The notes beneath the pieces were generated by a model. It was not told the origin of the DNA and ran no database searches. It saw nothing but the letters and a program-made list of their open reading frames with translations. A stretch of 64,000 bases of DNA, from positions 1,488,001 through 1,552,000 of the forward strand of contig WGMG01000006.1 in NCBI GenBank assembly GCA_016125185.1, in the 5' to 3' direction. Both the position numbers and the translations under genes were made by a program. This DNA is from Armatimonadota bacterium (GTDB lineage Bacteria; Armatimonadota; Fimbriimonadia; Fimbriimonadales; Fimbriimonadaceae). Below, one piece after another: positions 1-64,000 of the stretch (its first letter is position 1; each line of letters opens with the position of its first letter).

Positions 1-1
1 A

Positions 2-268
2 ACCGACTATGCGGGATACGACCCTTCTTCGGGGACGGTGTTCACCTCCAACGGCGAGGGCACGCTTTCGGTCGTTCAGGCGAGTAGCGGCAAGTACTCC
101 ACGGTCCAAAACCTGAAGACCAAAACGAGCGCCCGAACGATGGCCGTCGATGCCAAACATCACTTGATCTACCTCATTGCCGCCGACTTTGAAGCGCCAC
201 AACCGGGCCGACGCCGCGGTGCCATGAAACCGAACTCGGCGATAATTCTGGTTGTGGGGGTTAAGTAG
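2..268 (+). CDS. YncE-like beta-propeller protein, C-terminal end (partial)
   Basis: The reading frame is open from the window edge and stops at TAG 266-268, so only the last 88 codons are present. The visible part has the blade pattern of YncE/YVTN-type propellers: a segment reading GEGTLSVVQ, then a TKTSARTMAVD turn, then a DAKHHLIYLIAADF strand and a final IILVVG strand. Family members are usually exported proteins of about 350 residues that fold into a seven-bladed propeller; their ligands are mostly unknown. It converges on the cyclase gene on the other strand, with a 9-bp gap. The family call is fairly firm. Nothing can be said about its start, signal peptide or partners. Confidence 0.7.
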   Translation, partial: TDYAGYDPSSGTVFTSNGEGTLSVVQASSGKYSTVQNLKTKTSARTMAVDAKHHLIYLIAADFEAPQPGRRRGAMKPNSAIILVVGVK

Positions 269-277
269 CCGCCCCGC

Positions 278-1264
278 CTATTGGGAGGGAGACCGAAACT
301 CTTCGTCGAAGGCTTTCTTGGGTAGGTCCATTTCTGGGTCCTTCACGCCTTGCAAAGCCTTCCAAATCTGGTCGGCAGTAGCCTTCGGACCAGCGATGGC
401 CTTCCCTTTCTTGATCGCGGTATCCACGAGGCTCCAATGCTCCAACTCACGGATGCCGCGCTTGCGCTTACCCATCGGATTCGAGTTCAGCCAGTCGATG
501 GCGATCTGGGCATCGACCTTCTGCACGGCTTCGGCCTTGGCGGCCTCATAGTCGTCCATCTCCTCCCAAACATCGTTGATCGCCTGATCAAAGAGTCGGT
601 CGAGTTCCTCATCGTTAGCCGCGTTGTTCCCGCTTAGGACGCCAACGATGGAGTTGGTGCCCTTCGCCCCACCCAAATGGGGAATCTGCACCCATGCCAG
701 GCTGATAAGGGCCAAAAAGACGGCGACCAGAGTCAGAAGCTTGGTGTAACGAAGACTCCGGCGGCGGCGAACCCCTGTTCCCCAGGTGTAAATCTCGATG
801 GGATTTTCGATGCCCTTAAGCTGAACTTTGCCCTGCTTAACCGGGTCGGGTAGGCCCTGGGCCTCGATGAGATCGACGACAATCTTGCTGGCGCAGACCG
901 AGCCGGGCGTTGAGATCGCCTCCAGGCGCGAGCAAACGTTCACTGCGTCACCGTACGCGTCTCCTTCGGCACGGGTCACTTCGCCCGCGTGAATCGCCAT
1001 CCGATGCTTCAGCGTCGAGTTCTCAAGATCGACCTGCGAGTCGATGCAGGCCCGAACCGCCTTCGGCGCGCTGGCAAAGAGGGCGAGGATTCCGTCGCCC
1101 GCGACCTTGACGACTTCCCCTCCATTTCGGGTGATGTGGTCGCGAATAATCTCGATGTCCGAACGGAGGAGTGACAGCACCTGCGGCTCGTTGGTCCGCA
1201 TGAGTTCGGTAAAACCCGCAACATCCGTCATGACAACGGTTTTTAGGGATTGTTGGACTGTCAC
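278..1264 (-). CDS. Class III adenylate/guanylate cyclase with C-terminal membrane anchor
   Basis: The catalytic domain occupies about residues 5-165. VVMTDVAGFTEL carries the first metal-binding Asp, KVAGDGILALF the second, and YGDAVNVCSRLEAI the transition-state Asn/Arg pair. One membrane helix follows (about 175-194, after an Arg-rich stretch), then about 130 charged residues predicted to lie outside the membrane. This order, catalytic head first and extracytoplasmic tail last, reverses the usual sensor-first layout. I chose the GTG at 1264 (VTVQQSLKTVV) because the domain's first strand begins right after it; the open frame extends to 1735 but would overlap the divergent mccB gene. ATG 1228 is an alternative start but would cut into the first beta strand. 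Substrate (ATP or GTP) cannot be read from this sequence with certainty. Confidence 0.8.
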   Translation of the reverse strand: MTVQQSLKTVVMTDVAGFTELMRTNEPQVLSLLRSDIEIIRDHITRNGGEVVKVAGDGILALFASAPKAVRACIDSQVDLENSTLKHRMAIHAGEVTRAEGDAYGDAVNVCSRLEAISTPGSVCASKIVVDLIEAQGLPDPVKQGKVQLKGIENPIEIYTWGTGVRRRRSLRYTKLLTLVAVFLALISLAWVQIPHLGGAKGTNSIVGVLSGNNAANDEELDRLFDQAINDVWEEMDDYEAAKAEAVQKVDAQIAIDWLNSNPMGKRKRGIRELEHWSLVDTAIKKGKAIAGPKATADQIWKALQGVKDPEMDLPKKAFDEEFRSPSQ

Positions 1265-1348
1265 TAACGCAATAGCATAACGAACAATCCCGATCCTTCG
1301 TTCGCCCCACGCCGACAAATCTGGACGCGGCGGTAACATTTCTTTACT

Positions 1349-2941
1349 TTGGAGAAAATTGTTTCGCAGGTCGACATCAACGACGATGAGCATCGGAAGA
1401 ACCGGGCCGCCATGGAGGCGACTCTGGCCGAGTACCGAGAGCGGATGGCAGTGGCCATGGCGGGCGGCGGTCCCGACAAAATCGAAAAGCACAAAAAGCG
1501 AGGCAAACTCCTGGCCCGAGAGCGCATCGACGGCATCCTCGATTCGGGAACTTCCTTCCTGGAATTCTCGACGATGGCGGCAAACGGAATGTACAACGAC
1601 GACGCCCCGTGCGCGGGCGTGGTAACCGGCATCGGGCGGGTTCATGGCCGAGAATGCGTGATCGTCGCCAACGACGCCACCGTCAAGGGCGGCACCTACT
1701 TCCCCATAACGGTAAAGAAGCATCTGCGGGCCCAAGAGGTCGCCATGGAGAACGGTCTACCGTGCATCTACTTGGTGGACTCAGGTGGCGCATTTCTGCC
1801 TCTCCAGGCCGAGGTCTTTCCCGACAAGGAGCACTTCGGACGCATCTTCTTCAACCAAGCCCAAATGAGTGCCAAAGCCATTCCGCAGATCGCGGCCGTC
1901 ATGGGCTCTTGCACGGCTGGTGGCGCCTACGTTCCGTCAATGTGCGATGAGTCGATCATCGTCAAGGAGCAAGGCACAATCTTCCTGGGCGGACCGCCCT
2001 TGGTGAAAGCCGCGACGGGCGAAGAGGTCGCGGAAGAAGAACTGGGCGGCGGCGATGTCCATACGCGCCTTTCTGGCGTGGCCGATCACCTCGCCGACGA
2101 CGACCAGCACGCCCTCGACATCATCCGCAACATTGTCGAAAGCCTTGGTCAGCCCAAGCGACGCGAATCGGGCCAGATCGAGCCGGAAGACACCGCCTAC
2201 AACGTCGAAGACCTCTACTCACTGGTGCCCAGCGAGACCAAACAGCCGATGAACATGCGCGAGATATTGGCGCGCATCCTCGACGGCAGTCGCATCCACG
2301 AATTCAAAGCCCGCTACGGCACAACCCTCATCTGCGGATTCGCTCGCGTGCACGGCCACCTCATCGGCCTGCTCGCCAACGATGGAATCCTTTTTTCAGA
2401 GTCAGCCCTCAAAGGCGCGCATTTCATCGAACTCTGCTGCCAACGCCAGATTCCCATCGTCTTCTTCCAAAACATCACCGGCTTCATGGTCGGCAAAAAG
2501 TACGAGAACGAGGGCATCGCCAAGAACGGCGCGAAGCTCGTCACCGCCGTCAGCACCGCCAATGTGCCGAAGTTCACCGTCGTGGTCGGCGGAAGCTATG
2601 GCGCGGGCAACTACGGCATGTGCGGACGCGCCTACGGCCCACGTCAGCTTTGGATGTGGCCTAACGCCCGAATCAGCGTCATGGGCGGAGAGCAAGCCGC
2701 CAACGTGCTCCTGACCGTGAACCGAGACCTGCCCAACATGACGGTTGAACAGCAGGAAGCGTTCAAGGCCCCAACCTTGGCGAAATATGCCGAGGAATCT
2801 TCGTGCTATTACTCCACGGCAAGACTGTGGGATGACGGCGTCATCGACCCTGTTGACACCCGCCGCGTCCTCGCTCTGGGCATCGAAGCATCCCTCAATT
2901 CACCGATCGAGCCTGCAGGATTTAGTTTGTATAGAATGTAA
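1349..2941 (+). CDS. mccB: Acyl-CoA carboxylase carboxyltransferase subunit, methylcrotonyl-CoA type
   Basis: This 530-residue protein is the carboxyltransferase (beta) half of a biotin-dependent acyl-CoA carboxylase. It moves CO2 from carboxybiotin to the acyl-CoA, in leucine degradation if it is a true methylcrotonyl-CoA carboxylase. Both crotonase-like domains are complete. The stretch [16 protein letters not shown], with [17 protein letters not shown] after it, is characteristic of the MCC beta group rather than propionyl-CoA carboxylase. Later motifs include [15 protein letters not shown] and a [10 protein letters not shown] segment. The start is TTG 1349: an in-frame stop lies at 1334 and the family's N-terminal region aligns from here; ATG 1412 would remove conserved residues. 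No biotin carboxylase subunit is nearby, so the partner must be elsewhere. Exact acyl-CoA specificity is inferred. Confidence 0.88.
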
Positions 2942-2961
2942 GTCCTTGGGCCGGACTATTC

Positions 2962-2991
2962 TTGACAGCCCCGAACTTGTTAAGATACATT
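2962..2991 (+). promoter_or_regulatory. Promoter of mscL, probably leaderless
   Basis: A perfect TTGACA at 2962-2967 is followed after 18 nt by TACATT at 2986-2991. The GTG start of mscL is at 2999, only 7 nt beyond the -10 element, so transcription would begin at or within a base or two of the start codon. No Shine-Dalgarno sequence precedes the GTG, which fits a leaderless transcript. Confidence 0.6.
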
Positions 2992-2998
2992 TTCCGCT

Positions 2999-3508
2999 GT
3001 GAAAAAGCTTGATCCAGACAAACTGGACGAAGAAATCCAGGCGGTTGAAAAGAAGGTCTCATCTGTGTTTAAAGAATTTAGGGATTTCATCAACAAGGGC
3101 AACATGCTCGACCTCGCCATCGGTGTGGTCGTCGGTGCCGCTTTTACAACGCTTACCGGCGCGTTCATGTCCAGCGTTGTCAATCCGTTGGTCGGCATGA
3201 TTTCCGGTGGCGCCGACTTCAGCAACAAGTTCATCGTGCTGAAGGACGGCCCCAAAGCTCCGGCACCATACGAGACAATGAAGGCCGCGACCGATGCGGG
3301 TGCGAACGTCCTTGCCTACGGGTCGTTCATCAGCGCCATCGTCAACTTCCTTGTCGTCATGCTCGTGATGTTCTTCGTGGTCAAAGCCTACAACCGCATG
3401 AAGGAATTCGGCAAGAAGGAGGAAGCTCCCGCCGAAGCGCCAGCCAAGCCGGAAGATGTCGCTCTGCTCGAAGAAATCCGCGATCTTCTGAGGAATAAGG
3501 CTTCGTAA
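2999..3508 (+). CDS. mscL: Large-conductance mechanosensitive channel MscL
   Basis: MscL is a homopentameric inner-membrane channel that opens under membrane tension to release solutes during hypo-osmotic shock. The signature FINKGNMLDLAIGVVVGAAF forms the amphipathic N-helix and TM1 with its Gly/Ala-rich pore lining. TM2 is near residues 105-128 (ISAIVNFLVVMLVMFFVV), followed by a charged linker and a terminal helical bundle segment (EEIRDLLRN). At 169 residues it is longer than the usual 130-150 because about 23 charged residues (KKLDPDKLDEEIQAVEKKV) precede the normal start. The GTG start is supported by the adjacent promoter; there is no in-frame ATG before Met45. Confidence 0.93.
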   Translation: MKKLDPDKLDEEIQAVEKKVSSVFKEFRDFINKGNMLDLAIGVVVGAAFTTLTGAFMSSVVNPLVGMISGGADFSNKFIVLKDGPKAPAPYETMKAATDAGANVLAYGSFISAIVNFLVVMLVMFFVVKAYNRMKEFGKKEEAPAEAPAKPEDVALLEEIRDLLRNKAS

Positions 3509-3564
3509 AATGCTCGGGTCGAACGGGGATTTTTGTGCTAAGTTGGACGTAAAGAGCTAAGGCT

Positions 3565-3972
3565 ATGGAAGAAACGAAAATCCCCCAGACCGAAGAAGAG
3601 TGGCAAGGCATCCTCACGCCCGAGCAGTTCCATATCCTGCGCCAAAAAGGCACCGAACGGGCCTTCACCGGCGAGTACTGGAACCATAAGGGCGACGGCA
3701 TCTACCGTTGCGCTGGATGCGGAGCCGAACTGTTTTCTTCGGACGCAAAATTCGACTCCGGCTGTGGATGGCCGTCGTTCTACGAGGGCTTGGACAAAGA
3801 CAAAATCGAGGAACACGAGGACCTAACCCACGGCATGCGGCGCGTCGAAGTGACGTGCAAGCAATGCGGCGGGCATCTGGGCCACGTTTTCCCCGACGGA
3901 TTCGGCACACCGACCGGCCTGCGGTACTGCATCAACAGTGCCAGCATCAAGTTCGACGGCAACGAAAAGTAG
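3565..3972 (+). CDS. msrB: Peptide-methionine (R)-S-oxide reductase MsrB
   Basis: MsrB reduces the R-epimer of methionine sulfoxide in proteins, a repair step after oxidative damage. The 135-residue protein is a single complete SelR domain. It has two zinc-binding CxxC pairs (CAGC near 52 and CKQC near 98), the SGCGWPSFY substrate pocket, GHVFPDG, and the catalytic cysteine in LRYCINSAS. There is no signal peptide, so it is cytoplasmic. A purine-rich AAGG lies just before the ATG. It sits 56 bp after mscL on the same strand and 23 bp before the ABC transporter genes, so these may share transcripts, though their functions are not obviously linked. Confidence 0.95.
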
Positions 3973-3995
3973 TCCCGAACCGTACTTACCTTGGC

Positions 3996-4745
3996 ATGGT
4001 TCGTACAGAGGGACTCCGCAAAGTCTTTTCAGACAGCAAGCGCGGAGACGTGGTCGCAGTCGAGAACGCGACATTTGAGGCTCAGGAAGGTCAAATCCTG
4101 GGCCTTCTTGGCAAAAATGGGGCGGGCAAATCGACGCTCCTGCGAATGCTTTCCACCGTTCTGACTCCGACCTCTGGCCGCGCGTGGGTCAACGGCATCG
4201 ACACCCAAGTCGATCCCAGTAAGGTGCGCCAGAACCTCGGCTTTATGTCGGCGTCCACCGCTCTTTACGGTCGCATGAGCCCTCGCGACCTGCTTCGGTA
4301 CTTTGGCGAACTGTACGGGCTGAAGGGCGACGGACTGACTCGCCGAATGGACGAATTGATTCAGAAACTGGAGATGGGAAGCTACGCCGACGGTCTCTGC
4401 GACAAGCTTTCGACTGGGCAAAAGCAACGCGTAAACATTGCCCGCACCCTACTCCACGACCCCCAGGTGCTGTTCTTCGACGAACCGACCTCCGGCCTCG
4501 ATGTGGTGATGAGTCAGGACGTCATGTCATTCGTCGAGGACGAGAAGAAGCGCGGCAAAACGATCATCTATTGCACGCACATCATGAGCGAAGTCGAGAG
4601 GCTGTGTGACCGCGTCGTCTGCATCCACGACGGCAAATTGATGGGCCAAGGCACGGTCGAAGAGGTGAAAGCCGAAACCGGCCAGAAGACCCTGGAGCAA
4701 GCGTTCCTCTCCATTGTCGGATATCAGCGGGAGGTGCCGGCATGA
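3996..4745 (+). CDS. ABC exporter ATP-binding protein, NatA type
   Basis: This 249-residue nucleotide-binding subunit pairs with the permease encoded directly downstream (ATGA overlap at 4742-4745). It has Walker [10 protein letters not shown], signature LSTGQKQRV, Walker [13 protein letters not shown] and the switch His in [10 protein letters not shown]. The [14 protein letters not shown] context is typical of the ABC-2/NatA/CcmA branch. The start at ATG 3996 gives a normal N-terminus ([11 protein letters not shown]); the open frame runs further upstream only because it passes through msrB in another frame. The system probably exports ions or small molecules. NatAB-type Na+ extrusion is a family-based guess, and the substrate cannot be read from sequence. 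Confidence 0.88.
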
Positions 4746-5941
4746 ACTGGGCGTTGATCGTTTTCAAGAAAGAATGGCGCGAAATGCTTCGCGACCGGCG
4801 TGTGCGAAAGGCCATGATTTTCGGTCCGATTATCAGCGTCGTCGCGATGATGTCGCTCTTCGGGCTCATCTTTTCCAGCGTTGATAAGGCCACAAAGACG
4901 ACTGTTTACGTGGTTGAACACAAGCCTGATCAGGCAGTCAAGGCATTTGAAGATGCCCTCACTGCAGCGGGAATGAAGATTGAGCCAGTCGCTTCAGTAG
5001 CCGCCGCGAAGGCTGGAATTGAGAAGGGTGACATCCGATTGGCTCTCGATTTCGGAGACGGCATGGAAGCCACCCTAAGCAAGCCCGAGCCGTATGTTTT
5101 CAACGCCTACTTTGACCCGCAAGAGCAGAAGGCGCAAATAGCCCTTAGCGCAGTCGACCAGGTGGCCGCCAAGGCTGGAGAGATCAGTCTGAAATTCATT
5201 CTGAAGTCAAAAGGCATCGACGAGGCGTTCGTCAAACCGCTTAGCGTAAAGCGGAACGAAGTGAAGGTCGGAGAGTCGAGTTCGAGCGAGTTCATCGTCC
5301 AACTCCTTCCCTACTTTGTGGTCATTTGGGCATTCTTCGGCGCGCTCAGTTCCGCCAGCGACCTTGTCAGCGGCGAGAAGGAGCGTCAAACCCTGGAGAC
5401 CTTGCTGATCTCACCTGCGCCGCGCAACCAGATCGCCATCGGCAAGTTGCTGGCGCTTATCGCGGCGAGCCTGACCGCCACGACGGTGGCCCTCGGCTCG
5501 ATCTTTGTGATGGCGACGATGAAGATGAAGTTCCTCGAAAAACTGTTCGAGAACGGCTTGGGCCTAACCCCGGCTGGCTTCGTCGTGGTCGTGATCACCG
5601 TCCTACCCACCTGCGCATTCTTCGGCTCGCTCCTCTTGGCGATCTCCTCATTCGCCAAAAATAGCCGCGAAGCCCAGACCTACCTCTCCCAGGCATCGGC
5701 CTTCGTGACCCTTCCCGCGGCGTTCAGCCAGTTCATCGGCCTGACCGACTTCGCTCAGTCGAAGTTGGTTTACGCGATCCCGATCCTGAATACCGCGAAC
5801 GTGGTCCGCAATGCCCTGATGGGCAAGTACGACGCCGCGGGCATCGCGATCACCATTGTATCCGGCGTGATTCTAGCCTCGATCGCGGTTTGGTATAGCG
5901 TGAGACTGTTCAATCGCGAATCGATATTGAGTAGGATCTGA
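4742..5941 (+). CDS. ABC-2 type exporter permease, NatB-like
   Basis: The membrane partner of the ATPase upstream, translationally coupled through an ATGA overlap. It is 399 residues long. TM1 lies near 25-45 after a basic cytosolic start (KKEWREMLRDRRVRK), and a roughly 150-residue extracytoplasmic domain follows. Five more helices fill about 180-390, including the conserved DLVSGEKERQTLETLLISP segment that marks the ABC-2 membrane 3 (NatB) family. The C-terminus RLFNRESILSRI is also typical of this family, where it docks on the ATPase. It forms a two-gene transport operon with no regulator next to it. The substrate is unknown. Confidence 0.87.
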   Translation: MNWALIVFKKEWREMLRDRRVRKAMIFGPIISVVAMMSLFGLIFSSVDKATKTTVYVVEHKPDQAVKAFEDALTAAGMKIEPVASVAAAKAGIEKGDIRLALDFGDGMEATLSKPEPYVFNAYFDPQEQKAQIALSAVDQVAAKAGEISLKFILKSKGIDEAFVKPLSVKRNEVKVGESSSSEFIVQLLPYFVVIWAFFGALSSASDLVSGEKERQTLETLLISPAPRNQIAIGKLLALIAASLTATTVALGSIFVMATMKMKFLEKLFENGLGLTPAGFVVVVITVLPTCAFFGSLLLAISSFAKNSREAQTYLSQASAFVTLPAAFSQFIGLTDFAQSKLVYAIPILNTANVVRNALMGKYDAAGIAITIVSGVILASIAVWYSVRLFNRESILSRI

Positions 5942-6072
5942 GGGGCAAAGTCGCCATTCAAACCACCAGCTTTTGGCTACGAAGCACGTAGGGCTGTAGG
6001 CCCGTCCTAGCTTAGCCCAGTCCGTAGAGCCGTGAGCGGCTCGGAGGGCTGGGGCAAAAGCCAAAAGTAAAG

Positions 6073-6118
6073 AGTCCAAGGAGTCCCGAGAGTCGGGGCG
6101 ACCCGGCGATTATCGCCG
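6073..6118 (+). repeat. Family A palindromic repeat, copy 1
   Basis: A 46-bp element also found at 31004-31049 and 53657-53702. It begins AGTCCAAGGAGT, continues with hairpin 1 (CCCGA-loop-TCGGG), a GCGACC-like linker, and hairpin 2 (CGGCGA-TTA-TCGCCG). All three copies are intergenic and in the same orientation in this window. It is REP-like in size and structure. Confidence 0.8.
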
Positions 6119-6175
6119 TAGGCTTGTCCATGTCATCAGAATGTCCATAATTCAAACATTTTCTGGCAGAAAGGG

Positions 6176-6214
6176 TTATCCAATCGTAATCCACAGTGGG
6201 CCACGCCTTATACT
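6176..6214 (+). promoter_or_regulatory. dnaB promoter region with two DnaA-box-like nonamers
   Basis: TTATCCAAT (6176-6184) and TAATCCACA (6187-6195) resemble the DnaA box TTATCCACA with two and one mismatches. They start 11 bp apart, one helical turn. TATACT at 6209-6214 is a good -10 hexamer, lying 9 nt before the GTG of dnaB; no clear -35 is seen. This suggests a leaderless dnaB mRNA whose promoter could be bound by DnaA. The binding is an inference. Confidence 0.4.
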
Positions 6215-6223
6215 GATTTCTCC

Positions 6224-7627
6224 GTGATCCAAGAATCCTCCGCCCGACTGCCGCTGTACAGCATCGAAGCCGAAATGAGCGTGCTCGGCTCGATGATGCT
6301 GGCCCAGCGAGCCGCGGAGGAAATCGTCACCATCCTCAACGAAGACGACTTCTTTCGCCCCGCCCACCAGATCATCTTTCGCGCCCTCAGGCAACTGATC
6401 ACGAACCACAAAGAGATCGACATTGTCACCCTGCGCACCGAGCTGACCGAGCGCGCCGCCATGGCCGATGTCGGCGGCGTCGACTACCTGCTCCAGGTCG
6501 CCAACTACGTTCCCAGTGCCGCCAACGCCAAATATTACGCGCAAATCGTGCTCGACAAGGCCACGATGCGACGCCTGGAACTCGCTGGTCGAAACATCAT
6601 CGACATCGTCCATAACCCCGAGCTAGAAGGGGCGGATGAGAAGATCGACGAGGCCGAAAAAGAGGTCTTCGAAGTGGGCCGAAAGCAGTTAGGCAAGTAC
6701 TTCGAGCATGTCTCCGGCCTGGCCAAAGAGTTCTTTGTCGACGTCGATCGCATCGTCGAAACCGGCAAGCCAATGTTCGGCCTCCCAACCGGGTTCATCG
6801 ACCTCGATAGGATCACGTCCGGTCTGTATCCCGGCGATTTCGTCATCATCGGCGCACGACCTGCGATGGGTAAAACATCGCTGGTCCTCGACTTAGCTCT
6901 AAACATCGCCCTTGGCCGAGGACGCGAGGGCAAGCGTGGCTCGGTCGCCTTCTTCTCGCTCGAAATGAGTTCGATTCAGCTTGTTCGACGTATGGTCAGC
7001 ATGATCAGCGGCGTCTCGATGGGCGTCCTAAAATCGGAAAAAGGACTCAGCGAGAAGCAGTACCTGGCCCTAGCTGATGCCTGCGAAAGCCTCTATTCCC
7101 TGCCGATCTACATTGACGATGGCAGTGACATTTCGCCGATGGAAATGCGCGGAAAATGCCGCCGTCTCAAGGCCGAGCACGGCCTTGACCTCGTCGTCAT
7201 CGACTACCTCCAGTTGATGCGCGGGGCTAAGCGAACCGAAAACCGCGTACAAGAAATCTCCGAGATCGCCCGCGCGTGCAAGTCGATGGCAAAAGAACTT
7301 GAGATACCGGTCATCGCCCTCAGCCAGCTCTCGCGCGCGGTCGAAAACCGCGAAGACAAGCGCCCGCAGCTCTCCGACATCCGTGAGTCCGGCTCCATCG
7401 AGGCCGAAGCCGATATGGTCATGTTGCTCTACCGCGACAGCTATTACAAGGCGAAAGAGGAGCACCGCCCAGAGATCGAGACCTTCGACGAAGTGCAAGA
7501 GGCTGAGGTCATCATCGCCAAGCATCGAAACGGACCGGTGGGTAAAGTCATCCTTGGCTTCCAGCCCGCGTTTGCGCGATACCGCAACCTCGATCGAGGC
7601 TCCGCTTACGCGTCAGACCACGACTAA
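6224..7627 (+). CDS. dnaB: Replicative DNA helicase DnaB
   Basis: DnaB is the hexameric helicase that unwinds DNA ahead of the replication fork and recruits primase. The 467-residue protein has the N-terminal DnaB domain (about 5-110, starting RLPLYSIEAEMSVLGSMM) and the RecA-like C-terminal domain from about 180. It shows Walker A GARPAMGKTSL, Walker B DLVVIDYLQLM, the ALSQLSRAVENR segment and the DIRESGSIEAEADMV motif with its arginine finger region. No intein is present. The start is GTG 6224 (VIQESSARLPLYS); there is no Shine-Dalgarno sequence, and a -10-like TATACT is 9 nt upstream. rplI, a frequent neighbour of dnaB, is not adjacent here. The DUF559 gene follows 29 bp downstream. Confidence 0.96.
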   Translation: MIQESSARLPLYSIEAEMSVLGSMMLAQRAAEEIVTILNEDDFFRPAHQIIFRALRQLITNHKEIDIVTLRTELTERAAMADVGGVDYLLQVANYVPSAANAKYYAQIVLDKATMRRLELAGRNIIDIVHNPELEGADEKIDEAEKEVFEVGRKQLGKYFEHVSGLAKEFFVDVDRIVETGKPMFGLPTGFIDLDRITSGLYPGDFVIIGARPAMGKTSLVLDLALNIALGRGREGKRGSVAFFSLEMSSIQLVRRMVSMISGVSMGVLKSEKGLSEKQYLALADACESLYSLPIYIDDGSDISPMEMRGKCRRLKAEHGLDLVVIDYLQLMRGAKRTENRVQEISEIARACKSMAKELEIPVIALSQLSRAVENREDKRPQLSDIRESGSIEAEADMVMLLYRDSYYKAKEEHRPEIETFDEVQEAEVIIAKHRNGPVGKVILGFQPAFARYRNLDRGSAYASDHD

Positions 7628-7656
7628 GGCGAGTCCAATCTGGTTATGCTTCTGAT

Positions 7657-8025
7657 GTGAGAGCACGAAAGAAGAATCTTGCCAGGCATCTACGTTCGAA
7701 CATGAGCAAACCTGAGGTTCTGCTTTGGCTCCAAATTAGGAACGACCAACTCGGATTTCGCATCAAACGGCAGTATTCGTTTGGGCCCTACATTCTTGAC
7801 TTCTACTGTGCTAAGGCTCATGCCGCTATCGAGGTCGACGGCTCCGTACACTCACTCCGCGAAAAATCGGACGAAGCGAGAGATACCTGGCTTATCGCGA
7901 ACGGTGTAACGGTTATTCGAGTCTCAGCGAGGTCTGTGCTTCAAAGTCCCTTAGCCGTTGCGCTTGAGATAAAAGAACAGCTCGAAGCGTTAAGTGCGAA
8001 AGGTGAAGGCGGCTCAGACGAGTAG
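7657..8025 (+). CDS. DUF559 domain protein (PD-(D/E)XK nuclease-like)
   Basis: A 122-residue single-domain protein of the DUF559 family, related to very-short-patch-repair endonucleases. Family landmarks are LRSNMSKPEVLLWLQIRN at the start, GFRIKRQYSFGPYILDFYC, then the AIEVDGSVH segment, and VIRVSARSVL near the end. The D in ILDFYC and the E in AIEVDG are the likely metal-binding residues of a PD-(D/E)XK fold. The start is GTG 7657 with no ribosome binding site; TATGCT lies 6 nt upstream, so it may be leaderless even though dnaB ends only 29 bp before. Biological role is unknown; these genes often sit singly and in variable positions, hinting at mobility. Confidence 0.82.
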   Translation: MRARKKNLARHLRSNMSKPEVLLWLQIRNDQLGFRIKRQYSFGPYILDFYCAKAHAAIEVDGSVHSLREKSDEARDTWLIANGVTVIRVSARSVLQSPLAVALEIKEQLEALSAKGEGGSDE

Positions 8026-8082
8026 CACCCTAACAGAATTTTGCGACCTCCGCCGACAAATCGGGTCCTACCCAACAAGATG

Positions 8083-8281
8083 CCTCTCTTGAGAGAGAGG
8101 CCGGTAAGCGCCACTCTAACCGTGATTCCTCAGCAAACTGCTCCGGCGCGAACCGGGAGAGTAGATCTTCCGAATGGCAAGGTGGCAAGGCCACTAACTT
8201 GATCCATAGCAACGAGCCGACATCTACTCTCCCGGTTCGTAAACTCACCGACCTCTCTCGCAAGAGAGGTACCGGTACGCC
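8083..8281. repeat. Compound inverted-repeat element between DUF559 and nuoG
   Basis: Perfect 18-bp arms CGAACCGGGAGAGTAGAT (8149-8166) and ATCTACTCTCCCGGTTCG (8222-8239) enclose 55 bp. Outside them are two CCTCTC/GAGAGG hairpins (8083-8100 and 8252-8269), each followed by a CCGGTA(A)CGCC-like end, so the whole block looks like a palindromic unit of about 200 bp. It separates two convergent genes and may act as a bidirectional terminator, or be a MITE-like insertion. No transposase and no target duplication were found. Confidence 0.6.
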
Positions 8282-8307
8282 TTGACTAATTTAGTTATGG
8301 GAACAAA

Positions 8308-10287
8308 TCAGGCCAACGCCGGGATCGTCGCTCGAACGTCTTCGGCCTGCATCAGCGGCACTCGTGGAGCGATGCGAAGGCTTAGCTCCTCAAAGGTCCG
8401 CCAAACCGGCTTAGCCTCGCCAACCGCCGGAATGACCGCCTTCAACTCCTGCACCTTGCCTTCCATGTTCGTGTACGAACCGTCGGCCTCAGCCTGCAAA
8501 GTCATCGGCACCGCCGCACTGGCGTAGTAGAAAGTCTCCGTTCGCAAAGCGTCCTGAACCACTAGGTAGTCCACATTCTCCAGGGCTCGCTCGACCAAAT
8601 TTCGGTCCAAGCCAACCGAGAAAAGATCAACGCCGACCAGCCACAGCGCGGACAATCGTCCGTTGGCCGCCGCTGCCAGCATCTCCTGTGTTGCAAGGCC
8701 ATCGCCTTGTGGAACTGCACCCATCAACTGAAGGCCTCGCTCGTTCGCGCCGCGAGCGTAGCAGTTGAACGAGCCGCCGGTCGCGCTCGCCAGCGCATCC
8801 AAGCTCTGGACCGCCTCAGCGCCCGTCTTGTCGTTGTAAATGCCGGTCGAAGTCACCACCGGCGCGCCCTTTACCAACTCGACGGCTTCCTGCAGGTCGG
8901 CCAGCCAGACGCCACTCTTCTCGGCAACCGCCGCCAACTTCTCGCCGGTTCGCAAAGCCTCGGCCAGTAAGCCCGCCGTACCCGGCTTGTATCGAAGCAC
9001 GAGGTGGGCAAACGAGTCCACTTCGGTCTCGCGGTCGGCGGCCACGATGACCTTCGCGCCTTTCTGGAACCAAGCCTTGCGCACCCGCAAGTAAAGCATC
9101 GGGAGGTCGTCAGCCAGCGATGTGCCGAACACCACGATGGTTCCTGCACCTTCAAATGAGGCAATCGAGCTTGAAACCTTTGGCGTCGAATAGGATTCCG
9201 GCAGGAACCGCTCAAATCGGTGGTCGATGTTGTTCGACCCGACGTGCTCGCGGAAAAACTTCACCGCATTCCACGCGCCCTCGTTCGAGACGCCATGTCC
9301 AAGAATCAGACCGGCTTCGCTACCTTTGCCCACAAACTGAGCCAAAATCTCAGGGCTTGCCTCGCGCCAGTTCGACTTCGCGAGTTCATCGCCCGAGCGA
9401 ACGAACACGGAATCGAGGCGCTTGTCGCCATTGTAGTGTGCGTGGCCAAATTTGCCTCGGTCGCAAGTCCACTCTTCGTTGATCGCCTCGTTCGTGCGGC
9501 CATTGATCCGGGCAAACTTGCCCCCGCGATGGTCGAACCAAACCGCGCATCCGGCCGAACATTGGGTACAAATCGCCTCGCTGGATTCAAGGTCCCACGG
9601 GCGGGCTCGGAACCGGTACTTGCGGCTGGTCAATGCACCCACAGGGCAAATCTCGATCACGTTGCCGCTAAATTTCGACGTGAACTTGGTCTCGTTGAAC
9701 GTGATCGGCTGGGTATCGGCGCCGCGGAAGCGGAACGCAAGCTGAGCATCGCCAGAAATCTCTTCCGTAAATCGCACGCAACGCGCGCACTGAATGCACC
9801 GTTCGAGGTCGAGCGTTACATACTCGCTGAGCGGGAACGCCTTCGGCGCGTGGCGCTTCATTTCGATAAAGCGGCTAGTGCTGGGGCCGTAGAAAAGTGT
9901 GTTGTTCTGCAGGGGGCATTCGCCGCCTCGGTCGCAGATCGGGCAGTCCAGCGGGTGGTTGACGAGCAGAAACTCCAGCACGCCCTTGCGGTCGTTCTTC
10001 ACCGCATCGGATTCGGTGTCCACCACCAGACCTTCGCTTACCGGCATGGTGCAGGCCGCCGCCGGTTTGGGGAACATGCGGATTGTGCCGTCCGGCTGTT
10101 TCGCGCCCGTCATCACCAGGCACATGCGGCACATACCCACCGGCTTCAGGCGCGGATGGTAGCAGAAAATCGGAATGTCGACGCCGATCCGCTTGACCGC
10201 CTCGACTACCAATTCGCCCTTGGGGACCGCCAATTCGATTCCGTTTACGATGATGTTGACGGTCTGGATCTCGGTTGCGGCAGCCAT
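8308..10287 (-). CDS. nuoG: NADH-quinone oxidoreductase subunit G (NuoG-like)
   Basis: The 659-residue iron-sulfur subunit of respiratory complex I carries electrons through several clusters in the peripheral arm. The N-terminal ferredoxin domain has the 2Fe-2S pattern FCYHPRLKPVGMCRMC. The His/Cys cluster segment is HPLDCPICDRGGECPLQ, and a 2x4Fe-4S part follows (RCIQCARC and CPVGALTS). The molybdopterin-type domain begins with another Cys set (CTQCSAGC ... CDRGKFG), the N7-like cluster, kept here. The molybdopterin-like remainder is short and diverged. No other nuo gene is in the window, so the subunit is encoded apart from any main nuo operon. The start ATG 10287 has no strong ribosome binding site. 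Confidence 0.87.
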   Translation of the reverse strand: MAAATEIQTVNIIVNGIELAVPKGELVVEAVKRIGVDIPIFCYHPRLKPVGMCRMCLVMTGAKQPDGTIRMFPKPAAACTMPVSEGLVVDTESDAVKNDRKGVLEFLLVNHPLDCPICDRGGECPLQNNTLFYGPSTSRFIEMKRHAPKAFPLSEYVTLDLERCIQCARCVRFTEEISGDAQLAFRFRGADTQPITFNETKFTSKFSGNVIEICPVGALTSRKYRFRARPWDLESSEAICTQCSAGCAVWFDHRGGKFARINGRTNEAINEEWTCDRGKFGHAHYNGDKRLDSVFVRSGDELAKSNWREASPEILAQFVGKGSEAGLILGHGVSNEGAWNAVKFFREHVGSNNIDHRFERFLPESYSTPKVSSSIASFEGAGTIVVFGTSLADDLPMLYLRVRKAWFQKGAKVIVAADRETEVDSFAHLVLRYKPGTAGLLAEALRTGEKLAAVAEKSGVWLADLQEAVELVKGAPVVTSTGIYNDKTGAEAVQSLDALASATGGSFNCYARGANERGLQLMGAVPQGDGLATQEMLAAAANGRLSALWLVGVDLFSVGLDRNLVERALENVDYLVVQDALRTETFYYASAAVPMTLQAEADGSYTNMEGKVQELKAVIPAVGEAKPVWRTFEELSLRIAPRVPLMQAEDVRATIPALA

Positions 10288-10343
10288 GGGTTTGCTTGGT
10301 TCGAGTCTACCCAGATATTTGCGAATCTGATTCGATCAGACAT

Positions 10344-10808
10344 TCAAGGTTTTTGAAGCACGCGAATCAGAGACCGAACCTTGTCAAGGTCCATGCCGTG
10401 CGCCAAAAGCACTTCGATTCCCACCGCATCACCAGCCGATACGATGCCGGCAAGGATGTGCTCTGGACCGACTGTTTCAGAACCGATCCGTTTGACTTCA
10501 TCGTACGTACGTGCGATAGCCCGCTCACTGGATGGGGCAAGCCTCATGTCGTCAGGGCTGGTACCCGCCACCTCTTTACTTCCCCGGTCTTCGATTTGGT
10601 CAAATACATTTGAGGCCTCCGATTCGCATCCTAACTCGATAACTCGGCAAGCCTTGTTCGAGCGTCCCGTTAAAACACCGAGGAGAAGGTCGTCAACCTC
10701 AACCAACGAACTTCCCCTCTTGCGCGCGGTTTCTTGGGCATGCCAAATGGCACGCTTGGCCTCTTCCTCAAACGTGTCCCAATTGGTTTTCCTTTTGCGG
10801 CGCAGCAT
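10344..10808 (-). CDS. Stand-alone Clp N-domain (double Clp repeat) protein
   Basis: A 154-residue protein with two Clp_N repeats and no ATPase module. Repeat 1 is around residues 12-70 (TFEEEAKRAIWHAQETARKRG, then VEVDDLLLGVLT). Repeat 2 is around 90-150 (SERAIARTYDEVKRIGSETVGPEHILAGIV). In ClpA/ClpC/ClpB this domain binds adaptors or substrates, so a free copy could be an adaptor or decoy for a Clp ATPase; that role is inferred. I chose ATG 10808 over the TTG immediately before it. It starts 6 bp after the stop of the M20 peptidase on the same strand, so the two are likely co-transcribed and may both serve protein turnover. Confidence 0.8.
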   Translation of the reverse strand: MLRRKRKTNWDTFEEEAKRAIWHAQETARKRGSSLVEVDDLLLGVLTGRSNKACRVIELGCESEASNVFDQIEDRGSKEVAGTSPDDMRLAPSSERAIARTYDEVKRIGSETVGPEHILAGIVSAGDAVGIEVLLAHGMDLDKVRSLIRVLQKP

Positions 10809-10814
10809 CAATAC

Positions 10815-12200
10815 TTAGACCGTCGCCAATCGATACAGAATGGCCGCGTAGATTCGCGATGCTTTCTTCAACGACTCGATCGCCATGCGCTCGTCCGTCT
10901 GGTGTGCGTCGCCGTCACCCAGCCAGCCGGTGCCGATCGAGATTGTGTTCGGCACGGCTCGCGCGTAGGTTCCGCCGCCCATCGTGCCCGGCTCGGTCAT
11001 GTCGCCCGTCTCCTCGCGGTAAGCGTCGACGATCGCCTTCACCAACGGATGGTCCAGCGGGAAGTACAGAGACGGCGAGTCGCGCTCGACCACGAACGAC
11101 CAAGCCGAACCCAACTTGTCCATCTTGGTTTGGCACAAAGCTTTGAGTTCCACGCCTTTCCACGTGGCGGGATAGCGGACGTTGGCAAGCAGGTGAATCG
11201 CGCCCTCCGAGAACGACACAACGCCAATATTGCACGTTAGGTCGCCGGTCGCGTCGTCTCTACCATGAATGCCAAGCCCAACCCCGCTCGGGTGGAACGC
11301 CACCAACAAATCGTCGAAAAACTCTCGCTCAGAAAGAGGTGCGATGGCGAGCAAAAGACGAGCGATTCGCTCTGCCGCATTGTCGCCGTAAAACGGCGTA
11401 CTGCCGTGGGCCGCCTTACCAACCGCCTCAATGTTCAGGATGTCGCCCGACCACGACCACGTCACGTTCTTGTCCCAATTGTCTTCCAGCTTCGCCTCGA
11501 CGCCCGGCATCGCCGCCGCCCCAACGCGAACCTTCGCCGTCGCATGGTCGATCACGATATTTGGCCGCTGACCGCCCTGAAAGTCCAGCACCTCGAAGTG
11601 GTCCATCGGCACCTTCACCGAGACCAGCAGATCGCCGATTCCCTTCTCGCCGTGGTAGCACGGCCAACCCGAGTCCGGCGCGACGCCGTAGGTCGGAGCT
11701 TCCTCGGTCTGCACATATCGCTCCACGCATCCAAACCCGCTTTCTTCGTCACAGCCAAAGGCGGCCCGGAAACGACAGTTCAGGTCAGGGAAACACTCTT
11801 TGATCGCCCGAAGGGCAAAAAACGACGCGATGGTCGGCCCCTTGTCGTCGACCGCACCACGCGAATAGATGTATCCATCCACGACCTCGGCCCCAAACGG
11901 GTCGTGCTTCCAACCCGGGCCCACCGGCACCACGTCGAGGTGGCCTAGCGTCATCACCAACCGCTCACCCTGGCCAAAGTCGGCGTAGCCCAAGTGCCCT
12001 TCCAGATCGGTGGTCTTCATGCCCAGGCTCTGCGCGTAATTCAGCATGAAATCGAGCGCTTCTCGGTTCCCCTTTCCGTACGGGGCGTTGGGCTCGGCGG
12101 GACCCTCCACGGTATCGATACGGAGCACGGAGCGCGTCGTTTCGATCAGTTCGTCTTCGTGGGCAGAAAGCCAGTCGTGGAGCTTCGAAATGTCGGACAT
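10815..12200 (-). CDS. M20-family dipeptidase, PepV-like
   Basis: A 461-residue zinc metallopeptidase of family M20, closest in layout to PepV dipeptidases, which release amino acids from dipeptides in the cytosol. Zinc ligands and catalytic residues are all visible: His in TLGHLDVVP, Asp in SRGAVDDKGP, catalytic Glu in CDEESGFG, Asp in VAPDSGWP, and the late His in GDAHQTDERM. A lid/dimerisation domain is inserted at about residues 180-380. There is no signal peptide. The ATG at 12200 is preceded by TAAAAT 9 nt upstream and no ribosome binding site, so it may be leaderless. It is divergent from galK across 175 bp. Confidence 0.9.
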   Translation of the reverse strand: MSDISKLHDWLSAHEDELIETTRSVLRIDTVEGPAEPNAPYGKGNREALDFMLNYAQSLGMKTTDLEGHLGYADFGQGERLVMTLGHLDVVPVGPGWKHDPFGAEVVDGYIYSRGAVDDKGPTIASFFALRAIKECFPDLNCRFRAAFGCDEESGFGCVERYVQTEEAPTYGVAPDSGWPCYHGEKGIGDLLVSVKVPMDHFEVLDFQGGQRPNIVIDHATAKVRVGAAAMPGVEAKLEDNWDKNVTWSWSGDILNIEAVGKAAHGSTPFYGDNAAERIARLLLAIAPLSEREFFDDLLVAFHPSGVGLGIHGRDDATGDLTCNIGVVSFSEGAIHLLANVRYPATWKGVELKALCQTKMDKLGSAWSFVVERDSPSLYFPLDHPLVKAIVDAYREETGDMTEPGTMGGGTYARAVPNTISIGTGWLGDGDAHQTDERMAIESLKKASRIYAAILYRLATV

Positions 12201-12375
12201 GGAGTCCGCATTTTACTTGGAAAAATGAGGCGGCGCGAGACGCAGGCAGATGGATTTTCTCGCCCCGACGCCGCTCACTTATCCAGATTCCACCGAACCC
12301 GCGCGATTTACCTAGTAACACTGACAGCCTTAACGGGTTTTCTCCCTTTCGGATTGGGTATCAACTAAGGCCATC

Positions 12376-13515
12376 ATGTCCTCCGATCTCGCAATCGACC
12401 TCCATAAGAAGTATTTCGGCACCGCCCCCAAGGTGATGACCTTCGCACCCGGTCGAATCAACCTGATCGGCGAGCACACCGACTACAACGGCGGCTTTGT
12501 AATGCCCGCCGCAGTCAACTACGGCATCTGGGTTACCGGACGAGTGGTCGATGGTGAGACGCGCATGATCTCTAGCGTGGCGGGTACAGCCAAAACCTTT
12601 TGTGCCAATACGACCGAGCCAGGAGACGCCTCGGGATGGGCGAAGTATCCAGCCGGCATGGCCTGGGTTCTGCGCGAGAAGTTCGGACCAATGCCGAACG
12701 TCGAATGCGCCGTCTACAGCACCCTGCCAACCGGAAGCGGTGTGAGCAGTAGCGCAGCCATCGAAATGGCTTACGGCATGCTCTGGAAGGCGCTGGTTGG
12801 GTTCGAGGTGACACCTACCGAATTGGCTCTGCTAGGTCAGAAGTGCGAGAACCAGTACGTCGGCGTGAACTGCGGAATCATGGACCAGATGGCTTCGGCC
12901 TGCGGCAAAGCCAACAGTGCGGTCTTCATCGACACGCGCTCGCTTCAGTACGAATATGCTTCGGTTTCCGACCAATACGCCGTCATGCTTTTGGATACCA
13001 AGAAGCCACGCGCACTGACGACCTCAGCCTATAACGAGCGTCGTTCTCAATGCGAAGAGGCTGCCAAGGCCATGGGGGTCGAACTGCTTCGGGACGCGAA
13101 CCTTTCTATGCTGGCATCCTCGAAAGGAAAGCTTGAAGACGTCGTCTATCGCCGCGCCAAACACGTCATCACTGAGAACAATCGATGCGAAGAGTTCCGG
13201 TCGGTACTCGGCAACGACGACCGCGAAGGCATCTTCGCTCTGATGAAGGGCTCACACGACTCCCTTCGCGACGACTACGAAGTTTCGTGCGATGAACTTG
13301 ACGCGATGGCCGAAAGCGCCTGGGTCTCACCTGGTGTAGTGGGAGCGCGCATGACCGGCGCCGGGTTCGGTGGCGCCTGCGTCGCGCTGGTCGAAAAAGA
13401 TTCGGTTTCCGAATTTACTTCCACCTGTCTTCAGGGCTACGAAGCGAAGACGGGCCAGAAGGGCGAAATCCTGGAGTGCTCCATCGACGACGGCGCTCGT
13501 ATCCTGATGTCCTGA
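12376..13515 (+). CDS. galK: Galactokinase
   Basis: A 379-residue GHMP-family kinase that phosphorylates galactose at C1, the first committed step of the Leloir pathway. The galactokinase signature GRINLIGEHTDYNGGFVMP is near residue 27, the ATP-binding GHMP loop is LPTGSGVSSSAAIE near 118, the catalytic Asp is in NCGIMDQMASACG, and the C-terminal motif is MTGAGFGGACVAL. AAGG five bases before the ATG is a reasonable ribosome binding site. galT and galE are not adjacent, so the pathway genes are dispersed or the substrate differs slightly. It is convergent with the following unknown gene. Confidence 0.94.
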   Translation: MSSDLAIDLHKKYFGTAPKVMTFAPGRINLIGEHTDYNGGFVMPAAVNYGIWVTGRVVDGETRMISSVAGTAKTFCANTTEPGDASGWAKYPAGMAWVLREKFGPMPNVECAVYSTLPTGSGVSSSAAIEMAYGMLWKALVGFEVTPTELALLGQKCENQYVGVNCGIMDQMASACGKANSAVFIDTRSLQYEYASVSDQYAVMLLDTKKPRALTTSAYNERRSQCEEAAKAMGVELLRDANLSMLASSKGKLEDVVYRRAKHVITENNRCEEFRSVLGNDDREGIFALMKGSHDSLRDDYEVSCDELDAMAESAWVSPGVVGARMTGAGFGGACVALVEKDSVSEFTSTCLQGYEAKTGQKGEILECSIDDGARILMS

Positions 13516-13588
13516 GGCGAAACAGCCACGCTACTCCCCGGGAGGAGTCGCTAAGCGTAGTGAAGCGGTGGGGAGGACAAAGCCATCC

Positions 13589-14587
13589 CTACCTCTCAAA
13601 CGCAAAGACCGGCTCAGGCGTGTGGTCGATCGTCCCCCGCAGAATGTCCTCGGCAATCGCAAACGAGAAGATCGCCAACTGGGGGTCTTGCTCCTTCTTG
13701 CCATTCTCACGCAGGGTGTGGACGACCTCGTCCGTCATCTCCGGCACCCACTCGCACACGTGAAACAACCCATGGATCGCCGAGCGGCGACCGATGATGC
13801 TCGGTGATGTCAGGCACTCCAGAAGCGCATTCCCGCCTCGCCGATGCGGCAAGTGCCCGCCCAGCACCACGCCCGCTTTGTACACCGTCCGCGCGTAGTC
13901 ATCCTCGGCATCCATCAGCAGGCTCTTCATCGCCTCCACAGCGTCGATCTCATCCTTCTCTGAGGCAATAAAGCTCGGCAGGTCCTCAAAAAGGTCCAAC
14001 ACGCACCACTGTGCGCTCCGACGCCACGGGTGCGTACGATCTCGCAGGATGTGACACAGCGACGGGAAATACGCGTTGCGGAACTTGCTAACCTCGATGG
14101 TCTCGTGCGCCGAGTTCGCCACGTCTCGATCCTCGCAGTAGAACAACTTCAGAATATCGACTGGCGGCAGATCGCGAATTTCGCCCTTGTACCGCGACGG
14201 GTGCCCAATCGACCGGGAAATGGATAACTGGCGTTGGAGAATCGGCTCCGAGGAGTCGCGCAGTTTAATCAGCATTTCCTCTTCAGTGTCGGCCTTCGCC
14301 TCGTTCCAGAGCTCCGAGCATCGCCCAAAAACCCCGAAATTCGTCTTGGCAATCTCGACATGGAACATCTCGCCGTGGGCCACAAAGCTCGCCGTGCCCG
14401 TCCAATCGCTGTTCAGAACGTGGTACTCGTAGCTAACTGGGTGCGGCGGCCAATGAAACTTGATGCGGTGGGGTGGGCGAATCGCCTCGGTCGTGCCGTA
14501 GCTCGCCGCCGCCAACGTGATGAACTCGCGAAGGCCGCGCAGGACCTCCGCGCCGTTAACCGGTTGCTCAATGTGCTGGTGCGGCAT
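13589..14587 (-). CDS. Unknown protein, possible HEAT-like C-terminal half
   Basis: I do not recognise this 332-residue protein. No signal peptide or membrane helix is present. The first half (about 1-130) is a mixed region with several Trp/Tyr/His residues (KFHWPPHPVSYEYHVL) and looks like a compact alpha/beta domain. The second half has repeating helical segments of about 40 residues (for example PSLCHILRDRTHPWRRSAQWCVLDLF and RSAIHGLFHVCEWVPEM) that suggest HEAT/armadillo-type repeats. GGGAAG lies shortly before the ATG as a ribosome binding site. It is 23 bp downstream of guaA's stop on the same strand, so it may be the last gene of that transcript. Codon use resembles its neighbours. Confidence 0.6.
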   Translation of the reverse strand: MPHQHIEQPVNGAEVLRGLREFITLAAASYGTTEAIRPPHRIKFHWPPHPVSYEYHVLNSDWTGTASFVAHGEMFHVEIAKTNFGVFGRCSELWNEAKADTEEEMLIKLRDSSEPILQRQLSISRSIGHPSRYKGEIRDLPPVDILKLFYCEDRDVANSAHETIEVSKFRNAYFPSLCHILRDRTHPWRRSAQWCVLDLFEDLPSFIASEKDEIDAVEAMKSLLMDAEDDYARTVYKAGVVLGGHLPHRRGGNALLECLTSPSIIGRRSAIHGLFHVCEWVPEMTDEVVHTLRENGKKEQDPQLAIFSFAIAEDILRGTIDHTPEPVFAFER

Positions 14588-14610
14588 GATTCTTCCCTAT
14601 AACCATACCG

Positions 14611-16131
14611 CTACTCCAGTTCAATCGTTGCGGGAGGCTTGCTGGTTAGATCGTAAAACACGCGGTTCACGCCGTCGACTTCGTTCACAATCCGGCTGGC
14701 TACGAGTTCCAAAACGTCAAACGGAATGGCCACCGCCCGTGCCGTCATCGCGTCCTCGCTTTCCACCGCCCGAAGCACGATTGGCTGTTCGTAGGTTCGC
14801 TCGTCGCCCATTACGCCCACGCTCTTGACGTCCAGCAACGCGGCGTAAGATTGCCAAATTCCCTTATTGAGGCCTCGCGACCGTAGTTCAGATCGGAATA
14901 TCCAGTCGGCATCCTGAACCATTTTCACTCGCTCGGGCGTGACCTCACCGAGAATTCGAACCCCAAGCCCCGGTCCCGGGAACGGCTCGCGGTCGACCAT
15001 GTCGTCCGGCAGTCCCAGAGCCCGCCCAACGGCGCGCACTTCATCCTTGAACAGCCAGCGCAACGGCTCGATCAGCTTCATTCGCATCCAGTCCGGCAGT
15101 CCGCCGACGTTGTGGTGGGTCTTGATCTTCGCCGCCGTCGGCGAACCCGACTCGATCACGTCGGGATAGAGCGTGCCCTGGGCTAGCCAGTCGCAACCCG
15201 AAAGCTCATTGGCGTGGTCCTCGAAGACCCGCACGAACTGCTCGCCGATGGTCTTGCGCTTGGCCTCCGGCTCTTTGATCCCTTTCAACGCCCCGAAGAA
15301 TCGGTCATGCTCGTTGAAGGCGATGAGGTTGGCATGGAAATGGCCCCGGAACGTCTCGATGACCTGCTCTGCCTCGCCCTTTCGCAGGAGGCCGTGGTCC
15401 ACAAACACGCACACCGCGCGGTCGCCTAGCGCCTTGATGAGCAGCGCAGCCATGACCGAGGAATCCACACCACCCGATACGGCGCACAGCACCTTCTCAT
15501 CGGCCGCCACCGTCTCCTGAATCTTCCTGACCTCTTCCTCAATGAAGTTCTCTGTGCTCCAATCGCCGGTCAGCCCCGCCACTTCCAAGAACCGCTTCAG
15601 AATTCGCTTGCCGTCCGGCGTATGCGTCACCTCGGGGTGGAACTGCACCGCATAGAATCCCCGCGAGGGGTTTTCCATCGCCGCCACTGGACAGCTTGGC
15701 GTCGTCGCCGTCACCGTAAAACCGGCCGGAACCGCCGTCACTTGGTCGCCGTGCGACATCCAAACCTGAGGGTTGTCTAGCAAGCCCGCCATGCCCTTCT
15801 GGTCGGACAGTGTCCGCAAACCATACTCCTTATGCCCGGCGTTCTCGACCGTGCCGCCCAGTCGATACGCCATCAACTGCTGGCCGTAGCAGATGCCGAG
15901 GGTGGGGATGCCTTCCAGACAAGAAAAATCGAGGGTCGGCGAGTTGGCTTCAAGAACCGACTTTGGTCCGCCGCTGAGGATGACAGCCGTGGGCTTTTCC
16001 GCCGAGATTCTCTCGAAGGCGGTAGTCCAGGGCACCATTTCCGAGTAGACGTTCTGCTCCCGGATTCGACGAACGATCAGTTGGGTGTACTGTCCGCCGA
16101 AATCAACGACGAGGACTTTCTGGTGGGTCAT
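14611..16131 (-). CDS. guaA: GMP synthase (glutamine-hydrolysing)
   Basis: A 506-residue enzyme that aminates XMP to GMP using glutamine, the last step of guanine nucleotide synthesis. The class I glutamine amidotransferase half (about 1-190) has the nucleophile Cys in LGICYGQQLM and the His-x-Glu in QFHPEVTH. The ATP pyrophosphatase half starts with the PP-loop AVSGGVDSSV, and the GMPS C-terminal dimerisation domain includes GVMGDERTYEQPIVLRAVES. The true start is ATG 16131 (MTHQKVLVVDFGGQYTQ); the frame stays open another 82 codons upstream but lacks homology there. It lies 47 bp downstream of an ABC-2 permease gene on the same strand. Confidence 0.96.
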   Translation of the reverse strand: MTHQKVLVVDFGGQYTQLIVRRIREQNVYSEMVPWTTAFERISAEKPTAVILSGGPKSVLEANSPTLDFSCLEGIPTLGICYGQQLMAYRLGGTVENAGHKEYGLRTLSDQKGMAGLLDNPQVWMSHGDQVTAVPAGFTVTATTPSCPVAAMENPSRGFYAVQFHPEVTHTPDGKRILKRFLEVAGLTGDWSTENFIEEEVRKIQETVAADEKVLCAVSGGVDSSVMAALLIKALGDRAVCVFVDHGLLRKGEAEQVIETFRGHFHANLIAFNEHDRFFGALKGIKEPEAKRKTIGEQFVRVFEDHANELSGCDWLAQGTLYPDVIESGSPTAAKIKTHHNVGGLPDWMRMKLIEPLRWLFKDEVRAVGRALGLPDDMVDREPFPGPGLGVRILGEVTPERVKMVQDADWIFRSELRSRGLNKGIWQSYAALLDVKSVGVMGDERTYEQPIVLRAVESEDAMTARAVAIPFDVLELVASRIVNEVDGVNRVFYDLTSKPPATIELE

Positions 16132-16178
16132 GGACCCTACTAAGTTTGACAGATACGGCGGCCGAATTGCTTGCCGAA

Positions 16179-16979
16179 TCAGAGGCCGACGCCTGAGAAC
16201 TGGCGCAATCCCTTCGCCCATAAAATCTTCGAAATGCCGAAGGTTAGAGCAATGTAGAAGCACTGCACACCGAGCCCCACCAGCGCCGTGTCCCCGCCCA
16301 CTCGCCCGATTCCGATGTCCACCGGGAGGTTGGTGGTGTAGTAAAACGGCAGAACCTTGGCCAACTGCTGAGCCCAATCGGGAAGCATCGCTACCGGCAC
16401 CACCTGGCCGGAAAGAAACAGCATTGGGAAGTAGTAAAGCTCAAATAACGCCATCGCCTCCTCAACGAACAGCGCGATGAAACCAAGCATCATCACCGTC
16501 GTAAAACTAAGCAGATGGCCCAGCAGGAGGGCGGAAAAGAACTGCCAATTCCAGTTGAATGTCGCGTCGTGCAAGATGCCGCGGTAGAACCACATGAACA
16601 GGAGCAGGAACGGCACGCACAGGCTCATGCGCACAATCCGCCAGGAGAAATTGCGGAAGAAGTAGACCTGGTAGGTCGAGATCGGACGCACCAACTGAGC
16701 CGAAAACTGCCCGTCTTTGATCTCAATGGCGAGCTCCCACATGAAGTGGCAGACCACAAATCCGCTCACCATCAGCATCGCCAGGTAGTACCGTACGATA
16801 TCGCCTTTGTTGAACCCGGCGACTCGCCCGCCCCCCATCGCGCTCATCCACACCAGCGGCATAGTGAACATAGTGAAGGCGTCGGTGAGAATCCAAATAA
16901 TGCCGTTGACGCGGTAGGCGATGCCGTCCTTCAAGTAGACGGAAAACAGCGCCAACCATTTGCGAAACGTCGCGAGCAT
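16179..16979 (-). CDS. ABC-2 family membrane protein
   Basis: A 266-residue integral membrane protein with about six helices and a cytosolic start (MLATFRKWLALFSVYLKDGIAYR). Its features match the ABC-2 family group that includes DUF990/COG4587 permeases: the phrase IIWILTDAFTMFTMPLVW, the helix after KDGQFSAQLVRPIS, and the FFLSG-type segment MLFLSGQVVPVAMLPDWAQ. Such proteins normally need an ATPase and often a second permease, but neither is adjacent here, so the partners are encoded elsewhere. It may share a transcript with guaA downstream. The substrate is unknown. Confidence 0.75.
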   Translation of the reverse strand: MLATFRKWLALFSVYLKDGIAYRVNGIIWILTDAFTMFTMPLVWMSAMGGGRVAGFNKGDIVRYYLAMLMVSGFVVCHFMWELAIEIKDGQFSAQLVRPISTYQVYFFRNFSWRIVRMSLCVPFLLLFMWFYRGILHDATFNWNWQFFSALLLGHLLSFTTVMMLGFIALFVEEAMALFELYYFPMLFLSGQVVPVAMLPDWAQQLAKVLPFYYTTNLPVDIGIGRVGGDTALVGLGVQCFYIALTFGISKILWAKGLRQFSGVGL

Positions 16980-17000
16980 CCCTTCTGAGTATGACCGACG

Positions 17001-17025
17001 AAAAAGCCCCCGGAATACGGGGGCC
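17001..17025 (-). terminator. Rho-independent terminator of the globin-like gene
   Basis: Read on the minus strand, GCCCCCG-TATTC-CGGGGGC is followed at once by TTTTT. It lies 11 bp beyond the stop codon of the globin-like gene and before the ABC-2 permease start. Confidence 0.85.
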
Positions 17026-17036
17026 TAAGGTCGATC

Positions 17037-17888
17037 TTACTTCTTGACGATGTCGTTGTGACTAGCCGAGATGGCGGCAAAGATTTCGCCCTGCTCCTTG
17101 GCTGGTACCTTGTAGCCGTCAAGAACCTTTTTCAGGATGGCGGCAGCGGACTGCCATTCCTTCTCGGTGATGGCGAGGTTCTTGTGGGACTCCTTCATGC
17201 TCTTGCCCGTGTATTTGAACGGACCACCAGCGGCCATTGCCAACTGCTCGGTGACCAAATACTTCAGACCCGCAGCCGTGACCTTGCCCGATGTAAGCGA
17301 CTTCACGACGTTCTTATTACCCAGTTGAACCGGATCGGTAGCAAGCTGATCGATGAAGTCATTGACGACCATGCTGATCGGCACGATGCCACCCAAGCGG
17401 GCGTACAGCGACTGGGGGTTCGAAAAGGTCTCCTGCCCCGGCATGGCTGGCTGGGCCGCATCAAACTTCTTGAGGTAGAGCGATTTGAGTTCCAGGAAAT
17501 CCTTCTTGGAGATACCGGCCTTCGTAAAGGCATCCATGCGAATCATCCAAGCGTGCTCCCGCTCTTCGGGAGATAGCATCAGGGCCTTGTCAAGGGCGGC
17601 GATGTCAGTCGGCGGCATCTGCGGGCCACCGGCCACATTGGCGAGAAAGGCTGTCAGGCCAAACTTCATGATCGACTTCGGCGTCTGCTCGGCGTTCATT
17701 TTGACGTGGTCGTTCATTAGGAGCATCTTGTCGGAGAACTCCATGTCGATGCAGTTGCTGGCGCCTTGGGCGAGCTTATGGATGCCGATTCGGTCGTAGA
17801 GCGACTTCTTAACGGCATTCGCGCTACCGATGGCGGCCACCCCAAGGACGGCCAACGAGACGAGAATGTTGCGTGCTGTTTGCTTCAT
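17037..17888 (-). CDS. Secreted protein with two group-1 truncated-globin-like domains
   Basis: A 283-residue protein starting with a signal peptide (MKQTARNILVSLAVLGVAAIGSANA, cleavage near residue 25), so it is exported. The second half (about 165-283) looks like a truncated haemoglobin: SLYARLGGIVPISMVVNDFIDQL, then GGPFKYTGKSMKESHKNLAIT, which contains the expected proximal His. The first half (about 30-155) begins with the same SLYDRIG pattern but has lost the GG-x-Y-x-G-x3-M-x3-H block, so it is probably a degenerate duplicate that may not bind haem. The start is ATG 17888; 24 in-frame codons further upstream are not signal-like. A terminator follows. Role is unknown; haem binding is inferred. 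Confidence 0.75.
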   Translation of the reverse strand: MKQTARNILVSLAVLGVAAIGSANAVKKSLYDRIGIHKLAQGASNCIDMEFSDKMLLMNDHVKMNAEQTPKSIMKFGLTAFLANVAGGPQMPPTDIAALDKALMLSPEEREHAWMIRMDAFTKAGISKKDFLELKSLYLKKFDAAQPAMPGQETFSNPQSLYARLGGIVPISMVVNDFIDQLATDPVQLGNKNVVKSLTSGKVTAAGLKYLVTEQLAMAAGGPFKYTGKSMKESHKNLAITEKEWQSAAAILKKVLDGYKVPAKEQGEIFAAISASHNDIVKK

Positions 17889-18055
17889 TGCATAAGAATG
17901 AAACCAGTACGAAATGACCGCATCATTGACGGTTGCTGAACGAGAAATGAACATTCGCACGGCAACTTAGAACCGGACAATCAAAAAGGGTGGAAGGCTC
18001 CCCTAGCCCTTGCGAAGCACGCCCTAAGCGAAGCGTGCCCTAAGCCCTCGCGAAG

Positions 18056-18745
18056 CTAATCCTCAACCGCAAACCGATAGCCAAAGCCTCGAACCGTCTG
18101 GATCGCCTTCTTCCCCATCGCCTTCTCCAGCTTCGTCCGCAAGCGATACACGAAAACGTCCAGACTGTTCGAGTTGAACTCGTCGTCGTAGCCCCAAACC
18201 GACTCGAAAAGCTGTTCCCTCTCCAGTACCCGCCCAGAGTTCGCCATCAAATAATGCAGGAGCCGAAACTCCAGCGCCGTCAGCACCACGCGCTGGCCAT
18301 CCACCGTGGCCAAACGCTGATTCATATCCAGCGTCAGCGGCCCCACCGTCAGCGTCTCGGACTTATCGTCCTCGACCTTGTATTCCGAGGTCCGGCGCAG
18401 GCAAGCCCGAATGCGCGCCAAAAGCTCGCGTGCCTCGAAAGGCTTGGTGACATAGTCGTCCGCGCCAACCTCCAGACCGATGATCTTGTCGAGCAGATCG
18501 CTCCGGCTCGTCAGCATCAAAATCGGGAAAGTCCACTTGGTGCGAATGCGCCGACACAACGAGACCCCATCCTCATCCGGCAAACCAAGATCAAGGATCA
18601 AGAGCGAGGGCGCGTGCTCCGCAATCGCGGCAAAGCCTTGCTGCGCATTACATGCCTCGCGCACCACAAAGCTGTTCGCTTCCAGCAGTTGCTTCAGGCT
18701 GGACAGCAAGAACGGGTCGTCTTCGATGATCAATATTTCGCTCAT
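18056..18745 (-). CDS. OmpR/PhoB-family response regulator
   Basis: A 229-residue DNA-binding response regulator. The receiver domain (1-115) has the acidic pair in IIEDDPF, the phospho-acceptor Asp in LLILDLGLPDEDG and the Lys in DDYVTKPFEA. The winged-helix output domain (about 130-228) has the typical LTALEFRLLHYLMANSGRV and FVYRLRTKLEK...TVRGFGYRF pattern. It is translated first from nothing upstream but overlaps the stop of the kinase gene by ATGA (18742-18745), so kinase and regulator are coupled. Targets cannot be told from this window. Confidence 0.93.
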   Translation of the reverse strand: MSEILIIEDDPFLLSSLKQLLEANSFVVREACNAQQGFAAIAEHAPSLLILDLGLPDEDGVSLCRRIRTKWTFPILMLTSRSDLLDKIIGLEVGADDYVTKPFEARELLARIRACLRRTSEYKVEDDKSETLTVGPLTLDMNQRLATVDGQRVVLTALEFRLLHYLMANSGRVLEREQLFESVWGYDDEFNSNSLDVFVYRLRTKLEKAMGKKAIQTVRGFGYRFAVED

Positions 18746-20364
18746 TTCGCCCTCGGAAAAGTCACTTTCATAGTCGTCCCTCGCCCCACGTCGCTTTGGC
18801 AGTCGATGTTCCCCTTATGCTCAATCGCAATCTGCCGACAACTGTACAGCCCTAATCCGAACCCGTTCGACCGCGTCGAGGAGAACGGTTCGAACAAGCG
18901 GTTCCGAATCTCCTCCGAGATGCCCGGACCATTGTCGGACACCAACAGTACCACCTGCTCGTCATCAGCCTCAATGCAAATCGAAACCTTCCCGCCCGAG
19001 CCAACCGCGTTCAGCGAGTTCAAAAGCAGGTTGACGATCAAGTGCTCCAGCCGCCCTTCGTCGCCCATCACATACACCGAGTCGTCCGGCATCGACATCT
19101 CAAGCTCGACCTTCGAAATTCGAAATTGAGCCTGGATCAGGCTCAGCACCTTCTCCAGCACCATGCACAGGTCGAGGTGCTCCAGCACCGCCTTCTGCGG
19201 ACGCGCATAGCTCAATAGGCGGTGGGCCAGCACGTTGAACCGCCCCAAGGAATCCTGCACATAGTCCAGCGCTTTCTCCGGTTCATGCGATCCAAGCGAA
19301 ATCTGTACGCCAATCGACGACAAGATATTGCGGATATCATGCGCCACCGACGCGGCCAAAGTCCCCGTCACCGCCAGCTTTTCGCTTTGTACCAGTTTGT
19401 CCTGCGCCCCGCGAAGCTCCTCGGTGGTCGTCGCCAGCCAGTCTTCTAGCTTGCGGATGCGGGCTTCGCGCTCCAGTTCACTGCTAATGCGCATCGCCAA
19501 GACCGATAGAAAGTCAAGGTCGTCGTCGGTCAACCGCTCATCCGAGCGGTCGTCGAGGATGCACAGGGTCCCAATCGCATGACCCTCGGGATCATAAATC
19601 GGCACTCCCGCATACCGAGTAAAGCCCATTCGTAAGGGAAAGAGGTCGCGACACCGTTCGTCCAGGCGAGCATCCTGGATGATGAGTGGCTCCGATACCG
19701 CTAAGCAGAATTGGCAGAACGAATCCGTCAGGTCGTTCCCCCGAATGTTGGGCGCTCCCTCCGGCACGCCCGCCGCAGTATGGAAACGGAGAAACGCATC
19801 GTCGAGGATCGAAAGCAACGACACCGAGCCATAGAACACCGAAATCTTGTCGATGATCTTCTTGACGACCTGCGTCGGGTCGTGGTGGAACAAGATGGCG
19901 ATCTCGCTAAGGGCGGTCTGGTAGCGTTGTTTCTGCGAGCCCAGCGTCACGTCCAGAAACGTCCATAGCCGTGCCACCACTTCCCTTTGCTCGTTACGCA
20001 CAGGCCCTGTGTATCGGCGCAGAACCGTCTTCGGGTTCCGCAAAATCAGCTCGTCTTCCTGCTCTCGCGCAGGGTCAGCGTACACCTCATCCAGGTTCAC
20101 TTCCCACCCTTTCACATCGATGATCCGATCGCGAACCATCCTTCGGACGGCCATCACGTCGTTACGCAGGACCTTCTCGATCGAAATGCCAAACAGTTCG
20201 CCGAACTTGCCGTTGCAGATCAACGACTGATGCTCCAGGTCGGTAACCAGGATGCCGTAGTCCACCGCGCCCAAGACGGCGCGAAGCGAATGCTCGATCT
20301 CCGGCGGAAGCAGTTCGCGCATTCGTAATTCGTCTTGTCGTTCAGAGCGTCGGTCCAACGTCAT
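18742..20364 (-). CDS. Soluble PAS-GAF sensor histidine kinase
   Basis: A 540-residue kinase with no membrane helix, paired with the downstream response regulator. It has a PAS domain (about 25-150, ILVTDLEHQSLICNGKFGELFG), a GAF domain (about 170-310), and a short coiled-coil. The HisKA segment has the phospho-His in SVAHDIRNILSS (near 340), and the HATPase domain has the N box (NLLLNSLNAVG), DNGPGI and GFGLGLYSC. The Ile after His (HDIRN) is of the HDIRNxL type seen in kinases that also dephosphorylate their partner. The start at ATG 20364 gives a compact N-terminus; the longer frame has a basic, unlikely leader. The signal is unknown but cytoplasmic. Confidence 0.9.
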   Translation of the reverse strand: MTLDRRSERQDELRMRELLPPEIEHSLRAVLGAVDYGILVTDLEHQSLICNGKFGELFGISIEKVLRNDVMAVRRMVRDRIIDVKGWEVNLDEVYADPAREQEDELILRNPKTVLRRYTGPVRNEQREVVARLWTFLDVTLGSQKQRYQTALSEIAILFHHDPTQVVKKIIDKISVFYGSVSLLSILDDAFLRFHTAAGVPEGAPNIRGNDLTDSFCQFCLAVSEPLIIQDARLDERCRDLFPLRMGFTRYAGVPIYDPEGHAIGTLCILDDRSDERLTDDDLDFLSVLAMRISSELEREARIRKLEDWLATTTEELRGAQDKLVQSEKLAVTGTLAASVAHDIRNILSSIGVQISLGSHEPEKALDYVQDSLGRFNVLAHRLLSYARPQKAVLEHLDLCMVLEKVLSLIQAQFRISKVELEMSMPDDSVYVMGDEGRLEHLIVNLLLNSLNAVGSGGKVSICIEADDEQVVLLVSDNGPGISEEIRNRLFEPFSSTRSNGFGLGLYSCRQIAIEHKGNIDCQSDVGRGTTMKVTFPRAK

Positions 20365-20656
20365 AAAGATAGCGGGTCGCGAGACTTTTCGGTAGAGTCT
20401 TCTTCTTCTTTCTCCGTTTCTTCCGTGGTATCGCACCGAAGCATCTGAATAATCCCTTCGCTTGGCGAGCCTTCTGGGGTTCCGGCGTCGGAGATGGCGA
20501 TGGTGCGGAGCCGGGCTTTAGAGTTGGGTTCGGTATCCATTGGCGATTGCCCTCTAGGATAGATGCCGAACCTGAACGGATTCTGAACGCTTCTCGAATG
20601 TCCGGTGAATCCATCAACCTAGCGAGTCTGCTCACATCTGCCGATAATCAAGCCTT

Positions 20657-21085
20657 GTGAGGAAGCGAAGAGCCTTTACGCTGGTGGAGCTATTGATTGT
20701 CATCATTATCATGGCCGTCATCACCACGATTGCGATTCCTAAGTTCGCCGACTCCAATCTTCGCGCCAAAGAAGCTCGCCTGAAGGCCTACTTGCACCTT
20801 TTGCGCGACGCCACCAACCGATTTCACGCCGACACCAATCTGTGGCCCAAAAGCGCCGACCTGCTGAACGGCACCACGCCTACGCAGGGCTACGACGACA
20901 CGGGCACACTCAAAAATATCACGTCCGGCACCTATTTTGGACCGTACATGGACAAGAACAACATGAAGCTGGAGATCACCGGCGTCGGCCTTGGCTATGG
21001 CACCGGTTCGCCGTACCAGGTCGGCTCTTGGCGGCTGACCGGCAGTGGCGTAGCCCTTGACGGCACCGCCTACAGCAGTTGGTAA
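20657..21085 (+). CDS. Type II secretion/type IV pilin-like prepilin (GspG-like)
   Basis: A 142-residue protein with a class III signal: basic MRKRRA, then FTLVELLIVIIIMAVITTIA with Glu at position +5 after the cleavage site (A before F rather than the more usual G). The rest is a small globular domain with a GspG-like order: LRAKEARLKAYLHLLRDATNRFHADTN, then WPKSADLL and Gly-rich loops. It is probably processed by a prepilin peptidase and assembled into a pseudopilus. No secretion genes are adjacent, so its machine is elsewhere. The start is GTG 20657; a GATAAT lies 8 nt upstream and no ribosome binding site is seen, fitting leaderless initiation. Confidence 0.8.
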   Translation: MRKRRAFTLVELLIVIIIMAVITTIAIPKFADSNLRAKEARLKAYLHLLRDATNRFHADTNLWPKSADLLNGTTPTQGYDDTGTLKNITSGTYFGPYMDKNNMKLEITGVGLGYGTGSPYQVGSWRLTGSGVALDGTAYSSW

Positions 21086-21120
21086 AGAAAGAAGCCCCGC
21101 GGCCAACGCCACGAGGCTTC
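21084..21120 (-). terminator. Terminator of the ribosomal protein operon
   Basis: On the minus strand, a 13-bp stem (GAAGCCTCGTGGC / GCCGCGGGGCTTC, with two G-U pairs and a GTTG loop) is followed by TTTCTTT. It lies 24 bp after the rplE stop, so the ribosomal operon ends here. The T-tract overlaps the last bases of the convergent prepilin-like gene. Confidence 0.85.
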
Positions 21121-21144
21121 GATTCATTCTCCAGTTCTTAAGAT

Positions 21145-21741
21145 TTACTTTTCGCGGATCGGGAGACCCATCGCCTTCAAAAAGACGCGAGCTTCTTCGT
21201 CCGTCTTGGCCGTCGTGCAGAACACGATGTCCATACCGCGGATGCGGTCGAAGTTGTCGTACGGAATTTCAGGGAACACCAACTGCTCCTTCAGGCCGAT
21301 GGCATAGTTGCCGCGACCGTCGAAGGACTTGGGCGAGAGACCCTGGAAGTCTCGGATACGGGGGAGGACGACCGAAGCCAATCGGTCGAAGAAGTAGTAC
21401 ATTCGCTCGCCGCGCAGAGTGACCTTACATCCGATCTTCATGCCCTCGCGGAGCTTAAAGTTCGAAATCGCCTTTCGAGCGACGGTCGCCACCGGCTTCT
21501 GGCCAGCGATGGTCTGGAGGTCGCGAAGCGAGTTCTCCAGGTTCTTGCTGTCCTTATCGGTCGAGCCGGTACCCATGTTGATGACGATCTTGTCCAACTT
21601 GGGAAGCTGCATGGACGACTTGTACTTGAACTGCTCCTGCATTTTCGGAGCAACTTCCTTTGCGTACTTCTCGCGCAGTCGCGACTTCGGCAGGGCGCCG
21701 GACGGTGCGTTCGAAGCGGATTCTTCTTTTTTCTTTGCCAT
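21145..21741 (-). CDS. rplE: 50S ribosomal protein L5
   Basis: L5 binds 5S rRNA and sits in the central protuberance of the large subunit. The 198-residue protein has the family core [12 protein letters not shown], the segment [15 protein letters not shown], then [22 protein letters not shown] and the end [25 protein letters not shown]. It carries a short extra Lys/Ser-rich N-terminus of about 18 residues. It is the last gene of the operon, 51 bp after rplX. Normally rpsN/rpsZ, rpsH and rplF follow; here a terminator follows instead. Confidence 0.97.
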
Positions 21742-21792
21742 TGTTCTTTTGCCTGAGTTCTGACCAGGCGGTCATTGACGGGGGCTTTCGCC

Positions 21793-22194
21793 TTACTTCG
21801 TGTCGTCGGTCTTGATGACCGTGCCGCTCTTCTTTGCGTAGCGGACCAGGCTGTCGCCTTCCTTCTTCTTACCCACGCGGGTCGGCTGGCCGGTCTTCGG
21901 GTCCAGCACCATCACGTTGGAGATGTGGATCGGAGCCGGGAGCGCGATTCGTGCGCTTCGCTCACCCTGGGTTCGCGCCTTTCGGTGCTTGATGACCTGG
22001 TTCAACGGAAGCGGCTGCTCCGGATTCTCCGGGTTCTCCTTCAGGACGATAACCTTGTTCTCCTTCGGGCTCACGGCGGCGACGAAACCGACTTCGCCTT
22101 TGTCCTTGCCGGCGATGATCATAACCTTATCGCCGCGTCGGATCTTCAGCTTGATCGGCTTTGCAAGTCTCTTAAGTTCTGCTTTCGTTGGCAT
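21793..22194 (-). CDS. rplX: 50S ribosomal protein L24
   Basis: L24 is an early assembly protein of the large subunit. The KOW motif is seen as KIRRGDKVMIIAGKDKGEVG, followed by HISNVMVLDPKTGQPTRVG. At 133 residues it is longer than the usual 100-110, with about 14 extra N-terminal residues and a short insertion (NPENPEQPLP). The ATG overlaps the last A of the rplN stop codon (TAATG), showing translational coupling. Confidence 0.96.
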   Translation of the reverse strand: MPTKAELKRLAKPIKLKIRRGDKVMIIAGKDKGEVGFVAAVSPKENKVIVLKENPENPEQPLPLNQVIKHRKARTQGERSARIALPAPIHISNVMVLDPKTGQPTRVGKKKEGDSLVRYAKKSGTVIKTDDTK

Positions 22195-22565
22195 TACAGC
22201 ACCTCTGGTGCGAGCGAAACGATCTTCATGAAGTTCGCGTCGCGAAGTTCGCGAGCCACCGGGCCGAAGATTCGGGTGCCGCGAGGCTCATTGTTGGCGG
22301 GGTTGATCACCACGCAAGCGTTTTCGTCGAACCGCAGGGTGCTGCCATCCACACGGCGGCAGGCCTTTTTGGTTCGAACGATCACGGCGCGGACAACATC
22401 GCCTTTCTTAACCGGCATGTTGGGAGTGGCGGACTTCACCGCAGCCACGATCACGTCTCCGACGCGTCCGTAGCGCGGCTGAGAACCCTTCAGAACGCGA
22501 ATACACATCACTTCGCGCGCTCCCGAGTTATCTGCTACTTTCAATCTTGTGAATTGCTGAATCAT
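22194..22565 (-). CDS. rplN: 50S ribosomal protein L14
   Basis: L14 lies at the subunit interface, contacting 16S rRNA helix 14. The 123-residue sequence is a complete family member: [19 protein letters not shown] at the start, [15 protein letters not shown] in the middle and [20 protein letters not shown] at the end. It is separated from rpsQ by an unusual 105-bp spacer that contains an 8-bp perfect hairpin (22635-22660). The ATG is preceded by a purine-rich stretch. Confidence 0.97.
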
Positions 22566-22634
22566 TTTTCTTCGGTTAAAATTCCTTTTTCAGAGGCCAT
22601 TCCCAGCCGAAGCCGGGGGTAGGCGTGAGATCTC

Positions 22635-22660
22635 GTCCTCTCCGCCGAAGCCGAGAGGAC
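22635..22660. other. Hairpin in the rpsQ-rplN spacer
   Basis: GTCCTCTC and GAGAGGAC form a perfect 8-bp stem with a 10-nt loop in the middle of the 105-bp spacer between rpsQ and rplN. No U-tract follows, so it is not a simple terminator. It may set mRNA processing or attenuation inside the operon, or be a small palindromic repeat. Confidence 0.55.
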
Positions 22661-22670
22661 CGTCGTTCCG

Positions 22671-22937
22671 TTACTTGACCTTTTCGAGAATCTGAGTGAC
22701 TCGCCATCGCTTATCTCGCGAAATTGGGCGGGTCTCCATAATCTCCACGCGGTCTCCTTCGTCACAGCCGAGCAGGTCATGGGCTTTGAACTTTTCAGTT
22801 CGAATAACGACCTTGCGGTACAGCGGGTGCTCGATACGCCGTTCGACTCGAACGACCACCGTCTTCTGCATTTTATTGCTGACGACGATGCCTTCCCGGA
22901 CCTTTCGTCTGTTTCGAGGCGCTTGGGATTCTGCCAT
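22671..22937 (-). CDS. rpsQ: 30S ribosomal protein S17
   Basis: S17 is a primary 16S rRNA-binding protein with an OB fold. The 88-residue protein shows [20 protein letters not shown], the conserved [18 protein letters not shown] and the end [20 protein letters not shown]. The start ATG 22937 overlaps the rpmC stop by one base (TGATG); a TTG directly before it was not chosen. Confidence 0.97.
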
Positions 22938-23143
22938 CAATTGCTACCTCTGTTCTTTTCAGTGATGACGGTCAAAATCCGGGCGATGTTGTGTCGTCGG
23001 ACTTTGAAACTGGTGGTGTCGGTCAGCTGCCGGAAGACAAGATCACGGCGAGCTTTGTACATTGCTGCACGCTCGTCATGGATCATTTGCTCCAGTTCGG
23101 CAACTGATTTCTCGCGAAGTTCTTTAGCTTTGAAGTTCTTCAT
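22937..23143 (-). CDS. rpmC: 50S ribosomal protein L29
   Basis: L29 is a small two-helix protein near the exit of the peptide tunnel. The 68-residue sequence has [21 protein letters not shown] at the start and the conserved [16 protein letters not shown] at the end. It begins 14 bp after the stop of rplP and is coupled to rpsQ by overlapping stop and start codons. Confidence 0.95.
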
Positions 23144-23157
23144 GTTTGTCAGCGCCG

Positions 23158-23646
23158 TTATTCGGCGGCCTCCTCGGTGGTGGTCGTCGTATAGTTGCCG
23201 CCGATGTTGTTGGCTCGCAGTTCGGCTTCCAATTCATCCTTGGTGTAGAACTTGCATCGCATCGGCATCTTGTAGATGGCCAAGCGCATCGCTTCTCGAG
23301 CCAGTTCGACCGGAACGCCGTTCATTTCGAACAGCACTCGGCCAGGCTTCACGACGGCTACCCATCCCTCGACGCCGGCTTTACCCTTACCCATACGGGT
23401 TTCGAGCGGCTTCTTGGTGTACGACTTGTGAGGGAAGATTCGAATCCAGACCTTACCACCTCGTTTGATGTGGCGGGTCATGGCGATACGAGCGGCTTCG
23501 ATTTGTCGGCTCGTAACCCACGCCGGCTCCTGAGCGACGATGGCGAAATCGCCAAAGTCGATGTGGTTGCCTTGCGTCGACAGTCCCTTCATGCGACCGC
23601 GAAACATCTTTCGTCGGCCTTCTTTAACTCGCTTCGGCATTAACAT
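23158..23646 (-). CDS. rplP: 50S ribosomal protein L16
   Basis: L16 helps form the A-site and is needed for late assembly of the large subunit. The start at ATG 23646 overlaps the rpsC stop (TAATG) and gives MLMPKRVK, matching the family's usual ML-PKR opening better than the second ATG at 23640. The core includes [18 protein letters not shown], then [21 protein letters not shown] and [23 protein letters not shown] Thr/Glu-rich tail ([12 protein letters not shown]) makes it longer (162) than the usual about 140 residues. Confidence 0.97.
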
Positions 23647-24491
23647 TAGCTTTCACTTCCTTCGGTTGCCACCGGAGCGGCAGGTTCTTCAGCCGGAGCT
23701 GGAGCCGGTGCCGGCGCCGGAGCAGATTCGGTCTTGGTCGAAGCGAAGGCTCGTCGATCGCCGCGGTCGCCGCGATCTTCTCGCGTTCGTCGCTGTCGCT
23801 CTTCCTGCTGGCTCTGAACGATCGCATCAAGCTCTCGAAGTCGCTTTTCGGGAAGAACCTCACCCTTGTAGATCCACACTTTGCATCCGATGATGCCGTA
23901 GATCGTATGGGCTTCGGCGAAGCCGTAGTCGATGTCGGCACGAAGCGTGTGAAGCGGCACCTTGCCGTTCATGTCGCCTTCGGTTCGAGCGATTTCAGAA
24001 CCGCCCAATCGTCCGGAGACCTGAATCTTGATACCGCGGCCGTTCAGGCGGACCACTCGGGTCATAGCCTGTCGCATGGCGCGTCGGTGGCTGATTCGCT
24101 TTTCGAGCTGAGCGCAAACATTCTCGGCAACGATCTGAGCATCGAGTTCCGGCTGGCGGACCTCGCTGACGTTGACCTGAACGACGAGCGTCTCGTCGGT
24201 CTTTCGAACTCGCCTATTCAGCGTGTCCGTCAGTTCGTCGATGCCCTTACCGCCTCGGCCGATGATCGCACCAGGGCGAGCCGTGAAGATGTTGACCTTC
24301 AGTCGGTTAGCCGCTCGCTCAATCTCGACTCGGCTGACGTTTCCGAGGCCGACTCGCTTCTTGATATAAGCACGGATATCGTGGTCCAGCTTAACGGCGT
24401 CCGCGTATCCCTTCTTTTTGTAGAACCAGTGGCTGTCGTGGCCTCGAATGATGCCGACGCGCAGACCAACAGGATGTATTTTTTGTCCCAT
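23646..24491 (-). CDS. rpsC: 30S ribosomal protein S3 with extended C-terminal tail
   Basis: S3 lies at the mRNA entry channel of the small subunit. The normal domains are intact: [19 protein letters not shown] at the start, the KH domain with [16 protein letters not shown], and the C-terminal domain with [12 protein letters not shown] and [16 protein letters not shown]. After about residue 220 comes a 60-residue tail: first a charged stretch ([11 protein letters not shown]), then Ala/Pro repeats and an acidic end. The total is 281 residues against the usual 210-240. The start overlaps the rplV stop (TAATG). Confidence 0.97.
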
Positions 24492-25066
24492 TAGTTTTCG
24501 GTGCTCTCCTCAGAGGTCTCTTCGCTTGCGGCGGGAGTCTCTTCCGTGGCAGGCGCGTCAGCCTGCTCGACAACAGTTTCTTCCACGGCTTCCACTGCCG
24601 GAGTCTCTTCGACCACCGGCGCGGCTTCTTCAGCCGGAGCGGCCTTGGCTTCGGTCTTCTTCTTGGCCTTAACCGATCCAAAGGTCGGTCGCGGCTTGGC
24701 CTTGGTTCCGTGCGGCTTGACGGCGGCTTGCGGCTCGAATTCTTCGACGACGACCGTGATATGGCTCGTCTTCTTCAGAATTCGGTTTGCTCGTCCCATC
24801 GACCGGGCTTGAATTCGCTTGATGTGCGGTCCTTCGTTCACTTCGATTCGAGCGATCTTCAGACCTTCGGGAGCGAGATTGTTGTTCTCGGCCGCGTTAG
24901 CGACGGCGGAGACCAGCACTCGTCGAAGGTAGTAAGCGCCCTTACTGCTGTGGTATCGAAGCTTGTTGGCCGCGTGGCTGACCGGCATTCCCTTGACTTC
25001 GTCCGCGACGATTCGCACCTTTCGAGGCTGAACGCGAACATATTTAGCTGTAGCTTTAACTTCCAT
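24491..25066 (-). CDS. rplV: 50S ribosomal protein L22 with long acidic tail
   Basis: L22 lines the peptide exit tunnel with its beta-hairpin loop. The first 112 residues are normal: [20 protein letters not shown], then [20 protein letters not shown] and [18 protein letters not shown]. About 80 further residues are low complexity: a basic linker ([17 protein letters not shown]) followed by a long Glu/Ala/Val/Pro/Thr-rich acidic end. The usual family length is 110-120, so the tail (total 191) is a clear addition. Such a tail would project from the solvent side of the large subunit. It starts 11 bp after rpsS. Confidence 0.97.
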
Positions 25067-25077
25067 CGTTGAACCTC

Positions 25078-25365
25078 TTAGCGGAGCCTAACTCCTCGCT
25101 CAGGGATGCCGCCGGCATGGCCCTTATACGTACGCGTCGGTGCAAATTCGCCAAGCTTGTGACCGATCATGTTTTCCGTCACAAACACGGGAACGTGCTT
25201 TCGACCATCGTGAACCGCGATCGTGTGCCCAATCATCTCGGGGATGATGGTCGACCGGCGGCTCCAGGTCTTAATAAGATTTTTTTGGTTCGACTCGTTC
25301 ATCTTCGCCACCTTTTGCATCAGGTGATCGTCGACGAAATAGCCTTTCTTTAATGATCTTCCCAT
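25078..25365 (-). CDS. rpsS: 30S ribosomal protein S19
   Basis: S19 sits in the head of the small subunit and contacts the A-site tRNA region and L5. The 95-residue protein is a complete family member: [18 protein letters not shown] at the start, [21 protein letters not shown] in two adjoining parts, and [15 protein letters not shown] near the end. It is preceded by a 96-bp spacer after rplB and followed 11 bp later by rplV. Confidence 0.97.
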
Positions 25366-25426
25366 TGATTATCCTGTGTTAACCTTCGCCTGAACTTATT
25401 CAGAACGGGCAGTGCACGAGGAGCTG

Positions 25427-25449
25427 TCCCTCCCACAAATGGGAAGGGA
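25427..25449. other. Hairpin in the rplB-rpsS spacer
   Basis: TCCCTCCCA and TGGGAAGGGA pair with one bulge around a CAAA loop in the 96-bp spacer between rplB and rpsS. Most other junctions of this operon overlap or are separated by under 15 bp, so this spacer stands out. No U-tract follows. It may be a processing or attenuation site. Confidence 0.5.
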
Positions 25450-25461
25450 CGAACTCAAACT

Positions 25462-26295
25462 TTACTTGCCTTTGCGTCTCCTCACAATGAAGCGATCTGT
25501 TCGCTTATTGCTTCGGGTCTTCTCGCCCAGAGCCTTGTTGCCCCATCGGTCGACCGGACCCTTTCGGCGTCCAACCGGAGACTTGGCTTCACCACCACCG
25601 TGTGGGTGGTCGCGTGGGCTCTTGACAACGCCTCGGACGTGCGGCTTGCGGCCCAGTCCACGGCTCTTACCGGCCTTACCGAGCGATTCGTTTTCGTGCT
25701 CGGCGTTGCCGACCTCGCCAACAGTCGCGCGGCAGGTGTTGTGAACCATTCGCATTTCGCCGGAAGGCAGTCGGAGCGTGACGTAGGAACCTTCTTTCGC
25801 CATCACCTGCGCAGAAGCGCCGGCCGAGCGAACCATCTGGCCACCGCGACCCGGCTGAAGCTCGACGTTGTGGACGAGCGTACCGAGCGGGATGTTCTTC
25901 AGCGGAAGTGCGTTACCCGGAAGGATATCCGCCTCAGGACCGCTGTAGATCTTCTGGCCGACAGTGACGTTGCGGGCGGCGAGGATGTATCGCTTCTCGC
26001 CGTCTGCGTAGTGCAGAAGCGCGATGCGGCACGTGCGGTTCGGATCGTATTCGATCGCGGCGACCGTCGCCTCAACTCCGTCCTTTTGTCGCTTGAAGTC
26101 GATGATTCGGTAGCGTCGCTTGTTTCCACCGCCACGGTTGGCCATGGTCAATCGGCCATAGCTGTTGCGGCCGCCGGACTTCGACAGCGCGGCGGTCAAG
26201 CTCTTTTCCGGCTTGCCCTTGGTCACTTCCGCGTAGGTCGAAACCGCTTGGAAGCGTCGTCCCGGAGAGGTTGGTTTTAATCGTCGTACTGGCAT
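25462..26295 (-). CDS. rplB: 50S ribosomal protein L2
   Basis: L2 is a universal large-subunit protein close to the peptidyl transferase centre and needed for subunit joining. The 277-residue protein has [20 protein letters not shown], the RNA-binding [15 protein letters not shown] and [21 protein letters not shown] (in two parts), and [15 protein letters not shown] with the critical His residues. The stretch just before it reads RGVVKSPRD where most bacteria have RG-AMNPVD, a mild deviation. It starts 3 bp after the rplW stop. Confidence 0.97.
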
Positions 26296-26298
26296 GGT

Positions 26299-26640
26299 TT
26301 AGACTCCGAAATCCTCCAGCATCTGTCCAGCCTTCAGCGTGACGATAGCCTTCTTTCGATCCGGCTCATAGCCGATGCTTCGTCCGCGTCGTCGGCGCTT
26401 GCCGAGAACTTTGATCGTGCGAACCGAAGTCACCTCGATGCCTTCGTTCTTCTTCTTTCCGTCGTTATAGAGCGCTTCGATAGCGGCCTTGATTTGAATC
26501 TTGTTCGCATCCTTCTTAACCAAGAAGGTGTACTTGCGAACGATCTTCTCTTCGTCGCGGATGTTTGGATCGCCATACGAGAGGGCGACCGCCTTTTCCG
26601 TCAGGTGCGGCGCAATGATGATGTCGTAAGGGTTCGTCAT
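26299..26640 (-). CDS. rplW: 50S ribosomal protein L23
   Basis: L23 is at the tunnel exit and docks trigger factor and SRP. The 113-residue sequence has the opening YDIIIAPHLTEKAV, the segment YTFLVKKDANKIQIKAAIE and the basic loop VLGKRRRRGRSIGYEPDRKKA. I chose ATG 26640, which overlaps the rplD stop as ATGA; a TTG three codons upstream is possible but unneeded. Confidence 0.96.
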   Translation of the reverse strand: MTNPYDIIIAPHLTEKAVALSYGDPNIRDEEKIVRKYTFLVKKDANKIQIKAAIEALYNDGKKKNEGIEVTSVRTIKVLGKRRRRGRSIGYEPDRKKAIVTLKAGQMLEDFGV

Positions 26641-27311
26641 TTGGCCCAAACCTCCTCGATGCGGCTCAGCGCATCCTTGGCAACCACGATCTTGTGGGCA
26701 ATCAGCACGTCTCGGGCCGAGAACGCTTGCGTCTTAACCGCCGACTCGTCGTCCTTCTTCACGCTCGCAGGAGCGGTTCGCAAGGTGACGTTCGACAGGT
26801 TTCGGAAACTCTTGGTAGCGACGTCGTCGACTTCGGGAACGATGACCAGCACTCGCTTGGCTTCGCCAACTCCGAGCGCGCTCAGGAACGCAACCGCATC
26901 CTTGGTCTTCGGCGAACCGAAAGCGATCTTGTCGACCACGACCACGTTGCCAGCTTCGAAGTGCATTGCAAGCGCGCTCAGAATGGCGGCTCGTCGCTCT
27001 TGTCGGTTGACCTTCTTGGAGTAGTCACGTGGCTTGACGGCCAGCGCCATACCGCCGTGGGCATAGTGCGGAGCGCGGATCGTACCCTGTCGGGCGTTAC
27101 CGGTCTTCTTCTGCTTATACGGCTTGCGACCGCCGCCTCGGGTTTCGCTTCGCGTCTTGGCGCTCTGCGTTCCCTGTCGGCTGTTCGCTTCTTCGGCAAC
27201 AACGGTTCGGTGAATCGTCGTGTGGCTTGCTCCGATCGTCGTGAGCGCAGCGCTCAGGTCGTGCGATCCGACCTTCTTACCGGCTTTATCCTTGATTTCG
27301 ATAGCGGCCAT
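26637..27311 (-). CDS. rplD: 50S ribosomal protein L4
   Basis: L4 has a globular domain and a long loop that reaches the exit tunnel; in some bacteria it also represses its own operon. The 224-residue protein shows RQGTQSAKTRSETRGGGRKPY, the loop KTGNARQGTIRAPHYAHGG and the later VLVIVPEVDDVATKSFRNLSN. The ATG shares a base with the rplC stop (TAATG), so the two are coupled. Whether it autoregulates here cannot be read from sequence. Confidence 0.97.
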   Translation of the reverse strand: MAAIEIKDKAGKKVGSHDLSAALTTIGASHTTIHRTVVAEEANSRQGTQSAKTRSETRGGGRKPYKQKKTGNARQGTIRAPHYAHGGMALAVKPRDYSKKVNRQERRAAILSALAMHFEAGNVVVVDKIAFGSPKTKDAVAFLSALGVGEAKRVLVIVPEVDDVATKSFRNLSNVTLRTAPASVKKDDESAVKTQAFSARDVLIAHKIVVAKDALSRIEEVWAK

Positions 27312-27937
27312 TATTTGCTCACCTTCTTCACGATCACGAGCGCACCGTTCGGTCCGGGCAGGCTGCCGTCGATGAGGAGCAGATTTCGCTCAGCGTCGAC
27401 TCGAACAACACTGAGGCCCTTCTGGGTGACCTGCGCGTCGCCCATGTGGCCGGGTCCGCGCTTGCCCTTGAAAACTCTCTGGGGTCCAGTTGCACCGTTC
27501 GAGAGCGGTCGGCGGTGGGTCATGTAGCCGTGGGTCATGTGCTGACCCTTGAAGTGATATCGCTTCACGCCACCCGCGAAACCTCGTCCCTTGCTCACGC
27601 CGGTTACGGCGACCGCTTCGCCATCAGCGAAGATGTCTGCGCCGATCTCCTGGCCAAGCTCGAAGCCGTCGGTCTTCTCGACGCGAAACTCCTTGAGGGT
27701 GCGAAGGTTCTTGCCGACACCCGCTTTCTTCAGGTGTCCGAACTTCGGAAATGTCAATTGTTTTTCTTTGGCTTCGCCGTAACCGACCTGGACCGCCGTA
27801 TATCCGTCCTTATCCTCAGTTTTGATCTGAGTAACGAATACCGGACCGGCTTCCACGACGGTAACTGGCACCATTTTGCCCGCATCGTTAAAGATGTGGG
27901 TCATGCCAACTTTTCGTCCTAAAATGCCTGGTAGCAT
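27311..27937 (-). CDS. rplC: 50S ribosomal protein L3
   Basis: L3 begins large-subunit assembly. The start at ATG 27937 gives LPGILGRKVGMTHIFNDAGK, the family's usual opening, and is preceded by GAGGAAAAACT, a good ribosome binding site. An upstream in-frame ATG (13 codons earlier) lacks homology. The core includes GVSKGRGFAGGVKRYHFKGQ and GHMGDAQVTQKGLSVVRVD; length 208 is normal. It is the first gene of the operon: rpsJ (S10), usually just before it, is absent, and a clear promoter lies upstream. Confidence 0.97.
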   Translation of the reverse strand: MLPGILGRKVGMTHIFNDAGKMVPVTVVEAGPVFVTQIKTEDKDGYTAVQVGYGEAKEKQLTFPKFGHLKKAGVGKNLRTLKEFRVEKTDGFELGQEIGADIFADGEAVAVTGVSKGRGFAGGVKRYHFKGQHMTHGYMTHRRPLSNGATGPQRVFKGKRGPGHMGDAQVTQKGLSVVRVDAERNLLLIDGSLPGPNGALVIVKKVSK

Positions 27938-28090
27938 AGTTTTTCCTCGCTTCAACGCATCGTTCGACATGTCGGATTCGTCCTGAATCACTGACGTTGC
28001 CCTGCTTTTCGGGGTGTCCGAATGGGGTCGCCCTGCCAAACGCGCTACGAAGCACGTTGATTTCGCCACGCACAGCGCAGCGAATCATAA

Positions 28091-28120
28091 GTTATACCCA
28101 CCGCCTCAGCCAATTATCAA
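28091..28120 (-). promoter_or_regulatory. Promoter of the rplC-rplE operon
   Basis: On the minus strand, TTGATA (28115-28120) and TATAAC (28091-28096) are separated by 18 bp; each matches the consensus in five of six positions. The predicted leader is about 145 nt and contains a TTCGG/CCGAA hairpin near 28015, so a leader-based control of ribosomal protein synthesis is possible. Confidence 0.65.
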
Positions 28121-28199
28121 CGGGCTAGCCAGAAACTAGTGTCGCATTCAACCGGACTGAGGATGAGAACGTTTTCTGCCGACAATTTTGCCAGGGGCT

Positions 28200-29105
28200 A
28201 TGTCGATTCGAGATCCGTATCCATCCAGGTTTAGGCATGCTTGTCGGGAAGCGTTGGAATACTTCGCCGACCGTATGCCTATGGGTAACTGGATGCTGAG
28301 CCGCGTGAACGGCGACGACTGGATCATTTTCGACCTCATCGACAACGCCTACGGCCTGAAGCCGATGACCGTCCACCAGTGGACCGACTCCTTCAGCCAC
28401 CGAATGGTCCTCGGCCTTGGGCCCAAGGTGGCGCCTCGATGCGCCGACGTGCCTGCGTATGTCAACTCGCCTGCCTACGAGCGAGCCCGCCTCGGTGCGT
28501 ACATCGCCGCTACCCTCGAATTCCCCGATGGTCGCCTCTGGGGCCTCATCTCGGGAGTTGATCCCGAACCGATGGGTGAAGATCTGCACCACGTCCTGCC
28601 CGAAATGGAGTTCTGTGCCAAGAACCTCATGAACCTCTATCTTGCCGAACTACACCTGGGCAAGTTGGATACCGAACTTCTTCGTCGCGAAACCCCACAA
28701 TGGCTCGACGAGGTATCGTACGCTCTTAATAACCTGGCTTGGAATCGTGACTGCGCCGAAGACGACTGGGTGCGCACGACCTACTTAGACCCGAACGGCG
28801 TGATCGCCCTTCGCACGACGTCCGAAACCGAAGTCGAACGCCTGGTCGAATGCCTCTCTCACATCGACGACGAACCGACCACCGTCTATCGCCTCGATGA
28901 GCAGACTTTCGCACTGACGCTCCGGGGACTCATCAAAGTTCGCCAGCAAGGCTTCCACAAAGAAGTTAAGAAGGTCCTCGAGCGCCGATTCCCCGGCGTC
29001 ACGTGCGCCTATGCCTACCGCGGCCCGACCTCGACGATGGCCCAAGCCCTCACCGAGGCAAAGAAGCATCTCGGATGCTCGAAGGACGACCGAAGCGCCG
29101 CCTAA
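28200..29105 (+). CDS. GAF plus degenerate GGDEF-like protein
   Basis: A 301-residue soluble protein. Residues 1-150 look like a GAF domain (GNWMLSRVNGDDWIIFDLIDN; later YIAATLEFPDGRLWGLISGVDP). Residues 170-300 have the secondary-structure order of a diguanylate cyclase domain (ALRTTSETEVERLVECLSHID, then FALTLRGLIKVRQQGFHKEVKKVLERRFPG), but no GG(D/E)EF motif is present. It therefore probably senses or binds something rather than makes c-di-GMP. ATG 28200 follows AGGGG closely; a TTG four codons earlier is possible. It is divergent from the ribosomal operon. The two-domain reading is moderately sure. Confidence 0.65.
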   Translation: MSIRDPYPSRFRHACREALEYFADRMPMGNWMLSRVNGDDWIIFDLIDNAYGLKPMTVHQWTDSFSHRMVLGLGPKVAPRCADVPAYVNSPAYERARLGAYIAATLEFPDGRLWGLISGVDPEPMGEDLHHVLPEMEFCAKNLMNLYLAELHLGKLDTELLRRETPQWLDEVSYALNNLAWNRDCAEDDWVRTTYLDPNGVIALRTTSETEVERLVECLSHIDDEPTTVYRLDEQTFALTLRGLIKVRQQGFHKEVKKVLERRFPGVTCAYAYRGPTSTMAQALTEAKKHLGCSKDDRSAA

Positions 29106-29123
29106 ACCAGATACACTGTCCCT

Positions 29124-29435
29124 ATGGACCCCAAGGATGTCAGTTACAACTGGCTTAGTTCTGGAGGGGCATACATTCTCATCTTCTCGATCTGGTTCCT
29201 CAGTGCCCTCTTCTTCGCCATCATGGCGTTCGGTATCGGACGAGAAAAGCAGAGTTCGGGCGATGGATGCCTGCTGATGATCTCCACCACCGTCTTCGTC
29301 GGTATCGGCGGTGCTATCGGCCTGGTCCTCCTCAAAAGCTTCTTCCCCTGGTTCATCTTCTCCTCCGCTATCGGCGCAATCGTCGCCCCGATGTTAGTGG
29401 TTCGCACCTTCAAACACGGCAGGCGACGGTACTGA
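29124..29435 (+). CDS. Small membrane protein of unknown function
   Basis: A 103-residue protein with three predicted helices, around 15-38 (YILIFSIWFLSALFFAIMAF), 50-70 (LLMISTTVFVGIGGAIGLVL) and 75-93 (FPWFIFSSAIGAIVAPMLVV), and a basic C-terminus (KHGRRRY). I recognise no family. It lies 18 bp after the GAF gene and 4 bp before the lipoprotein gene, so the three may form a unit; TACACT 6 nt before the ATG could instead give it its own leaderless transcript. Confidence 0.6.
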   Translation: MDPKDVSYNWLSSGGAYILIFSIWFLSALFFAIMAFGIGREKQSSGDGCLLMISTTVFVGIGGAIGLVLLKSFFPWFIFSSAIGAIVAPMLVVRTFKHGRRRY

Positions 29436-29439
29436 TGTC

Positions 29440-30522
29440 ATGCGAACAGGCTCCCTACTGGTCGGAATCCTACTAGCCGTCACGGGTTGCAAAGGCACCT
29501 TGCCCAAGGCCCTGAAGTCTTCTCCCGGTTCAATCCTCACTGGTAAAGTGTCGACGGCTGGGCTGCCCGGAACCGCTGCCCCCGACTTCGTCGGCGAGGT
29601 CCTCTTTGGACATTCTCCGCGCGATCTCTCGCCCGATACGATCTTGGTTGTCAGCCGAGACTTAGAGATGGACGGCGGCGTTTACTTCCGCCATAGCCGC
29701 TTTGCGCCCCAAGTACAGTGGGTGTTTCTCTTGGATTCGACATACGCTCCCAAGGTTGTCAAGAACCTACAAAAGAAGGTCGAGGGCGGCGACCCCTGCG
29801 ACAACATCACGATCGTCGGATACGACGGAAAGACGCAGGTGAATACATGGATCGTTTCTCCCTACCACGAATTCGTCATTACTCAAAGTGGCAAGATTCT
29901 CGCCCTCTGCAATGATCAAGACCTTGAGTCGATGCTGGCCAAAGCCGTCCAAGGCAAGATTGATCCGGCAACCCAGAGCGCAACAATTCTGGCGCAAGCC
30001 GCCGACTTCGTGAAGGCGCAGAAGGTCCTCAACAGCATCTATCCCGGACCAGATACCCAGTTCCCAAGTTTCGCCCAAATTCGGTTCAAGCTTATGTCCA
30101 AGATGAACCAGGTCGGCCCGGATGGCAAAGGTCTCCTGGCGATGGCAATCGCGACCTATTCTCAGTGCCGTCCCGTTTCCGAAATCCGCGATGTGCTTAA
30201 GATCGTCGCAAAGCTTCCCCATCCCGCCAATGTCCTCATGCACGAGGTCAATTCCCACATTGGCCATCCAGATTGCACAGAGAGGCTTCGAACGGAACTC
30301 CTCATCGCCAAGGCTGACTTTAGTCTCGCCGACGATCCGTTCTATTGCAAGAACTACGCTCAAGTTGCCTTGAGTCTAAAGGACAAAAGCCTCGCTATCT
30401 ACTTCGCCAACCTCATGATGAGGGCCCCACAGTTCAGGCACCGAGCCGAAAAAAGGCGTCGTGACTACTACCAAGCCGAATACGACGACCTCGTGTACCA
30501 CGCCAACCACCTCTCGCCGTAG
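29440..30522 (+). CDS. Putative lipoprotein of unknown function
   Basis: A 360-residue protein with a lipoprotein signal: MRTGSLLVGILLAVTGC, where LAVTGC is a lipobox with the acylated Cys at residue 17. The mature part has no recognised domain. Residues 50-165 look like an alpha/beta domain (TILVVSRDLEMDGGVYFRHS, VQWVFLLDSTYAPKVV); residues 170-350 are helical with a possible TPR-like repeat pattern. It is probably anchored in the outer leaflet of a membrane or in the outer membrane. It starts 4 bp after the small membrane protein gene. Function is unknown. Confidence 0.65.
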   Translation: MRTGSLLVGILLAVTGCKGTLPKALKSSPGSILTGKVSTAGLPGTAAPDFVGEVLFGHSPRDLSPDTILVVSRDLEMDGGVYFRHSRFAPQVQWVFLLDSTYAPKVVKNLQKKVEGGDPCDNITIVGYDGKTQVNTWIVSPYHEFVITQSGKILALCNDQDLESMLAKAVQGKIDPATQSATILAQAADFVKAQKVLNSIYPGPDTQFPSFAQIRFKLMSKMNQVGPDGKGLLAMAIATYSQCRPVSEIRDVLKIVAKLPHPANVLMHEVNSHIGHPDCTERLRTELLIAKADFSLADDPFYCKNYAQVALSLKDKSLAIYFANLMMRAPQFRHRAEKRRRDYYQAEYDDLVYHANHLSP

Positions 30523-30671
30523 GCCGAGGGCGAAGGAAGGCACATTTACCAGTGTTCGAAGTGCGGAGCGCCTAGGAGGGTGGGTATCTACCCACGGAGA
30601 ATTCCAAATGGGATCAGATTTTGAGGACTGTGAGCGTCCTACACGGATCGTTGAGCGAGGTATCCCGGGAC

Positions 30672-30734
30672 TGCTATCCCCGTGCCGTGGCTTAGTGCAA
30701 AATCTAGAATCGGTAAGCAAAGGTTCTGAGGTTC
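30672..30734 (+). repeat. Family B repeat, copy 1
   Basis: 63 bp that match 41882-41944 at 49 of 63 positions without gaps; the strongest conservation is TGCCG, GGCTTAG, GCAAA, GAATC and the 3' GGTTCTGAGGTT. Both copies lie in gene-free stretches next to other palindromic repeats. Confidence 0.65.
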
Positions 30735-30939
30735 AAAAGTTCCCATGGCTTCGCAAATTGAACAGATTAGCCAACCCTCGTCCCGCTCACAAGTCAAATT
30801 GTCGTGGCACTGGTAAAGACCTCTGCTTGTTCACCAAATTCCGAGGGGCGAGGGCGAAGCCGGATTGACCGGTGCTGCACTTATGAGTTCGGATTCGAAC
30901 TTCATCCTCGCCAATGAAGATGAACATGTTACCAATCTA

Positions 30940-30983
30940 GCCCCGAAGGGGCGTTTCAACTGAGCCCAGCCTGAAAGGCTGGG
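30940..30983 (+). repeat. Tandem hairpin element
   Basis: GCCCC-GAA-GGGGC (30940-30952) and, 12 bp on, CCCAGCC-TGAAA-GGCTGGG (30965-30983). Paired short hairpins of this kind, one with a GAA loop, are typical REP-like elements. A similar GAA-loop hairpin is at 53616-53637. Confidence 0.55.
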
Positions 30984-31003
30984 TAAGAAATCGGAACCGT
31001 AGA

Positions 31004-31049
31004 AGTCCAAGGAGTCCCGATTCTCGGGACGACCCGGCGATTATCGCCG
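31004..31049 (+). repeat. Family A palindromic repeat, copy 2
   Basis: Identical in length and layout to 6073-6118; differs only in the loop of hairpin 1 (TTC in place of GAG region) and in one linker base. Lies just beyond the terminator of pdhAB. Confidence 0.8.
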
Positions 31050-31050
31050 C

Positions 31051-31089
31051 CAAAAACAAAGGTCCCTCTCGGATCTCCGAGAGGAACCT
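31051..31089 (-). terminator. Terminator of pdhAB
   Basis: Read on the minus strand: a 13-bp stem (AGGTTCCTCTCGG / CCGAGAGGGACCT, one G-U) with an AGAT loop, followed by TTTGTTTTT. It lies about 40 bp after the pdhB stop. Confidence 0.88.
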
Positions 31090-31126
31090 ACGCTAGAAGC
31101 TAGTAGCTGACAGCTAAAAGCTCAAA

Positions 31127-32122
31127 TTAGCCAATCTTATGGACGGCCTTCACGACGTCCTCTTCGCTCGGAATACACAAGAGCTCAAGGTTCCGCGCGT
31201 AAGGCATCGGCACATTCAAACCGCCAACTCGCCCTACCGGCGCATCCAGATCGTCGAAACAATCTTCCTGAATCCGCGCCGTGATCTCCGCGCCAAAGCC
31301 GCCACTTCGCCAATCTTCATACACCACGACCGCGCGATGCGTCTTCCGCACCGACGCGTAGATCGTCTCGGTGTCGAGCGGCAACAGCGATCGAACATCG
31401 ACCACTTCCGCGTCGATGCCGTCCTTCGCCAATAGCTCAGCCGCTGCTAGGTTCACCTGCGTCATGCGCGAGTAGCCAACCAGCGAGATGTCCTTCCCTT
31501 CCTTCAGAATCTGCGCCTTTCCGATCGGGATCGAAAAGTTCACGTCGTCGGGAATCTCGCCCTTCAGCGTATAGAGGCCCGGATTCTCGTAGAAGATGAC
31601 CGGATTGTCGTCCGCCACCGCCGACTTCATCAGGCCGTAGGCGTCGAGCGTGGTGGCCGGAGCCAAAACCTTCAAGCCAGGAACGTGGGCGTACCAACCG
31701 TCCATCGAGTGCGAGTGTTGGGCCGAAAGCTGCTTCGCCGCACCACCCGGACCGCGGAACACGATCGGGCACTTCACTTCGCCGTTGGTCATGTAGTGGA
31801 CCTTTGCTGCGTGGTTTACGATCTGGTCCAGCGCCAAAATCGAGAACGACATCGTCATGAATTCGACGATTGGTCGTAGACCCGCCATCGCCGCACCAAT
31901 ACCGATACCAGCAAAACCGGCTTCAGTAATCGGTGTGTCCAAAATGCGATAGTTGTACTGGCTCTGTCGGCTGCCGAACTTCTCGACGAAGCCTCGCGTG
32001 ACTTTAAAGGTTCCCTGATACCGGCCGATGTCTTCGCCCATGATGAAGACCTCCGGGTTCTTTTGCATCTCTTCTTCGATGCTCTTGCTGAGGGCCTCGC
32101 GGTAGGTTAGTTCCGTCGGCAT
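31127..32122 (-). CDS. pdhB: Pyruvate dehydrogenase E1 component, beta subunit
   Basis: The 331-residue beta subunit of the thiamine-diphosphate E1 enzyme, which decarboxylates pyruvate and passes acetyl to lipoyl-E2. It starts TELTYREALSKSIEEEMQ and has FIMGEDIGRYQGTFKVTRGF, then the cofactor-proximal Glu in the IGAAMAGLRPIVEFMTMSF region, and the transketolase C-terminal domain (VVVYEDWRSGGFGAEI). The ATG overlaps the pdhA stop (TAATG). E2 and E3 genes are not nearby. Acetoin or branched-chain dehydrogenase E1 is a possible alternative, but pyruvate is favoured by overall sequence. Confidence 0.88.
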   Translation of the reverse strand: MPTELTYREALSKSIEEEMQKNPEVFIMGEDIGRYQGTFKVTRGFVEKFGSRQSQYNYRILDTPITEAGFAGIGIGAAMAGLRPIVEFMTMSFSILALDQIVNHAAKVHYMTNGEVKCPIVFRGPGGAAKQLSAQHSHSMDGWYAHVPGLKVLAPATTLDAYGLMKSAVADDNPVIFYENPGLYTLKGEIPDDVNFSIPIGKAQILKEGKDISLVGYSRMTQVNLAAAELLAKDGIDAEVVDVRSLLPLDTETIYASVRKTHRAVVVYEDWRSGGFGAEITARIQEDCFDDLDAPVGRVGGLNVPMPYARNLELLCIPSEEDVVKAVHKIG

Positions 32123-33138
32123 TAGTGTCCCATCTCCGGTTTCATATCGCTGTAAATGTTGTCGTAGACCTCATCCGCCTCGGGGAACGGGCTCGCGTCG
32201 GCCTCTTCGTAAATCTTCTCAACCTGCTCGATCAGCTCTTCGTCGATCGCTTCATACTTTTCCTCGGTCATATAGCCGAGCTTCATCATCTGCTTCTTCA
32301 GCCGAGCGATCGGGTCGCGCTCCCAAGCGATATCCTCTTCTTCCTTGGTTCGATAAAGCTGTCGATCGTTGTCTGCCGCACCGTGGCCCGAGTAGCGGTA
32401 GGTCATGATCTCGATCCATGCCGGGCGCTGTTCCTTGCGAACCCATTCCACGATCTCCGTCGCCTGTCGCTTCATCTGAATCACGTCCATGCCGTCGATT
32501 CGCTCGGAGCGAATATCGAACGGCAAGCCGCGTTTCCAAAGCTCCTTGTCGGCCGCGTGGTACTCCAGTCGTGTGCCCATCGCGAACTCGTTGTTCTCGA
32601 TGATGAAAATGCACGGCACGTCCCACAGCGACGCCATGTTCAGCGTCTCGAAGACGACGCCTTGGTTCGAAGCGCCGTCACCCATAAAGTTGAGCGTGAC
32701 CTTGTCGTCGCCGCGATAGCGCGAAGCGAACGCCAGACCCGCACCAAGCGGGATGTGGCCACCAACGATGCCCCAGCCGCCATAGAAGCCGTTCTTCGGG
32801 TCGTAGATGTGCATGGAGCCGCCTTTGCCGCCGGCGGTTCCGCAGCTTCGACCCATGATCTCTCCCATGACCGCCACTGGAGGCGTGCCCAAAAGCAGGG
32901 CGTGGGCGTGGTCGCGGTAGGCGGTGATGACGTTGTCGTGACCTCGTCGGATGGCCTTCATCCACCCTACGGCGAGCGCTTCCATGCCGATGTACACGTG
33001 CATGTAGCCTCCCGCCTTCCCTTCCCGGTAAACCCGGTTGCACTTCTCTTCGAAGTGCCGGATGAAAAGCATGTCGCGCAAATGGTCTTCTAGTTCAGCT
33101 GCGCTTTCGGTGATTTTGTACTCGGCTTTACTGGCCAC
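32122..33138 (-). CDS. pdhA: Pyruvate dehydrogenase E1 component, alpha subunit
   Basis: The 338-residue alpha subunit partners PdhB. The thiamine diphosphate motif is GDGASNQGVVFETLNMASLW ending in ENN. The active-site and phosphorylation-loop region reads YRYSGHGAADND. The start segment LRDMLFIRHFEEKCNRVYREG and GGYMHVYIGMEALAVG are typical of the E1 alpha family. The GTG start at 33138 is preceded by GAGGATCAAGA. The pair is transcribed alone and ends at a strong terminator. Regulation is not evident. Confidence 0.9.
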   Translation of the reverse strand: MASKAEYKITESAAELEDHLRDMLFIRHFEEKCNRVYREGKAGGYMHVYIGMEALAVGWMKAIRRGHDNVITAYRDHAHALLLGTPPVAVMGEIMGRSCGTAGGKGGSMHIYDPKNGFYGGWGIVGGHIPLGAGLAFASRYRGDDKVTLNFMGDGASNQGVVFETLNMASLWDVPCIFIIENNEFAMGTRLEYHAADKELWKRGLPFDIRSERIDGMDVIQMKRQATEIVEWVRKEQRPAWIEIMTYRYSGHGAADNDRQLYRTKEEEDIAWERDPIARLKKQMMKLGYMTEEKYEAIDEELIEQVEKIYEEADASPFPEADEVYDNIYSDMKPEMGH

Positions 33139-33346
33139 TCTTGATCCTCAATCGAAATATGGTTGGTGCAAACAACGATGGTTGAACCGCCAGTAGGATA
33201 CCCCGAAAAAACGGACCCTAAATCGGCCCTCCGTCAACCCCAGGGCCTCCCTTCGACTCAGACTTTTTCCGGGACAACTGCGCAAAAACCTCTCAAGTTC
33301 TCTCAATATTCGCCCGACAAAAATACTGGGTTGGGTAACTCAATAC

Positions 33347-35995
33347 ATGGGTGGTAATCGAACCGGGAGGGGGTTCAGAAGCTTCGCCAAGAAGATTCTG
33401 CCGTGGCTGCAGTCGTCTGTGGTCGGAACCGCCGTGCCGATTGCCTTCGGAGTTTTGGTCTCCATCTTCCTCTGTCTCCGTTACCGAGACGACATCGGAT
33501 CGCTCCAAAACCAATACCATCTGGAACTCGATTCCAAGGCCAAAGTCCAAGCTCAGCAGATTCAGGGGATGTTCCAGGAAATCCACCACGGTCTGCAGAC
33601 CGTTGCCAACATGCCCGGCATTCGGCGAATCGACCTGACTCCACAGAGTCTGAGAACCAACCCTGCTGAATGGGCCGGTGATGCCTTCGAAGGTACCGAA
33701 CAAATCTTCCTCAGCCTGGCCCATGACCACGGCATCAGCGAGATCACGGTCTCACCGGTCGGCCTCGACCCCGAAAAGATCAACCCGGCGACGGGTCGCA
33801 AGTGGGCCCCATCCGCCGTTTTCGATTCCGACACCGTCAGCCAGATTTCCGACAATCAGCTTTCGCTTGAGAAGGTCGTTCGCCCAGGAGAAGTCACAGA
33901 CTACGAATATGGGGCGATGAAGAAGCAGATCGCCTTCTTCCAACAGGTTTGTCCTCGAAAGGATCAGGTCACCCTCCTCAATTACCCGGCCGTCATGAGT
34001 TCGCAGGTCACCGTCTGCGATAACCGCAACTTTCGCGTGACTCACGATGAGGCTGATCGCCGTGGATTTGTCTACTCGGTTCCCTACTACGGCCCGCAAG
34101 GTCGGCTTCGAGGAATCATCTCCTGCGTGTTCCTCACAAAGACGCTCCGCGATCTGCTGCCGAGCTCGGATGCCGCGATTGTCGACACAAGGGGGCACTT
34201 TGCCATCTATCGAGAAGGCATGGGCACCGCCACCACAAGTGCCGAAGCCATCCAAACCGCCCAGCAGGACCCTTCGCTGAACTATTCCAACGTGATCGCG
34301 CTGGCCTTCCCCGATGACTGGGGCAAGTGGCACTACTGGACTGGCAAGTCGAACCGCGATTTCCTCGGTCGAGAAGACGTCCAGATTCTCCGCACCACGA
34401 TTCTCATCGGTCTCGCCGTGCTCTGGACCGGTGTGCTCTTCCTCGTTGGTTTCATGGCCGCCGTTCGCAAGCGTCAAGAACAGCGACTAGAAACTCTTCT
34501 CCGAAGCAGCCAAGAAATCCTTTTCATGACCGATGAGAAAGGCAAAGTTCTCACGACTGGCGGCCAGATCAAGAAGGAATTGGGCTGGAATCGGGGCGAC
34601 TTTGTCGGCGTCAACCTCGGCTTCTTCGTTGTTGAGGAATCTCGACAAGAATTTGCCAAGCATATCCGGCGCGTGGCCGAAAAGGCCTACGGCGAAGAGA
34701 CGGCAGAGTTCCGCATCGAAACCCAAGACGATCGCCCAATCTGGTACGAATTCACCACCACCAACATGTCGCACGTGCCGGAGGTTGGCGGCGTTCTCAT
34801 TTCGCTCCGCAACGTCGAAACCCGCAAGCAGGCCGAACTCATGCTTCGCACCGCCAAAGACGCGGCCGAAAGCGCCAACGAGGCCAAAAGCGAATTCCTT
34901 TCGCGGATGAGCCACGAGCTCCGCACCCCCCTTAACGCCATTCTCGGCTTCGGACAGCTCCTCGAAATGACCCCCGAGACGACGCAGGACCAGGAAAGCG
35001 TGGGCCAAATCCTCAAGGCCGGGCGTCACCTACTCAATCTGGTCAACGACATTCTTGATATCTCGAAGATCGAAAGCGGTGCCGTCTCAATGTCCGTCGA
35101 ACCCATCGATTGCCTCGACGTCATCGACACGGTCGTTACGCTCGTCGATCCGCTCGCCAAGCAGACTGGCATCAGCCTCGCTGTCGAGTGCGACTATCCC
35201 TACCTCGTCATGGGCGACCGCCAGCGCGTCGTCCAAGTCCTCACCAACCTTTGCACCAACGCCATCAAGTACAACCAACCCGGCGGATCGGTCACCATTG
35301 AGGTGGAACAGCGAGCCAATGGCCAAACCACGTTCCGCATCTGCGATACCGGAATCGGCATCAACCCGCAGGTCATCGACCGGCTCTTTACCCCGTTCGA
35401 CCGTTTGGGTGCCGAACGGCTAACCGTCGAAGGAACCGGGCTCGGACTAGCCCTTTCAAAGTCGCTCGTTGAAGCTATGAATGGCACCATTGAGGTGAAT
35501 TCCACCCTCGGCAAAGGCACCATTATGGAGTTCTCGTTGCCGACTGCCGACAATCACCTTTATGTGGTCGATGGAGACCGGCAATTCGAGTTGCCGGAAA
35601 CACCGACCCCGAAGAGTGAAAGTGTACGCATTCTACACATCGAAGGTGATGTCGCCAATTTACGGCTTGTCGAGGACCTCCTCCGCGACGTGCCACGGTA
35701 CGAGCTTCGCAATGCGAGCCAAGGTAGCGTCGGCATCGAGCGAATGGCCGACTTTCGGCCTCACATCATCCTTCTCGACCTTCATCTGAACGACATGTCC
35801 GGCCTACAAGTCCTCGAATTCATCCGATGTGGCAGCCCGTTCACCGAGGCAAAGGTCATCGTTTTAAGCTCGCAAGTGGACCCGGTCCAACTCGAAAAGG
35901 CTCTCTTTCTTGGAGCCGACCATATCCACTCCAAGCCAATCGACACTCAAGAACTTCTTCACCTCTTGCACGAACTATCGGAAGCAGCAGCATGA
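33347..35995 (+). CDS. Membrane hybrid sensor histidine kinase
   Basis: An 882-residue kinase. TM1 is near residues 25-45 and TM2 near 345-368, enclosing a roughly 300-residue extracytoplasmic sensor domain of the double-Cache type by general layout. A PAS domain follows (about 380-500), HisKA with the His in [14 protein letters not shown] (near 520), HATPase with [16 protein letters not shown] and GTGLGLALS, then a receiver domain (about 765-880) with the acceptor Asp in [13 protein letters not shown] and Lys in HSKP. Its stop overlaps the start of the HD-GYP regulator by ATGA, so the two act together. The signal is unknown. Confidence 0.9.
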
Positions 35996-37044
35996 CAAAC
36001 CCCATTCGACTCCTGAGCTCCAGAATCCTCATTTTGGACGACGAACCAGCCAACGTTCTCCTATTGGAACGCTTGCTGGAGCAGCTGGGCTACAACAACA
36101 TCGAAACGTACACCAATCCGCTGGAAGCGCTTCCACGCATCTTGGACGTGAACGTGGATCTCGTTCTTCTCGATATCCAGATGCCGCAGCTCACCGGCTT
36201 CGAAATCCTCGAAAAGATTCGCGACCACAAGTTGGAGAATGAGTTCCGGCCCGTGATGGTCCTCACCGCCGATGCCACCGCTTCTACCAAGCGAAAGGCG
36301 CTCGCACTCGGAGCCGAAGACTTCCTCACCAAGCCGTTCGAAGCCTACGAAGTCGCTCTGCGCGTCAAGAACCTGCTCCGCACCCGACAGCTTTACAAGG
36401 AAATTTCGCTCGAAAACGACCTGCTGGAACAGCGTGTTCGCGAGCGAACGACGGAACTCGAAGAGGTTCAGCTTGAAATCGTTGACCGCCTTGGTCTCGC
36501 CACCGAATACCGAGACGACGACACGAAGGCGCATACAGCGCGAGTGGGAGACATGGCGTCCCAATTGGCTGCGACGATGGGGTTGTCGCAGAAATTCGTC
36601 CAGTTGATCCGCCTTGCTGCACCACTGCACGATATCGGCAAGATCGGCATCTCCGATCTCATTCTCCTCAAGCAGGGCAAACTTACGCCCGAGGAGTTCG
36701 AGACGATGAAGAAGCACACCGAAATCGGTGCGTCCATCCTCTCCGGCAGTAAGTCGGAAATCCTTCAACTCGCGCAGGAGATCGCTATCTCCCACCACGA
36801 GCGATGGGACGGAATGGGCTACCCACACAAGATCGGAGGAGAGAATATTCCGCTGTCCGGTCGAATCGTGTCCGTGGTCGACGTCTTCGACGCCCTCACC
36901 CACGAGCGAAGCTACAAGAAGGCTTGGCCGGTCGAAGAAGCCCTCGCTGAGATCGAAAAGAATGCTGGAACGCAGTTCGACCCCGTGGTCGTCGATGCGC
37001 TCCTCACGCTCTTCCCCGAATATCGTATGCCTAAGGCCGCCTAA
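35992..37044 (+). CDS. HD-GYP domain response regulator (RpfG-like)
   Basis: A 350-residue regulator: receiver (about 10-130; ILDDEPAN, acceptor Asp in [12 protein letters not shown], Lys in LTKPFEA), a coiled-coil linker, and an HD-GYP domain (about 165-345). All key motifs of an active c-di-GMP phosphodiesterase are present: HTARVGDMA, the HD pair in [21 protein letters not shown], and [12 protein letters not shown] with the GYP. It should linearise c-di-GMP when phosphorylated by the kinase directly upstream, with which it overlaps by ATGA. The open frame begins at 35827, but ATG 35992 is clearly right. Confidence 0.93.
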
Positions 37045-37076
37045 ACCGAACCGAAATCTTCTAATATTGAGACAAG

Positions 37077-37892
37077 ATGGTCCTAAGCGCTATTCTTGTC
37101 GCCTCGACGCTGAGCGCGTCCCGCCCCGTGCCGTTCCTCATGGGCGTCCAAGCCTGGACGTTTCACAACTTTTCTGCCTTCGAAGCCATCGAGAAAACCG
37201 CCCAAGCCGGCGCAAAGTACATCGAATTCTATCCTGGCCAATCCTTCAAACCTGGCTCCAAATCTTCCATGGGTCCTGGCCTCACCGCCGAAGAGATGGC
37301 CGACCTCAAGGCCCAGCTCAACAAGTTCGGCGTGACCCCGACTGCTTATGGCGTCACCGGCATCGACAAGGACTACGACAAAGCCAAGCCGCTCTTCGTT
37401 TGGGCGAAGTCCCTCGGCCTCAAAGTCCTCAATACCGAGTCGGTCGAGTCCATCGATACTATCGAAAAGCTCGTCAAGGAGTTTGACATCAAGGTCGGCT
37501 TCCACAACCACCCCAAGAGGGCCGACAACCCCTCCTACAAAATGTGGGACCCAAACTACGTGTACGGCATCGTCAAGAACCGCGACCATCGCATCGGCTC
37601 CTGCGCCGACACCGGTCACTGGGTAAGGAGCGGCATCAAGCCCATCGACGCCCTCAACATGCTCCACGGGCGGATCGTCAGCAGTCACCTCAAGGACCTG
37701 AACGAGTTTTCACCTGACGCCCACGACATGCCTTACGGCACCGGAGTCTCCGACGTACCCGCCATTCTCGCCTTTTACGACAAGATCGGCCTCAAAGGCA
37801 CCGTATCCGTGGAATATGAATACAATTGGGACACAAACGTGGACGAAGTAGCGCAATGCATTGGCTATGTTCGTGGGCTCTATGGGCGTTAG
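37077..37892 (+). CDS. Sugar phosphate isomerase/epimerase-like TIM barrel, possibly exported
   Basis: A 271-residue xylose-isomerase-like TIM barrel protein. Features include the opening VQAWTFHNFSAFEAIEKTAQ, the metal-site region VGFHNHPKR, GSCADTGHWVRSG, and SSHLKDLNEFSPDAHDMPYG followed by VSVEYEYNWDTN near the end. The His, Asp and Glu of the metal site are all present. A hydrophobic start (MVLSAILVASTLSASRPVP) suggests a short signal peptide, as in many exported members in bacteria that degrade sugars. The substrate is unknown. TAATAT lies 9 nt before the ATG. It follows the HD-GYP gene by 32 bp without obvious functional link. Confidence 0.78.
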   Translation: MVLSAILVASTLSASRPVPFLMGVQAWTFHNFSAFEAIEKTAQAGAKYIEFYPGQSFKPGSKSSMGPGLTAEEMADLKAQLNKFGVTPTAYGVTGIDKDYDKAKPLFVWAKSLGLKVLNTESVESIDTIEKLVKEFDIKVGFHNHPKRADNPSYKMWDPNYVYGIVKNRDHRIGSCADTGHWVRSGIKPIDALNMLHGRIVSSHLKDLNEFSPDAHDMPYGTGVSDVPAILAFYDKIGLKGTVSVEYEYNWDTNVDEVAQCIGYVRGLYGR

Positions 37893-38090
37893 TTTGCGAT
37901 ACCTAGTTGTATTTGAACGTCAAAAGTGATAAATCATTTACTCGGCGCGAAGCGTTTTCAAAGCGTGGACCGTCAAGAACATACATTGTGCGGAACCGGG
38001 GGGCTTCCGCGTCGAATCGTCTGGGCGCTCTGATCAAAGGCGTTCATTGGGGTTCGGCCGATTGCGTCCCTTGATCGCATCGAGAGAACT

Positions 38091-38534
38091 ATGGGCAGAG
38101 AACCCAAAATAATCGACATATTGCTTGTGGAGGACAACGCTGGCGACGCCTTGCTTGTTCAAAAGGCCTTTGAACTAGGGCGGATTGCCAACCACATCTT
38201 CACCGTACCAAACGGCGAAGAGGCACTAAAATTTCTGAAGGGTGAGGGTGACTACGCGGGTTCACCCCGGCCCGACCTCATCATCCTCGATCTGAACATG
38301 CCAATCATGGACGGACGCGAGGCGCTGGGAAAAATCAAGGCCGACCCCGACCTTTTGTCGATCCCGATCATCGTGATGACGACATCCGACGACGAGCGGG
38401 ACATCATGAACAGCTACAAGCTGCACGTCAACTGCTACATCACCAAACCCGTGCAAGTTCGCGATTTTCTTGAAGTCATCAAGGCAATCGACTACTTCTG
38501 GATTGGAGTCGTATCGTTGCCCGGAAACGATTGA
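38091..38534 (+). CDS. Single-domain response regulator, Rcp1-like (1)
   Basis: A 147-residue receiver without output domain. The acidic pair is in LLVEDNAGDALLVQKAFE, the acceptor Asp in LIILDLNMPIMDG and the Lys in CYITKPVQVRDF. The NAGDA-type loop and the long helix before FLKGEGDYA mark the cyanobacterial Rcp1 group, partners of phytochrome-like kinases. It is paralogous to the gene at 41308; their C-terminal halves share SYKLHVNCYITKPVQV exactly. It ends overlapping or just before the large kinase, so it is likely part of one operon with it. Confidence 0.92.
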   Translation: MGREPKIIDILLVEDNAGDALLVQKAFELGRIANHIFTVPNGEEALKFLKGEGDYAGSPRPDLIILDLNMPIMDGREALGKIKADPDLLSIPIIVMTTSDDERDIMNSYKLHVNCYITKPVQVRDFLEVIKAIDYFWIGVVSLPGND

Positions 38535-38545
38535 CGGGCAAGACT

Positions 38546-41302
38546 ATGTCGCAAAGCCCTCGCCCGTCTGAAGCGGAGATCACGAGCCTCCAGGTTAGCA
38601 ACACCGAAGACTACGCGATTTTTGCACTCGGTGTCGATGGCGAAATCCTAACCTGGAATCGGGGGGCCGAATGCCTTCTTGGCCTGAAGCGGAACGAGGC
38701 CGTTGGTCAGCCGTTTGCCCTGCTCTGCCAGACCCTCGACACGACACCGGATAAGCCGGAAGAGATTCTTTCCTTCGCCCTCTCGAAGGGGCGATACGAG
38801 GAACAGAGTCACCGCCACCGTCCAGATGGCTCTACCTACTGGATTGAGTTCTCGGTGTCCCCCCTCTATGACGAGGGCAAATCTCATGTCGGCTACTCCG
38901 TCGTGGCAAAGGATATTAGCGACATACGTAAATCACTGGCCCGAGAGCGTCTTATCCACAACATCGCTACGATCTCGGCCGAGGCAGGAGACCATATCGC
39001 CTTCCTCTGGACAGTAATGTCGCAAATTGGCCATTACTTTCAGTGGCAGGTCGGCCACGTTTTCTTGAGGGAAAAGCCAAGCGGTCCCCTCAAATCCACC
39101 GATATCTGGTACTGTCTCGACAACTCCGAAAACTATCGCGAACTCATCGAAGTCACCAAAGGAATCGAAGTCGAACCGAATGTCGGAACCCCAGGTCGAG
39201 CGCTGGCCACCAAGAAAGTTGTCTTTGTACCGGACCTCTTTGCCGACGACGCTCTCCTCCGATTCGAACAGCTTGTTGCGACTGGTCTAACTGCCACCAT
39301 CAGCATCCCAATCCTGGTCCACAACGAGGTTTTTGCCATTATCGAGTTCGCAACGCGGGAAAAGGTTGCCGACACCGTATTTGTCGTCGACCTCGCCGAA
39401 GTTCTCAGCGCCCAAATATCCCAAATATTTGAGTTGAGGCGAGCCCTCGACGACCAAATGGCTTTCGACAATGCCTCGCGCGATCTCCTCTGTTGGGTCG
39501 GCTACGACGCTTATTTCAAGTTCGCGAGCCCGAGCTGGTCGACGGTACTTGGGTACACCCCAGAAGAAGTTCTGAAAATCCCTTGGCCCGAACTCGTCCA
39601 TCCCGACGAGCTTGACTACGCTCTCCAAAACGGTCGTCGTCAAATCGAAGAGGGCGCAACCGTAGAAATCATTCTTCGCTTCAAGCACAAGGACGGCTCT
39701 TTCCGATCGATAGAGTGGCACTCGGTTCCCCTCCCCGAGCGGGAAATGATATACGCAATCGGCCGCGACGTCACGCAAAAGATCGCCACCGAACGCCAAC
39801 TTCAAGAAACCCTTGCGCTCCAAGACGCCGTTCTTAACGCGTCGCACTACGGCATCATCTGCGTCAACTTGGAAGGTGCGGTCACCGTCTTCAATAAAGG
39901 TGCCGAAAGGATTCTAGGCTACACAGCCGAGGAGTTTGTCGGCGTCAAAGGCCCACCTCGCCTGACCGATCCCACTACATTGGCCGAACGTGCGTCGGAC
40001 CTTTCCAAAGCCCTTGGCCACCCAGTACAAGCCGACGTGGCCGGATTCACCGAACTGGCTGAGTCTGGCATCGATCAAGAATTCGAGTGGACCTACATCC
40101 GAAAGGACGGTACCCGCTTCCCAGGCCTGCTTGCCGTCTCTGCGTTGCGCGACGAGAGCGGCGAAATGAACGGCTACATGGGCATCATCCAGGACATCAC
40201 TAAGCGCCGCGAGGCCGAAGATGCCACGGAGCGCCTGCTCGCCATCGTTTCCCAGTCGCCGGACCTGATCGGTTTCATCGATTCCAACGAACGAATCGTT
40301 TACCAGAATTTGGGAGGCAATCGCATGCTGGGTTATGCCGACGACTTCGACTTCGTTGGGCAGGACGTCACCCAGTTCATGACGGAGGCAGCCATCGATC
40401 GAGCCCGAAATATCGTTGTTCCCGCTATTCTGGAGCACGGCATCTGGACTGGCGAGTCCGAATTCATGCGCCAAGATGGAAGCCGAATTCCCGTGTCCCA
40501 GGTCATCTTCTTCCTGCCCAATAAGGACGGCGAGCCGCCGTACATTGCAACGATTGCACGGGACATCACGGAGTTCAAGCGTTCCCAGGCCCAAATGTCC
40601 CTTCAGGCCCAGAAGCTTCAGCACTCAAACCAGGAACTGGAACAGTTCGCATACGTCGCCTCCCATGACCTCCAAGAGCCGCTCCGTATGGTTTGTAGCT
40701 TCCTTGGCCTCCTCGAAATTGAGTTCGACGACCAACTCACCCCCGACGCACGGGAATACATCCGCTATGCCGTCGATGGTGGCATGCGGATGAGAAGCCT
40801 CATCGACGGCCTCCTCGATTTCTCACGGGTGGGTCGGCAAAATCTCGCCCTCGAATCAACATCGATGGAGTTAGCCCTTCAGGACGCCGTGCAGAATCTC
40901 AAGATCGCTGTGGCAGAGTCCGGCGCAACCGTCACCCACAGCCCCCTTCCTACGGTCATGGGAGATCGCACCAGTCTCACCCGTCTTCTCCAAAATCTCG
41001 TCGGTAACTCTATCAAATTCCGAGCCGATCAGCCGCCTCAGGTTCATGTTGGAGTGGAAGACACGGATGGAGACGAGTACCGATTCTGGATCGAAGACAA
41101 CGGCATTGGCATCGACCCCAAGCACGAGGAGAAAATCTTCCTGATTTTCCAACGTCTCCATGCTCGAGACAAATATCCGGGCAATGGAATTGGACTCTCG
41201 ATTTGCCGTAAAATTGTCGAGCGCCACGGCGGCAAGCTTTGGCTCGATAAAGAGAAAACCGGGGGAGCGAGGTTCTACTTCACCCTCAAAAAAGGGACCT
41301 AG
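38546..41302 (+). CDS. Soluble multi-PAS/GAF histidine kinase (phytochrome-like output)
   Basis: A 918-residue kinase with no membrane helices. It has a PAS domain (about 18-130), GAF (about 150-310), three more PAS/PAC units (about 315-430, 435-560, 565-680), then HisKA (FAYVASHDLQEPLRMVCSF, of the phytochrome-associated kind) and HATPase (DNGIGI, then GNGIGLSICRKIVERHGG). The GAF region lacks an obvious bilin-binding Cys, so it is not clearly a phytochrome. It lies between two Rcp1-like receivers, which are probably its phosphorylation targets. I chose ATG 38546; a TTG at 38531 overlapping the previous stop is an alternative. Confidence 0.9.
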   Translation: MSQSPRPSEAEITSLQVSNTEDYAIFALGVDGEILTWNRGAECLLGLKRNEAVGQPFALLCQTLDTTPDKPEEILSFALSKGRYEEQSHRHRPDGSTYWIEFSVSPLYDEGKSHVGYSVVAKDISDIRKSLARERLIHNIATISAEAGDHIAFLWTVMSQIGHYFQWQVGHVFLREKPSGPLKSTDIWYCLDNSENYRELIEVTKGIEVEPNVGTPGRALATKKVVFVPDLFADDALLRFEQLVATGLTATISIPILVHNEVFAIIEFATREKVADTVFVVDLAEVLSAQISQIFELRRALDDQMAFDNASRDLLCWVGYDAYFKFASPSWSTVLGYTPEEVLKIPWPELVHPDELDYALQNGRRQIEEGATVEIILRFKHKDGSFRSIEWHSVPLPEREMIYAIGRDVTQKIATERQLQETLALQDAVLNASHYGIICVNLEGAVTVFNKGAERILGYTAEEFVGVKGPPRLTDPTTLAERASDLSKALGHPVQADVAGFTELAESGIDQEFEWTYIRKDGTRFPGLLAVSALRDESGEMNGYMGIIQDITKRREAEDATERLLAIVSQSPDLIGFIDSNERIVYQNLGGNRMLGYADDFDFVGQDVTQFMTEAAIDRARNIVVPAILEHGIWTGESEFMRQDGSRIPVSQVIFFLPNKDGEPPYIATIARDITEFKRSQAQMSLQAQKLQHSNQELEQFAYVASHDLQEPLRMVCSFLGLLEIEFDDQLTPDAREYIRYAVDGGMRMRSLIDGLLDFSRVGRQNLALESTSMELALQDAVQNLKIAVAESGATVTHSPLPTVMGDRTSLTRLLQNLVGNSIKFRADQPPQVHVGVEDTDGDEYRFWIEDNGIGIDPKHEEKIFLIFQRLHARDKYPGNGIGLSICRKIVERHGGKLWLDKEKTGGARFYFTLKKGT

Positions 41303-41307
41303 CACGA

Positions 41308-41763
41308 ATGAGCTACAGCGGACAAGTGATCGATATCCTTCTGGTCGAAGACAATCCTGGCGACGCCAAATTGGTGCAAAAGGCTTTTGAGCTCGGCAAG
41401 CTTGCCAATCGTATCTGGCATGTGCCTGACGGCGAGCGAGCCTTACAGTTCTTGCACCACGAAGGGGAGTTTGCCGAGGCCCCTCGTCCCGACATCATCC
41501 TCCTCGACCTCAACATGCCCGGCATCGATGGCCGCGAAGTCCTCTCCCACATCAAGAACAGCCCGGACCTGATGACCATCCCCGTCATCATCATGACCAC
41601 CTCGTCCGCCGAACAGGACATCCTAGAGAGCTACAAGCTCCACGTCAACTGCTACATCACCAAACCCGTCCAGGTTCAGGACTTCATCACCGTCGTGAAG
41701 ACTATCGACGAATTCTGGATCGGCGTCGTCAAGTTGCCGCGCCACGCCACGAGCGATAGCTGA
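41308..41763 (+). CDS. Single-domain response regulator, Rcp1-like (2)
   Basis: A 151-residue receiver, 5 bp after the kinase stop. It is highly similar to the receiver at 38091: LLVEDNPGDAKLVQKAFELGK, acceptor Asp in IILLDLNMPGIDG, and the shared SYKLHVNCYITKPVQV followed by IDEFWIGVVKLP. Two near-copies around one kinase suggest that the kinase splits or buffers its signal between them. No output domain is present, so a further protein must read the phosphorylated state. Confidence 0.92.
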   Translation: MSYSGQVIDILLVEDNPGDAKLVQKAFELGKLANRIWHVPDGERALQFLHHEGEFAEAPRPDIILLDLNMPGIDGREVLSHIKNSPDLMTIPVIIMTTSSAEQDILESYKLHVNCYITKPVQVQDFITVVKTIDEFWIGVVKLPRHATSDS

Positions 41764-41779
41764 TCAACTAGTTGAGGTC

Positions 41780-41834
41780 AGCGAGGGAAATGATGCGAAG
41801 CGGAATCGGGGCGAGACATGTCTCGCGGGATTGG
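41780..41834 (+). repeat. Family C palindromic repeat, copy 1
   Basis: Aligns with 53455-53507 (AGCGAGGG, CGAAG, AATCGGGG conserved). Its core is GCGAGAC-AT-GTCTCGC (41811-41826). In the other copy the core is GCAAAGC-CT-GCTTTGC, so three base pairs of the stem changed together. Confidence 0.75.
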
Positions 41835-41881
41835 AAAGTGGGCGTCTTGTGGGTGGGTCATTGGGCGAGAAAACCCAGGAG

Positions 41882-41944
41882 TGCTACCTCACTGCCGAGG
41901 CTTAGGGCAAACTACTGAATCTGTAATCAGAGGTTCTGAGGTTA
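41882..41944 (+). repeat. Family B repeat, copy 2
   Basis: 49 of 63 positions match 30672-30734. It lies 48 bp after a family C element in the 272-bp gap before the DUF1684 gene. That gap shows nothing else recognisable. Confidence 0.65.
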
Positions 41945-42020
41945 AGAGCCGCTAAGCGACACCATGACTTCTCAAGGAAAACGCATTGGCCCACCCAAAG
42001 CAATGGACATGAACCCACTT

Positions 42021-42029
42021 TGGTAAAGT
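42021..42029 (+). promoter_or_regulatory. Extended -10 promoter of the DUF1684 gene
   Basis: TGGTAAAGT is an extended -10 element (TG-n-TAAAGT). It ends 6 nt before the ATG at 42036 and there is no ribosome binding site, suggesting a leaderless mRNA. Confidence 0.45.
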
Positions 42030-42035
42030 GACAAT

Positions 42036-42911
42036 ATGAGTTTGATTGCCTATTCCACTGCGCTGATCCTAGCCATGAGCAACCCCAAAGACTACAAAGC
42101 CGAAATCGAGAAGTGGCGTCACGATGCCAACGCCCAACTGCTCACCCCCGAAGGTTGGCTCTCGGTCGCTGGACTATTCTGGCTCCAAGAAGGCGACAAC
42201 TCTCTCGGAACCAAAGCCGACGAAGCCGTCACGCTTCCCCACTACGCTTCGCCCCTCGCCCAGGTCGGCACCCTCACCCGTACCGGCAAGAAGGTCACGC
42301 TCAAAGTCGCCGACGGTGCCGATGTGAAAGTCGACGGCAAAACCGGCTCGACCTTCGATCTGAAGTCCGACAACGACCAGGACACCAGCACAGTGTCCGT
42401 CGGCCCCGTCACCTTCAAGATCATCGTCCGCGGCGAAAGAGTCGGCGTCCGCCTCTTCGATTCACAATGCAAAGCCGTCAAGGAATTCAAGGGCCGCAAA
42501 TGGTATCCCGTCAAGCCTGAATTCAAGATTGAGGCGAAGTTCGTCCCGTATACACCCGCCAAGACGGTGTCGATTCTCAACGTCCTTGGCGACTCATCGC
42601 CGGCAAAAGTCTCCGGCTACGTCGAATTTCCCATGCACGGCAAGACCGTCCGCCTCGATGCCATCGATGAAGGCGGCGAAATACTCTTCTTCAACTTCCG
42701 CGACGCCACCAGCGGCAAGCAAACCTATGACGCCGGGCGCTTCCTCTACAGTGGTCCGCCCAAAGACGGCAAAGTGACCCTCGACTTCAACCGCGCCGTC
42801 AACCCGCCCTGCGCTTTCACGTCCTATGCCACTTGCCCGCTCCCGCCCAAGTCGAACATTCTCGATGTCCCCATCGAAGCCGGCGAACTCATACACCACC
42901 CGACGCACTGA
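42036..42911 (+). CDS. DUF1684 family protein
   Basis: A 291-residue protein with the DUF1684 hallmarks: EIEKWRHDANAQLLTPEGWL followed by SVAGLFWLQEGDNSLG at the start, a central IIVRGERVGVRLFDSQC, GRKWYPVKPEFKIEAKFVPY, and an Asn-Pro-Pro-Cys-Ala-Phe segment near the end. Family members are beta-rich and often exported; here the first 14 residues (MSLIAYSTALILAMS) are weakly hydrophobic, so export is uncertain. Biochemical role is unknown. It converges on ftsZ, from which it is separated by a bidirectional terminator. Confidence 0.85.
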   Translation: MSLIAYSTALILAMSNPKDYKAEIEKWRHDANAQLLTPEGWLSVAGLFWLQEGDNSLGTKADEAVTLPHYASPLAQVGTLTRTGKKVTLKVADGADVKVDGKTGSTFDLKSDNDQDTSTVSVGPVTFKIIVRGERVGVRLFDSQCKAVKEFKGRKWYPVKPEFKIEAKFVPYTPAKTVSILNVLGDSSPAKVSGYVEFPMHGKTVRLDAIDEGGEILFFNFRDATSGKQTYDAGRFLYSGPPKDGKVTLDFNRAVNPPCAFTSYATCPLPPKSNILDVPIEAGELIHHPTH

Positions 42912-42950
42912 CAAAAAAATCCCCTGGGTGGGTGACCCCAGGGGATTTTT
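42912..42950. terminator. Bidirectional terminator between DUF1684 gene and ftsZ
   Basis: ATCCCCTGGG pairs with CCCAGGGGAT (10-bp stem). The stem is flanked by an A-tract (42913-42919) and TTTTT (42946-42950), so it works in both directions for the two convergent genes. Confidence 0.9.
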
Positions 42951-42967
42951 CAGTAAGCCGAAGTAGC

Positions 42968-44209
42968 CTAGCTCTGTCGGTTTCGGTGTTCGCGGATGAA
43001 CGCCGGAATATCGAGGTCGGTTTCATCGAACAGATCGGCCGCTTCTTGCTGCTTGCGCTCGAACATTCTTTCCTTGGCCGCCGCTACCACATCGGCGCTC
43101 GTCACCGCATTGGGAAGCTCAGGCTCCACTGTCGAGGTCACTTGCGTCACAGGGCCGGTGGGCTTGTCCGTGTTCACCGTCAAGCGGGTCGGAACCACCG
43201 GCGCCGCTGGTTGCTCTTCGACCGGCTTGGCTGCCGCCGGAGCGTTGACCACCGCCGTGCCCGGCGAGAACGGGTTGAAGTCCGTCGCCAGAACCGTGAT
43301 TCGGACCGTGGTATCCAGCGTAGAATCCAAAACCGTACCGAAGATGATGTTGACTTCGTCCTGGTCGCATAGAGACTGGATGTACTCCATTGCCTCGCTC
43401 GTCTCCGCCAGCGTCAGGTCGTCGCTGCTCGTGATGTTGACCAGCAGGCCCTTCGCGCCGTTGATCGTCTGCTCAAGGAGTGGCGACGAGGTCGCGCCCT
43501 GGGCCGCCTGAAGTGCGCGTCGCTCACCAACGCCGTAGCCGATGCCCATCAGGGCCGGACCGGCGTCCTTCATGATCGCTCGCACGTCGGCAAAGTCGAC
43601 GTTGATCTGACCGGGAATCGTAATGATGTCCGAGATACCTTGCACGCCCTGTCGAAGCACATCGTCCGCCACGCGGAACGCCTCGCTCAGCGTCGTCTTC
43701 TTCTCGACCACGTTCAAAAGCTTATCGTTGGGAATCGTGATGATGGTGTCGCATTTGCCCATCAGCGAATTGACGCCTTGCTCGGCCAGGCGGTCTCGCT
43801 TCGGACCTTCGAATCGGAACGGACGAGTCACCACACCAACCGTCAGCGCGCCCAATTCCTGAGCGATCTCCGCCACGATCGGAGCAGCGCCCGTGCCCGT
43901 ACCACCGCCCATACCGGCGGTGATGAAAACCATATCGGCGCCATCCAGAGCCTTGCGAATGTCGCCTTTGCTCTCTTCGGCCGCGGTTCGGCCGACTTCG
44001 GGATTGCCTCCCGCGCCAAGACCACGGGTCGAATTCGTACCCAGTTGAACCTTTTTCGGCGCGTTGCTCAGGTCGAGAACCTGAACATCCGTGTTCATCG
44101 TAATGAAATCGACACCCTTGATGCCGCTTTCGATCATTCGCTCGACGGCGTTTCCGCCCCCGCCGCCAACACCAACTACTTTGATTACAGCGTTTCCAGT
44201 CACACTCAT
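42968..44209 (-). CDS. ftsZ: Cell division protein FtsZ
   Basis: FtsZ is the tubulin-like GTPase that forms the division ring. The 413-residue protein has [20 protein letters not shown], the tubulin signature [10 protein letters not shown] near residue 100, the T7 loop with [11 protein letters not shown], and a linker followed by the C-terminal peptide [12 protein letters not shown], which binds FtsA and others. The start is ATG 44209 ([10 protein letters not shown]); GTG 44212 is possible. AGGA lies before it but inside a hairpin. It is the last gene of the dcw cluster, followed by a bidirectional terminator, and appears to have its own promoter. Confidence 0.97.
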
Positions 44210-44218
44210 CACCCAAAC

Positions 44219-44237
44219 GTTCCTACAAAGCAGGAAC
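44219..44237 (-). promoter_or_regulatory. Hairpin covering the ftsZ ribosome binding site
   Basis: On the minus strand GTTCCT and AGGAAC form a 6-bp stem with a 7-nt loop. The AGGA in the 3' arm is the only good ribosome binding sequence upstream of ftsZ, so the hairpin would hide it when formed. Confidence 0.45.
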
Positions 44238-44245
44238 AATTCCTC

Positions 44246-44295
44246 ATTCTAGCAAGTTTCAGATGTGGAAAACCTGGGGAAATGTGTGGAAAACC
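44246..44295 (-). promoter_or_regulatory. ftsZ promoter with two DnaA-box-like nonamers
   Basis: On the minus strand, TTTTCCACA occurs twice (44264-44272 and 44285-44293), each one mismatch from the DnaA box TTATCCACA, starting exactly 21 bp apart within a repeated GGTTTTCCACA. TAGAAT (44246-44251) is a good -10; the proximal nonamer overlaps the -35 position. DnaA control of ftsZ is an inference. Confidence 0.45.
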
Positions 44296-45504
44296 CTAGT
44301 TTTTCCCACTCAACATTGACCAGAGACCTTTCACGCGGTCCTGCCAACTCTCGCCGCCCGAAATCGGGCTCAACTCATCCGAGGTCTGCAGAATAAAGCT
44401 GGTTGCGCCGACTGCCGCCGCCAAACCGACATGATCTCGGCCATTCTTGATGCGCGGCTCGCTCACCCGAACCGGCATGCCGTTCATCGCCTCGGCAAAA
44501 AGCTCCTGAGTCTTTGGCAACATCGAGCCGCCACCCGTCAGCACCAAGCCGCCTTCCAAGACCCCGCCGTAGCCGGACTTTTCCACATGCTGGCGAATGA
44601 GCTTTGCCACCTCGCGCATGCGGCTCTCGATGATCTCGCACAAAACCTTTCTCTGCATCGGACGCGCGACCGGATGCCCAAGCTGATGAACCTCGATCGC
44701 TTCCTTCTCGCTTACGCCTGCCGAAATCGCCACGCCGTAGTCGATCTTCAGCCGCTCGGCCTCGTCGGCATCGCAGTTCAGCAACTGACAAAGGTCGTTG
44801 GTCACGTTGTTGCCTCCAACCGGGATGCACACCGCCGACGCCAATGCGCCGTTTACGAAAATCGCCAAATCCGTCTTGGTCGCTCCGATGTCCACCGCCA
44901 CCGCGCCCTTCTCGAGCTCGGTCTGCGACAGCACGCCCAGGCCCGAAGCCAAAGGACCGAATACCATCTGGTCGATCTCCCGACCCGAAAGCTTCACCGC
45001 TTGATCAAAATTATTCACGTGGCTGGTCAGGCCCGTCACCAGGTAGCTGATGACCTCGAGTTTGCCTGCGTTCATACCGACCGGCTTCGACGTGCTCCGC
45101 ACCTCGTCCACCCGAAATTCGCGTGGGATCGCCTGAATCTGAACCCGGTCCGGAGGAAAGATGCCCGTCTGGCTGTGCTTCACAACCTCCATCACGTCTT
45201 GGTTCGTAATCGCCCGGTTCTTCGGGATGATCGGCTTAAAGCCTTGCACGGTCGAGCCCTCAAGCTGAGGACCGGAAATGACCAGAGAAACTTCGTTGAC
45301 CTCGTCGCGACCGAGGTCGTGGGCCAGGTGTCGCAGGGCCGTATCGACCGCCCGAGAGACCGCGTCGAGTTCGACGATCGCCCCTTTTCTCATGCCGTGG
45401 CAGTCAACCACCACCAGGCCGTTGACATCGAGTTTGCCGCCGTCCCCCATCGACGAGGCCATCGCCACGACCTTCGTGGAACCTATTTCGACAACCGTTA
45501 CCAT
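44296..45504 (-). CDS. ftsA: Cell division protein FtsA
   Basis: FtsA is the actin-like membrane tether for FtsZ. The 402-residue protein has the phosphate-1 motif VVEIGSTKVVAM, the 1C domain (SLVISGPQLEGSTVQGFKPI), VDIGATKTDLAIF as phosphate-2 and LTGGGSMLPKTQELF as the adenosine motif. The C-terminal amphipathic helix that binds the membrane is visible as SWQDRVKGLWSMLS. It starts 7 bp after the Sbp gene stop. It lies upstream of ftsZ as usual, separated from it by 86 bp holding a likely ftsZ promoter. Confidence 0.95.
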   Translation of the reverse strand: MVTVVEIGSTKVVAMASSMGDGGKLDVNGLVVVDCHGMRKGAIVELDAVSRAVDTALRHLAHDLGRDEVNEVSLVISGPQLEGSTVQGFKPIIPKNRAITNQDVMEVVKHSQTGIFPPDRVQIQAIPREFRVDEVRSTSKPVGMNAGKLEVISYLVTGLTSHVNNFDQAVKLSGREIDQMVFGPLASGLGVLSQTELEKGAVAVDIGATKTDLAIFVNGALASAVCIPVGGNNVTNDLCQLLNCDADEAERLKIDYGVAISAGVSEKEAIEVHQLGHPVARPMQRKVLCEIIESRMREVAKLIRQHVEKSGYGGVLEGGLVLTGGGSMLPKTQELFAEAMNGMPVRVSEPRIKNGRDHVGLAAAVGATSFILQTSDELSPISGGESWQDRVKGLWSMLSGKN

Positions 45505-45511
45505 CGCCTGA

Positions 45512-45946
45512 TTACTCTACACCCTCTGCGGTCGTCAGGTTACCGGATTGGGAGTTTTCTTTTTGGCTGGCTTCTTCTAGCTTCTTGCGTTTGATTCTCG
45601 ACATCATGTCTATGTAGTTTTGCAGGACGTACCGGCGGATAATGCTCAGGTTGTTGAAGATGCGCATTCCCATCACCAGCGTCACGACCAGGTACAGGTT
45701 GATGCCGATCTGGTCGCCCAGCCAAGCGATGGCGAACGCGATAATCGTGTTCGTGAAGAATCCCGTCAGGAACACGTCGGTTTGAAACTTGTTTTCGTGG
45801 GCCGACCGAAGGCCACCCAGCACGGTGTCGAATCCCGCCACGCACGCTACCGCCAGGTACTGCGCGGCAATACCGTCGACCCGCACCCGGAACGCCAGCG
45901 CGATCACGGCTCCGATGACCATGAAGATGATCGGGACGAGAATCAC
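45512..45946 (-). CDS. sbp: Small basic protein family (DUF1290, Sbp)
   Basis: A 144-residue membrane protein of the Sbp/DUF1290 family, first known from the Bacillus ftsA-ftsZ region. Three or four helices cover the first 100 residues (LVPIIFMVIGAVIALAF, AVACVAGFDTVLGGLRS, GFFTNTIIAFAIAWLG, YLVVTLVMGMRIFNNL), and a basic tail follows (MSRIKRKKLEEA). The GTG start overlaps the DUF881 stop as GTGA. Function is not established; its position suggests a role at the division site or in the envelope. Confidence 0.88.
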   Translation of the reverse strand: MILVPIIFMVIGAVIALAFRVRVDGIAAQYLAVACVAGFDTVLGGLRSAHENKFQTDVFLTGFFTNTIIAFAIAWLGDQIGINLYLVVTLVMGMRIFNNLSIIRRYVLQNYIDMMSRIKRKKLEEASQKENSQSGNLTTAEGVE

Positions 45947-46698
45947 TGCTTCGGCTGCTCCTTCGGAACCACACCGAACTTCATGGTGGAAACGCCGAGG
46001 TAGGCCGGGATGCGGAGCGAATCCTCCTTCGAAATGGCGACCATCGTCGGGCTCGCGCTCGCAAGCTCGGCCATCATGCCGCCCGTCATCGTAAAGCTGT
46101 TATACAGAACCGTTTGGTTGCCGATCGCCAGAATCACGAACGGCGACGTGACCTTCACATCGTCGACCAAAATCGTGGGGCCCGCACAGCGCACGCTACT
46201 CGTCGCGACCAACCGCTGGCCGTTGACCGAGATCGCCTCGGCTCCCGCCGAAAACAGTTCATTCGTCACTCGGAGCACATCGATATCGTGAATCAGATCC
46301 GCATCCTGCGGCATCGGTCCCGCCTTCGTATTGTCTCTCAACGTGACTTTGACGCCCGGACCTTCCAATTCGGTCAGGCCCGCCATCACTTTCGCGTCCT
46401 GCAATTGGTCGTTTAAGGCTTTGGACCCCTTGCTGTTATCCGAGATCGCCTTTTCCAAGGTCGTCTCCTTCTTGCGAAGCGTATCGACTTCTGATTGGAG
46501 TTGTTGGTACTTGACCAGATCGATGACATTTTCAGCGACTCTCGATCTCTGATCACCTGTAAGGTACATGTAGCGTGAATTACGCGTCTCTTTCGTCAGC
46601 CACGCCCCAACAAGCATAAATCCAAGAATCCCCGACAGAGCGCTGACGGGAAGAACCCATTTGTCGTTGCTGCTGATTTTTGTAAAGGGATTAACCAT
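45943..46698 (-). CDS. DUF881 family membrane protein
   Basis: A 251-residue bitopic protein: one helix near residues 18-36 (VLPVSALSGILGFMLVGAW), a coiled coil (about 65-105, QLQSEVDTLRKKETTLEKAI), and an extracytoplasmic DUF881 domain with GPGVKVTLRDN, then VLRVTNELFSAGAEAISVNGQRL. DUF881 and Sbp genes also occur together in Firmicutes and Actinobacteria, often next to ftsA/ftsZ. Function is unknown; binding of septal proteins is a guess. I chose ATG 46698, which overlaps the ftsQ stop by 8 bp; a TTG 7 codons earlier is possible. Confidence 0.88.
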   Translation of the reverse strand: MVNPFTKISSNDKWVLPVSALSGILGFMLVGAWLTKETRNSRYMYLTGDQRSRVAENVIDLVKYQQLQSEVDTLRKKETTLEKAISDNSKGSKALNDQLQDAKVMAGLTELEGPGVKVTLRDNTKAGPMPQDADLIHDIDVLRVTNELFSAGAEAISVNGQRLVATSSVRCAGPTILVDDVKVTSPFVILAIGNQTVLYNSFTMTGGMMAELASASPTMVAISKEDSLRIPAYLGVSTMKFGVVPKEQPKQ

Positions 46699-47482
46699 TT
46701 TCTTTCTTTCTCGAAACAACCTGCGGGTTCTCGGGAACCATCAGGTTGAGGGAACTATTGACCTCAAATAAGTCAGGTTTAGTTTGCAGAATCTGCTTCA
46801 ATTTTTCGATCTTTTCCGGCAGTTGCTCGCTGGTGCCAAGATCAACGGTTCCGTTATTCATATTTAAGCACAAGCCACCAGTCTCTTGGACCTCGATTTC
46901 AATCGGATTTTCTTTGTCCTCGATGTCTGCCAACTGTTGGTGAACCAAATCCGCCAAGCGAGCGACGCTCTTATAGTTTATGACGCCGGAAAGCGCCACC
47001 ACCGACACACGTATCTTAGGTTCCAATCGAATTTGAGGAAAGGTGCCCTTTTCTTCCGGATCGGTGAAGACCACCCCCGTACTATCCAGATACGTACTCT
47101 TCGAACCCACGATCGCCGCCACGGGTTCCCGGTATTCCAGCATCAGCCTCGCAACCCCAAAGATGTTCCGCCGGAAATCCGCGCTCTTGACGCGCGACTC
47201 GTTCATGAAGAAGTTCTCGACGAAACGCGGATCGACTTTCAGAGCCGGTTGGCCCTTGATCGCTTCCGTAATGCGGGCCAAGCGTTGCCGCTCCGACTGC
47301 CGCACCCCATCGAGATTGAGAGACCGAATCGCCGTAATTTTTGAGTTAAAGCAAGCGAGAAAGACGTTTACGCCGAGCGCGACGAGCAAAACCGGACCCC
47401 AGTTGATCCGTCGTCGGGCGCGTGGTCGAGCTCTGAGCCGAGGTTTGGGACTAGGTTGAACGGGCTTAGACTTTTTGTCCAT
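46691..47482 (-). CDS. ftsQ: Cell division protein FtsQ/DivIB
   Basis: A 263-residue bitopic division protein. A strongly basic N-terminus (RLRARPRARRRIN) precedes a helix near 27-43 (WGPVLLVALGVNVFLACF). A POTRA domain follows (ITAIRSLNLDGVRQSERQRL; GQPALKVDPRFVENFF) and then the FtsQ/DivIB beta domain (LMLEYREPVAAIV). The start ATG 47482 overlaps the murC-ddl stop by 17 bp. FtsQ links FtsL and other septal proteins. Family identity rests on domain order and position. Confidence 0.87.
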   Translation of the reverse strand: MDKKSKPVQPSPKPRLRARPRARRRINWGPVLLVALGVNVFLACFNSKITAIRSLNLDGVRQSERQRLARITEAIKGQPALKVDPRFVENFFMNESRVKSADFRRNIFGVARLMLEYREPVAAIVGSKSTYLDSTGVVFTDPEEKGTFPQIRLEPKIRVSVVALSGVINYKSVARLADLVHQQLADIEDKENPIEIEVQETGGLCLNMNNGTVDLGTSEQLPEKIEKLKQILQTKPDLFEVNSSLNLMVPENPQVVSRKKENG

Positions 47483-49820
47483 CGCGCGCCAACGCATCCT
47501 CCACGATCTTGGTGCACAGGGCTTCGAACGAAATGCCCGCCGCCTGGGCCGAATTCGGCAAGAGCGAGGTCGTCGTCATCCCCGGCAGGGTGTTCACTTC
47601 CAGGACGAACAACTCGTCGTCCCGCACGATGATGTCGGTTCGGGTCGCCCCGGTGCATCCCAACGTGTGATGCGCCAGCAAGGCGATGCGCTGAGCTTCC
47701 TTCAAAATCGCATCCGACAGCCGCGCCGGAATGATCTCCTCCGTCGCGCCCACCGTGTACTTGTTCGCAAAGTCATAGCCGCCGTCCTTCGGGCTGATCT
47801 CCACCACCGGCAGAGCCTCGCCACACAGCACCGGCACCGAAATCTCGGTTCCCTGCACCCACTCTTCGATGAGGACGCCGCCCGGATACTGCAGCGCTTT
47901 CACCACGCCCTTTCGCAGTTCCTCTTCAGTGTGCGCAAAGGAGAGTCCAACCGTGCTTCCCTCTTTGTTGGGCTTCACTACCGCCGGAGCGGAAATCGTC
48001 ACCGGCTCATCCGCAGAAAACACCAACTGACCTTGCGGAACCCGCACTCCCGCGGCGCTCAAAATCTGCTTGGTCCGGTCCTTATCCATCGCCAGCGCGC
48101 TAGAAAGAATGTTTGAACCCGTGTACGGAATGTGAAGGAGTTCGAACAGACCCTGAATCGCACCGTCCTCCGCGTGCGTGCCGTGTACTGCCAGGAACGC
48201 CACATCGGGCCGAATCGATCCCGTAAACTCCAGCAAAGCGCCTTTGCGAAGCAGAAGATTCGTCACATCGTACGTCTCGACCTCGAATCCCGCCTTCTCC
48301 AAAGCCTTCGCGATGCAGTTCCCACTGAGGATCGAGACCTCGCGCTCGCTACTATCGCCACCGTAGATCACCGCTACCGACTTCTTCGGTCGAATGTCCC
48401 GCTCGATCTCTCGAATCAGGTCCGGCGCAAATTCGTGGATGTTCCCGGCACCCATGCCGCACACCACGTCCCCGGTCTTAATTATGGCCCTCACCACTCT
48501 CGGCAACAGGTACCGAGACGGCACGTATCTCATTGGCTTCGTCAGCCGCTCAGCGATTCGAACACTGCTGACGCCAGGAATCGGCGCTTCCCGCGCCGGA
48601 TAGATGTCGGTGATGAACACGAAGTCCGCCTCATCCAGCGACTTCGGAAAATCCTTCAAATGCTCTAGGGTCCGCGAGTAAAGGTGCGGCTGAAACGCCA
48701 CCACGATCCTCCGCCCCGGAAACTTCTGCTTCAAAGCCTTGATCGACGCCGTGATCTCCGACGGGTGATGCGCATAGTCGTCCACCACCGTGATCGGACC
48801 ATCCAGCAAAACCTGTAACCGCCGCTCCGCGCCGTTAAACCGCGCAATCCCCATCTCGACCATTCCGAGGTCGGCGATGGTCTCATCGTTGTTCAGCAGC
48901 GAGGCCGCCGCCAACGCCCCCGTCGCGTTCATGCGGTTATGATCGCCCGGCAAATTCAGACTCAGAGCCTTCCCTGCGTCCGTGTTTTTTGCGTCGATGC
49001 CCATCTCGAACTTGTTCGAAATCTGCTGGAGCCACGTATCGCTGAGGCCGTACGGCATACACCGCACATCCGTCAGTTCCGCCACTTCCGCCGCACCGCG
49101 GTCATCCGCGCAATACACCAGGCCCCCGCTCGGCGGAATCTTGCTCACGAACTTCACCATGCTATCGCGCAGGCTCTCGTAGCTTCCGTGGTAGTCCAAG
49201 TGGTCGGGTTCCAAATTCGTCAGCACGACGATGTACGGGTCGATATCGTTGTACGCCTCGTAAGCCTCACAGGCCTCGACGATCGCATACACTCCGTTGC
49301 CTTCCCGCACGGGCCCATTCCAGTCGATCACCGGCGCTCCGACAACCACCAGCGGGTCAACCCCGGCCGCGATCAATCCCGCGCCAAGCATTCCTGTCGT
49401 CGTCGTCTTGCCGTGTGTGCCGGTCACGGCAATCACCTTGTACGGGCGTAACAGCCAACCCAAAGCCTGAGACCGTCGCACGACGGGCAAGCCCAGCTTC
49501 CGAGCCTCTGCCACCTCAGGCGAATGCTCGATATCGACCGCATCGGTCACCACCAACGCCACCTTTTCGTCACGTTGGGCAAAAGCAAAAACCGGCAAAC
49601 CCGAGTGGCCGATGGAAACGTCGTGCCCCTCTTCGATCAATCGCGCCGTCTCCTGGGAGGCCACCGCGTCCGTGCCCGCCACCGCATAGCCACGATGCGA
49701 CAGCATCCGGGCTAGCGCGCTCATTCCCGCGCCGCCGATCCCCACCAAAAAGAACGCTCGACATGGAGCGAGCGACTCGGTCGGAGAAAACGATGATTCG
49801 ATTTCGGTTCGCCTCCGCAT
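47466..49820 (-). CDS. murC-ddl: MurC-Ddl fusion (UDP-MurNAc:L-Ala ligase / D-Ala-D-Ala ligase)
   Basis: A 784-residue bifunctional enzyme. MurC (1-478) adds L-Ala to UDP-MurNAc: VGIGGAGMSALARML, ATP loop VTGTHGKTTTTGM, LTNLEPDHLDYHGSYE, and the Mur ligase C-terminal domain (VVDDYAHHPSEI). Ddl (479-784) joins two D-Ala: AVIYGGDSSEREVSILSG, AVHGTHAEDGAIQGLFE, EEWVQGTEISVPVL and EVNTLPGMTTTSLLPN. The two are in one frame with no linker stop or frameshift. A MurC-Ddl fusion is known from Chlamydia. No murB lies between or near them. It starts 5 bp after the murG stop. Confidence 0.95.
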   Translation of the reverse strand: MRRRTEIESSFSPTESLAPCRAFFLVGIGGAGMSALARMLSHRGYAVAGTDAVASQETARLIEEGHDVSIGHSGLPVFAFAQRDEKVALVVTDAVDIEHSPEVAEARKLGLPVVRRSQALGWLLRPYKVIAVTGTHGKTTTTGMLGAGLIAAGVDPLVVVGAPVIDWNGPVREGNGVYAIVEACEAYEAYNDIDPYIVVLTNLEPDHLDYHGSYESLRDSMVKFVSKIPPSGGLVYCADDRGAAEVAELTDVRCMPYGLSDTWLQQISNKFEMGIDAKNTDAGKALSLNLPGDHNRMNATGALAAASLLNNDETIADLGMVEMGIARFNGAERRLQVLLDGPITVVDDYAHHPSEITASIKALKQKFPGRRIVVAFQPHLYSRTLEHLKDFPKSLDEADFVFITDIYPAREAPIPGVSSVRIAERLTKPMRYVPSRYLLPRVVRAIIKTGDVVCGMGAGNIHEFAPDLIREIERDIRPKKSVAVIYGGDSSEREVSILSGNCIAKALEKAGFEVETYDVTNLLLRKGALLEFTGSIRPDVAFLAVHGTHAEDGAIQGLFELLHIPYTGSNILSSALAMDKDRTKQILSAAGVRVPQGQLVFSADEPVTISAPAVVKPNKEGSTVGLSFAHTEEELRKGVVKALQYPGGVLIEEWVQGTEISVPVLCGEALPVVEISPKDGGYDFANKYTVGATEEIIPARLSDAILKEAQRIALLAHHTLGCTGATRTDIIVRDDELFVLEVNTLPGMTTTSLLPNSAQAAGISFEALCTKIVEDALARDGQKV

Positions 49821-49825
49821 GAAAC

Positions 49826-50875
49826 CTATTGTGCCGCCTTCTTAACCGCAGACCAAATTCGATAAGTTGCGTCTGGTATATCCCATTCTGACAGAGCTTG
49901 GGCCGCCTTGTCCCGCCTTGTCTCGTCTTTCAACCACGCCGCGATCTCTTCCGCCAACGATTCCGGCGTACAGGTCCCTTGCTCCACGAGCGACGCCGCC
50001 CGCATTTCCGTAAACTCTTGCGCGTTCCGATGCTGGTGGTTGTCCGCCGAGGTTGGAAGCGGAATCAGGATCGACGGCAATCGCGCCATCGCAAACTCGC
50101 TCACCGTACTCCCGCTTCGCCCGATGGCCAGCGTCGAAGTCCGATACGCCTTCGCCATCTCCTCCGCCTCCAGATACGGCTTCAAATCGTACCGATCCTC
50201 TAGCCCCAGCGTCGAATTCTTAAACTCCTCGTACTGCGACCTCCCCGTCGAGTGAACGACTTGGATGTCCGGCAGCAGCCGCGTCGCCTTTGGCACTACT
50301 TCGTTCAGGAATTTCGCTCCGCCCGATCCACCGACCACCAGCACCAGGTTCTCGACCGGTTGCCGCCGAGCCACCGCCTCGCGCAGTTCGCGTCGAATCG
50401 GATGTCCGGTCCGCACCACGTTCCGGCCCAAAATCTCGCCCGTAGCCTCGAAGGTCGATGTCACGACCTTCGCGTAGTCAACAAACATCCGCAACGACCG
50501 ACCCGGAATCGTGTCGCAAGCATGAATCGCCAACGGAACCCCAAGTGCCTTCGCTGCCCGCATCACCGGCGCGGAGCTGTAGCCGCCCGTCGAAAAAACA
50601 ATGTCCGGTTTCATCGCCGCCATCGCCTTCTTGGCCTCCAGCGACGCCTTCAAAATCTGCGCCAACGCCTTTAGGCCCGCAAGCGACTTATAGCTGTAAA
50701 CCGGAACCGAGTCGAAACCCTTGAATAGAAACCCACGCTTCCCGCATGCTTCGCCCTCCATCCCCCGATTCGAGCCGAAATACACAAGATCGGCCTCCTC
50801 CTGAGCGATGGACGCGACCTCAAGTGCCGGATAGACGTGTCCGCCGGTTCCGCCACCCGTGACGATGACCCTCAA
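49826..50875 (-). CDS. murG: UDP-GlcNAc transferase MurG
   Basis: A 349-residue glycosyltransferase that adds GlcNAc to lipid I to make lipid II. It has the GGxGGH loop (VIVTGGGTGGHVYPALEVA), FSTGGYSSAPVMRAAKALG, GGSGGAKFLNEVVPKA and the donor-site NHQHRNAQEF. The usual HEQN acceptor-side motif is replaced by HACDTIPGRSLR. The TTG start at 50875 is strongly supported: a perfect AAGGAGG lies six bases before it, and residues LRVIVTGGG are the normal opening. It overlaps the end of ftsW by 56 bp. Confidence 0.93.
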   Translation of the reverse strand: MRVIVTGGGTGGHVYPALEVASIAQEEADLVYFGSNRGMEGEACGKRGFLFKGFDSVPVYSYKSLAGLKALAQILKASLEAKKAMAAMKPDIVFSTGGYSSAPVMRAAKALGVPLAIHACDTIPGRSLRMFVDYAKVVTSTFEATGEILGRNVVRTGHPIRRELREAVARRQPVENLVLVVGGSGGAKFLNEVVPKATRLLPDIQVVHSTGRSQYEEFKNSTLGLEDRYDLKPYLEAEEMAKAYRTSTLAIGRSGSTVSEFAMARLPSILIPLPTSADNHQHRNAQEFTEMRAASLVEQGTCTPESLAEEIAAWLKDETRRDKAAQALSEWDIPDATYRIWSAVKKAAQ

Positions 50876-52046
50876 CGACAACCTCCTTGCTGGGTTCCGG
50901 CGCGCTCGAAAGCCGGTCGCACAGTCCAATGGCGATCCAAAGCGCCACCAAACTCGATCCGCCCGCCGAGATGAACGGGAACGGAATGCCGATCGCCGGC
51001 AACGTCGCATTCGCCATCATCAGGTTGGTACAAGCCTGAATGCCGAGCCACCACGCCGTCCCCGTGAGGAACAGCGCCCTAAATCGGTCCTTTTGCTGCT
51101 TCGCGTTCTGCAACAGCTTGAAGCAGATTCCGCCGATCAGCGCCAGGCAGACCGCCGGACCCCAAAAGCCGCATTCCTCGCCGACCGTCGCCATGATGAA
51201 GTCGCTCGTCGTCGCCGGAAGCATGTACTTCGCGCGTCCGCTTCCAAAGCCGACGCCCACCAGCTTGCCGCTGACCATCGCCAGCTCGCTCTGCGTCGTT
51301 TGGTACGTCTCGTCGTTGATGTATTCGCGCTCCCACCGATGCGGGTGAACGGTAAATCGCTCAAGCCGATAAGGTTCTTTCCATACAAACCCGACCAATC
51401 CCAAAATCAGAATCAGACCGATCGTCGTGACCGATTTCCAAGTCACCGGAGCCGAGAAGAACATCGCGATCGACGTCGCCAAAATCACGCTCGCCGTGCC
51501 AAGGTCCTTTTCGTGTTCGACCAACGCCACCGCCAGCAGAATCACGAACGCGGGCCACAGGCGCTCCAGCTTCGGAACCAAAACTTGGTTCACCCAGCCT
51601 CGTTCCCGCTTGCGCTTCTCCCACGTCGCCTGCCACGCCTTCTTGCGCGCCAGCGCATACGACAGGTACAAAATCGCGCCGACCTTCATAAATTCCGCCG
51701 GCTGGAGGTTGATCGTGTCCGTTCCGAGCCATCGCTTCGCGCCGTTCTTCGACACACCAACGACCTCGACAAGGATCAAACCCAAAAAGGCCACGCCCAT
51801 CCAAACCAAAGCTCGTTTCGATAGCTTTTGCGGGTTAGCACGACGGACCAGGAAGAACGCACCGACGCCCACGCCAAGCATGATCGCTTGCATCAAGAAG
51901 GGTCGCGGCAAAAGCCCTTGGCCAATGCGCATACTCTGCACATAGCCCGAGTCCAGAATGAACACGAGCCCCAAAATGCTCGATGCCAGGGCTAGCCAAA
52001 ACAGACTGGTGTCTGCCGACTTCGTTTGAATCCGTTCGCTTCTCAT
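50820..52046 (-). CDS. ftsW: Septal glycan polymerase FtsW
   Basis: A 408-residue SEDS-family membrane protein that polymerises lipid II at the septum together with FtsI. About ten helices are visible. Family landmarks are NGAKRWLGTDTINLQPAEFM, VEHEKDLGTASVILATS (the DLG motif), GVGFGSGRAKYMLPATTSDF with IMATVGEECGF, and the end PFPFISAGGSSLVALWIAIG. ATG 52046 overlaps the murD stop as ATGA. The C-terminal tail overlaps the murG ribosome binding site and start. Confidence 0.95.
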   Translation of the reverse strand: MRSERIQTKSADTSLFWLALASSILGLVFILDSGYVQSMRIGQGLLPRPFLMQAIMLGVGVGAFFLVRRANPQKLSKRALVWMGVAFLGLILVEVVGVSKNGAKRWLGTDTINLQPAEFMKVGAILYLSYALARKKAWQATWEKRKRERGWVNQVLVPKLERLWPAFVILLAVALVEHEKDLGTASVILATSIAMFFSAPVTWKSVTTIGLILILGLVGFVWKEPYRLERFTVHPHRWEREYINDETYQTTQSELAMVSGKLVGVGFGSGRAKYMLPATTSDFIMATVGEECGFWGPAVCLALIGGICFKLLQNAKQQKDRFRALFLTGTAWWLGIQACTNLMMANATLPAIGIPFPFISAGGSSLVALWIAIGLCDRLSSAPEPSKEVVVEGHRHGWRNRRTRLSGT

Positions 52047-53362
52047 GCCGTCCAATCCATGACGTATGTACGAAAGACGTCGCCACGGTGTCGGAAGTCT
52101 CGGAATTGGTCCATGCTCGCGCATCCTGGTGCGAGCATGACGATTTCACCATCCTTGGCTTCATTCGTTGCGGCGTCAAACGCCTCTTTCATGGTACACC
52201 AAACGGGGTAATTCCCACCCAGTTCGCGGTTAATTTGTTCGGCATCCCGACCAAATAGGTACACCCCGCCGGGACGTTCGGCGAAGAACTCACGCAGGTT
52301 CGCAAAGCTCAAATCCTTGTTCACTCCGCCCGCCAGCACGCGCACCGGAACGTCGATCGACTCCAGCGAAGCCCGAACCGCCGCCGGATTGGTGCACATC
52401 GAATTGTTGATGAACCGAATCCCACCCTTTTCCGCCACGAATTCCATTCGGTTCGCAAGCCCCGGAAACTCCTTCAGCGCCCGAATAGCAAGTTCCATCT
52501 CCGCGTCGTCCAAGAACGGCCTCGCCAGCGTCAGGGCAATTGAGATATTGACCAGATTGTGCCTGCCCAAAATGCGAAACTCCGAAGCTGGAATCTCGCC
52601 CGATCCTGCGATAAACGCCCCGTAGGGCACCGAATCCCGACACTCGTCCGGCAAAATCCGCTTCCGCCTTGCCAGTGACTCGAACGACTGGTTGTCGTCC
52701 GTGGTCACCGCGACATCGCTCGGCATCTGGTTACGAAAAATCTTGTACTTCGTCTCGACGTACTGCTCGAACGAGTCGTACCGGTCCAAGTGGTCGGGCG
52801 AAAGCGACACAATCGCGGCCGCTCGGGGGCGAAACGTCGGAATCCACTCAAGCTGAAACGAAGAGACCTCCGCCACCAAAATCTGATCCTCGGTCGAGTG
52901 GAGCGCCGCGCTCGTCAACGGCTGTTCGTCCAGCCCCGACCCGAAGATATTGCCGCATAGAATCGCGTCCTTCCCTGCCGCCCGCAACGCCACGACCGTC
53001 ATCGCCGTCGTCGTGCTCTTGCCATTCGTTCCCGTGATCGCGATGACCGGCGCTTTCGAGATTCGGTAGGCAAACTCGACCTCGCTGATCACTTCGGTTC
53101 CGCTTTGCGAAAGTGACTGCAGAGCCGCATGCCGATGGTCGATCGCCGGGTTCACCACCACATAGTCAGTGTCAAGATTGAGGGGAAACGGCTCGCCCAA
53201 CACCAACCTCGCCCCCGTCTTCTCGGCCAATTCGATCAGCTCGGGCTTCGCAATCCGCTCTCTCGGAGTCTCGTCGTAAACTACCGCCTCTTTGCCCAGA
53301 GCCTGCAACGCCTCGGCCACCGCCAACCCGCTCCGCCCCAAGCCAAAAATCGCGACGCTCAC
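52043..53362 (-). CDS. murD: UDP-MurNAc-L-Ala:D-Glu ligase MurD
   Basis: A 439-residue Mur ligase adding D-Glu to the growing peptide stem. The Rossmann start SVAIFGLGRSGLAVAEAL precedes the ATP loop ITGTNGKSTTTAM, the EVSSFQLEW motif typical of MurD, SLSPDHLDRYDSFEQYVE and the C-terminal domain (NNSMCTNPAAVRASLES and MLAPGCASMDQF). The GTG start at 53362 follows a 390-bp gap rich in repeats after mraY. It is coupled to ftsW by ATGA. Confidence 0.96.
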   Translation of the reverse strand: MSVAIFGLGRSGLAVAEALQALGKEAVVYDETPRERIAKPELIELAEKTGARLVLGEPFPLNLDTDYVVVNPAIDHRHAALQSLSQSGTEVISEVEFAYRISKAPVIAITGTNGKSTTTAMTVVALRAAGKDAILCGNIFGSGLDEQPLTSAALHSTEDQILVAEVSSFQLEWIPTFRPRAAAIVSLSPDHLDRYDSFEQYVETKYKIFRNQMPSDVAVTTDDNQSFESLARRKRILPDECRDSVPYGAFIAGSGEIPASEFRILGRHNLVNISIALTLARPFLDDAEMELAIRALKEFPGLANRMEFVAEKGGIRFINNSMCTNPAAVRASLESIDVPVRVLAGGVNKDLSFANLREFFAERPGGVYLFGRDAEQINRELGGNYPVWCTMKEAFDAATNEAKDGEIVMLAPGCASMDQFRDFRHRGDVFRTYVMDWTA

Positions 53363-53454
53363 GTGCTCACAAACTCCAAGACATTTCCACTTCTTTGGGA
53401 GTGCTTCCCGATCCTCGGGACGCTTCGAACCAGTCCTTGGACCCCGCCGAGCAA

Positions 53455-53507
53455 AGCGAGGGCAATGAACGAAGTGAATCGGGGCAAAGCCTGCTTTGCG
53501 GAAATGG
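53455..53507 (+). repeat. Family C palindromic repeat, copy 2
   Basis: Core GCAAAGC-CT-GCTTTGC (53484-53499) flanked by the same AGCGAGGG...GAATCGGG sequence as at 41780-41834, with two single-base deletions. Confidence 0.75.
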
Positions 53508-53656
53508 CCACAAAATCCGCAAGTCCTCCTCTTCGTGGGAAGTGGCCAAAGTCACCTATGAACCCCTCCTCCATCACTTGTCCTACCAACTGACACGTAG
53601 GGTCACATCTGGTAGCCAGGGTGTCGAAGACCCCTGGATAGATCCGAATCTGCAAC

Positions 53657-53702
53657 AGTCCAAGGAGTCCCGAATATCGGGACGACCCGGCGCTTAGCGC
53701 CG
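53657..53702 (+). repeat. Family A palindromic repeat, copy 3
   Basis: Same 46-bp layout as the copies at 6073 and 31004. In hairpin 2 the stem reads CGGCGC-TTA-GCGCCG: an A-T pair of the other copies is replaced by C-G, so pairing is kept. Confidence 0.8.
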
Positions 53703-53753
53703 CTCCACCAATAGCTTCCAAAGCAAAACCCGCTTTGTCCGCTCCGCAAACGC

Positions 53754-54746
53754 TCATCGAAACCACGCGACCAACGTGATCGCCAACATCGAACAAACCA
53801 ATTGGCAGATCGCAAAAACGAACACCACTCGCGTCTCCGGCCACCCCGCTTTCTCAAACGCGTGATGGATCGGCGTGTACGGAAAAATCTTCCGTTTAAA
53901 CAACTTCACCGACCCGATCTGCAACGGCACCGGAACAAGCTCGGCCACCATCATTAACGACCAGATGCCCAACGCCACGTAAAACGTCATGCTGTGCTGA
54001 GTAGGCTGGAGCGTGTGGCCGAACTCCGCGAACTGCGGCAACCTCGGCGCCGCCAAAAACCAAAATCCGCCCAAAAACGCCCCAATCGGGAGCGACCCGA
54101 CGTCGCCCATAAAGACCTTCGCCTTGGGCGCATTCCAGTACAGAAACGGCAGAATCGCCCCCAAGAACACAAAAATCGCCGTGTTCGAGTACCCCGCTTC
54201 CTGGCCGCTCACCGCGGTCATGCCGAACATCCCCACGAGCAAGCCCAGCAACAGCGTCCCAGCCAAACCGTCCAACCCATCGCTGAAGTTATACGCATTG
54301 GCAAAAAACAGAATCATGAACGTCCCGTATGCTAACGGCAACGGCGACGTGTAGCCCGCCATCGCCAGCGGAATGATTGCAAACACCAATTGCATCACGA
54401 TCTTCTGCTTCCAACCCAAGCCACGCTTCCCCGCCATCATCCGCGGAACCACAAAATCGTCCACAAACCCGATCAGAGCGAATAGCAAGATCAGCAGGTA
54501 CATCGGCCAAACCGACGTCGACATATGTGCAAACGGCAACGCCCCCAACACGCCAGCCAAAATGATCAAGCCACCCATCGTCGGCGTTCCCTGCTTGACT
54601 TGGTGCGTGTCCGGCGCATGCTGAGACACCGTCTGGCGCGACTTCATCGCGACCAACAACTTCATGATCGGAAACGACGTCACCGCGCTGATCCCAAATG
54701 CTGTCCAAAACGACGTCAGGCAGTCGGTCGAGAGTTCTAAAATCAA
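53754..54746 (-). CDS. mraY: Phospho-MurNAc-pentapeptide transferase MraY
   Basis: A 330-residue membrane enzyme that makes lipid I by moving phospho-MurNAc-pentapeptide to undecaprenyl phosphate. Ten helices fit the sequence. Motifs: HQVKQGTPTMGGLIIL, FVDDFVVPRM (Asp pair), NAYNFSDGLDGLAG, VFMGDVGSLPIGAFLGG and TPIHHAFEKAGWPET. The last normally reads PIHHH; here the third His is Ala. The start is a TTG overlapping the murF stop (TTGA); the next Met (about residue 28) would cut off the first helix. A gap of 390 bp follows. Confidence 0.94.
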   Translation of the reverse strand: MILELSTDCLTSFWTAFGISAVTSFPIMKLLVAMKSRQTVSQHAPDTHQVKQGTPTMGGLIILAGVLGALPFAHMSTSVWPMYLLILLFALIGFVDDFVVPRMMAGKRGLGWKQKIVMQLVFAIIPLAMAGYTSPLPLAYGTFMILFFANAYNFSDGLDGLAGTLLLGLLVGMFGMTAVSGQEAGYSNTAIFVFLGAILPFLYWNAPKAKVFMGDVGSLPIGAFLGGFWFLAAPRLPQFAEFGHTLQPTQHSMTFYVALGIWSLMMVAELVPVPLQIGSVKLFKRKIFPYTPIHHAFEKAGWPETRVVFVFAICQLVCSMLAITLVAWFR

Positions 54747-56080
54747 AATGCCTTCTCCATTTCCAGCGCCCGACTTCCCTTCACCAAAATCGTGTCGCCC
54801 GGCCCAGCCCAACTCAACTTCGACTTCAACTCATCCAGCGATGAAAGCCGCTCGAACCGCCCCGAATCCCCTCCACGCTTCAAATACTCCTGCTCGATGA
54901 ACTCCGTCTCGTCCCCGAAAACGAAGATCTGATCCACCTTCGACTTCGACAATCGTCGCCCAATCGAACGGTGGCCCTCTTCGCTCTCCAATCCCAATTC
55001 GCGCATCGTGCCTAAAACCGCCACCCGCTTACCCTCGCTCGGAACCTCTTCCAAGGCCTGGAGCGCTGCCAAGACCGCTGGCGGGTTCGAGTTGTAGTTG
55101 TCCATCACCAAAGTCGCCCCCTGAAAGTCGCGAATCTCCATGCGCAACGGCGGCAAGGTCGCCGTCTCAATGCCGCGGCACGCCGCCTCGATCTCCGCCC
55201 CAGCTTCCACCGCCGCCAGCAACGCCGCCGCGACGTTCGTTGCCAAATGCCGACCTACCGTCGGCATCGTCAGCGACCATTTTTTGCCGTCGAGCACGCC
55301 CTCAACCTTTGCCGAAGTCCAGTTCAAAGCTTCATACGAAGTCACCTGGCAGTCCGCGTTTCCGCCAAACCCAAAGGTCCGAATCCGACGGTTGCCTGCC
55401 ACCGCGATCAAATTGCCCAAATATTCGTCTTCGGAGAAAAGAATCGCCACGCCGTCCGGCGAGAGCGCTGCCAGCATCTCTGCTTTCGCCGTCGCAATCC
55501 CCTCTCGCGATCCCACCAACTCCACGTGCGAGTAGCCCACGTTCGTAACCACGCCGATCGTCGGCCGATTGAACGAGGCCAAATGCGCGATCTGACCAAA
55601 CCCGCGCATCCCCATCTCCGTCACCACGACCTTCGTCTCCGGTGTCAGTTCCGGCCACAACAGCGGACCTGTAAACTCGGAGTTGCGATTCCCATGCGTT
55701 TTCAACACCGGCCCCAAACAAGCGCAAGCCGATGCGGCGAACTCCTTGGTCGTCGTCTTTCCCGCGCTCCCCGTAATCCCGATCACGGGACCGTGGAACT
55801 CGGCTCGAAACGAGCGCGCCATCTTCGCCAGCGCTTCCACCACGTTCGGCACCAGGATATATCGTCCGTGGATCGGTCGCTCGCACAGCACCGCCACCGC
55901 TCCCGCCGCCAGCGCCGATGGCACGAAATCGTGGCCGTCCACCCGCTCGCCCTTGATCGCGATGAAAAGGTTCCGCGGCTTGATCTCACGGTTGTCGGTG
56001 GCAAACCCGGTTAGCGTCATGTCGTCGCCCACCAGTTGCCCGCCGCATCGCCGCGCAATGTCGGCGAGGCTATGGTTCAC
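54743..56080 (-). CDS. murF: UDP-MurNAc-tripeptide:D-Ala-D-Ala ligase MurF
   Basis: A 445-residue Mur ligase adding the D-Ala-D-Ala dipeptide. It has the N-terminal MurE/F-like domain (TGFATDNREIKPRNLFIAIK; GERVDGHDFV), ATP loop GITGSAGKTTTKEF, the EMGMRGFGQIAHLASFNRPT block typical of MurF, and VMDNYNSNPPAVLAALQAL in the C-terminal domain. The GTG start overlaps the murE stop by 11 bp. It supplies the substrate for MraY, encoded next. Confidence 0.96.
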   Translation of the reverse strand: MNHSLADIARRCGGQLVGDDMTLTGFATDNREIKPRNLFIAIKGERVDGHDFVPSALAAGAVAVLCERPIHGRYILVPNVVEALAKMARSFRAEFHGPVIGITGSAGKTTTKEFAASACACLGPVLKTHGNRNSEFTGPLLWPELTPETKVVVTEMGMRGFGQIAHLASFNRPTIGVVTNVGYSHVELVGSREGIATAKAEMLAALSPDGVAILFSEDEYLGNLIAVAGNRRIRTFGFGGNADCQVTSYEALNWTSAKVEGVLDGKKWSLTMPTVGRHLATNVAAALLAAVEAGAEIEAACRGIETATLPPLRMEIRDFQGATLVMDNYNSNPPAVLAALQALEEVPSEGKRVAVLGTMRELGLESEEGHRSIGRRLSKSKVDQIFVFGDETEFIEQEYLKRGGDSGRFERLSSLDELKSKLSWAGPGDTILVKGSRALEMEKAF

Positions 56081-57530
56081 TTAGCGCCTCCCGAGCCGTC
56101 TCGCGGTCGTCCAAATGAATCTTCTCCCTGCCAATGATTTGGTAATCCTCATGTCCCTTACCGGCGATCACAACGGTGTCTCCCGCCGTCGCCCGATGTA
56201 TTGCAAAATGAATCGCCTCTTTGCGGTCCTCTATACGGACGGATTCCTTGCCGGATGGGATTCCCGCCGCAACTTCTTCCAAGATCATTTTCGGATCCTC
56301 TGTCCTCGGGTTGTCGCTCGTCACCACTGTCAGGTCGGACCGCTCGGCCGCCGCCCGCGCCATGATCGGACGCTTGGTCGCGTCTCGGTCGCCTCCACAA
56401 CCAAACACCGTGATGATCCGATTTCGCGTCAACGGTCTTGCCGCATCCAAAAGCTTCTCCAATGCGTCTGGTGTATGAGCATAATCGACGATCACTCCGA
56501 TGCCTCGGGTGTTCACAATCGACTCGAATCGCCCCGGCACCGGCGTCGCCGACGGGATCGCTCCGACCACCTGGTCCAAGGAGAATCCCAGCCCCAATAA
56601 CGCCGAGGATGCCGACAAGAGGTTGGAGACGTTGTAGCCTCCGGCGAGGCGCGAGACAGCGGTTCGGGCTGCTCCTCCAAAGGTTAATTCGAGTTCGATT
56701 CCCGTTAACGAGACTTCGATTGGGTTTCCGCGCAATTCGGCTTCGCTTCCTGCCTCAAGACTCGATCTCAAAGCGCGGCCCGAGAACTCCGACGCCCATC
56801 GCGCCCCGACCGGGTCATCAACGTTAAAGCATCCAACTGGCGGCTCAAAATCGGAGAAAAGACGCCACTTGGCTCGCTCGTAAGACGAAAGGTTTCCGTG
56901 AAAATCCAGATGGTCTTGGGTCAAGTTGGTAAAGACCGCGACATCGAATTCCAACCCCTCCACTCGCTTCTGCGCCAGCGCGTGCGACGACACTTCGATG
57001 GCCATCGCCTCCACCCCTGCGTCTCGCGCGTCTGCCATATAGTTATAGAGATCGACCACGAACGGAGTGGTGTTCGGCAGTTCCATCGTCAGGCCCGGAT
57101 ATTGCAATCCCAGCGTTCCCAGATACCCCGAACGAAGCCCGAGCGCCGTCAGCATATCTCGCAAGATCCAAGCCGTCGTCGTCTTCCCGTTGGTGCCGGT
57201 CACCCCGACCAGCTTCATCGCCCCCGAAGGGTTCCCATAAAGCGTCTTGCATAGCCGCCACAAGTTATTCTCGTAGTCGTCCAAGAACAGACCCGCTGCC
57301 CCCCGACACTCGATCAGGGCATCCGATTTGTGAACGACGGCGCCCACCGCGCCCGCCTTCAGAGCCCCCGCGATGAACCTATGGGCATCCGTATTCGAAG
57401 AGGGCATCGCGACGAAAAGGTCGCCAGGCTGAATCTTGCGGGAATCCATCACCAGCCGCCGAACTTCCGCGTCTCCGTGGACGACGTAGTTCGTGATTCC
57501 CGATAAGGAGCAAAGCTCGCTAAGCCTCAT
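56070..57530 (-). CDS. murE: UDP-MurNAc-dipeptide:meso-DAP ligase MurE
   Basis: A 486-residue Mur ligase adding the third stem-peptide residue. Motifs: SRKIQPGDLFVAMPSSNTDAH, ATP loop GVTGTNGKTTTAW, AIEVSSHALAQKRVEGLEFD, NLTQDHLDFHGNLSSY and the substrate-specificity loop TSDNPRTEDP. DNPR is the signature for meso-diaminopimelate, so the peptidoglycan should be the DAP type rather than lysine. The ATG overlaps the ftsI stop as ATGA. Confidence 0.97.
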   Translation of the reverse strand: MRLSELCSLSGITNYVVHGDAEVRRLVMDSRKIQPGDLFVAMPSSNTDAHRFIAGALKAGAVGAVVHKSDALIECRGAAGLFLDDYENNLWRLCKTLYGNPSGAMKLVGVTGTNGKTTTAWILRDMLTALGLRSGYLGTLGLQYPGLTMELPNTTPFVVDLYNYMADARDAGVEAMAIEVSSHALAQKRVEGLEFDVAVFTNLTQDHLDFHGNLSSYERAKWRLFSDFEPPVGCFNVDDPVGARWASEFSGRALRSSLEAGSEAELRGNPIEVSLTGIELELTFGGAARTAVSRLAGGYNVSNLLSASSALLGLGFSLDQVVGAIPSATPVPGRFESIVNTRGIGVIVDYAHTPDALEKLLDAARPLTRNRIITVFGCGGDRDATKRPIMARAAAERSDLTVVTSDNPRTEDPKMILEEVAAGIPSGKESVRIEDRKEAIHFAIHRATAGDTVVIAGKGHEDYQIIGREKIHLDDRETAREALSEP

Positions 57531-59254
57531 GGAGTCTTAGCTGTAGTTTGACTGATTTCCTCGGTCGCAGGAATCCTCAAATTCTTGATGACCGACTGCG
57601 CCACGTCCTTGAACACCGGTCCCGCCACTTCGGCGCCGTAGTATTTCGCGCCCTTCGGGTTATTGACCATGACCAAGACGACCGCTTCTGGGTTCTTTGC
57701 CGGAATCATGCCCACAAAGTTCGAAACGTGCCCGACCGTCTTACCGCCCTTCATCTTCTGCGCCGTGCCCGTCTTGCCGCCTAGGTCGTAGCCCGAAATC
57801 TGCAGCGCCTTACCGGTGCCCATCTTCATGACCGCCGACATGCACTGAAGCAGATAGTCGCAAGAATCTTTCGAAAGCACGCGCTTCGGCTCAAACTGCT
57901 CCTTCGGCTCCACACCATCGATCGACTTCACCAGCTTTAGCGGAATCTTGTAGCCGCCGTTTGCAATCGTGCAGAAGGCCCGCGCCAGCGTGATCGGCGT
58001 CACATTCATCGACTGCCCGAAGCCCCAAGTGGCCGTCTGCAAGCGCACTGCCCACTTATCCGGGTTGATTTGGTTGTTCACCTCGCCCGAAAGTTGCAAG
58101 CTCGTCTTCTCGCACAGCCCCATGTCCTTCATGTACTGGTAGAAGTTCTTTTGGCCGATCTTCAGCGCCCATTGCGCCGCCGCGATGTTACAGCTTTCCG
58201 CGATCGCCTTCACCGGGTCCACATTGCCATGCGCGCCGTGCGTTTGGTCGCAGTGAATCGTCGATTTTGAGTTGATCGAATACGCGCCCGCACAGAAGAA
58301 GTGGTCGTTCGCATGCACCAGTCCGTCGTTGTACGCCTTAGCCAGAGTCAAAATCTTAAATGTCGAACCAGGCTCCAAAACTTCCTTGTAGGCCGGATTC
58401 TTGCCGTCCCACTTAGAGCTCACGTCCTGGTTCGGGTCGGGGCATGGCCAGCTCGCCATCGCCAAAATCTCGCCCGAGGTCGGCGAAACCACGATCGCCA
58501 CTCCGTCGTCGGCCTTGTCTTCCTCGACCGCCTTCCGAATTGCGACCGCCGCCGCAGTCTGAATGTTCGGGTCGATCGTCGTCACGATCTTCGATCCGTC
58601 CTTGCGAATCTTGTCCGGCTCATAAGAGCGAAGCGGCAGAAAGTCGCCGTTGTTGTCCTGCAGGCCGCGCTGACGCCCGTCCTCGCCTTGCAAAAACTCG
58701 TTCAAGCTCGATTCCAAGCCAACTCGAATCGCTTTCTTGTCGTCGCCTGGCACCATGCGCTGAAATCCGACCAGCGCACTGGCGTATTGCCCCAGCGGAT
58801 ACGTGCGATCCTGCGCCGAATCCACCGAAACGCCGTCCGCAGACCAATCCTTCTTGATCGCCAAGACTCGCTTCTTTTGGTCCGGCGTCAGTTCATCCGG
58901 CCAGGTGCGTGTTCCCTTGTCGCGATCTTCGAACTCGTGCGCAGGAATGCCCGTGGCTTCCGACATTGCAATGCCGAAAGCCGGCACCCTCGGAATCTTG
59001 GCAAAATTGATCGTCAGCACCCATGCGTTCGCGTCGGTGGCCAAGGGTAAGAGGTCTCGACAGTAAATCGAACCACGCTTGGCGTGGTCGATCTTCTCCA
59101 CAAAATACTTGTTCACCTTGTCGGCCAATTCCGTCGTGTGCTCCGCTTCCAATCCCTGGAGTTTGAGCTGGGACAGGCCCGCCAAAGTGAACAATCCGGC
59201 CATCCCAAGGACCGCCGGATTGATCGAATAGAGTTTTTTTGCGCGTCGAGACAT
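57527..59254 (-). CDS. ftsI: Septal transpeptidase FtsI (class B penicillin-binding protein)
   Basis: A 575-residue bitopic peptidoglycan transpeptidase. Short basic start, helix near 10-28, a PBP dimerisation/pedestal domain (about 45-220) and the transpeptidase domain. Active-site motifs: catalytic Ser in EPGSTFKILTLA, SCN in IAESCNIAAAQWA, and KTGTA in LGGKTGTAQKM. It is the FtsW partner in septal wall synthesis. Start ATG 59254 follows AGGAGAAACGG; an earlier in-frame ATG lacks a ribosome binding site and would overlap ftsL. No C-terminal PASTA domain is present. Confidence 0.95.
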   Translation of the reverse strand: MSRRAKKLYSINPAVLGMAGLFTLAGLSQLKLQGLEAEHTTELADKVNKYFVEKIDHAKRGSIYCRDLLPLATDANAWVLTINFAKIPRVPAFGIAMSEATGIPAHEFEDRDKGTRTWPDELTPDQKKRVLAIKKDWSADGVSVDSAQDRTYPLGQYASALVGFQRMVPGDDKKAIRVGLESSLNEFLQGEDGRQRGLQDNNGDFLPLRSYEPDKIRKDGSKIVTTIDPNIQTAAAVAIRKAVEEDKADDGVAIVVSPTSGEILAMASWPCPDPNQDVSSKWDGKNPAYKEVLEPGSTFKILTLAKAYNDGLVHANDHFFCAGAYSINSKSTIHCDQTHGAHGNVDPVKAIAESCNIAAAQWALKIGQKNFYQYMKDMGLCEKTSLQLSGEVNNQINPDKWAVRLQTATWGFGQSMNVTPITLARAFCTIANGGYKIPLKLVKSIDGVEPKEQFEPKRVLSKDSCDYLLQCMSAVMKMGTGKALQISGYDLGGKTGTAQKMKGGKTVGHVSNFVGMIPAKNPEAVVLVMVNNPKGAKYYGAEVAGPVFKDVAQSVIKNLRIPATEEISQTTAKTP

Positions 59255-59271
59255 CCGTTTCTCCTGCAAAC

Positions 59272-59637
59272 TTAATTTTGCGCTAAAAGGGTCTCTTGCT
59301 GGGTCACGATCGGCCCGTATTTTCGAACAAAGCCGCGCTGGTCGGCCCATTCGGCAATGGACTCCTGCGACTTGTCCGAGGTCAGCGCCGTCTTCATCTG
59401 TCGATCTTCTTCCCGAGCCATCGCGAGAGGCTTCGTCATCGACTTGATCTGCGCCCGCTGGCCCTCGGCCAGAATGTGCGCGGTCAGCGAGAAAGCGAAG
59501 TTCCCGAGAATAAAGACCACGAGGAAGACCACAGAGGCCTGAACCGTCATGGGTAGAACCTGAGATTTGGCGCGCGATGAGACGCGGATACCCTCTCGGT
59601 ATCGACCCTTACTACGAATTGCTACTGATGCGTTCAT
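59272..59637 (-). CDS. ftsL: FtsL-like cell division protein
   Basis: A 121-residue small bitopic protein in the ftsL position between rsmH and ftsI. A basic cytoplasmic start of about 28 residues precedes one helix (TVQASVVFLVVFILGNFAFS, about 31-54) and a coiled-coil periplasmic part (QRAQIKSMTKPLAMAREEDR). FtsL proteins are too variable to recognise by sequence alone; the call rests on topology and place. It overlaps the end of rsmH by 26 bp. Confidence 0.72.
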   Translation of the reverse strand: MNASVAIRSKGRYREGIRVSSRAKSQVLPMTVQASVVFLVVFILGNFAFSLTAHILAEGQRAQIKSMTKPLAMAREEDRQMKTALTSDKSQESIAEWADQRGFVRKYGPIVTQQETLLAQN

Positions 59638-60565
59638 GATGACTATCCTTGTCGTTGGGTTTTGTAATGAACCGGAGCTTGGCCGAGCGGCTGCGCGAGT
59701 TGCGCCTGACTTCAGCTTCGGTCGGCACCAGCGGCTTCTTGCCGCCGGGCGTAAATCCTTCTTCCGCGAGCTTCGCGAAAACGTTCTTGACGATTCGATC
59801 CTCGCCGCTGTGGTAACTCAGCACCGCGAGACAGCCACCTGGCTGCAGGCATCGCGCGGCATCGTCCAGAGCCTCCGCCAGCCCGTCCAGTTCGGCGTTC
59901 GTCATGACCCGGATCGCCTGAAATGTGCGGGTCGCCGGGTGAATCCTCTTATCGCGCGCCTTGACCGGAATTGCCGCCAGCACGCACTCCACCAAATCGT
60001 CGGTGAAGCGCAACGGCTGATCCTTCCGCCGCTCGACGATCTTCTTCGCAATCGCTCGGGCCCATCGCTCGTCCCCGTATTCGATCAGCGCATCTTCGAT
60101 CGCCTGCGGCGAAAGCCGATTCAACAAAGCCGCTGCGGGCTCGCCCCGACTGCGATCCATTCGCATATCGAGCGGTCCGTTTTGCCGAAAAGTGATGCCC
60201 CGGGTCGGATCTTCGATCTGCGCCGAATTCAACCCCAAATCGAGCAAAATCCCATTTGGCTTGATCGAATACTCCTGCAGAGCCAGCTTCATCTCCCTGA
60301 AGTCAGAGTGGATGAAGTGAACCGTCACGCCCGACGGACTGCCGATTCGCTCTCGCGCGACCGCCAGCATCGACTCATCCCAGTCCAGACCAACCAGCGT
60401 TCCACCTGGTCGAATGGCGTCGATAAAGTGAAGCGAGTGGCCACCGAGCCCGAGCGTTCCATCCACCACGCAATCCCCCGCTTTTAGCGAGAGCGCGCGC
60501 AGGACCTCTTGGACCATGACCGGCTCATGAGGAAAAGTTCGTGGTTCCATCATGATCGCGCCCAT
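59612..60565 (-). CDS. rsmH: 16S rRNA (cytosine1402-N4)-methyltransferase RsmH
   Basis: A 317-residue SAM-dependent methyltransferase acting on C1402 of 16S rRNA. Family features: FPHEPVMVQEVLRAL near the start, SAM loop DGTLGLGGHS, LLDLGLNSAQIEDPTRGITF, RRKDQPLRFTDDLVE and CLAVLSYHSGEDRIVKNVF. It starts at ATG 60565, one base into the mraZ stop (TGATG); GTG 60568 is a possible alternative. It sits in its usual place after mraZ in the dcw cluster. Confidence 0.96.
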   Translation of the reverse strand: MGAIMMEPRTFPHEPVMVQEVLRALSLKAGDCVVDGTLGLGGHSLHFIDAIRPGGTLVGLDWDESMLAVARERIGSPSGVTVHFIHSDFREMKLALQEYSIKPNGILLDLGLNSAQIEDPTRGITFRQNGPLDMRMDRSRGEPAAALLNRLSPQAIEDALIEYGDERWARAIAKKIVERRKDQPLRFTDDLVECVLAAIPVKARDKRIHPATRTFQAIRVMTNAELDGLAEALDDAARCLQPGGCLAVLSYHSGEDRIVKNVFAKLAEEGFTPGGKKPLVPTEAEVRRNSRSRSAKLRFITKPNDKDSHHERISSNS

Positions 60566-61101
60566 CACTCCGGCGAGAGCAACCGCTCAAGCCTCCTGAG
60601 TTCTTCTTCCTCTTCGAAAGCCTTCTTGCGGAGAGTGTCCAGGTCTTGTCGTTGCGAAGCCATGAAGCCCACCGGACTCTCGATGAAATTGCTGTACGCC
60701 GAACCCGACATGAGCGTGAAGTCTCGCCCGCTGGCGATCACCACGCATTCGTCTTTAATGTCGATACCCATCAGCTTTCGCAAATCGGCAGGAATGTTCA
60801 GGCGATTCGCATTGTCGATCTCGGCAAATCGAACGTGGGAGTAGACCGCGCTCAGGTAGTACTTCGCGCTGACGTTGTCTTTCGAGAACCGGCTTTCAAC
60901 CTTGGCCCTGATCTCGTCGAACTCCTGCGCGGGATAAATCCTCATAACCTTCGATGCGTCGCAAACCAACTTCACGTCAGTGCCGAGCGCATCGCGGATT
61001 TCCTTTTGGAGCGTAATGCGGCCCTTTTCATCGACGCGGACCGGTTCGTGGCGAGTGACTTGCAATGTCAGGTCCGGCTCTTTTCTGATCTTTTCCGCCA
61101 T
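60565..61101 (-). CDS. mraZ: Transcriptional regulator MraZ
   Basis: A 178-residue protein with two AbrB/SpoVT-like repeats: VDEKGRITLQKEIRDALG near residue 23 and EIDNANRLNIPADLRKLMGI near 95. In other bacteria MraZ rings bind repeated short boxes upstream of their own operon and control the dcw cluster. The second repeat departs somewhat from the usual DxxGR form. An acidic helical tail (EEEEELRRLERLL) extends the C-terminus beyond the usual about 145-150 residues. It is the first dcw gene, with a promoter and candidate MraZ boxes about 150 bp upstream. Confidence 0.92.
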   Translation of the reverse strand: MAEKIRKEPDLTLQVTRHEPVRVDEKGRITLQKEIRDALGTDVKLVCDASKVMRIYPAQEFDEIRAKVESRFSKDNVSAKYYLSAVYSHVRFAEIDNANRLNIPADLRKLMGIDIKDECVVIASGRDFTLMSGSAYSNFIESPVGFMASQRQDLDTLRKKAFEEEEELRRLERLLSPE

Positions 61102-61237
61102 TGTGGACCTGCCGCTGTCTACCTCTTAAGACTTTTGTGGGCAGGGGAGTCTGCATCCATGCATCCACCTGCCCGTAATTCTTGAGTTGGCACCCCAGCC
61201 TTCTCAATCCACCTCCATCCCAGAGTTGAATGAGATG

Positions 61238-61266
61238 ATTATACGGGACTTTCTCCCACAGAACAA
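61238..61266 (-). promoter_or_regulatory. Promoter of the dcw cluster (mraZ promoter)
   Basis: On the minus strand, a perfect TATAAT (61238-61243) with 17 bp to TTGTTC (61261-61266), a weak -35. The leader to mraZ would be about 130 nt, containing a GGGCAGG/CCTGCCC inverted pair. Confidence 0.65.
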
Positions 61267-61280
61267 CCCCAATTTCCCAC
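61254..61280 (-). promoter_or_regulatory. Candidate MraZ boxes
   Basis: On the minus strand, three TGGG(A/G) units lie at 61275-61279, 61267-61271 and 61254-61258; the outer two are GTGGGA exactly 21 bp apart, two helical turns. They overlap the -35 of the mraZ promoter. Known MraZ sites in gammaproteobacteria are TGGGN repeats at about 10-bp spacing, so the match is good though the middle unit is slightly off phase. Confidence 0.5.
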
Positions 61281-61440
61281 AAAATTTCAATTTCTTACAC
61301 GTTAAGAAAACTTCGACTATTTTGTCTAGTCATAAATGATACATTTATGTATATTTATGTCTACTATTATGGAATTAGCAATTTCTGTCAAATGCCCCAC
61401 TCGTGCCAAAACGTGCCGAAATTTGAACCTGAGACGGTCA
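61281..61440. other. AT-rich stretch upstream of the mraZ promoter
   Basis: Noticeably AT-richer than the rest of the window, with runs such as CATTTATGTATATTTATG. No gene is seen. It may be an UP-element-like or protein-binding region between the mraZ promoter and the following small gene. Nothing more can be supported. Confidence 0.4.
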
Positions 61441-61488
61441 AACGTGGGAATTCTCCCCAAAATGTCATAGATTCCCACGACAAATGCA

Positions 61489-61523
61489 AAAGGACCGCCC
61501 GGCATATAGCCCAACGGTCCTTT
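61489..61523 (-). terminator. Terminator of the small minus-strand ORF
   Basis: Read on the minus strand: AAAGGACCG / CGGTCCTTT, a 9-bp stem with a 17-nt loop, followed by TTGCATTTG. It starts 28 bp after the stop of the 34-codon ORF. Farther on, GTGGGAAT and ATTCCCAC (61444-61451, 61471-61478) form a second inverted repeat. Confidence 0.6.
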
Positions 61524-61550
61524 GAAGCCGAATATCGACGACGAAAGTAT

Positions 61551-61655
61551 CTACAGCAGGTGCCGCCTTTCGCGCAGGGACTGTTTGATCAAAACTCCCG
61601 TCGAGAAGGTGCCGGCTGCGAATACTGATATGGTTGCGAGGAGGGTCCAAATCAT
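61551..61655 (-). CDS. 34-residue single-helix membrane protein (candidate)
   Basis: ATG 61655 to TAG 61551. The product has one hydrophobic segment (residues 1-25, including TLLATISVFAAGTFSTGVL) and a short strongly basic tail (KQSLRERRH), the typical build of small bacterial membrane proteins with the tail in the cytoplasm. GGAG lies 10 bases before the ATG and a hairpin terminator follows. TATTAT about 80 bp upstream (near 61735) could be its -10. I recognise no family. It could also be chance, but the signals around it agree with a real gene. Confidence 0.45.
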   Translation of the reverse strand: MIWTLLATISVFAAGTFSTGVLIKQSLRERRHLL

Positions 61656-61733
61656 AGCTATTCAGCTCCACACACCTAATTCCATGAGGCTTCGAGCAAA
61701 ACCCTGGTACCAACCCCAGACTTCGAAACCCAT

Positions 61734-61739
61734 CATAAT
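61734..61739 (+). promoter_or_regulatory. -10 element of the metH gene
   Basis: CATAAT lies 6 nt before ATG 61746. GAGG follows but is only one base from the ATG, too close for normal ribosome binding, so a leaderless start is likely. No SAM or cobalamin riboswitch is visible in the 90 bp upstream. Confidence 0.4.
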
Positions 61740-61745
61740 AGAGGT

Positions 61746-63686
<1,941 letters not shown>

Positions 63687-63752
63687 CCAACGCCCCAATC
63701 TTCCCCCGAATTCATTCGAAATTAACGAACCCCGTGTATCCTAACAAGACAC

Positions 63753-64000
63753 ATGTTCGCTGCGCTCACTTTCGCCATGACCCTCCTGCCGATGATGGCC
63801 CCAATCGACGACCTGAAGATCGAAGACGTCAAGCCGGGTGACGGCGTGGCGGTGAAGCAGTTCGACGTCATCGAGGTCCAGTACGTCGGGACCCTCACCG
63901 ACGGAAAAGAATTCGACTCGTCGACCAAACACGACAAGGCTTTTCGATTCCAAGTCGGCATCGGTCAAGTCATCAAGGGTTGGGACCAAGGTGTCATCGG
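63753..64000 (+). CDS. Exported FKBP-type peptidyl-prolyl isomerase (partial)
   Basis: The first 82 codons are present; the gene runs off the window. A signal-like start (MFAALTFAMTLLPMMAPIDD) suggests export. The FKBP domain begins with VKPGDGVAVKQFDVIEVQYV and GTLTDGKEFDSS, then FQVGIGQVIKGWDQGVIG, the usual substrate pocket. It should speed up proline isomerisation in exported proteins. It starts 66 bp after the metH-like gene. Confidence 0.9.
   Translation, partial: MFAALTFAMTLLPMMAPIDDLKIEDVKPGDGVAVKQFDVIEVQYVGTLTDGKEFDSSTKHDKAFRFQVGIGQVIKGWDQGVI

Follow-up and report, generated by a model that had tools for sequence, protein, structure and literature searches.

The window analysed here is a stretch of 64,000 nt from a genome of the phylum Armatimonadota (G000). 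In this stretch mraZ, the first gene of the dcw cluster, lies on the minus strand at 60565-61101 (Pfam MraZ, E 1e-12). It is followed by rsmH (Pfam MraW) and then by what we take to be an FtsL-sized ORF, a penicillin-binding-type ORF and a MurE-like ORF. A metH-like gene lies on the plus strand at 61746-63686. Its product has only the homocysteine and pterin-binding domains (Pfam S-methyl_trans, the homocysteine S-methyltransferase domain, and Pterin_bind), presumably the front half of classical MetH. There is a small ORF (smORF) between these two genes, at 61551-61655 on the minus strand (stop codon included), with metH divergent from it and mraZ downstream on the same strand. The smORF runs from an ATG to a TAG over 34 codons and its translation, MIWTLLATISVFAAGTFSTGVLIKQSLRERRHLL, is predicted to be a single-pass membrane microprotein. 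There is a Shine-Dalgarno-like GGAG at 61666-61669 (minus strand), 10 nt before the ATG. A search of the window genome gave one match, showing that the smORF is present there in a single copy. The 34-residue minus-strand ORF between the mraZ promoter and the metH-like gene, and the GGAG upstream of it, had been reported in a preliminary description of this DNA, and both are confirmed. The same description placed the ORF below the usual length cut-offs for gene calling, which needs correction. The default minimum gene length in Prodigal is 90 nt and the smORF has 105 nt, and it is therefore not necessarily invisible to gene callers.

The protein was searched for in 85 genomes of the family. Twelve of these match at E 1 or better and six, including that of the window, at 5.3e-6 or better. 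In all six strong matches the ORF is flanked by metH and mraZ and its orientation is kept, and the relatives in the five other genomes are 44-74% identical. The six genomes are G000, G011 and G024, together with G016, G018 and G023. The proteins align over 36 columns and the sole gap is due to two extra N-terminal residues in three of them; the invariant residues are I2, L6, A7, T8, G15, L22, Q25, E29, R30 and L33. The intergenic alignment shows the GGAG retained in 5/6 genomes, with GGAA in G016. Conservation of the frame in close relatives had been set beforehand as the check on which the gene could fail, and the frame is kept in 6/6 genomes of the clade.

Nucleotide changes within the smORF are found mostly at third codon positions. 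The differences at positions 1/2/3 are 12/3/18 for G000-G011, 10/2/13 for G000-G024 and 8/5/19 for G011-G024; in the other subclade they are 7/3/14, 2/0/9 (G018-G016) and 5/3/11. Within the subclades dN/dS is 0.08-0.19 in five of the six pairs, dS being saturated in the sixth (G000-G011), and between the two subclades it is higher (0.23-0.56, computable in 8/9 pairs). Eight pairs were also simulated, with the same number of changes placed at random. For seven pairs, amino-acid changes were as few as those observed in 0-4 of the 5000 trials, and for the eighth in 62 of 5000. Indels in the metH-mraZ intergenic alignment fall outside the smORF frame, except for the two-codon difference at its start, and both sequence divergence and indels set in right behind the stop codon. 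The frame is thus conserved with an excess of synonymous change across the six genomes, as is characteristic of protein-coding sequence. Because it is conserved in six syntenic genomes, the smORF is more than a chance occurrence, and the third-position bias, the low dN/dS and the location of indels outside the frame are strong evidence that it is a protein-coding gene under purifying selection. The opposite view, that the smORF is a non-coding RNA or a chance ORF, could draw on its shortness and on the stretch 61660-61720 upstream of it, which likewise shows conservation at the DNA level within the clade. However, the codon-position pattern, the outcome of the simulation and the onset of change directly behind the stop codon all argue against this, and we consider it extremely unlikely.

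The six genomes form one clade in a tree of metH (27 rows; support 100/99), and this clade belongs to a single Fimbriimonas-type genus of the Armatimonadota. A profile search of 113 genomes of the order found the smORF convincingly in no genome beyond the six, and ten matches at E 0.01-0.1 in that search were read as chance. Among 291 genomes of the phylum, seven matched at E 0.01; the only one beyond the six was G218, in which two matches, partial and in frames of more than 440 aa, were likewise read as chance. There was no convincing relative in 285 further Armatimonadota genomes, with the exception of one weak syntenic candidate. Matches at loci L007-L012 (E 0.08-0.9) have no metH, mraZ or rsmH nearby and were also dismissed as chance. 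In G014, an ORF at the same place as the smORF scores 12.1 bits, above 1000/1000 shuffles that preserve the composition of helix and tail; its E value is only 0.051 over the frames of 24 loci, and when whole genomes were searched it did not reach the cut-off of 0.1. A terminator-like hairpin can be seen by eye 3' of this ORF. The G014 ORF is likely, though not proven, to be a diverged relative of the smORF. In L109, the neighbour of G014 in the metH tree, no mraZ is found next to metH within the stretch examined. The smORF is therefore carried by six, perhaps seven, of the 20 genomes of the genus. We found no description of the protein family in the open-access literature on Fimbriimonas/Armatimonadetes, dcw and mraZ.

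Downstream of the smORF there is a hairpin at 61489-61523 (minus strand) that resembles an intrinsic terminator. The preliminary description gave it as a 9 bp hairpin; the hairpin is real and is larger than stated, with 11 bp plus an inner 3 bp. The 81 nt stretch containing it folds with -34.1 kcal/mol, compared with a mean of -20.3 for shuffled sequences (z -5.0; 0/200 as good), and TGCATTT follows after the last paired T. The hairpin is not among the entries of a simple terminator scan of the window, probably because its bulged stem is outside the pattern used by the scan. In 6/6 genomes a strong hairpin begins 23-49 nt 3' of the smORF stop codon. When scored against 20 shuffles per sequence, with no tail rule, this hairpin beats 20/20 in five genomes and is equalled by 1/20 in G018. 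There is a U-tract at its foot in three of the six (G000, G011 and G024) and none in the other three. The hairpin is present throughout and its sequence differs among the six genomes, so its function rather than its sequence seems to be kept. We predict a full intrinsic terminator in the window and in the two close relatives G011 and G024, which bears out the proposal that the gene has a terminator of its own. Since the smORF is followed by this hairpin, it looks like a short transcription unit that would be set off from mraZ.

There are about 390 nt between the hairpin and mraZ. This gap contains an inverted repeat, GTGGGAATTCTCCCC (61444-61458), of which GGG...TCCCAC is kept in 6/6 smORF genomes; a set of TGGG repeats (61253-61281, minus strand), partly conserved in the six-genome alignment, which we take to be a putative MraZ box; and a TATAAT (61238-61243, minus strand), the putative -10 element of mraZ. 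A TATAAT/TATACT-like element precedes mraZ in the aligned smORF genomes, and there are -10-like hexamers approximately 150 nt before mraZ in many members of the genus that have no smORF. This suggests that mraZ has a promoter of its own. It had been proposed that the smORF transcript would run toward the mraZ promoter and could influence dcw transcription. The direction is correct, and as mraZ is also on the minus strand the transcript would be sense towards it. The influence is not supported, because the mraZ -10-like element and the MraZ-box-like repeats are downstream of the terminator and similar promoter-like sites precede mraZ where the smORF is missing. The smORF changes nothing known of dcw control.

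The same region bears on whether the smORF could be a leader peptide combined with a dcw operon attenuator, of the UpsM kind, in which a leaky terminator would allow transcription into mraZ. The short ORF, the terminator and mraZ do follow each other on one strand, and a precedent is found in the dcw leader of Rhodobacter sphaeroides, which holds a leaky terminator and an sORF (PMC5089854). However, the distance between hairpin and mraZ is about 390 nt and includes a promoter-like site and MraZ-box-like repeats, such sites being found before mraZ in smORF-less members of the genus as well. Additionally, conservation extends along the entire peptide, in which no amino acid forms a run, and the hairpin is neither conserved in sequence nor overlapped by the ORF. 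We therefore regard a role as leader peptide as improbable.

A separate hairpin was seen in the leader of mraZ, at 61139-61174 of the window (minus strand), 38-73 nt before the mraZ start, with GCA-N-GGATGC in its loop. It recurs at a comparable place in many members of the family (leaders among L033-L081) and in many relatives is preceded by GGGCGGGGTGCTC. Of 28 mraZ leaders taken, three were left out because they lack a clear motif or hairpin, and 25 were folded. All 25 form a hairpin, with 22 different, re-paired stems. By a script check, the GGA motif is inside the longest helix in 20 of these; the other five were flagged as negative, and inspection by eye showed that in at least three of them the pattern had first matched a GGA within the stem. 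RNAalifold gave five pairs, four of them with double changes, and a weak consensus (-0.82 kcal/mol), probably because the stems are out of register in the MAFFT alignment; folding each sequence separately gives a clearer picture. There was no Rfam match at E 1 in the loci of five relatives or on the window stretch. The dcw cluster of Fimbriimonadaceae may thus have a structured leader that is not yet described, and this hairpin deserves separate study.

On the other side of the smORF, there is a conserved block, CTGGGGTTGGTACCAGG (CTGGGG-N4-TACCAGG; 61703-61719, minus strand), in the gap towards metH. It is kept in the six smORF genomes and, by eye, was not found whole upstream of metH in 13 other members of the genus; the partly similar CTGGGGTGCTACGG is present upstream of metH in G022. 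The block is a putative promoter, 5' UTR or protein site of metH or the smORF. A CATAAT at 61734-61739 (plus strand) is the putative -10 element of metH, and a TATTATG-like sequence is found there in many of 19 genus sequences. This element ends 6 nt before the metH ATG and recurs in the genus, so the metH mRNA may be leaderless. On the smORF strand the complement, TATTATG, would resemble a -10 element and could serve the smORF, the transcription of which may thus start from the reverse side of the metH promoter. Bidirectional promoters have been described (PMC12825309, PMC10268837).

An ABC transporter gene (ABC_membrane and ABC_tran in Pfam for the G020 copy) is located between metH and mraZ in G007, G017, G019, G020 and G021. 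A search of 11 genomes at E 1e-30 found no ABC protein relative in the six smORF genomes, G014 and G058, and in G010, G012 and G022 a relative is located elsewhere in the genome. The transporter may have been lost where it is missing rather than gained in the others. The smORF may have arisen where the ABC gene was lost between metH and mraZ. A full account of this kind, with gene birth in the gap, expression from a bidirectional metH promoter with a symmetrical -10 element and selection as a regulator of a cell-envelope protein, is speculative and we think it unlikely; if true, it would provide a case in bacteria of a gene born next to a bidirectional promoter at a time that can be dated. Alternatively, the smORF could be a small partner or a remnant of the transporter that sister lineages have at this position, and there are small hydrophobic ORFs just before the ABC gene in G007 and G001. 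These ORFs were rejected as diverged smORF relatives because they score no better than shuffles (120/1000 and 481/1000 as good). The smORF profile matches none of the eight ABC proteins tried (best E 0.32) and, as described above, the smORF genomes have no relative of the transporter. Descent from, or partnership with, the transporter is therefore very unlikely.

The best 19 residues of the six smORF proteins have a mean hydropathy of 1.86-2.50, and the net charge behind them is +1 to +3. AlphaFold2 run on the single sequence gives one helix over residues 3-33 (mean pLDDT 87.8), and says no more than that. The product is thus predicted to be a single-pass protein, having one hydrophobic helix of approximately 19-21 residues and a charged flank, in agreement with the hydrophobic helix and basic tail originally proposed. 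The family has no match in Pfam, NCBIfam, PHROGs, PADLOC or PDB apart from stray matches at E 0.058 (Pfam) and E 0.042 (NCBIfam), each to one of the six members. By the positive-inside rule, the basic flank of a membrane helix stays cytoplasmic. Residues 5-23 would cross the inner membrane and the basic tail, ending in (R/K)ER(R/K)xL, would stay in the cytoplasm (N-out/C-in). The invariant G15, Q25, E29 and R30 would define a packing face and the site at which the tail touches a larger membrane protein, the activity or stability of which the smORF product would adjust, like known small accessory subunits. Small proteins are known in oxidase complexes and as regulators of transporters and signalling (PMC7667032). 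The absence of a known domain is common in this size class; in the GMSC catalogue 6.1% of small protein families match CDD and most are without a known domain (PMC11364881).

The size, the single helix and the charged tail would also fit a chromosomal type I toxin-like peptide of the TisB/Hok/TimP kind, one that harms the membrane in excess and is repressed by an antisense or divergent RNA. Most type I toxins of Escherichia coli have 18-51 aa and divergently encoded repressor RNAs are a usual layout (PMC7667032). However, no antitoxin RNA is evident here and the divergent neighbour is metH; a scan of 60500-63000 for known Rfam families gave one sub-threshold match, inside mraZ. The smORF has one match in the window genome and one fixed locus in six genomes, it has no relative among viral contigs (a single pattern was used) and no PADLOC match, and the constraint on the protein is steady. 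A toxin-like function is thus unlikely. This and the leader peptide are the main rivals, and both are less likely than an accessory microprotein.

Taken together, the data suggest that the smORF is a real gene that encodes a bitopic membrane microprotein of 34 residues, in a short unit set off from mraZ, the product of which would adjust a partner; we give this reading as a whole a probability of about 0.6. The protein is probably young and clade-restricted, and probably serves a larger membrane protein as an accessory or regulatory subunit. For a poorly studied phylum this is one more well-supported family of small membrane proteins, and as the locus is fixed a knock-out or tagging would be simple to design.

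Among known systems, UpsM resembles the smORF unit in that a small ORF and a terminator make up a short transcription unit ahead of mraZ. In UpsM the promoter is shared with mraZ and the sORF spans the terminator (PMC5089854), whereas the smORF ends before its hairpin and a separate promoter-like site precedes mraZ. In size, hydrophobicity and charged tail the smORF product is similar to type I toxins and TimP (PMC7667032). In contrast with these, the smORF is at a single fixed locus under purifying selection, and it is not known to have an antisense RNA or to be toxic. CydX, KdpF and YohP are small single-pass membrane accessory proteins. No sequence relation to them was found in Pfam, NCBIfam or PDB, and the smORF is restricted to its clade, but the architecture is shared, with about 27-40 aa that form a single helix and a short charged tail and no further domain.
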